From positions 1 through 21,840 of the IMG/VR virus record IMGVR_UViG_3300002123_000037: a DNA stretch of 21,840 nt, one strand, 5' to 3'. Below, one piece after another: positions 1 to 21,840 of the stretch. The first letter of the stretch is position 1, and every line of letters begins with the position of its first letter. The position numbers were made by a program, and so were the translations under genes. The notes beneath the pieces were generated by a model, which was given only the letters and a program-made list of their open reading frames with translations, was not told where the DNA came from and did no database searches. The stretch comes from a virus.

Positions 1-336
1 CGGCGTCGCCGTCCCGATGCCGACGTTGCCTGTAGAATCTATCGACAATCTTGTTAGACCTTGAGTATCATCTATTATACTAAAGTTATCTGCGTCTACA
101 TTGATAGACCAATCATTGTCACCTGCAGTTGTATCGGTTAGGGTAATAAGAGGAGTGGTATCTTGAAGTGTGATATCAGATAAAATACCAACTCCAGAAA
201 TATTTAAATTACCTATTTGTTGAGTGCCTGGAGTTACTTTCTGTAATCCTATATCACCGCCATATTTAGTCCAACCATATATATTTGTTGTTCCTAACAA
301 CAATATTCCTAAAATTATTGATATTATTTTCTTCAT
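1..336 (-). CDS. Tail-fibre-like protein with signal peptide (N-terminal part, runs off window)
   Basis: This frame is open from an ATG at 336 to the window edge and gives 112 residues of an incomplete protein. The ATG overlaps the TGA of the upstream gene (ATGA) and has GGAG a few bases before it, which fixes the start. Residues 1-21 look like a Sec signal peptide: MKK, a hydrophobic run (IISIILGILLLG), then a polar end (TTNIYG). The rest is beta-prone and Asn/Asp/Thr-rich, with repeated D-T-T and I-T-L-T-D-T elements. It ends in GNVGIGTATP, a motif widely seen in phage tail fibre and trimeric stalk proteins. As the last visible gene of the tail block, a fibre or adhesin role is likely. A signal peptide is odd for a virion protein assembled in the cytoplasm. 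The receptor-binding part lies outside the window. Confidence 0.75.
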   Translation of the reverse strand, partial: MKKIISIILGILLLGTTNIYGWTKYGGDIGLQKVTPGTQQIGNLNISGVGILSDITLQDTTPLITLTDTTAGDNDWSINVDADNFSIIDDTQGLTRLSIDSTGNVGIGTATP

Positions 337-686
337 TTCTCTACTCCTCTAATCTTTGCAGTTACAGTTGGGTTTGTGCCACTGGTTAATGTAAGTAAGT
401 TAGCTCTTACCAAAAATGCTCCAGTATCTATTATCTCAAATATAGCTTTTGCTTGCCCTATTTCTTCAGCAGTGAATGCGTATCCACCTGAACCAGTCAT
501 AGGATTTACAGGCGTCCCATTTAAAGCTCCTTCTACTGCTAATATTACATCAGTCGGATCTCCTGTTAATGCTATTTCACAAGTCCAATCCCTATAGAAC
601 CTTTTCATGCCTGATACAATTGCTCCACGCCCTACTGCTGTAGCAGCGTCAAGCAAAGTAAATTCCTGTGTATATTTTCTATCCAT
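333..686 (-). CDS. Small beta-rich phage structural protein, function unknown
   Basis: This encodes 117 residues from an ATG with AAAGGAG about six bases upstream. I do not recognise a named domain. The sequence alternates short hydrophobic strands with turns (for example WTCEIALTGDPTDVILAVEG and FLVRANLLTLTSG) and has no Cys pair, membrane segment or signal, which suggests a small beta-sandwich. Such proteins are common near tail-tip and fibre genes. Its TGA overlaps the ATG of the fibre-like gene, so the two are probably translated together. A role as an accessory or adaptor protein for the fibre is an inference from position only. Confidence 0.7.
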   Translation of the reverse strand: MDRKYTQEFTLLDAATAVGRGAIVSGMKRFYRDWTCEIALTGDPTDVILAVEGALNGTPVNPMTGSGGYAFTAEEIGQAKAIFEIIDTGAFLVRANLLTLTSGTNPTVTAKIRGVEK

Positions 687-704
687 TTTTTATCTCCTTT
701 TATT

Positions 705-732
705 ATTATAACATTATATCATTTATTGTCAT
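705..732 (-). promoter_or_regulatory. Possible sigma70-type promoter before the last tail genes
   Basis: In the 46-base gap upstream of the 117-residue gene the minus strand carries ATGACA (732-727, one mismatch from TTGACA), 16 bases, then a perfect TATAAT (710-705). An RBS and ATG follow. This gap is longer than most here. The region is very AT-rich, so chance TATAAT matches are expected (a second lies a few bases upstream). Confidence 0.3.
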
Positions 733-1266
733 CTACAATTTTAAATAAGTTACTGTTAAACTATCCAATCTTGGAGTCCACTGCCCTCCTCCAGCAGTGC
801 AGGTTAATGTTGCTACAATTCTTATATATTTTGAATTCGGAACACTTGCAATATCAGTATAACTACCAGAATAAGTTATACCATCTGGTGAAGTCTGAAA
901 TACATAAGTAATACTTCCAGGAGTTGCAGGAGGTGCATATACTGTTGCACTTATATTTGAATAAGGACTATACATTCTTGATAATGGATCTGATGGTTCT
1001 TCAAGTGCTCTAACTTTATAATTATAATATTTATTCGTTATTATATTTGTATCGTGATGTTCTCTTATATTATGGTATATCTCACTTTCTGAAATATATA
1101 TTTTTATTCTTGAATATGCAGCACCATTAACACTTCTCCATATTTCATATCCACGCTCACAAGGTGGACTTACAGAATATGCCCAAGTATGTTCCCATGT
1201 AATTTTCATGTCTTTATTGGTAATAGCAACCGCTGCACAATTTGTAGGCGCTATCGGTAGACTCAT
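733..1266 (-). CDS. Fibronectin type III-like tail-tip protein
   Basis: This encodes 177 residues. The first ~110 look like a fibronectin type III domain: proline-rich start (IAPTNCAAVAI), a W-E strand (KITWEHTW), a GYEIWRS strand, a YYNYKVRAL strand, and a closing YSPYSNISATV strand. A second beta domain of about 65 residues (SITYVFQTSPDGITYSG to TPRLDSLTVTYLKL) resembles small discoidin-like or carbohydrate-binding modules seen in phage tails, though this is tentative. The start ATG overlaps the TGA of the hub-like gene (ATGA), with AGAGG just before it. FnIII domains are common in siphovirus tail proteins and are thought to help surface attachment. Here it directly follows the hub, so a tail-tip accessory or cell-binding role is likely. 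Confidence 0.7.
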   Translation of the reverse strand: MSLPIAPTNCAAVAITNKDMKITWEHTWAYSVSPPCERGYEIWRSVNGAAYSRIKIYISESEIYHNIREHHDTNIITNKYYNYKVRALEEPSDPLSRMYSPYSNISATVYAPPATPGSITYVFQTSPDGITYSGSYTDIASVPNSKYIRIVATLTCTAGGGQWTPRLDSLTVTYLKL

Positions 1267-2696
1267 TTTTTCCTCTCAAGTAAAGATATATTATCTCTAA
1301 AACTTTGCCAATTTTTTGTTGTAGTAGTATCTCCAAAATCAAAAGTTGCAGTCCCTGTTGTAATGCTTGTAGAGGCTGCTAATTCTACATGATCATACCC
1401 TGATGGCACTCTTGTATTTGAGAAAGTGCCAGTATTTAGTTCGCTTTCTGTATCCCAAGTCTTACCGTAAAAATAAAAAATTAATTTCATTCTTGTTGTC
1501 CAATCTGTTGGATTTAATGAATAGTTTACCAGCAACATAATGGAGGATACTTCTTCAACATTAATGATATTCCTTACTTGAATTGACGGTAAAAATTCTC
1601 CATCAATCTCAATAACTTTTTGAGACATTAATATTCTATTAAGATAATTCTCAGCCATATCAGCAGCTAACCCATTAGCAGTTACATAAGTATTATTAAT
1701 CTTCATTACCTGATTCCCTGTTCCACTGCCAGACGCTGCATATATTCCGCTTGCTCCAATAACTACTACTTTTGATATTCTATTCCTATCCCAATCTTGC
1801 CCTGTATACCACAGTTTTTGTATTCTGTTACTTGGTAAACTATAATCTACAATAGTCGGTTCGTTAGGGAAACTTCTATATTGTATCTTCCCTGCACCTG
1901 TGGTGTTAAAAGAACCAAAGGCTATTTCTGCAAGTATTTGCAAGCATTCTGCTACTGTCTTTTCTTCAAAAGAAATTGTCAATGTTGAAAATAATGATAC
2001 ATCTTCTATATCAAGGTCAGATAATGTCAAATCTGCATAAGTTACAAGCAAATCTTCAATAATATATTTAAAAGTCTTTGCTGTATAAGTTAATGGAGTT
2101 GCAACACCATCCGCATCAGGTAAGCCGACATAAGTCTCAAGTGCATTTTTCATATAATCAGTGCAATATAATCGGACTTTTCTTTCGTGTAACATATTCT
2201 CTATTTTTACTAATTTCTGAGTAGCAACTGCAATAAGAGAATCATGGTTAGATGGTATTGTATGTAGTCTAAAGCCAGCCCATACTATAACTTTTGAACC
2301 TACATAAGTCTTATTATATAAAACAGAAGCATCTGCATAATCAGTTAAATAATTATCGGTATTATCTAACTCTATTACTACATCAGAAGCTATAATTTGA
2401 GAAGTAGTCTCAAAAATATCAGGTATCTCATAATCTATTGAAGATATACTTATTATCCTGCTTGATAAATCTACAATATCACTGCCTAAATATAACCAGG
2501 CTCCAGAAAGTGGAGAATTATATTGGCTATGCTGTGCTGCAATAAAATCAGAATTGGCAGGTTGTAATGAATGAAATATTCCGTAATCTATCCATGCTTC
2601 AGATATTCCAATATTCTCAAATAAACTCAAGAAGTGTTCTGCTGCACTCCAATTTTGATCTCCCCAATTATATTGTCCCCAATTCCAACTTGGCAT
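1263..2696 (-). CDS. Baseplate/tail-hub-like minor tail protein
   Basis: This encodes 477 residues, starting at an ATG with AGAGGAAG four bases upstream. The N-terminus is tryptophan-rich (W4, W6, W11, W16 in a W-G-x-x-N-W pattern). Around residues 85-180 are strand patterns such as IIASDVVIELDNTDNYL and VRLYCTDYMKNALETYVG, and near 205-280 comes TVAECLQILAEIAFG followed by GAGKIQYRSF. This order (beta domain, then a helix of the 'L..LAE...G.....GKI.YR' type) is typical of gp27-like hub and tail-associated proteins of siphophages. The position after the tape measure and beside other tip genes agrees. No lysin or peptidase domain is apparent. The family assignment is by pattern, not by search. 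Confidence 0.65.
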   Translation of the reverse strand: MPSWNWGQYNWGDQNWSAAEHFLSLFENIGISEAWIDYGIFHSLQPANSDFIAAQHSQYNSPLSGAWLYLGSDIVDLSSRIISISSIDYEIPDIFETTSQIIASDVVIELDNTDNYLTDYADASVLYNKTYVGSKVIVWAGFRLHTIPSNHDSLIAVATQKLVKIENMLHERKVRLYCTDYMKNALETYVGLPDADGVATPLTYTAKTFKYIIEDLLVTYADLTLSDLDIEDVSLFSTLTISFEEKTVAECLQILAEIAFGSFNTTGAGKIQYRSFPNEPTIVDYSLPSNRIQKLWYTGQDWDRNRISKVVVIGASGIYAASGSGTGNQVMKINNTYVTANGLAADMAENYLNRILMSQKVIEIDGEFLPSIQVRNIINVEEVSSIMLLVNYSLNPTDWTTRMKLIFYFYGKTWDTESELNTGTFSNTRVPSGYDHVELAASTSITTGTATFDFGDTTTTKNWQSFRDNISLLERKK

Positions 2697-2702
2697 CTTC
2701 CT

Positions 2703-2792
2703 CTATGACATCCATTTTAACAAATAAATAATAAATAATATCAAAGAAATTAACAATGCAAATGGGAGAATTAAATATATTATTTCATTCAT
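2703..2792 (-). CDS. 29-residue single-span membrane protein
   Basis: A short frame begins at the ATG at 2792, with GAGGTG five bases upstream that overlaps the end of the beta-helix gene (its TGA is at 2799-2797). It codes for M-N-E followed by a continuous hydrophobic stretch of about 22 residues (IIYLILPFALLISLILFIIY) and a basic tail ending LLKWMS. The TAG lies inside the RBS of the hub-like gene. It fills almost the whole gap between two genes, and its start, RBS and stop fit the tight packing. It should be a single transmembrane peptide of unknown role; holin-like, membrane-docking or superinfection-exclusion functions are all guesses. Confidence 0.6.
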   Translation of the reverse strand: MNEIIYLILPFALLISLILFIIYLLKWMS

Positions 2793-2796
2793 TTTT

Positions 2797-4224
2797 TCAC
2801 CTCGCAACTGCAACCATTGAAGGCGCAACTGTATATGTCGTCCTCAAGGAATCATAAGTGTGGACTCTAAATATGCCAGCAGTTAAGCCAGTTGTATAAT
2901 ATGTAGAACCATCTTTTGAGAATTCAATTAGTGATACAGTGCCACTATTAACTATAACATCAAGAGGATAAGGGTTTGTATTCTGATAATTATATGCAGA
3001 AGCTCCAACTGTAATAGTTGCAGGTGCAATATTATTATTATAATTTAAAAAATGCCCTACTTTGTTGGAATCTGATATAGTTCCACTTTGAATATAATTA
3101 TAAACACAATAAGGTTTATTTCCCGCATCGGTTACATAAATTGCAGTTCCCTTGCGTAGATAATTTAATGCAATAAAATTATCTTCACTCCCAGAACCTT
3201 CACAATATATATTTTTATCAAAATCTCTAATAAAATTACCTGCAACTATATTGCTATCACAATTGCCTCTTATATTTATTCCTATATTCCCACCACTATC
3301 ATCAAGGATTTCATTGCCAATTATTACATTTCTACTTGCATTACTAAGATACATTGCTACAGCACCAGCAGTTGCATTTCTAATAACATTCCCAATAATT
3401 ATATTGTTATTGCTATCACCTGTAAGATATATCCCATTACCAGAAGCTACAAGAGATGCTACTGAATTCCCGATAATACTAATATCTTTTGCACGATAAA
3501 GATATATCCCTTTATTGACATTACTAAAAAAGCAATTAGTTACTTTGCCTCGTTGTGAAGTGTCTGTTGTCGCATGAGGGTTAATATAAAGAGCCTCTGC
3601 GGGCATATCGCTAAAGACAACCCCATCTACTATTGAATCCGTGCAGCCAATTCCAATATTGATACCTCTATTATTTGTAGATATATAAGTTGCAGATTGT
3701 CCATCTATCCACATATTTCTGAATACCCAATTATTACAGTTAGTTATATCAAACAATCCTTTAGCTGAAGCAGACTCAAATCCTCTTTGTATTTTTGTTG
3801 CTTTCCCACATCCTTCTATTATTACACTATCAAAACTATCTTTAACAAGTTCTGCATGAAATAGATAAACACCTTCTCTCAAAGAAATTCTGCCACCAAC
3901 ACCAGCAGGTAAAGCATTTATAGCGGTTAATATTGTATCTTCATCGCTAATTCCATCACATACATAATTAGCATTTTGAGCTAACGGATAACCAGAGGGC
4001 GCTATAACTAAAGAAAATGGTGAATTAGTATTATTAAGTCTTGTTTTTGTATCACTATAATTGCCTTGAGGAGATGTCCCCAATGCTGTTTGTATTTTAA
4101 TAATACAATCTGCTAAATCATTAGGCACATCAGGCCTTGCAGATGTTGCTGTATTCTCTTTTGTATTATCTGTATCTAATGTTGCAGGAAAACTTGATCC
4201 TGCTCCAGACCCTATTTCTCCCAT
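2797..4224 (-). CDS. Right-handed beta-helix tailspike-like protein
   Basis: This encodes 475 residues. Residues 1-66 form a phage tail-type N-terminal segment (ATLDTDNTKENTATS, then NDLADCIIKIQTALGTSP), a pattern common in phage tip proteins. Residues ~85-150 match the entry to a pectate-lyase-like fold (CDGISDEDTILTAINALP, GGRISLREGVYLF, VIIEGCGKATKI). Residues ~150-390 carry repeated coils of the N-x-I-x-G-N-x-I type (NNNIIIGNVI, SRNVIIGNEI, DSNIVAGNFI), diagnostic of a right-handed parallel beta-helix (NosD/pectate lyase 3 type). The last ~80 residues form a separate beta cap. Proteins of this kind bind and often cleave surface polysaccharide. No catalytic residues can be assigned by eye, so depolymerase activity is an inference. 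The RBS GAGGTG lies inside the end of the upstream gene. Confidence 0.8.
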   Translation of the reverse strand: MGEIGSGAGSSFPATLDTDNTKENTATSARPDVPNDLADCIIKIQTALGTSPQGNYSDTKTRLNNTNSPFSLVIAPSGYPLAQNANYVCDGISDEDTILTAINALPAGVGGRISLREGVYLFHAELVKDSFDSVIIEGCGKATKIQRGFESASAKGLFDITNCNNWVFRNMWIDGQSATYISTNNRGINIGIGCTDSIVDGVVFSDMPAEALYINPHATTDTSQRGKVTNCFFSNVNKGIYLYRAKDISIIGNSVASLVASGNGIYLTGDSNNNIIIGNVIRNATAGAVAMYLSNASRNVIIGNEILDDSGGNIGINIRGNCDSNIVAGNFIRDFDKNIYCEGSGSEDNFIALNYLRKGTAIYVTDAGNKPYCVYNYIQSGTISDSNKVGHFLNYNNNIAPATITVGASAYNYQNTNPYPLDVIVNSGTVSLIEFSKDGSTYYTTGLTAGIFRVHTYDSLRTTYTVAPSMVAVAR

Positions 4225-4226
4225 TT

Positions 4227-4760
4227 TTACACCTCGCTAAATGTATAAGTAAATCTTCCTGTAAATATATCCGATGATGCTTTTGTAACTGCCGTAAATA
4301 CCTGTCTGCTTATCATAGTTCCAGAACTTAGGGCGTTAAATGTTGATGCTTCCTGTATTGTAATTTCAGAAGTAGAGGGATCATTAGCTCCCCATTGAGT
4401 TTCAACATAAAATACTTTTGTTCCTGTTGTATGAACATAAGAACTATAAGTTTTTATATTTACTACAGCACCTTGTAACAATGTCTGAGTTGCTGCAAAG
4501 GCATTGCTTGCACCATTACCATAACCAATACCCGCATGTGTTATGCCAGTTGGTGGAGTTCCACCCGAAGCTATTCTATGGCATAACCAATCAAACCCTC
4601 CATTGGTCATACTATTGCATTCACCTTTTATATGTTTAAGTAACTTGCCATCTTTATCATATAACCAACCTTCAAATTCATCTTTGATTTTTAATACTCT
4701 TTCTTTGCCATCAAAACTTATAACATCTAAAATTTTCTTTATTATATTTATGTCTATCAT
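4227..4760 (-). CDS. Minor tail / fibre-adaptor-like protein
   Basis: This encodes 177 residues. It has a short helical N-terminus (IDINIIKKILDVISF), then GWLYDKDGKLLKHIKGECN, and a region reading MTNGGFDWLCHRIA followed by THAGIGYGNGASNAFAATQT. The last motif, an 'IG.G......T.L' loop followed by strands to the C-terminus (GRFTYTFSEV), is common in small beta-sandwich phage proteins encoded beside fibres and spikes. Its ATG overlaps the TGA of the upstream gene (ATGA) and there is no strong SD, so translation is probably coupled. A linker or adaptor for the beta-helix protein encoded next is plausible. No enzymatic motif is seen. Confidence 0.6.
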   Translation of the reverse strand: MIDINIIKKILDVISFDGKERVLKIKDEFEGWLYDKDGKLLKHIKGECNSMTNGGFDWLCHRIASGGTPPTGITHAGIGYGNGASNAFAATQTLLQGAVVNIKTYSSYVHTTGTKVFYVETQWGANDPSTSEITIQEASTFNALSSGTMISRQVFTAVTKASSDIFTGRFTYTFSEV

Positions 4761-5161
4761 GCTTTTATCGGTATTGCACTTAGCAATGCCGACCCTTCTA
4801 ATTCAATATTACCAACATAATAGGTTATATCTCTTTTATGAAAATGAACAAAATTAAATTCATTAGTCCAAAATCCAGATAATGCATAATTAGGGTAAGT
4901 AGTTGGATAAGGAATAAAAGATAATTCTGTATGTAAATTATATACTTGCCTTAATTGTTCATAATCAGTAGAATTAAGGAGAGATTCCGTTGAGAATTCC
5001 ATCCTTGCTTTCATTCTATAGCCCTGATGATATATTTTGGGTTCTTTAGTAAATACCTGATGAATCTCCTTTTGTTCCTCAAACCAGACATTCATAGGGA
5101 ATGGTGAATGCTGTAATTGATATTCGTTTCCTGCTATTCCAATTTTAGGAGGTGCTTCCAT
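4757..5161 (-). CDS. Minor tail protein downstream of tape measure (distal-tail-like position)
   Basis: This encodes 134 residues with GGAAGGGAATT before the ATG. It is a soluble protein rich in aromatic residues (FWTNEFNFVHFHKR, YPTTYPNYALSG) without signal or membrane segment. I do not recognise a family. The place directly after the tape measure usually holds the distal tail protein or a small tip protein, and the size fits a truncated or single-domain version. The start overlaps the end of the small membrane protein gene upstream by 17 bases. Calling it a distal-tail-like protein is an inference from gene order. Confidence 0.55.
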   Translation of the reverse strand: MEAPPKIGIAGNEYQLQHSPFPMNVWFEEQKEIHQVFTKEPKIYHQGYRMKARMEFSTESLLNSTDYEQLRQVYNLHTELSFIPYPTTYPNYALSGFWTNEFNFVHFHKRDITYYVGNIELEGSALLSAIPIKA

Positions 5162-5291
5162 AATTCCCTTCCAAAAAATAATTGATTTTAGCCTTATAGT
5201 AAAGGAAAAAGAAGGAAGTCAATATAATACCATCAATCAACAATAAAAATGCAACCACGAGTCTAATTTTAAGCCAAACGGGTATATGCAA
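5145..5291 (-). CDS. 48-residue single-span membrane protein (TTG start)
   Basis: In the 132-base gap after the tape measure the minus strand carries a frame from TTG at 5291 to TAA at 5147-5145. A GGAGGG lies seven bases upstream, inside the end of the tape-measure gene. The product starts MHIPVWLKIR, then has a hydrophobic span of about 22 residues (LVVAFLLLIDGIILTSFFF) followed by LYYKAKINYFLEG. Basic residues flank the span on both sides. The frame overlaps the next gene by 17 bases. The good RBS and complete filling of the gap support it, although the non-ATG start lowers certainty; an in-frame GTG at codon 12 is a worse alternative. The function is unknown. Confidence 0.5.
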   Translation of the reverse strand: MHIPVWLKIRLVVAFLLLIDGIILTSFFFLYYKAKINYFLEGNYGSTS

Positions 5292-5293
5292 TT

Positions 5294-8200
5294 TTAGACC
5301 CTCCTATTGCTATTTCTATTAATTGCAGGCTGTATATACCACCTAACTATTTTATCCCAATATGCAGGGTCATCAATAGCACCGCCTTTAAGGTTGATAA
5401 TAACATTAATAGGTTGTTGAGGAATAGAACCAGTTTTGTTTATATAATCTAAAGCTGGCAAGGTTTCTTGATTAACAGAATTCCTTCTTGTAATATATTC
5501 TCCTCTTTGTGCTATAATCATTTGTTCGCCTGCTGAAATCATAGGAGTATACCAACCACCATGTGCTTTGATAATACCGCCATAATGAAAGTTTGGCGAA
5601 GGCGGAGGTGCAACATTATAAGATACATTAATTGTTTTTGGAGCTAATTGTATTGAATTTAACCATTCTAATGTAGCCCCAAAGTCAAAAGCTCCAGCTC
5701 TAGCGGAATTCAATATAGTCGTTAGATATTGAACTTGTGCTGCTGTAAATCCTGATTGACTTGCATTTTGTAATAACGCTAAAGCCATATCCATCAATTT
5801 AGTTCTATATTCTAATGTAACTCCCGTAGCATTTTGTGTTTGTGCAGCCATCACAACAATAGAAGCTATTAATTGTTTTGCTGAGGCATTAGCCATATCT
5901 GAGGTAGGAGTTTGTTCTTTTAATATATTAAGATACCGTTCTGAAGCTGAGCCGACTGTCTGCATTACTCCTTCAAATTCTCCAAAATTTACTTTTCCAT
6001 AATTAACTCTATTAATAGTATCGTCAAGAGCTTCTGCAATAACTGTTAATCCCACTTTAAAATCACCTAAAGAGCCATCTACTAATGCTCTAATAGAAGC
6101 GTCTAATGCTTGGATGCCTCTAGACTCATCCGTTGCTTTTATTCCAAGTCCTTCAAAAACAGAAGGTGCGTTTTTGCCAAATCCTAATGCTCCTAATAAT
6201 GAACCGCCTATACCACCTAGAATTGCTCCTATGGGTCCCCCAATAGCCATTCCTGCCATAGCTCCTGTTGCTCCGCCAATACCTCCAGCAGGTCCCCTTT
6301 TCCCAAATAACTTACTTATTATATTTCCACCTATAAATCCCAATCCCCCAGCAGTTACAAGACCACCAAGCGAAGCTCCAAGAGATTCCTCAACTATTGC
6401 TAATTGATCTGCGATTGCATAAGCGGCATCACTAACCGCTCCAATACCTAATGAAGAAACTGCATCTGCTACAGAATATGCAATATCAACAAGATTTCCT
6501 CCAAATAAACCAGCACCTGCTCCAGCTCCCCCTATACTTACCCCGCCACCTTCACCACCAAGAGATATTTTTGGTAATAATGCCCCTGCTGCTACACTCA
6601 CTATATTTTTTGCAGTTCCTCCGCCGCCGCCACCACCAAGACCTATAGCTCCAAGAACACTACCTATAATATCTTGTAATCCTATTTTCAACATGATAGC
6701 ATCTGCTACCATTTGAGCTATTGTTTTAAGGAATATATCTCTTAACATCTTCCAAAATCCAGTCCAGAAGTCTGAAAAACTTCTCATATGCCCTTTTAAC
6801 CCTTCAAACAAATAATTACCTATATAGTCCCTTGTCTTATCAGCAAAATCATAGCCCATTTCAGCCATCAGTAGTGTAGTAGAATGCCAGTTTTCTTCTG
6901 CACTTTTCCAGCCTAGTTTAAACGATTGCATAAGATTCATATTAGAAGAATTTAAATTTTGATTTAATTCTTCCATTGCTTTCATTTTTTCTCCTGCTGT
7001 AGCTTTATCGGATTTAAGTATTTCAAGGTTTGTAGCCATATTAATTTCTCTATTTTTATTTAATTTATCTATTTTTTCATCCAATAATTTTTGCGATAAG
7101 TCTATAGCACTATCATATAAAGTCTGGTCAACTTGCAATTGTAAATTTGCTGTATGTCCTGTTATAGAAAAATCTGTTTTCTCGCTAATTTCTTTCATCT
7201 TTTCTTTGCTTACAGAAAAACGATTGACTGATTCATCAAGAGTATCTTGTAATTTCACAATAGAAAATCTATCACTTATATCAATAGACATATGAAAATT
7301 TTGATCAAGATCATTAACTTTTTTGTAATATGTTGCCCAGATAGCTTCTTTTGCTTTCGCATTATTGCCAACTTTCTTTAAATCTTCATTTCTTTGTAAT
7401 GCTAATTTCTCATGTAAATCAGCATTGTCCATTGCATATTTTTTGAGATATTCTTCTGCAGCCTTAGCCTGTTTTTCCAATAATGCCTTTACTTTCTTTG
7501 CTTCTTCTTCATCAATTATTGCACCCATCTTAGGAGGTTTTGCATAAAAAGCTGATCCCCAAAGTTCTTTAAATTTTTTATCTGTTTTTTCTGCTGCTTC
7601 TGCCGCAGCCTGCAAAGCAGGAATAAGCCCTTTTTTAGTGCGTTGTTCCATAAACGCCATAGCTTTATCCATATTTGGAGCAATTCCTATAAATTCCTTT
7701 ATTTTGGTTATAATATTGTGCAATATTTCTATTCCCTTATCATCTTCTTTGAATAAAGGTTTGCTTTCTATATCATCAACAAATCCTTTCCATTTATTCC
7801 AGACATCTACTATTGCACTTGCAAGCCATGCAAGTTTATCCGCAAAGAAAGCAAGAGGAGTTATTATAAAAGTATCAACAATACCTGCAAAAGATTTCAA
7901 TGCTGTTAGCCAATCCATATAAACTTGTCTATTCTCCCAAATCGTTGCTCCAAAATTTGCAATTGAGGTAGCCGTATTTTCTAATTTCACACTTAATTCA
8001 TCTAGCCATCTTGCTCCTTGTATGCTTTCAAAATATTCATTTATCTCTTTTGTCTTCTCTAAAATTAATTCAAATGTAGGAACAAATAATTGTCTTAAAG
8101 TTTTGGTATATAAAGTCTTCAAAGAAGACCCAATAGCTTCCCATGTATTTTCAAAATCTTTAGAGGCAGCCCCAAAACCTTCTAATAATTTTCCTAAATT

Positions 8201-8962
8201 TTCCCATAATGTGCCTGCTTCTCTCCATTGTTTAATGTTCTCTTTTAAAGAACCTCCAAGTCTTTGGTCAACCATTTTAGCTAACTGATCCACTTCTCGT
8301 GTTTGCCCTGTAAAGAGTCCTCTTAATTCCTGTCTTATTTGAACTCCTGCATTTTGATATTGTGCAGAAACTGTTTTTACAGCATTACCAACACTAATAA
8401 AACCTTCCACTGCCTTTTTATTGTTCATATCAAGTGTAATGCCATAAGCAGACATTACTTCTACCATAGATAAGGCTTCCGTAATATTTGTTAGCATTCT
8501 TTTGTCAATTACTTCAAGAAAACTTACTAAATCTTTGGCATAGGTAGAAGCTTCTTTATAAGCACCAGCAAGATCAAATTTACTCTTTTCTGAAAAAGTA
8601 GTGTATAAAGCAGAGATTTTAATGATAGCCATTCTATAATCTTCTACAGCATTGAAAGCATCGGTAAATAGAGTTTTAATGCCTCCAATTGTCAATCGCA
8701 TTATTGAATACAAAGCCATCATTTCTACAATTGCAAGAACTGTAGATTTCCTGAAAGCACCCATATGCCCACTATGTTCTTGAGTAGCTTTTGATGCTTG
8801 CGTAGTTGCAGTAGTAAGACTTTGTGTTGCATTCACCATTGGTCTAGTTGCAGTAGCCATACCACCCATAGTAGTCTTCATAGTAGAAGATAGACTTTCC
8901 AATACTGCCTTAGCTTGTGCTGCTGATGCTTCTATTACAATTTTTATAGATTCAGTAGCCAC
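5294..8962 (-). CDS. Tail tape-measure protein
   Basis: This encodes 1222 residues, the longest gene here, placed directly after the tail assembly chaperone as in siphophages. It begins with GTG at 8962, abutting the TAA of the frameshift product; the AGGAG upstream is too far (about 16 bases) for a normal RBS, so reinitiation is likely. Residues 1-60 (MATESIKIVIEASAAQAKAV) are typical of tape measures. The middle is long and helical. A run of seven glycines lies near residue 775. A Gly/Ala-rich hydrophobic stretch at about 867-927 (GGPIGAILGGIGGSLLGALG) is a likely membrane-inserting segment. Near 1124-1155 comes GGIIKAHGGWYTPMISAGE followed by AQRGEYITRR, a C-terminal motif shared by many tape measures. 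No lytic transglycosylase or peptidase domain is evident. At about 0.15 nm per residue the tail would be roughly 180 nm long. Confidence 0.93.
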   Translation of the reverse strand: MATESIKIVIEASAAQAKAVLESLSSTMKTTMGGMATATRPMVNATQSLTTATTQASKATQEHSGHMGAFRKSTVLAIVEMMALYSIMRLTIGGIKTLFTDAFNAVEDYRMAIIKISALYTTFSEKSKFDLAGAYKEASTYAKDLVSFLEVIDKRMLTNITEALSMVEVMSAYGITLDMNNKKAVEGFISVGNAVKTVSAQYQNAGVQIRQELRGLFTGQTREVDQLAKMVDQRLGGSLKENIKQWREAGTLWENLGKLLEGFGAASKDFENTWEAIGSSLKTLYTKTLRQLFVPTFELILEKTKEINEYFESIQGARWLDELSVKLENTATSIANFGATIWENRQVYMDWLTALKSFAGIVDTFIITPLAFFADKLAWLASAIVDVWNKWKGFVDDIESKPLFKEDDKGIEILHNIITKIKEFIGIAPNMDKAMAFMEQRTKKGLIPALQAAAEAAEKTDKKFKELWGSAFYAKPPKMGAIIDEEEAKKVKALLEKQAKAAEEYLKKYAMDNADLHEKLALQRNEDLKKVGNNAKAKEAIWATYYKKVNDLDQNFHMSIDISDRFSIVKLQDTLDESVNRFSVSKEKMKEISEKTDFSITGHTANLQLQVDQTLYDSAIDLSQKLLDEKIDKLNKNREINMATNLEILKSDKATAGEKMKAMEELNQNLNSSNMNLMQSFKLGWKSAEENWHSTTLLMAEMGYDFADKTRDYIGNYLFEGLKGHMRSFSDFWTGFWKMLRDIFLKTIAQMVADAIMLKIGLQDIIGSVLGAIGLGGGGGGGTAKNIVSVAAGALLPKISLGGEGGGVSIGGAGAGAGLFGGNLVDIAYSVADAVSSLGIGAVSDAAYAIADQLAIVEESLGASLGGLVTAGGLGFIGGNIISKLFGKRGPAGGIGGATGAMAGMAIGGPIGAILGGIGGSLLGALGFGKNAPSVFEGLGIKATDESRGIQALDASIRALVDGSLGDFKVGLTVIAEALDDTINRVNYGKVNFGEFEGVMQTVGSASERYLNILKEQTPTSDMANASAKQLIASIVVMAAQTQNATGVTLEYRTKLMDMALALLQNASQSGFTAAQVQYLTTILNSARAGAFDFGATLEWLNSIQLAPKTINVSYNVAPPPSPNFHYGGIIKAHGGWYTPMISAGEQMIIAQRGEYITRRNSVNQETLPALDYINKTGSIPQQPINVIINLKGGAIDDPAYWDKIVRWYIQPAINRNSNRRV

Positions 8963-9181
8963 TTAATTTAGTATCATACTCCTTGCTTTTTGTCTTAATT
9001 GCTGTCTTTCTACTTCTCTTTGTTCTCTCATATTTCTACTTGCAATAGCTTTTAGATAACCATTAAAAGTTTTCCATCCCATGTGCATTAATTCTTCGTG
9101 TGTAAATCCTTCATTTATCATAGCTAAGAACAAAGGAAGAATAGTTATATCTCCTTGTTCTTCTCCATCTCCGTTAAAGTT
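8963..9181 (-). CDS. Frameshift extension of tail assembly chaperone (T part of GT)
   Basis: In the -1 frame relative to the G-like protein, the sequence is open from the A9 run to a TAA at 8965-8963 that abuts the tape-measure GTG. Slipping back one base gives 72 extra residues: NFNGDGEEQGDITILPLF, then LAMINEGFTHEELMHMGWKTF, ending REVERQQLRQKARSMILN. The acidic linker, the 'EGFTHEELMHM' helix and the basic coiled end resemble T parts of known G/GT chaperones. The fused product would be about 281 residues. There is an in-frame ATG (MINEGF) but no good RBS before it, so frameshifting is the better explanation. The extension probably recruits tail tube subunits to the tape measure. This is predicted from sequence, not observed. 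Confidence 0.75.
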   Translation of the reverse strand, partial: NFNGDGEEQGDITILPLFLAMINEGFTHEELMHMGWKTFNGYLKAIASRNMREQREVERQQLRQKARSMILN

Positions 9182-9807
9182 TTTTTTTCAATATCTTCAT
9201 CTTCAGTTGTTATTCCGCCAAGAATTTCTTTAGAAACAAAAACAATTAATTCCATTAATTGTTTAAAACTTAAATCAGCCAAAACGCCAGTCTTGATACC
9301 TTCATTTTTAATCTTGATTATTTCTTCTAATGAATTTATAATCTGTTTATATGCTTCTTGCTTATTACCGCTAGCTAACTGTTCCCCAGCTTCCATAATT
9401 GCAAAAGCATGAGTAACTATTAAATCTCCTGGTAATATTAGATTTTTGCCATGCAATTTTATCTCAACATCTTCATAAGTAGTTTCATCAAGATTAAGGG
9501 ATTTTTTACCTCCTTCTGTGAGAAGATCAACAAAGACAAAAGGAATAAGTTTGAAAAAACCTCCCTTATACATCATTTTCTTTTCTATCTCGTTATTCCC
9601 TAATGTATTCTTTATTTTTAATAATTCTGTATATAATTTTATTACTTCCCTATATGCCGAGATTTTCCCTCTTGTTAGTTCCTCTTGTAATGATATTACA
9701 ACAAGAGCTTGTTTTGAAGGAAGGTCGGCAGGCAAGAACCAAGTCTTGCCCTGCCATATAATCTCAGCATCTTTTGGAAGTAACAAATCTAAATCTAATA
9801 CTTTCAT
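9145..9807 (-). CDS. Tail assembly chaperone (G-like), internally duplicated
   Basis: This encodes 220 residues with AGGAGG before its ATG, between the tail tube and tape-measure genes, the usual place for the tail chaperone. The sequence contains two copies of one domain. Residues 13-67 (DAEIIWQGKTWFLPADL ... ELLKIKN) align with 113-168 (DVEIKLHGKNLILPGDL ... EIIKIKN), with a period of 100, then 101 after a one-residue gap. D, E, I, G, K, L, P, D, L, A, G, A-Y and I-K-N are shared. The following FFKLIPFVFVDLL and LMELIVFVSKEIL segments also correspond. Single-domain chaperones are usually about half this length. It ends EDEDIEKK at the A9 run and then TLTEMEKNKEI in frame 0. Confidence 0.8.
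   Translation of the reverse strand: MKVLDLDLLLPKDAEIIWQGKTWFLPADLPSKQALVVISLQEELTRGKISAYREVIKLYTELLKIKNTLGNNEIEKKMMYKGGFFKLIPFVFVDLLTEGGKKSLNLDETTYEDVEIKLHGKNLILPGDLIVTHAFAIMEAGEQLASGNKQEAYKQIINSLEEIIKIKNEGIKTGVLADLSFKQLMELIVFVSKEILGGITTEDEDIEKKTLTEMEKNKEI
9178..9189 (-). promoter_or_regulatory. Slippery A9 run for -1 frameshift
   Basis: The minus strand reads G, nine A, C, T (9189-9178), decoded in frame 0 as GAA AAA AAA ACT. It allows tandem -1 re-pairing on lysine codons. It lies 11 codons before the frame-0 stop, and the -1 frame then runs open for 72 codons to the tape-measure start. I did not identify a clear downstream pseudoknot. Confidence 0.7.
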
Positions 9808-9818
9808 ATAACCTCCTT

Positions 9819-10775
9819 TTAGTATGCTGAATCTGTTGCATTCTGTATTGTGAATGTTATTGGACTCGCACCCTGAGCAAATCCGACAAAATCTTGAGTT
9901 AGAACTTTAATATCGGGGTCTAAATGGACTGGTGAATTTACATACACAAGTTTATTTATTACAAACCTCATTGACCTCACACCACTACCTGCTCCATAAC
10001 TTAGTGTAACATCAAAACTACCACTTGCTACTACTTCAGCAGGATTAACGCCTGCTGATCCACCATAATATATCTGATTGAATTTATTTTGATTATTATA
10101 GACAAGTGTAAAGTCAAGTTCTATATCTCTATTACCTTCCAAAATATCATTTCGGCATATATCGTCAGTAAATACTTCTTGAAGATTATTATTTATTCTT
10201 AGAGAAAATTTCTGTATTTTATTATCAGGAACTCCATCTATTGTAAAAGCTCCTTGATAGAATATCCAGGGATTATCTGTCTCATAAGTATCGCTAAGAA
10301 CTTGCGTTCTTCCAGAAGCAGAGATACCCATAAGATTGACATTGCATTTTACAGGTTGGCTTGCCTCTGCTGATATTTCAAAACTATTGACCTTACAATC
10401 CTGTAATCTTTCTATAATCTGATTATTGATATTCTTTTCCACAGATAGCCAGGGTAAAGTTTCTGCACCTGATACTGTATGAGACCAGGGAGAACTTGAG
10501 CCAGCAATTGTTGCATTACCAAGAGCAGCAGCAACAAAGAATCCAGACATATCGGGTCTTGCCTTGAAAGTAAATCCTCCATCATATTTCTGAAATTGCT
10601 TTAATGAACTTCCAATATCTCTTACATCTCCACCTTCCCTGAATTTCCCAATTTCTTGAGTAGTTTCTATAGTATCAGCTCCATCGTATTTTACAAATTT
10701 ATTAGGAGTTACAGCAGTTGCTTTAGATGTTTGCTTGCCAACTGCTATATATCCTTTTCCAGTTGAAATAGCCAT
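9819..10775 (-). CDS. Major tail tube protein
   Basis: This encodes 318 residues, with AGGAGG before the ATG; that RBS sits in the end of the upstream gene. The N-terminus (MAISTGKGYIAVGKQTSKAT, then KFVKYDGADTIETTQEIG) matches the pattern of siphovirus tail tube proteins ('..G...GKQTA.GT......'). Later parts are beta-rich: FTFKARPDMSGFFVAAALG and FEISAEASQPVKCNVNLMG are characteristic of this family, and VASGSFDVTLSYG adds another strand. The protein forms the tube of the non-contractile tail. It is made next to the chaperone and tape measure, as expected. No Ig-like C-terminal domain is obvious. Confidence 0.85.
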   Translation of the reverse strand: MAISTGKGYIAVGKQTSKATAVTPNKFVKYDGADTIETTQEIGKFREGGDVRDIGSSLKQFQKYDGGFTFKARPDMSGFFVAAALGNATIAGSSSPWSHTVSGAETLPWLSVEKNINNQIIERLQDCKVNSFEISAEASQPVKCNVNLMGISASGRTQVLSDTYETDNPWIFYQGAFTIDGVPDNKIQKFSLRINNNLQEVFTDDICRNDILEGNRDIELDFTLVYNNQNKFNQIYYGGSAGVNPAEVVASGSFDVTLSYGAGSGVRSMRFVINKLVYVNSPVHLDPDIKVLTQDFVGFAQGASPITFTIQNATDSAY

Positions 10776-10777
10776 GT

Positions 10778-11047
10778 TTACTTACCTCCTTTCTTCATAT
10801 CCTTTATAGATTCACTAATAATAGATTCACTAATAGTAGATTCACTAATAATAGATTCGCTAATAATAGGATTTTTTTCTTTTATTATTACTTTTGGCTC
10901 TTCTTCTATAACTTTTTCTAAATCAGCCCTTTCTTCTATTTCCCAATCTGCAATTTTACCATTTTCTATAATATCTCCATGATTAAGTGTTTTCCCAATC
11001 TTTGGCATATATACAGAAAAAGAACCTATATATCTTGCTTTCGCCAT
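10778..11047 (-). CDS. Small protein with SH3-like start and ISES pentapeptide repeats
   Basis: This encodes 89 residues. Residues 1-50 (ARYIGSFSVYMPKIG, NHGDIIENGKIADWEI) look like the small beta domain often encoded in phage head-tail regions, and weakly recall the start of the unknown gene at 12863. Residues ~64-84 are a run of I-S-E-S-(I/T) pentapeptides, encoded by a 15-base tandem repeat. The C-terminus is basic (KDMKKGGK), and its codons supply the AGGAGGT that serves as RBS of the tail tube gene. It lies between tail terminator and tube genes, so a minor tail or neck role is possible. The product name is not known. Confidence 0.6.
   Translation of the reverse strand: MAKARYIGSFSVYMPKIGKTLNHGDIIENGKIADWEIEERADLEKVIEEEPKVIIKEKNPIISESIISESTISESIISESIKDMKKGGK
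10807..10866 (-). repeat. 15-bp tandem repeat, four units, coding
   Basis: Four direct units of the plus-strand sequence TAGATTCACTAATAA occupy 10807-10821, 10822-10836, 10837-10851 and 10852-10866. Unit 2 differs at its last base and unit 4 at one base. The unit length is a multiple of three, so copy-number change keeps the reading frame. The encoded motif is I-S-E-S-(I/T). Confidence 0.9.
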
Positions 11048-11048
11048 T

Positions 11049-11519
11049 TCACACCTCCTCCGTTTTGACTATTATCTCAACTTGCCCTTCTTTAGCAAAG
11101 ATACCATCTAATGCTTTATTTCGCATAAGTGGATAATAGTCCCATCTTCTTAAATCTATATTCCATGCTGTGCTATTCAACGAAACATCTGTCCATAATA
11201 TTTCAAGAATAGCCCTAATATATCTATATATTCTTTTTGTTATTACTTCTTCATCACTATCAACATCTACTATTGAAATTACTACATTCTGATTTGCCTC
11301 CAACCAATCGGATGTTTGAATGATTGTTTCTCCACTATCACCAAGAATAATTATGGAGGGGAAATCAGGATATTCTTGTTTTTCACTAAGATAATAATGA
11401 GCTATGTCTCTTAAAATTATCCCATCTCCGTATGTAGTATTGAGACTAGTCAATTTTGCAGACATATTATTTTGCAATAAAGTCTTAATCTGATTTACAA
11501 TCGTCTCCATTAAATTCAT
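11049..11519 (-). CDS. Tail terminator / tail completion protein
   Basis: This encodes 156 residues. The pattern resembles tail terminator or minor tail proteins (lambda gpU and DUF1834/Gp37-like): an N-terminal amphipathic helix (METIVNQIKTLLQNNM), PSIIILGDSGETI, then NVVISIVDVDSDEEVITKRIYRYIRAILEIL and a C-terminal QVEIIVKTEEV strand. The start overlaps the stop of the neck gene by four bases. Gene order (adaptor, neck, terminator, then tube) agrees with this role, which is to end tail tube growth and join the tail to the head. Confidence 0.7.
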   Translation of the reverse strand: MNLMETIVNQIKTLLQNNMSAKLTSLNTTYGDGIILRDIAHYYLSEKQEYPDFPSIIILGDSGETIIQTSDWLEANQNVVISIVDVDSDEEVITKRIYRYIRAILEILWTDVSLNSTAWNIDLRRWDYYPLMRNKALDGIFAKEGQVEIIVKTEEV

Positions 11520-12025
11520 GTTCCCATTGCTCCAAATATTCTTCTTCTTTCTTCTACAATCCTTTTCCTAAACAATTCAATCCATTCTCCTTTAATTCCC
11601 ATAACTGTTTCGGGAATATCTACAGGAGGTCTACGAGGTAGTTTTCTTCTTTTACCTGTTGATTGATGATAGATTGCATATGGGACATTAGTTCCTATTT
11701 CAAGTCTTGTTGGTGTTAATTTATATAGAGATCCCTTGCTACCTTTTTTTATTAAGCTTCCTCTTAAATCTCCTTTTCTAACTAAAATAGGTTGTCCAGG
11801 ATAGTGCTTCGCTTTCCATATTGCATATCTCGGACTAAGTGCAACCCATCCACCCGAATATCCACCCTGACTATCAAATTGCTCTTTCTCTACTCTATAG
11901 AAAATATCGCCAGCTTTTTTTAATGGTTCAGTCCAATCTGATATTGATTCAGAAAATTGAACAAGATTTCTTTCAAATTGCACATCCCCTAAAACTGAGA
12001 TTTTAAAATCTATATAACCACCCAT
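11516..12025 (-). CDS. Neck / virion morphogenesis protein (Mu gpG- or HK97 gp10-like)
   Basis: This encodes 169 residues. The central segment has the family pattern: GGWVALSPRYAIWKAKHYPG, then ILVRKGDLRGSLI, then LEIGTNVPYAIYHQSTG, and a basic, proline-rich RKLPRRPPVDIP. This is the 'W.pLs..Y...K....iL..tG.L..S......iG....YA..HQ.G' pattern of phage virion morphogenesis (PF05069) and HK97 gp10-like proteins. It sits between adaptor and terminator genes, which fits head-tail joining. The start overlaps the stop of the adaptor gene (TAATG-type junction). Confidence 0.82.
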   Translation of the reverse strand: MGGYIDFKISVLGDVQFERNLVQFSESISDWTEPLKKAGDIFYRVEKEQFDSQGGYSGGWVALSPRYAIWKAKHYPGQPILVRKGDLRGSLIKKGSKGSLYKLTPTRLEIGTNVPYAIYHQSTGKRRKLPRRPPVDIPETVMGIKGEWIELFRKRIVEERRRIFGAMGT

Positions 12026-12498
12026 TAGAATACCTGCCCTTTCCTGAATTTAGGTTTTAGATGTTCTTCTACTTGCAAACCTGCGTCATCATCATCATCT
12101 GGATTATCTACAGCATAAGAAGTAGCTCCTTGAGACCATGAAGCACGAGGTGCATCATTAAGTATTTGTGGATTTTTCTCTATTGCACTCAATTGTTGGT
12201 TAAATATTGTCCAATACCTATTTGGTGGTTCGCCTTCTGCCGTAGAGACAGCAAGTCTTCTTGAATTCTCAACTAATGCTGCTGCACCTATTGCATTTAG
12301 AGTTAATAGCATACCAGAAGCAACCGAATAACCAGTTCCAACAGGAACTGTAAATCCTACAGCCGATAATCTTGCATCAATAATCCCCGCAATCTGTGAA
12401 ATTATAGAATTTATTTCGTTCTGGTTAGGATGAGAAATAGAAGTAAAAACTATTTGACTATTTACAGCTTGAACATCACCTGACGTGCAATAAGACAT
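12025..12498 (-). CDS. Head-tail connector/adaptor protein
   Basis: This encodes 157 residues. The N-terminus MSYCTSGDVQAVNSQIVF, followed by QNEINSIISQIAGIIDARLSAVG, is the helical pattern of head-tail adaptor proteins (gp6/DUF1320-like: short start, 'T..DV', then helices on a membrane-free alpha bundle). A DDDDDAG acidic loop and basic HLKPKFRKGQVF end follow. Order and size fit an adaptor that docks on the portal, although the portal gene itself is not in the window. The gene overlaps both neighbours by one base. Confidence 0.7.
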   Translation of the reverse strand: MSYCTSGDVQAVNSQIVFTSISHPNQNEINSIISQIAGIIDARLSAVGFTVPVGTGYSVASGMLLTLNAIGAAALVENSRRLAVSTAEGEPPNRYWTIFNQQLSAIEKNPQILNDAPRASWSQGATSYAVDNPDDDDDAGLQVEEHLKPKFRKGQVF

Positions 12499-12863
12499 TA
12501 TATTTCTCCATCTTCCAAATTAATGCCTACTAACTTCAATAAATATTCTCTATATTCATCATTAGTAGCTTGTCTAAGAAATTTTTTTAAAGAGCGTGCT
12601 TGAGTTTTATAAGTAAAGAATATAAAATCCGATTTCTTATATTCTTTATCTCTAATAGACATATTTTTTTTAAATATAAATGGAATTGCTTGACTATCAA
12701 GTGCGATAACTGTTTTATTATCAGTTATCTTTCTAAATTTGTCTTTATCTTCATTAAGTAAATTTAAAAGAATAGGATGGTTGATATATATTACATCCCC
12801 AGCCTTTCTCTTTTCGCCACACCATTTGGTGGTTTCTGTTACAACAAAATATCCTGCACTCAT
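12498..12863 (-). CDS. Small phage protein of unknown function at head-tail junction
   Basis: This encodes 121 residues and I do not recognise it. The first ~45 residues (GYFVVTETTKWCGEKRKAGD, then VIYINHPILLNLLNEDKDKF) resemble a small SH3-like beta fold followed by a helix, as in other short head-region proteins. The rest is basic (KKFLRQATNDEYREYLLKLVG). Its ATG overlaps the TGA of the last cassette methyltransferase by four bases, and it overlaps the adaptor gene by one base. So a structural-block gene is translationally coupled to the modification cassette. It could be structural or a cassette partner. Confidence 0.6.
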   Translation of the reverse strand: MSAGYFVVTETTKWCGEKRKAGDVIYINHPILLNLLNEDKDKFRKITDNKTVIALDSQAIPFIFKKNMSIRDKEYKKSDFIFFTYKTQARSLKKFLRQATNDEYREYLLKLVGINLEDGEI

Positions 12864-13654
12864 AAAATCACCTCCTTAATTTTCAAAATACATCTTAAAT
12901 GTTGTTTCCACCTTAAATCATGATGCCTTTGGTAAAGTTTCTTACTTGTAAGTGTAAAGAAACTATTGCCATATTTCCAATTATTCCATGAATCTTTTAT
13001 ACCTTCAATACAATAAGAGAAATCATCAATAAACCAACCTGTTTTTTCAAATAATTCAGCCCACCATATAGCAGGTTTAGCTATTTTGTGTGTTTTATCA
13101 ATATTATATGCGGGGACATTATAGGTATTCCCAACTCCCAATGGAATTATTGCAAATAAGACATATCCTTTATCACTCATTAGATTTAATAATTCATTTA
13201 TTCTATCTTCTGGTATATGTTCTAATGTATCTTTAGATACAATATATTCAAAATGTTCAATATCATCAAATGGTATAGGGTCTTTTTTTGTAGAAAGTCT
13301 ACAGTATTGTTTTATTTCTTTATCTACTTGAGATATTGCATATTCAGATATATCGCATCCCCAAGCCTGCCTATATAGCATCAATCTAAAAGCTCTCACT
13401 AAGTAACCTTTTGACGAACCAAAATCTAAAATTTTATCCTGTCTTCTTATACCAAGATGGTCTACCATAGCCATTGCCATAGGCGTGGTTAATTCAGGTA
13501 ACCATCTATACATAGAAAAACAGGAAATGCCTTTTTCAAACCCTCTCTCAAAATAATCCTCTCCATATTCCTCCTCTGTAATAGAAGGATGATTGAATTC
13601 ATAGTAATTTAAATTCTCTCTTTTCACAATCTCAGCCAAGCTGTTCTGTTGCAT
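12860..13654 (-). CDS. SAM-dependent methyltransferase (class I, UbiE/Methyltransf_11-like)
   Basis: This encodes 264 residues. Motif I is ILDFGSSKGYLVRAF at residues 75-89, the post-I acidic residue is in CDISEYAIS, and motif IV/V is EYIVSKDTLEHIPEDRI followed by LLNLMSDKGYVLFAIIP. This is a Rossmann-fold class I methyltransferase. The N-terminus includes an acidic segment (ITEEEYGEDYFERGFEKG). The ATG overlaps the radical SAM gene by 31 bases and has only GGAG about 11 bases upstream, so translation may be coupled. Its substrate is unknown; a sugar of the proposed glycan or a small molecule is most likely given the neighbours. No DNA-methyltransferase NPPY-type motif is seen. Confidence 0.82.
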   Translation of the reverse strand: MQQNSLAEIVKRENLNYYEFNHPSITEEEYGEDYFERGFEKGISCFSMYRWLPELTTPMAMAMVDHLGIRRQDKILDFGSSKGYLVRAFRLMLYRQAWGCDISEYAISQVDKEIKQYCRLSTKKDPIPFDDIEHFEYIVSKDTLEHIPEDRINELLNLMSDKGYVLFAIIPLGVGNTYNVPAYNIDKTHKIAKPAIWWAELFEKTGWFIDDFSYCIEGIKDSWNNWKYGNSFFTLTSKKLYQRHHDLRWKQHLRCILKIKEVIL

Positions 13655-14577
13655 TTATTACATGGCTCCATTATTTGTTTAGTTTTTTCTTGTGACTTAA
13701 TTTCATCTCCTAAATAATGCTTTGGTAATTCAATTCCTTCTGGAAATTCAAATGAATTTTTAAATAAATGTCTGATTCTCGTTAATGCTTCGCAATTCCA
13801 TATTCTTGTCAAATCCTCTTCTTTTTCTATTTTCCCAAAAGTGCATTCCCCCTGAACATCATCAGTGCAACATATACATATAGTTCCATCCCATAAAACA
13901 TGAGGAAGTATGAATGGATAATCACATACCGATGGAGTTAGACATCCAGTATCATAGCCATCTTCACCAGCCATCTCTTTAACTAAATCCAACCAGGGAT
14001 TCATATTCTTAATTACATGAATATTATCATCGGGTAACATTTGTCTGAATCTTTCAACAAATTCTTTCTCAATTCCATTATGAACATATTTTGTTTTTAT
14101 CAATGCTATATGCTTATGCACTCTTTCTATGCTGCCAAGTTCATGGTATAATTCAAGAAAGTTTTTTATCATTAATTCCATTTTCACTTCCTGGAATTCA
14201 CCTTTAGAATTAAAGGGATGATAAGTCATTGCAAGCGTTACATCACATTTAGAATCTTTAATAACCCTTACAACTCTTTTAATTTGTTCAGGATCTGCAA
14301 CTAAACCTGTAAATAAATCAAAGTGGACATCCTTTTTAAGAGAACATAAATATTCAATAAATTCTGGTAAATATGAATATAATAAAGGCTCACCTAAACC
14401 ATTAAGATTAAATCCTGCATAGTAATTATATTTAAGTGTCTCTAAAGCTATAAGTTTTGCAAGTTCAAAATCCATCATTCCAACTTTTCTTGTCATATAC
14501 CGTCTTGGACATTCGGCACAATCTAAACCACAAGCATTAGTTAATTCTAACTGTATTGCTTCAATCTTGTGTTGCAT
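13624..14577 (-). CDS. Radical SAM enzyme with SPASM-like C-terminal cysteine cluster
   Basis: This encodes 317 residues with AGGAGACCTT just before the ATG. The radical SAM CxxxCxxC motif is C16, C20, C23 (ACGLDCAECPRR), preceded by IQLELTN as usual. An NGLGEPLL motif (residues 59-66) matches the SAM-binding GGEP motif. The C-terminal half has cysteines at 212, 218, 234, 236, 237, 245, 262, 306 and 309, with C-T-F-G-K and CNKC elements typical of SPASM domains that hold extra iron-sulfur clusters. SPASM enzymes modify peptides, or alcohols on sugars and related substrates. In this cassette a sugar dehydrogenation, epimerisation or peptide modification is possible; the sequence does not decide which. 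Confidence 0.85.
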   Translation of the reverse strand: MQHKIEAIQLELTNACGLDCAECPRRYMTRKVGMMDFELAKLIALETLKYNYYAGFNLNGLGEPLLYSYLPEFIEYLCSLKKDVHFDLFTGLVADPEQIKRVVRVIKDSKCDVTLAMTYHPFNSKGEFQEVKMELMIKNFLELYHELGSIERVHKHIALIKTKYVHNGIEKEFVERFRQMLPDDNIHVIKNMNPWLDLVKEMAGEDGYDTGCLTPSVCDYPFILPHVLWDGTICICCTDDVQGECTFGKIEKEEDLTRIWNCEALTRIRHLFKNSFEFPEGIELPKHYLGDEIKSQEKTKQIMEPCNKCNRTAWLRL

Positions 14578-15361
14578 AAGGTCTCCTTTCTATTAATACG
14601 ATTAAATCGTTTTCCCATAATTTTGTCTTAATCCATTCAGGATTATTTTCTAAAAATTCATTTAAAGCTTGTTTAATATCAGGAATAGTTGCATCATCAA
14701 ATATAATTGCATCAGTCATCTTGCTACAAATTGCTATTTCCTTTTTTGTATGTTCGTAAGTATGAATAGTATCTAGAAAAATTAATTCATAATATAGGGA
14801 TAAATTCCCTGAATTAAGCATTGCAATATCATCTCCTTGCCAAAAAGTCCACCAACTAACATCTTTATACCTGACCCATGTTTTACCTAATGGGTGCCTA
14901 TCAACACTATCCAGCTTGCCACCTTGTGTTTTACACCAATAATGAAATAACGAAGTAGATATACCACTATCTCCACCAACACCAAGTTCTAAGATTGAAT
15001 ATGGTTGCACTTTTGCTAAGCCAGCCATATATGCAATAGCAGATGGGTATTTCATTAACGAAAGATGCCAGAATAACTCTATTTCTGATTGAAAATATCT
15101 GTTATCCAATGCCTTACCTTTCTCTAAAATATTCGGTGTATTTTGTTCATAATGAATAAGGTCAGGATAATAAGCATTAATAAGAGAATCATCTACCGTT
15201 GATAAGAATGGTAAATCTTGCCAACTTTCTTTTTCTTGTAGTTTAATTTCATCAGGTATAATAGGGGATTGTTCTTTTAATAATTCATAATGCATTCTTA
15301 AACCTGCCTCAAATCCTTCTTGAATACTACCATCAGGATATAAGCATTTATAATTAGCCAT
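14561..15361 (-). CDS. SAM-dependent methyltransferase (Methyltransf_24-like)
   Basis: This encodes 266 residues. Motif I is ILELGVGG at residues 123-130, followed by DSGISTSLFHYW. An acidic DSVDRH (151-156), LIFLDTIHTYEHT (193-205) and AIIFDDATIPDIKQAL (218-233) complete the class I fold; the 'LD..H.YE....D' segment is the hallmark of Methyltransf_24 and of cephalosporin hydroxylase-like proteins found in glycan clusters. Such enzymes often O-methylate sugars, and the order between glycosyltransferases and radical SAM fits. GAGG lies six bases before the ATG. It overlaps the radical SAM gene by 17 bases. Confidence 0.82.
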   Translation of the reverse strand: MANYKCLYPDGSIQEGFEAGLRMHYELLKEQSPIIPDEIKLQEKESWQDLPFLSTVDDSLINAYYPDLIHYEQNTPNILEKGKALDNRYFQSEIELFWHLSLMKYPSAIAYMAGLAKVQPYSILELGVGGDSGISTSLFHYWCKTQGGKLDSVDRHPLGKTWVRYKDVSWWTFWQGDDIAMLNSGNLSLYYELIFLDTIHTYEHTKKEIAICSKMTDAIIFDDATIPDIKQALNEFLENNPEWIKTKLWENDLIVLIERRPYATQD

Positions 15362-15416
15362 TAATGCCTCGCATATGACGATATTTTTCCATTCTATCTT
15401 GCCCTACTGGAATTAA

Positions 15417-16379
15417 TCACTCTATCCTCTTGTTTAATTGATTTGGATACTTTAATATCAAATTTTCGGTCTTACCCCTTATGTCATCATCTACAACCTG
15501 CTTCCATATCCTATCTTCTCTTTCCCACCAGAAATTCTCGTATTTCAAGACAAATCCATCATTTACATCGTGTTTAACTCTGTCCCATGCTCTTGTTCCA
15601 CCCCAAAAATGGATATAATAAGGATCTGCATAACCTCCATAATAAGTTCCTTCTGGCACATGATCGGGAAATGGGAAGTATCTATGATCTACAGGTGCTT
15701 TAATTAAATTATATCCTTGTTCTTCAAGCCAATAATATAGTTGTTGCCCTGGTTCATACCAACCTGCATTTAATCTACCATTATCAGAACCAGTCTTTTG
15801 CTTAAATCCTCGTTTCTCGGCAAATGCTCCAGTCCACGATAAGTAACTTTGATCCATTTCTCTTATATCCATTGTCTGATTAAATCCTTCTCCAAAATAC
15901 ATTGTATAATCGTGATTATCCATGCAAAGTTTATTGAATTCTTGTACAGGTTTAGTTCTATATAATGTTGCAGATGGATTAATATAATTATGCACATATC
16001 CGCCTTCATCCCAATAATAGCCAACTGCCACATTCTTTTGCTCTCCTTCTAAGAACGAAAGATACCAATCAAGCCATCCATCTTTACATGCCATACTATC
16101 TGTCTCTGCTGTAAATATATATTCAGTATCAATAAGTTCTATTGCACAATCTAAAGCTGAAGCATGGAATCTATTTGGTTTCCAATTATCTACTACCTTT
16201 ACTCCTTCACCTAATTTCGTCTCAGTTATTCCTCTAATACTGTTATGCCATGACGAATTATTAACAATCATAATATCATAATCAACATTATTCTTAGTTT
16301 TCTTAAAACTTGACACAACCACTTGTGTCCATTTCCATGTATGTCCATGTGGTATTACTATTGTTACTTTTTTATTCAT
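15417..16379 (-). CDS. GT2-like (GT-A fold) glycosyltransferase
   Basis: This encodes 320 residues. The N-terminus has VTIVIPHGHTWKWTQVVVSSF, then DIMIVNNSSWHNSIRG and NRFHASALDCAIELIDTEYI, the usual strand-helix order of family 2 glycosyltransferases. The metal-binding D-x-D position reads E-T-D-S (residues 92-95), an acceptable variant. Residues ~130-260 are aromatic-rich (YYWDEGGYVHNYINP, WYEPGQQLYYWLEEQG), typical of the acceptor side. The start overlaps the stop of the previous glycosyltransferase by one base with GGAGG upstream. It is predicted to add one sugar from a nucleotide donor. The donor and acceptor are unknown. Confidence 0.82.
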   Translation of the reverse strand: MNKKVTIVIPHGHTWKWTQVVVSSFKKTKNNVDYDIMIVNNSSWHNSIRGITETKLGEGVKVVDNWKPNRFHASALDCAIELIDTEYIFTAETDSMACKDGWLDWYLSFLEGEQKNVAVGYYWDEGGYVHNYINPSATLYRTKPVQEFNKLCMDNHDYTMYFGEGFNQTMDIREMDQSYLSWTGAFAEKRGFKQKTGSDNGRLNAGWYEPGQQLYYWLEEQGYNLIKAPVDHRYFPFPDHVPEGTYYGGYADPYYIHFWGGTRAWDRVKHDVNDGFVLKYENFWWEREDRIWKQVVDDDIRGKTENLILKYPNQLNKRIE

Positions 16380-18439
16380 TAATTACCTCCTTTTTCTAAT
16401 GCGTAATTTATTGCTTTTATAACATCCGCTGGTGGAATAGTGTTAATGCAATAAGGCGGACGGCAATCCATTCTATTACCAAAACAAGGACCCAAAATAG
16501 GGCATACCCTTACATAGTCTGGTTCAACCCCTATTGTCATACGATAAGGTTGCGTTACTCGTGCTGCACCCGTCCCATAAAGGACTACTGATTGAGTGCC
16601 GACACTTGCGGCACAATGCGATATAAATGAATCAATGCAGATTACAAGTTTTGCTTGTGCCAGGATAAAAGCAGTTTCTCTAAAAGAGAGTTTCCCTCTT
16701 AAATCAAGAGATACTCCTTCTGCATATATGTCTCCATTACCTCCAACTTGAACAAAAGGAATATTCTTAAAATGTGTTATAACTTCTGCAAATCTACTAT
16801 AGACACGGAAAGGATGTCCTCCCGATGTATGGATTGCAAAGAATTCTTTGTTACCATATTTAAAATCATTAACGATTTTGGGATATATTTTTGGTTCAGT
16901 CCAAGATACATTCAGCATATCGGCATATATCCTATATAATGGAACATCAGCAGTTCCCCAATTTCCCCTCAAAACAGGTTCATGTATCATATACATTTTC
17001 TTATATTTATTTAAAAGATTAACATTCCAATCTACAACTTCATCTATATCAGGGTTACCTTCCAAAATGTCTTTGTATATAGATTTAGTCATGTATACCA
17101 ATTTTGATTCAGGGAATTTAGCTTTAACTCCTGGTATTGCAGAAGTCCCAAGCAAGACATCTCCTGCGGTTTCATCTAAGGCATATAATATATCGTTTTC
17201 ATTAGTGATTTTAGGCACTACAAAAATAGGTTTTATCTTTTCAATATTAAATACTTCCCTAAATCCTTTCATAACATTAATAATATGAAAATCTGTTAAT
17301 ATTAATTTAAAGCCTTCTTCTACTCTTGGGTTTAGCTTACCATCAGCAATATTTATAGCTTTTTCAACCATGTCATCTATATCAACAATAGGTCTTGCAC
17401 TGCCATCATTACCAGGGAAATGATGATAAGTCTGAATTTTAATCGGCACTCCAGCTTTTTCTAGAGTCTCGCTTAAAGCAGAATGGTCAGGCATTAATAC
17501 GGGAGTTTTTGTTGCAAAAGCATATAATTTAGGTAACCAGAACCCTTCAGCAGTTGATGTAGTTATCAATAAGTCAAGGCAATTATATATCTTATTCATT
17601 TGTTCCGTAGTAACAAGATATGGATTAAAACCCTCAATATTCGGTGATTTAATAACGCCATGCTTCAATACATACCAGTTTAACATTTGCCCTAAGTTAT
17701 ATCCCATTGCCCATCTATCCACCATTGGATTATCAGCATTTAATCTCGTATGTAAATATAAGACAGATGGTCTTTCATATTTCTTTTCAAATAAGTTATA
17801 AAATTGTAGAGTTCTTGGGAAGTTTTTCCTATAACTATGATGATTAATATTGCCTATTATATAAGAATCAGGATTTACACCCAAAACATTAACTTTAAAA
17901 TCTGTTAATTGGTCTTTAATAATAGGATAATATTCATCAGGATTAACGCCTATTGGTATAATTTTCATTTTTTTCTTCAATTCGGGTGCTACTCTCAATA
18001 TCTGTTTAAATCCATATTCAGAATAAACTAAAATTATATCTACATCTCTTATATAGTCAGCATAATCTCTTAATATTGGTGCATCTATTGCTGTATAAGT
18101 AATAATAACAGGATATTTTAAATGTTCATGTAAACTTCTGATTAATTGAGGCATAAATCCTAATTCAAATATATCTATCTGTAAAAAAATTACATCAAAG
18201 TTTGCTCTAATAGCATATTCAAAAAATTTAGCTCTCCCTAATGGATCATTGTGGGGGTTAGGTAATGCTGGTATAATAAAATATTCCAAACTTCTATTAT
18301 CAATATAAAATTCATTAATTCCAAAAAATGTAAAATCAAATTCTTTCCCTAACGAATCGGCTATGTTTTTCATAACAATACCCCTACCAGTCGGAGCTGT
18401 CGGAGTATCGGAATAGCATAAAATCTGTTTTTTTGCCAT
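16379..18439 (-). CDS. Two-domain glycosyltransferase: GT4-like fused to GT9 (heptosyltransferase-like)
   Basis: This encodes 686 residues. The N-terminal half (1-400) is a GT-B, family 4-like unit: TPTAPTGRGIVMKNIADSLG, PELKKKMKIIPIGVNPDEYY, and TAEGFWLPKLYAFATKTPVL. The second Glu of the E-x7-E motif (after E298) is Tyr306. The C-terminal half (403-680) is family 9-like, as in ADP-heptose LPS heptosyltransferases: LRGKLSFRETAFILAQAKLV, ICIDSFISHCAASVGTQSVV, then cysteines 646, 652, 659 and 664. The RBS AAGGAAGG lies before the ATG, 30 bases after a hairpin. The fusion could add two sugars in series. It opens the cassette directly after the capsid block. Substrates are not predictable by eye. 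Confidence 0.85.
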   Translation of the reverse strand: MAKKQILCYSDTPTAPTGRGIVMKNIADSLGKEFDFTFFGINEFYIDNRSLEYFIIPALPNPHNDPLGRAKFFEYAIRANFDVIFLQIDIFELGFMPQLIRSLHEHLKYPVIITYTAIDAPILRDYADYIRDVDIILVYSEYGFKQILRVAPELKKKMKIIPIGVNPDEYYPIIKDQLTDFKVNVLGVNPDSYIIGNINHHSYRKNFPRTLQFYNLFEKKYERPSVLYLHTRLNADNPMVDRWAMGYNLGQMLNWYVLKHGVIKSPNIEGFNPYLVTTEQMNKIYNCLDLLITTSTAEGFWLPKLYAFATKTPVLMPDHSALSETLEKAGVPIKIQTYHHFPGNDGSARPIVDIDDMVEKAINIADGKLNPRVEEGFKLILTDFHIINVMKGFREVFNIEKIKPIFVVPKITNENDILYALDETAGDVLLGTSAIPGVKAKFPESKLVYMTKSIYKDILEGNPDIDEVVDWNVNLLNKYKKMYMIHEPVLRGNWGTADVPLYRIYADMLNVSWTEPKIYPKIVNDFKYGNKEFFAIHTSGGHPFRVYSRFAEVITHFKNIPFVQVGGNGDIYAEGVSLDLRGKLSFRETAFILAQAKLVICIDSFISHCAASVGTQSVVLYGTGAARVTQPYRMTIGVEPDYVRVCPILGPCFGNRMDCRPPYCINTIPPADVIKAINYALEKGGN

Positions 18440-18469
18440 AAATCCTTCCTTTCATTTATATTTTAATAA

Positions 18470-18496
18470 GAAGCCCAGTTGTTCAGGCTGGGCTTC
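18470..18496 (-). terminator. Hairpin, likely attenuator/terminator after capsid block
   Basis: A perfect 9-bp stem (GAAGCCCAG / CTGGGCTTC) encloses a 9-base loop at 18470-18496. On the minus strand it is followed by TTATTAAAATA, a weak U-rich tail. It lies between the stop of the small Ser/Thr-rich gene and the first glycosyltransferase. Only 30 bases separate it from the next ATG, so it probably reduces rather than abolishes read-through, lowering expression of the cassette relative to the capsid. Confidence 0.6.
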
Positions 18497-18512
18497 AATG
18501 CTAATCCAATTA

Positions 18513-18893
18513 CTAGTTTCCAAATGCAACATAAGATACATTTGTAGTTCCAGCTTTATATAACTCTCCAGAAGCAAGCACTTGATATATCCAGAATCTA
18601 CCTGCATTAGAATAATCAGGTGCCCATGTATATTTTTCTGGTGTCACACCTGCACTTGGTGCTCCTGATCCTGCTGGTATTACTTGGAAAACATTTGTTA
18701 GTGGGGTGCTAAAATATCCACTTCCGGTTGTTCCTACTTGTCCTCCACCAGAAACTATTATCATATTAGCTCCAGTTGATCTGACAATATTAGGACTTGC
18801 AGAGGTAACTTTGGTTGTGCCAGCTATTTGAAGAGTTGAACGCACATCTAGTATATCTAGAACTAATTTTCTTCTCTTTCTTTCTGTTCCCAT
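18513..18893 (-). CDS. Small Ser/Thr/Gly-rich protein next to major capsid (possible decoration protein)
   Basis: This encodes 126 residues with AGAAGGAG before the ATG. The N-terminus is basic (MGTERKRRKLVLDILDV), then the chain is rich in Ser, Thr and Gly (IAGTTKVTSASPNIVRSTG, MIIVSGGGQVGTTGSGYFS) and ends with beta strands (RFWIYQVLASGELYKAG). I do not recognise a family. The position straight after the major capsid gene and before the terminator suggests a head decoration or fibre protein made in quantity. Its Ser/Thr content makes it one candidate acceptor for the glycosyltransferases encoded next; this is speculative. Confidence 0.6.
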   Translation of the reverse strand: MGTERKRRKLVLDILDVRSTLQIAGTTKVTSASPNIVRSTGANMIIVSGGGQVGTTGSGYFSTPLTNVFQVIPAGSGAPSAGVTPEKYTWAPDYSNAGRFWIYQVLASGELYKAGTTNVSYVAFGN

Positions 18894-18914
18894 ATTATTC
18901 TCCTTCTAACCATC

Positions 18915-18930
18915 GTAAGTTATAACTTAC
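18915..18930 (-). other. 16-bp perfect palindrome between capsid and small protein genes
   Basis: GTAAGTTATAACTTAC is a perfect palindrome 13 bases after the capsid stop. It has no loop and no U-tract, so it could be a dyad protein-binding site or a short RNA stem protecting the capsid message end. It could also be chance in AT-rich DNA. Confidence 0.4.
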
Positions 18931-18942
18931 TTAGGCAACAGA

Positions 18943-19872
18943 TTAAGCTACAATATTCGCAAACATGTAACCACAATCTGCACTTACAACATATTCATCT
19001 ACACTATGCCATGCCTCATATACATCCTGAGATTTATTCTCTTCTCTCCAGCTTTTTACATAATCAGAGGGGCCATGACTAAATATATAAGCAGCAGTTG
19101 GAGTTCTAAGTCCTGGTTTTGGAGCTACATAACCAATCCAACAATGTTTTCCCCATATATAAGCCATAGTTGTTGTAGATGCGCCTTCTACTGAAGTTGC
19201 CTTTATTGCTTTTCCAACAAGCAATTTATCAAATCCAAGTAATGCTGCTGTTGCATCTACTGTTAGTATTCTTTTATCATTGTTTGAAAGTTTACTTAGA
19301 AAGTCAGGATGAGTCCTTAGAATATCCCATACCTGCGCTCCTATAACCATTGTATTGGGGTCTCTCCCTATAAGTCCTCTAACTGTTGATACAGCAGTAT
19401 AAAGAATATCATAGAATGGGTCAGATGCTGCATAATCATTCCACAGATTTGATGGTGTAGAAGTGCTTGTCCAATTTGCAGCAGTAAATATCATTGAAGC
19501 AACTCTCCCTTCCATCCCTAATAACAATACATTTTTCGCATATTCCGTAGCTTCTACTTCCAAATTAAAAGGTGGATCTGCATTATTTTTGACTTGATCT
19601 GCAACTTCTTTTGCCCATGAATAATCTATGCAAGTATAAGAATTACTCACATCTATACGGTATCCGCCTCTAGGGCCTTCGGAACTCACACCTCTTGGCA
19701 CTATTTCATCTCTGAACCAGTCAGCTTTTGAATATAATGGCACTATATCTGACTTTTTCTTTACATCTATTATCGGTGCTACTTTATCAGCAATAAATTC
19801 AGTATTTTTGTATAATACTGAAATGTTAGACATTATTTGATTTACATGAACATCATGTTCTGTTGGTAACAT
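18943..19872 (-). CDS. Major capsid protein
   Basis: This encodes 309 residues, with AGGAGGTGAAGAGAA directly before the ATG, the strongest RBS in the block. The sequence shows HK97-type traits: N-terminal helix (HVNQIMSNISVLYKNTEFIADKVAPI), a flexible E-loop-like segment (RGVSSEGPRGGYRIDVSNS), a long spine-like region (LLGMEGRVASMIFTAANW), then NTMVIGAQVWDILRTHPDF, a marker of phage coat proteins, and VGKAIKAT followed by MAYIWGKHCWIGYVAPKPG near the end. The neighbours (protease, decoration protein) agree. No protease cleavage site could be set, so possible processing is unknown. Confidence 0.88.
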   Translation of the reverse strand: MLPTEHDVHVNQIMSNISVLYKNTEFIADKVAPIIDVKKKSDIVPLYSKADWFRDEIVPRGVSSEGPRGGYRIDVSNSYTCIDYSWAKEVADQVKNNADPPFNLEVEATEYAKNVLLLGMEGRVASMIFTAANWTSTSTPSNLWNDYAASDPFYDILYTAVSTVRGLIGRDPNTMVIGAQVWDILRTHPDFLSKLSNNDKRILTVDATAALLGFDKLLVGKAIKATSVEGASTTTMAYIWGKHCWIGYVAPKPGLRTPTAAYIFSHGPSDYVKSWREENKSQDVYEAWHSVDEYVVSADCGYMFANIVA

Positions 19873-19888
19873 TTCTCTTCACCTCCTA

Positions 19889-20275
19889 TTATGATTCTTT
19901 ATGCCCTAAGCCAACAAGAACAACTTCTATAATCTCATTAGCGGCAGTTGCTACTTCTTTATTTACTCCTACTCTATATTGGTTACCATTGGTCTGAGTT
20001 ATAACTCTACCACTGGAATCAAAAGTTAGCATCGTTCCCGCACTTGCTATTGCGTCTCCTGCTACTACTTTGCTTGTTCCTGCCTGCCTTACTGTAGCCT
20101 CTTCATTGGCTGCAGCAGGGTCATTCTGCAATATTCCTACAGGAACTTGTGATGTATTTGTTGCTGCTGTGTTGACAGTATCTGCTGCTGATATTCTCAT
20201 TACATAATATTGCTTCGCACTTAAATCCCCAGCAGCTTTATAACTTATATCATTTCCGTCTGTAGATTTAGACAT
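19889..20275 (-). CDS. Capsid decoration protein (DUF2190-like)
   Basis: This encodes 128 residues. The pattern QYYVMRISAADTVNTAA, VPVGILQNDPAAANEEATVR and GTSKVVAGDAIASAGTMLTF is that of DUF2190/head decoration proteins ('.GI..n....G....V...G...v.aG..i..G..l......G'). The C-terminal IIEVVLVGLG strand fits the trimeric, beta-tulip-like fold. It lies between scaffold and major capsid, as in Mu-like and related head operons. It should stabilise the expanded capsid. Confidence 0.82.
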   Translation of the reverse strand: MSKSTDGNDISYKAAGDLSAKQYYVMRISAADTVNTAATNTSQVPVGILQNDPAAANEEATVRQAGTSKVVAGDAIASAGTMLTFDSSGRVITQTNGNQYRVGVNKEVATAANEIIEVVLVGLGHKES

Positions 20276-20294
20276 TTTTTCTACCTCCTATTTC

Positions 20295-20843
20295 TCATGT
20301 TTTGAAGCCTTGAGCTTCTCTATATATCTTATAGAGTTCAGGTTTTTCTTTAAATACCATAGTCAAAGCTCCTGCATAATCTATTTTAGCTTCGGTCATT
20401 TTCTTAGCTATCTCTTCTTCTACCAGCTCCATACCTTCTTTTACTTTAACAGAGTCTCCATCTGCACCTCTTATGCCGAGGTCAACAATAGGTGGTAATT
20501 CTGATAGTAATTTTGTAGTTCTTTCAGGATCAATTTTATACCATTCTACATAATGGTCTTTAAGGACTGGAATTATTCTCCCCTCTTTGAGGGCTTTATT
20601 TATAACTTCATCCATTTCTTTATCTCTTAGCTTATCTTCAAGAGTTTTACTCTTTTCTGCGAGTCTTTTTATTTCTTCTTGATCCTTTATAACTAAATCA
20701 GATAGCTTTTTGACTTCTTCTTTTAGTTTATCTGAATTTTCCATGTTTTTTACTCCTTCTTTTAGTTTGCGAATTGCGGTTATAGCAATTTCTATTGCTG
20801 AATCTTCTGGCAATTCTAACTCTTGTAATATTAAATTATCCAT
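20295..20843 (-). CDS. Nested scaffold protein (internal start in protease gene)
   Basis: An internal ATG at 20843 (Met301 of the protease) is preceded at eight bases by AAGGAGGA, a near-perfect RBS, and would make a 182-residue protein sharing the protease C-terminus. It begins MDNLILQELELPED and is dominated by charged helices (KKLSDLVIKDQEEIKRLAEK, KTLEDKLRDKEMDEVINKAL), as expected of scaffolding proteins. A second possible start is Met334 (ATG at 20744) with AAGGAG at eight bases. Mu gpI/gpZ and lambda C/Nu3 are the known precedents for this nested arrangement. The RBS-like bases also encode Lys-Glu, so chance cannot be excluded. Confidence 0.6.
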   Translation of the reverse strand: MDNLILQELELPEDSAIEIAITAIRKLKEGVKNMENSDKLKEEVKKLSDLVIKDQEEIKRLAEKSKTLEDKLRDKEMDEVINKALKEGRIIPVLKDHYVEWYKIDPERTTKLLSELPPIVDLGIRGADGDSVKVKEGMELVEEEIAKKMTEAKIDYAGALTMVFKEKPELYKIYREAQGFKT

Positions 20844-21743
20844 TGATACTTCCTCCTTCTTCTGTTTTTGTTTAGCTGCAGTCCATTCTGCTAATTTCCA
20901 CCCTTCAGATAACATAACAGGGGACATTCCTTCTAGAAATGGTCTATTTGTAAGAGCAGAGGCGAAAACAGTTTGTCCTTGTTGTTTACCCTGTTTATTT
21001 GTATAGGCAAAATCAAATTCTGGACTTAAGAATCTATATTCACCATTAACAATGTAGTCTACAGCTCTCTTTGTCCAGTATGGGATAGCCCAAAGCCCTT
21101 GTTTACCTTTATTTAATAATTTTCTTATCCATCCAGCAGCTGGAACAGGTCCCTGTATATTGCCATCGGCTGACAAATGTTCATAATCTATTACTAATTC
21201 ACGCTTGCCCTTCTCAAAATTTTCTACAAATTTTGCTACATCACCTTCTGTAATTGAAAAATCCCCATATTCAGGGTGACTCCATTCTCCTACACACATT
21301 ATCTGTATAGGGGCACCCTCTGTTAAGCCTTTTATATCTATTTCCGTAGTATCTATAAGTCTTATGCCATGTAAATCAATAATAGACTTCATTTTGCTTT
21401 TAGACCCATCTTTAGGAACCAACATCATTCCAGACATTATATTCTGCATCATATCGCCCATCATTTTTTGCATCATCTTCTTCATTTTTTCATCTTCATC
21501 ACCGTCTGATATACCAGGCACATGCACAGAATTAGGAGTTGGTTCCATTGCCTTCTTTACCCACTCCTCACCTTCCTTAGTATATTGCTTCTTAACTGCT
21601 GCCCATGCGACAGCAAAACTTTTTTCTTCATCTCCATCATATTGTTCGTAAGCACTATTAAAGGCACTTTGCCAGATATTCTGAGCATGAGATGGCATTG
21701 TCTTCACTCCATCAGGCAAACTATCTAATGTTGGATATGGCAT
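20295..21743 (-). CDS. Prohead protease/scaffold, Mu gpI-like, with N-terminal ChaB domain
   Basis: This encodes 482 residues. Residues 1-62 match the ChaB fold (LPDGVKTMPSHAQNIWQSAF, then EKSFAVAWAAVKKQY). Residues 87-107 hold ten Met in 21 (pattern MMxxMMxxMM). Residues ~115-280 are the Mu-I protease: VIDYEH at 184-189 is the conserved catalytic segment, followed by AAGWIRKL, YRFLSPEFDF and ALTNRPFLEGM (263-273), all typical of the family (PF10123). The last ~180 residues are charged helices, the scaffold part. The start has GGAGG at eight bases. It is the first gene after a strong terminator. The protease should cleave scaffold, and perhaps capsid, during head maturation. Confidence 0.87.
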   Translation of the reverse strand: MPYPTLDSLPDGVKTMPSHAQNIWQSAFNSAYEQYDGDEEKSFAVAWAAVKKQYTKEGEEWVKKAMEPTPNSVHVPGISDGDEDEKMKKMMQKMMGDMMQNIMSGMMLVPKDGSKSKMKSIIDLHGIRLIDTTEIDIKGLTEGAPIQIMCVGEWSHPEYGDFSITEGDVAKFVENFEKGKRELVIDYEHLSADGNIQGPVPAAGWIRKLLNKGKQGLWAIPYWTKRAVDYIVNGEYRFLSPEFDFAYTNKQGKQQGQTVFASALTNRPFLEGMSPVMLSEGWKLAEWTAAKQKQKKEEVSMDNLILQELELPEDSAIEIAITAIRKLKEGVKNMENSDKLKEEVKKLSDLVIKDQEEIKRLAEKSKTLEDKLRDKEMDEVINKALKEGRIIPVLKDHYVEWYKIDPERTTKLLSELPPIVDLGIRGADGDSVKVKEGMELVEEEIAKKMTEAKIDYAGALTMVFKEKPELYKIYREAQGFKT

Positions 21744-21773
21744 TTTATACCTCCATCTTTTTTTTCATATATA

Positions 21774-21818
21774 ATAAAAAAGCCTGTTAGAGCCAGTCAT
21801 GCATGACCCTAACAGGCT
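21774..21818 (-). terminator. Rho-independent terminator upstream of head block
   Basis: A perfect 10-bp stem (AGCCTGTTAG at 21781-21790, CTAACAGGCT at 21809-21818) is followed on the minus strand by a T6 run (21781-21776) and TATT. The loop contains an inner palindrome (TCATGCATGA), which could extend the hairpin. It ends transcription from the gene beyond the right edge. There is only about 30 bases between it and the protease ATG, and no obvious promoter, so some read-through or an unseen promoter must feed the head block. Confidence 0.82.
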
Positions 21819-21840
21819 AAATATTATTGCTCTAAGCTGA

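Follow-up and report, generated by a model that had tools for sequence, protein, structure and literature searches.

We describe a set of glycosyltransferase, methyltransferase and radical SAM genes that is real and recurrent in viral contigs, and its best explanation is, in our judgement, probably a phage-encoded system that puts sugars on the phage's own particle; the glycan chemistry has not been shown. For the fuller proposition, that the set moves horizontally, is kept in the structural operons of unrelated head modules and makes a methylated particle glycan modified by radical SAM enzymes, we see an even chance. The stretch analysed here (the window) is an IMG/VR fragment of 21.8 kb, extended by two near-identical contigs, G001 and G002 (34.9 and 37 kb). 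At positions 12860-18439 it carries five co-directional minus-strand genes, the cassette, with the major capsid gene on one side and the connector genes on the other (Table 1).

Table 1. Features of the cassette and its neighbours in the window
Feature	Position	Strand	Basis
GT4-GT9 fusion glycosyltransferase, 686 aa	16379..18439	-	GT9 half, Pfam PF01075 E 3e-9; GT4 half, phrog_2170 E 5e-30
GT2-type GT-A glycosyltransferase, 320 aa	15417..16379	-	Pfam E 9e-5, slightly below cut-off; model
MT1, Methyltransf_24-like SAM-dependent methyltransferase, 266 aa	14561..15361	-	Pfam E 4e-4 (below cut-off); motifs; homologues
rSAM1, radical SAM enzyme with twitch/SPASM domain, 317 aa	13624..14577	-	PF13186 E 5e-8; PF04055 E 3e-5
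MT2, class-I SAM-dependent methyltransferase, 264 aa	12860..13654	-	PF13489 E 3e-7; phrog_27380 E 7e-32
Small virion-type protein of 126 aa, flanked by capsid gene and cassette	18513..18893	-	no family match
Major capsid protein (major head protein)	18943..19872	-	phrog_1005 E 1e-72
Head decoration/cement protein	19889..20275	-	PF09956 E 3e-7
Head protease	20295-21743		family match
121-aa protein, overlaps MT2 by 4 bases	12498..12863	-	no family match; connector region by position
157-aa protein, head-tail connector region	12025-12498	-	no match; by synteny
Phage_tail_S protein, head-tail connector region	11516-12025	-	PF05069 E 3e-5

In transcription order, the protease, cement, major capsid and 126-aa genes lie upstream of the cassette, and the 121-aa, 157-aa, Phage_tail_S and tail genes downstream. 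The five open reading frames that a preliminary description had placed between the capsid and connector genes were confirmed, with a Shine-Dalgarno-like site at every one, and recomputing the junctions reproduced its figures (in order, an overlap of 1 base, a single gap of 55, and overlaps of 17, 31 and 4). It had also read the gene overlapped by the last cassette gene as structural; the overlap holds, but the 121-aa product can be called structural by position only. Likewise, the five genes stand, but the full set is larger: the same phage encodes a second radical SAM enzyme (rSAM2), directly upstream of a 720-aa gene read as the portal gene on position and size only, and two further GT2 enzymes beside terL on the opposite strand.

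The family assignments proposed earlier (GT4-GT9, GT2-like, two methyltransferases and radical SAM/SPASM) were all upheld, with one correction to the first. The fusion joins a GT4-like N-terminal half to a heptosyltransferase-like GT9 C-terminal half, and the same fusion is found in seven viral homologues. The best PDB match of a family profile built from eight viral fusions was the chlorovirus glycosyltransferase B736L (E 7e-19), and the C-terminal half of this profile matched heptosyltransferases in the PDB profile search. The GT9 half keeps the GDVL and DSFISH motifs and has a four-cysteine finger (C646-x5-C652-x6-C659-x4-C664). The GT4 half, however, lacks the second Glu of E-x7-E (E298...Y306, with Tyr instead), which relatives mostly keep; the loss of this conserved residue in the window phage is a point against virion glycosylation. 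The GT2 enzyme has ETD92-94 at the DxD position and homologues in six viral contigs (35-43% identity). Its assignment was upheld despite the sub-cut-off Pfam score because its AF2 model is confident (pLDDT 82, pTM 0.86) and finds GT-A enzymes as best Foldseek matches.

MT1 is the weakest call of the cassette. Its profile reached CmcI at E 0.07 only, and its putative identity rests on the SAM-binding and DTIH/FDD motifs (ELGVGG, DTIH and FDD) and on homologues in four viral contigs at 37-42% identity. In other viruses, pelagi- and cyanophage-like ones included, the homologue of MT2, which lies on the other side of rSAM1 in the window, is usually the neighbour of a radical SAM gene. MT2 and rSAM2 are no more than 150 nt apart in 65 of 79 rSAM2-derived matches; once the matches are clustered at the 70% identity level the proportion is 16 of 25 clusters, and this is the figure to use, since many of these contigs are redundant. 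Full-length matches to rSAM2 are present in pelagiphage HTVC008M and cyanophage SynMITS9220M01, with a homologue of MT2 as the next gene in each.

rSAM1 has the CX3CX2C motif at residues 16-23 (C16-C20-C23), followed by C218-x17-C236 and C306-x2-C309. BtrN, a radical SAM dehydrogenase of the twitch type from the butirosin pathway, shares the CX3CX2C motif and has the four-Cys spacing C-x17-C ... C-x2-C, so that rSAM1 shows a BtrN-like auxiliary-cluster pattern. BtrN was the top PDB match of the rSAM1 profile and also the top Foldseek match (E 2.6e-8) of a moderate model (pLDDT 61). In BtrN the four cysteines ligate the auxiliary cluster, and the enzyme oxidises a cyclitol alcohol (PMC9012708); it differs from rSAM1 in that its known substrate is a free aminocyclitol. 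rSAM2 has its own CX3CX2C motif (C50-C54-C57) and four further cysteines (C240/C258/C299/C302) that fit the BtrN-like spacing as well.

The radical SAM enzymes resemble peptide-modifying enzymes too, an observation against a sugar-tailoring role. In both profile and fold searches the second-ranked relatives of rSAM1 were the peptide enzymes YydG/EpeE, SkfB and SuiB, and rSAM2 matches many peptide maturases through its N-terminal domain, as would be expected if these enzymes and the methyltransferases acted directly on virion proteins, with or in place of glycan tailoring. We consider this distinctly improbable: BtrN is the clear first match for rSAM1 (E 2e-19 against 2e-6 for the next-ranked), no precursor-like peptide gene was recognised, and the genes accompany glycosyltransferases and, in some members, sugar-nucleotide genes (GDP-mannose dehydratase and epimerase in contig G309, a DegT aminotransferase in G304).

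Single-sequence scans of viral contigs with four of the cassette proteins returned the same phage only, and family profiles were needed to find relatives. Profile scans with rSAM2 and MT2 recovered viral loci, 131 with each gene and the majority with both; all relatives other than the isolates are metagenomic contigs. The preliminary description had suggested looking for the five genes at the same locus in related phages. The set, whole or partial, does recur inside the head/tail structural operon of at least 10 other viral contigs. The cassette is not a chance assembly, since viral contigs unrelated to one another carry these genes together. In seven contigs (G303, G304, G305, G306, G307, G308 and G313) the set lies within the head/tail gene block on the same strand, and three of these (G303, G304 and G305) have MT1, GT2, rSAM1 and MT2 all present, with rSAM1 adjoining MT2 as in the window. 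The order is portal-GT2c-rSAM2-MT1-X-GT2-rSAM1-MT2-protease-MCP-neck-GT4GT9-tail in G303, MCP-neck-GT4GT9-GT2b-...-rSAM2-MT1-GT2-rSAM1-MT2-tail tube-TMP in G304 and terL-portal-MCP-neck-GT4GT9-GT2b-rSAM2-GT2-MT1 in G306; G305, G307, G308 and G313 are arranged similarly. The fusion gene usually comes right behind the head-completion genes: it follows a neck gene and a gene of about 200 aa in G303, G304, G307, G308, G313 and G318, and a 285-aa neck-like gene in G306. Partial sets are found in G316/G318, in G319 (terL-portal-rSAM2-rSAM-MT2) and in G315, where MT2-rSAM2 stands between capsid-side and neck-side genes. In G309, G310, G311, G312, G314 and G317 the placement in a structural operon is absent or the contig is too short. 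PHROGs matches confirmed the terminase, protease and major capsid genes of G304 and the terminase, portal and major capsid genes of G306; structural labels in the other contigs come from BLAST to these two or from gene order and are weaker.

The contigs with the set have at least three unlike kinds of head module, and the capsid proteins belong to unlike families (phrog_1005 in the window, phrog_29 in G304 and phrog_1357 in G306). Head types are mixed in the rSAM2 tree: G315, whose portal is podovirus-like, groups with G303 and G308 (support 99/97), and G313 falls inside a clade of myovirus-like loci. Eight forks are weakly supported and the tree does not give a full history; judged from sequence, its topology fits the idea that the genes have passed from one head module to another while staying within structural operons. 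This recurrence across unlike head modules supports the reasoning of the preliminary description, which had inferred a methylated, radical-SAM-tailored glycan and favoured the virion over the host as its target; the chemistry remains undemonstrated.

The main rival explanation is that during infection the enzymes act on the host surface, changing its LPS, capsule or teichoic acid and so blocking superinfection or the adsorption of progeny to debris. Such is the published reading of the glycan and radical SAM genes of pelagimyophages (PMC7029224), and it agrees with the similarity of the GT9 half to LPS heptosyltransferases, with the heptose-pathway and carbamoyltransferase genes that adjoin MT2 relatives in the cyanophage and HTVC008M, and with the presence of TarP, a wall teichoic acid glycosyltransferase, among the Foldseek relatives of GT2. 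We nevertheless find it unlikely, given the position of the genes within the structural operon in the contigs described above. In addition, no membrane segments were predicted in the cassette enzymes (maximum hydropathy 1.58, 19-residue window), and no gene for a flippase, ligase, export protein or lipid-carrier transferase was recognised beside the sets; action on a soluble acceptor therefore fits. Virion proteins are thus the most economical target on the grounds of operon position and soluble enzymes.

Several points weigh against this target. Operon position indicates likely co-expression and is not proof of the target, and no virion mass data stand behind the virion-glycan reading. The rSAM2-MT2 pair of pelagimyophages and cyanophages is located outside structural operons, and the clusters that hold it have been interpreted as modifying host LPS (PMC7029224). 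The gene just upstream of the cassette had been put forward as a Ser/Thr-rich acceptor candidate, a description that its composition does not bear out: Ser and Thr make up 20.6% of the 126-aa protein, against 20.9% and 19.8% in other virion genes of the window. It has no significant similarity to the protein encoded after the capsid gene of a relative with 37% identity in the major capsid protein. A role as glycan acceptor is possible but unproven, and no acceptor protein common to the contigs with the set was identified.

Phage glycosyltransferases can also modify DNA (PMC12619734, PMC7029224), and those of the set might act on hypermodified phage DNA. This we hold to be very improbable, as the genes are positioned among virion genes and have radical SAM and methyltransferase partners, and no hydroxymethylase or base-hypermodification gene was noticed among the phage open reading frames (the genome is incomplete).

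We compared the set with known systems. One of the closest is that of mycobacteriophage Corndog (cluster O), where gp35-gp38, an O-methyltransferase and glycosyltransferases encoded among the head genes, have been proposed to modify the capsid with a glycan and with methyl groups (PMC4351075). The Corndog genes, however, lie between portal and protease, and neither a radical SAM gene nor a GT4-GT9 fusion is listed there (PMC4351075); tblastn with the cassette proteins gave no mycobacteriophage matches in the sequences searched. Virion glycans have been reported for related mycobacteriophages (second-hand, as cited in PMC11256854 and PMC12619734). In chloroviruses, the capsid protein Vp54 is glycosylated by virus-encoded soluble cytoplasmic glycosyltransferases together with a methyltransferase domain (PMC5408694). 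The likeness to the cassette lies in the virus-encoded soluble enzymes and in B736L as best PDB relative of the fusion profile; NY-2A B736L is a homologue of PBCV-1 A546L, and its biochemical function is not known (PMC5408694). In contrast to the window phage, chloroviruses infect eukaryotic algae, lack the GT9 fusion and have no radical SAM enzyme in the described set. The set stands apart from both systems in having the GT4-GT9 fusion and two radical SAM enzymes, and in recurring across unlike head modules. The clusters of HTVC008M and SynMITS9220M01 also hold rSAM2 paired with MT2, along with further glycan genes, but lie outside the structural operon, and no GT4-GT9 fusion was found there; the target proposed for the pelagimyophage clusters is the host O-chain (PMC7029224). 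The literature found is consistent with the earlier statement that no system with this exact set has been described, although the set is not unique to the window phage.

Two further candidates were rejected. TibC-type BAHT (GT9) heptosyltransferases, which have a protein acceptor (PMC4358343), resemble the fusion in their GT9-type fold class and in having a finger of four cysteines close to the C-terminal lobe. Their cysteines (339, 342, 358 and 370 in TibC) are spaced differently from the C-x5-C-x6-C-x4-C of the fusion, and the N-terminal part is a beta-barrel in TibC and a GT4 half in the fusion; these tested features rule out a TibC-type identity. O-antigen conversion of the gtrABC type is ruled out by the absence of any recognised flippase beside the set and of membrane segments predicted in its glycosyltransferases, and the lysogeny/attachment-region location is not met by genes lying between capsid and connector/tail genes.

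The preliminary description had named as refuting the finding of these genes as a cellular surface-polysaccharide cluster without phage context, and no counterpart set was found in the cellular sequence searched. A single-sequence scan of a genome collection did not find the fused GT4-GT9, giving only three weak partial matches to the GT4 half. The fusion was likewise absent from 395 Bacteroidota genomes, where the profile matched separate GT4 or GT9 halves only, and no full rSAM2 partner was found near MT2-like matches in these genomes. Plasmids gave only weak matches to rSAM1 (23-26% identity) and none to rSAM2. The Bacteroidota negatives are of limited weight, because a Bacteroidota host is made less likely by the strong Shine-Dalgarno sites of the phage, and a cellular origin outside the searched genomes is not excluded.

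If the particle is indeed the target, the cassette enzymes would be made late, together with the head and tail proteins, as expected from their location in the late structural operon. The GT4-GT9 fusion, GT2 and the two terL-side GT2 enzymes might then work in the cytoplasm, building a short sugar chain stepwise on a virion protein in the manner of Corndog or chlorovirus capsid glycosylation. The twitch radical SAM enzymes, rSAM1 and rSAM2, could change a sugar carbon, by oxidation or in some other way, much as BtrN oxidises a cyclitol alcohol; the product may then be methylated by MT1 and MT2, MT2 being paired with a radical SAM partner. What the sequences show is the genes and their domains with core motifs intact, their recurrence together, their place in structural operons across unlike head modules and the lack of predicted membrane segments. 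The virion target, late co-expression, acceptor, sugars and donors, order of steps and radical reaction are all inferred, the radical step by analogy with BtrN. Were this scheme correct, radical SAM chemistry would serve virion maturation, and MT2 with its radical SAM partner would form a conserved two-enzyme module shared with abundant marine phages. Few cases of phage virion glycosylation are known. A multi-enzyme set that includes two radical SAM enzymes and appears repeatedly in the structural operons of uncultivated phages unrelated to one another suggests that such glycans could have a wider distribution and a more varied chemistry than has been supposed. The rSAM-MT2 pair also offers a testable enzyme pair for the glycan genes of abundant marine phages, the target of which has so far been guesswork.

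No tRNA gene was found in the phage sequence. Strain variation allows no inference about selection, every difference in contig G003 falling within 9059-9650 and none in the cassette. In GC content by codon position the cassette is like the remainder of the phage and does not stand out as a recent foreign acquisition.

The window and the strain G003 differ at 50 positions over the 12.9 kb compared, all of them within 9059-9650 and most in a gene encoding 220 aa, with no difference in the remainder of the compared sequence. The pattern is read as a local recombination or replacement event.

Elsewhere in the window, an 89-aa protein carries a short repeated ISES-type motif (IISESIISESTISESIISES) at its C-terminal end. 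Beyond the window's ends, this phage's genome holds a gene for a Ro60-like protein (TROVE domain, E 4e-52; Ro60 vWA domain, E 1e-61) and an IS605 OrfB/TnpB-like gene flanked by two GT2 genes on one side and the terminase gene on the other.

In some contigs one cluster contains a pair of radical SAM genes that belong to, or come close to, the type of rSAM2 (this phage's second such gene, before the portal gene). A dual-specificity-phosphatase-like gene is common to the viral contigs G306 and G312, and adjoins glycan genes in both.

Positions of the features (L numbers denote loci, each with its own coordinates)
Feature	Position	Source	Family
220-aa gene	9145-9807	window	
89-aa protein	10778-11047	window	
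Ro60-like protein	L042:13537-15108	G002	TROVE; Ro60 vWA
IS605 OrfB/TnpB-like gene	L059:4268-5452	G001	
Clusters with two radical SAM genes	L071:1901-3861, L194:1019-5224, L201:6282-7987		
Dual-specificity-phosphatase-like gene	L209:11557-12000, L214:4020-4481	G306, G312	PF00782
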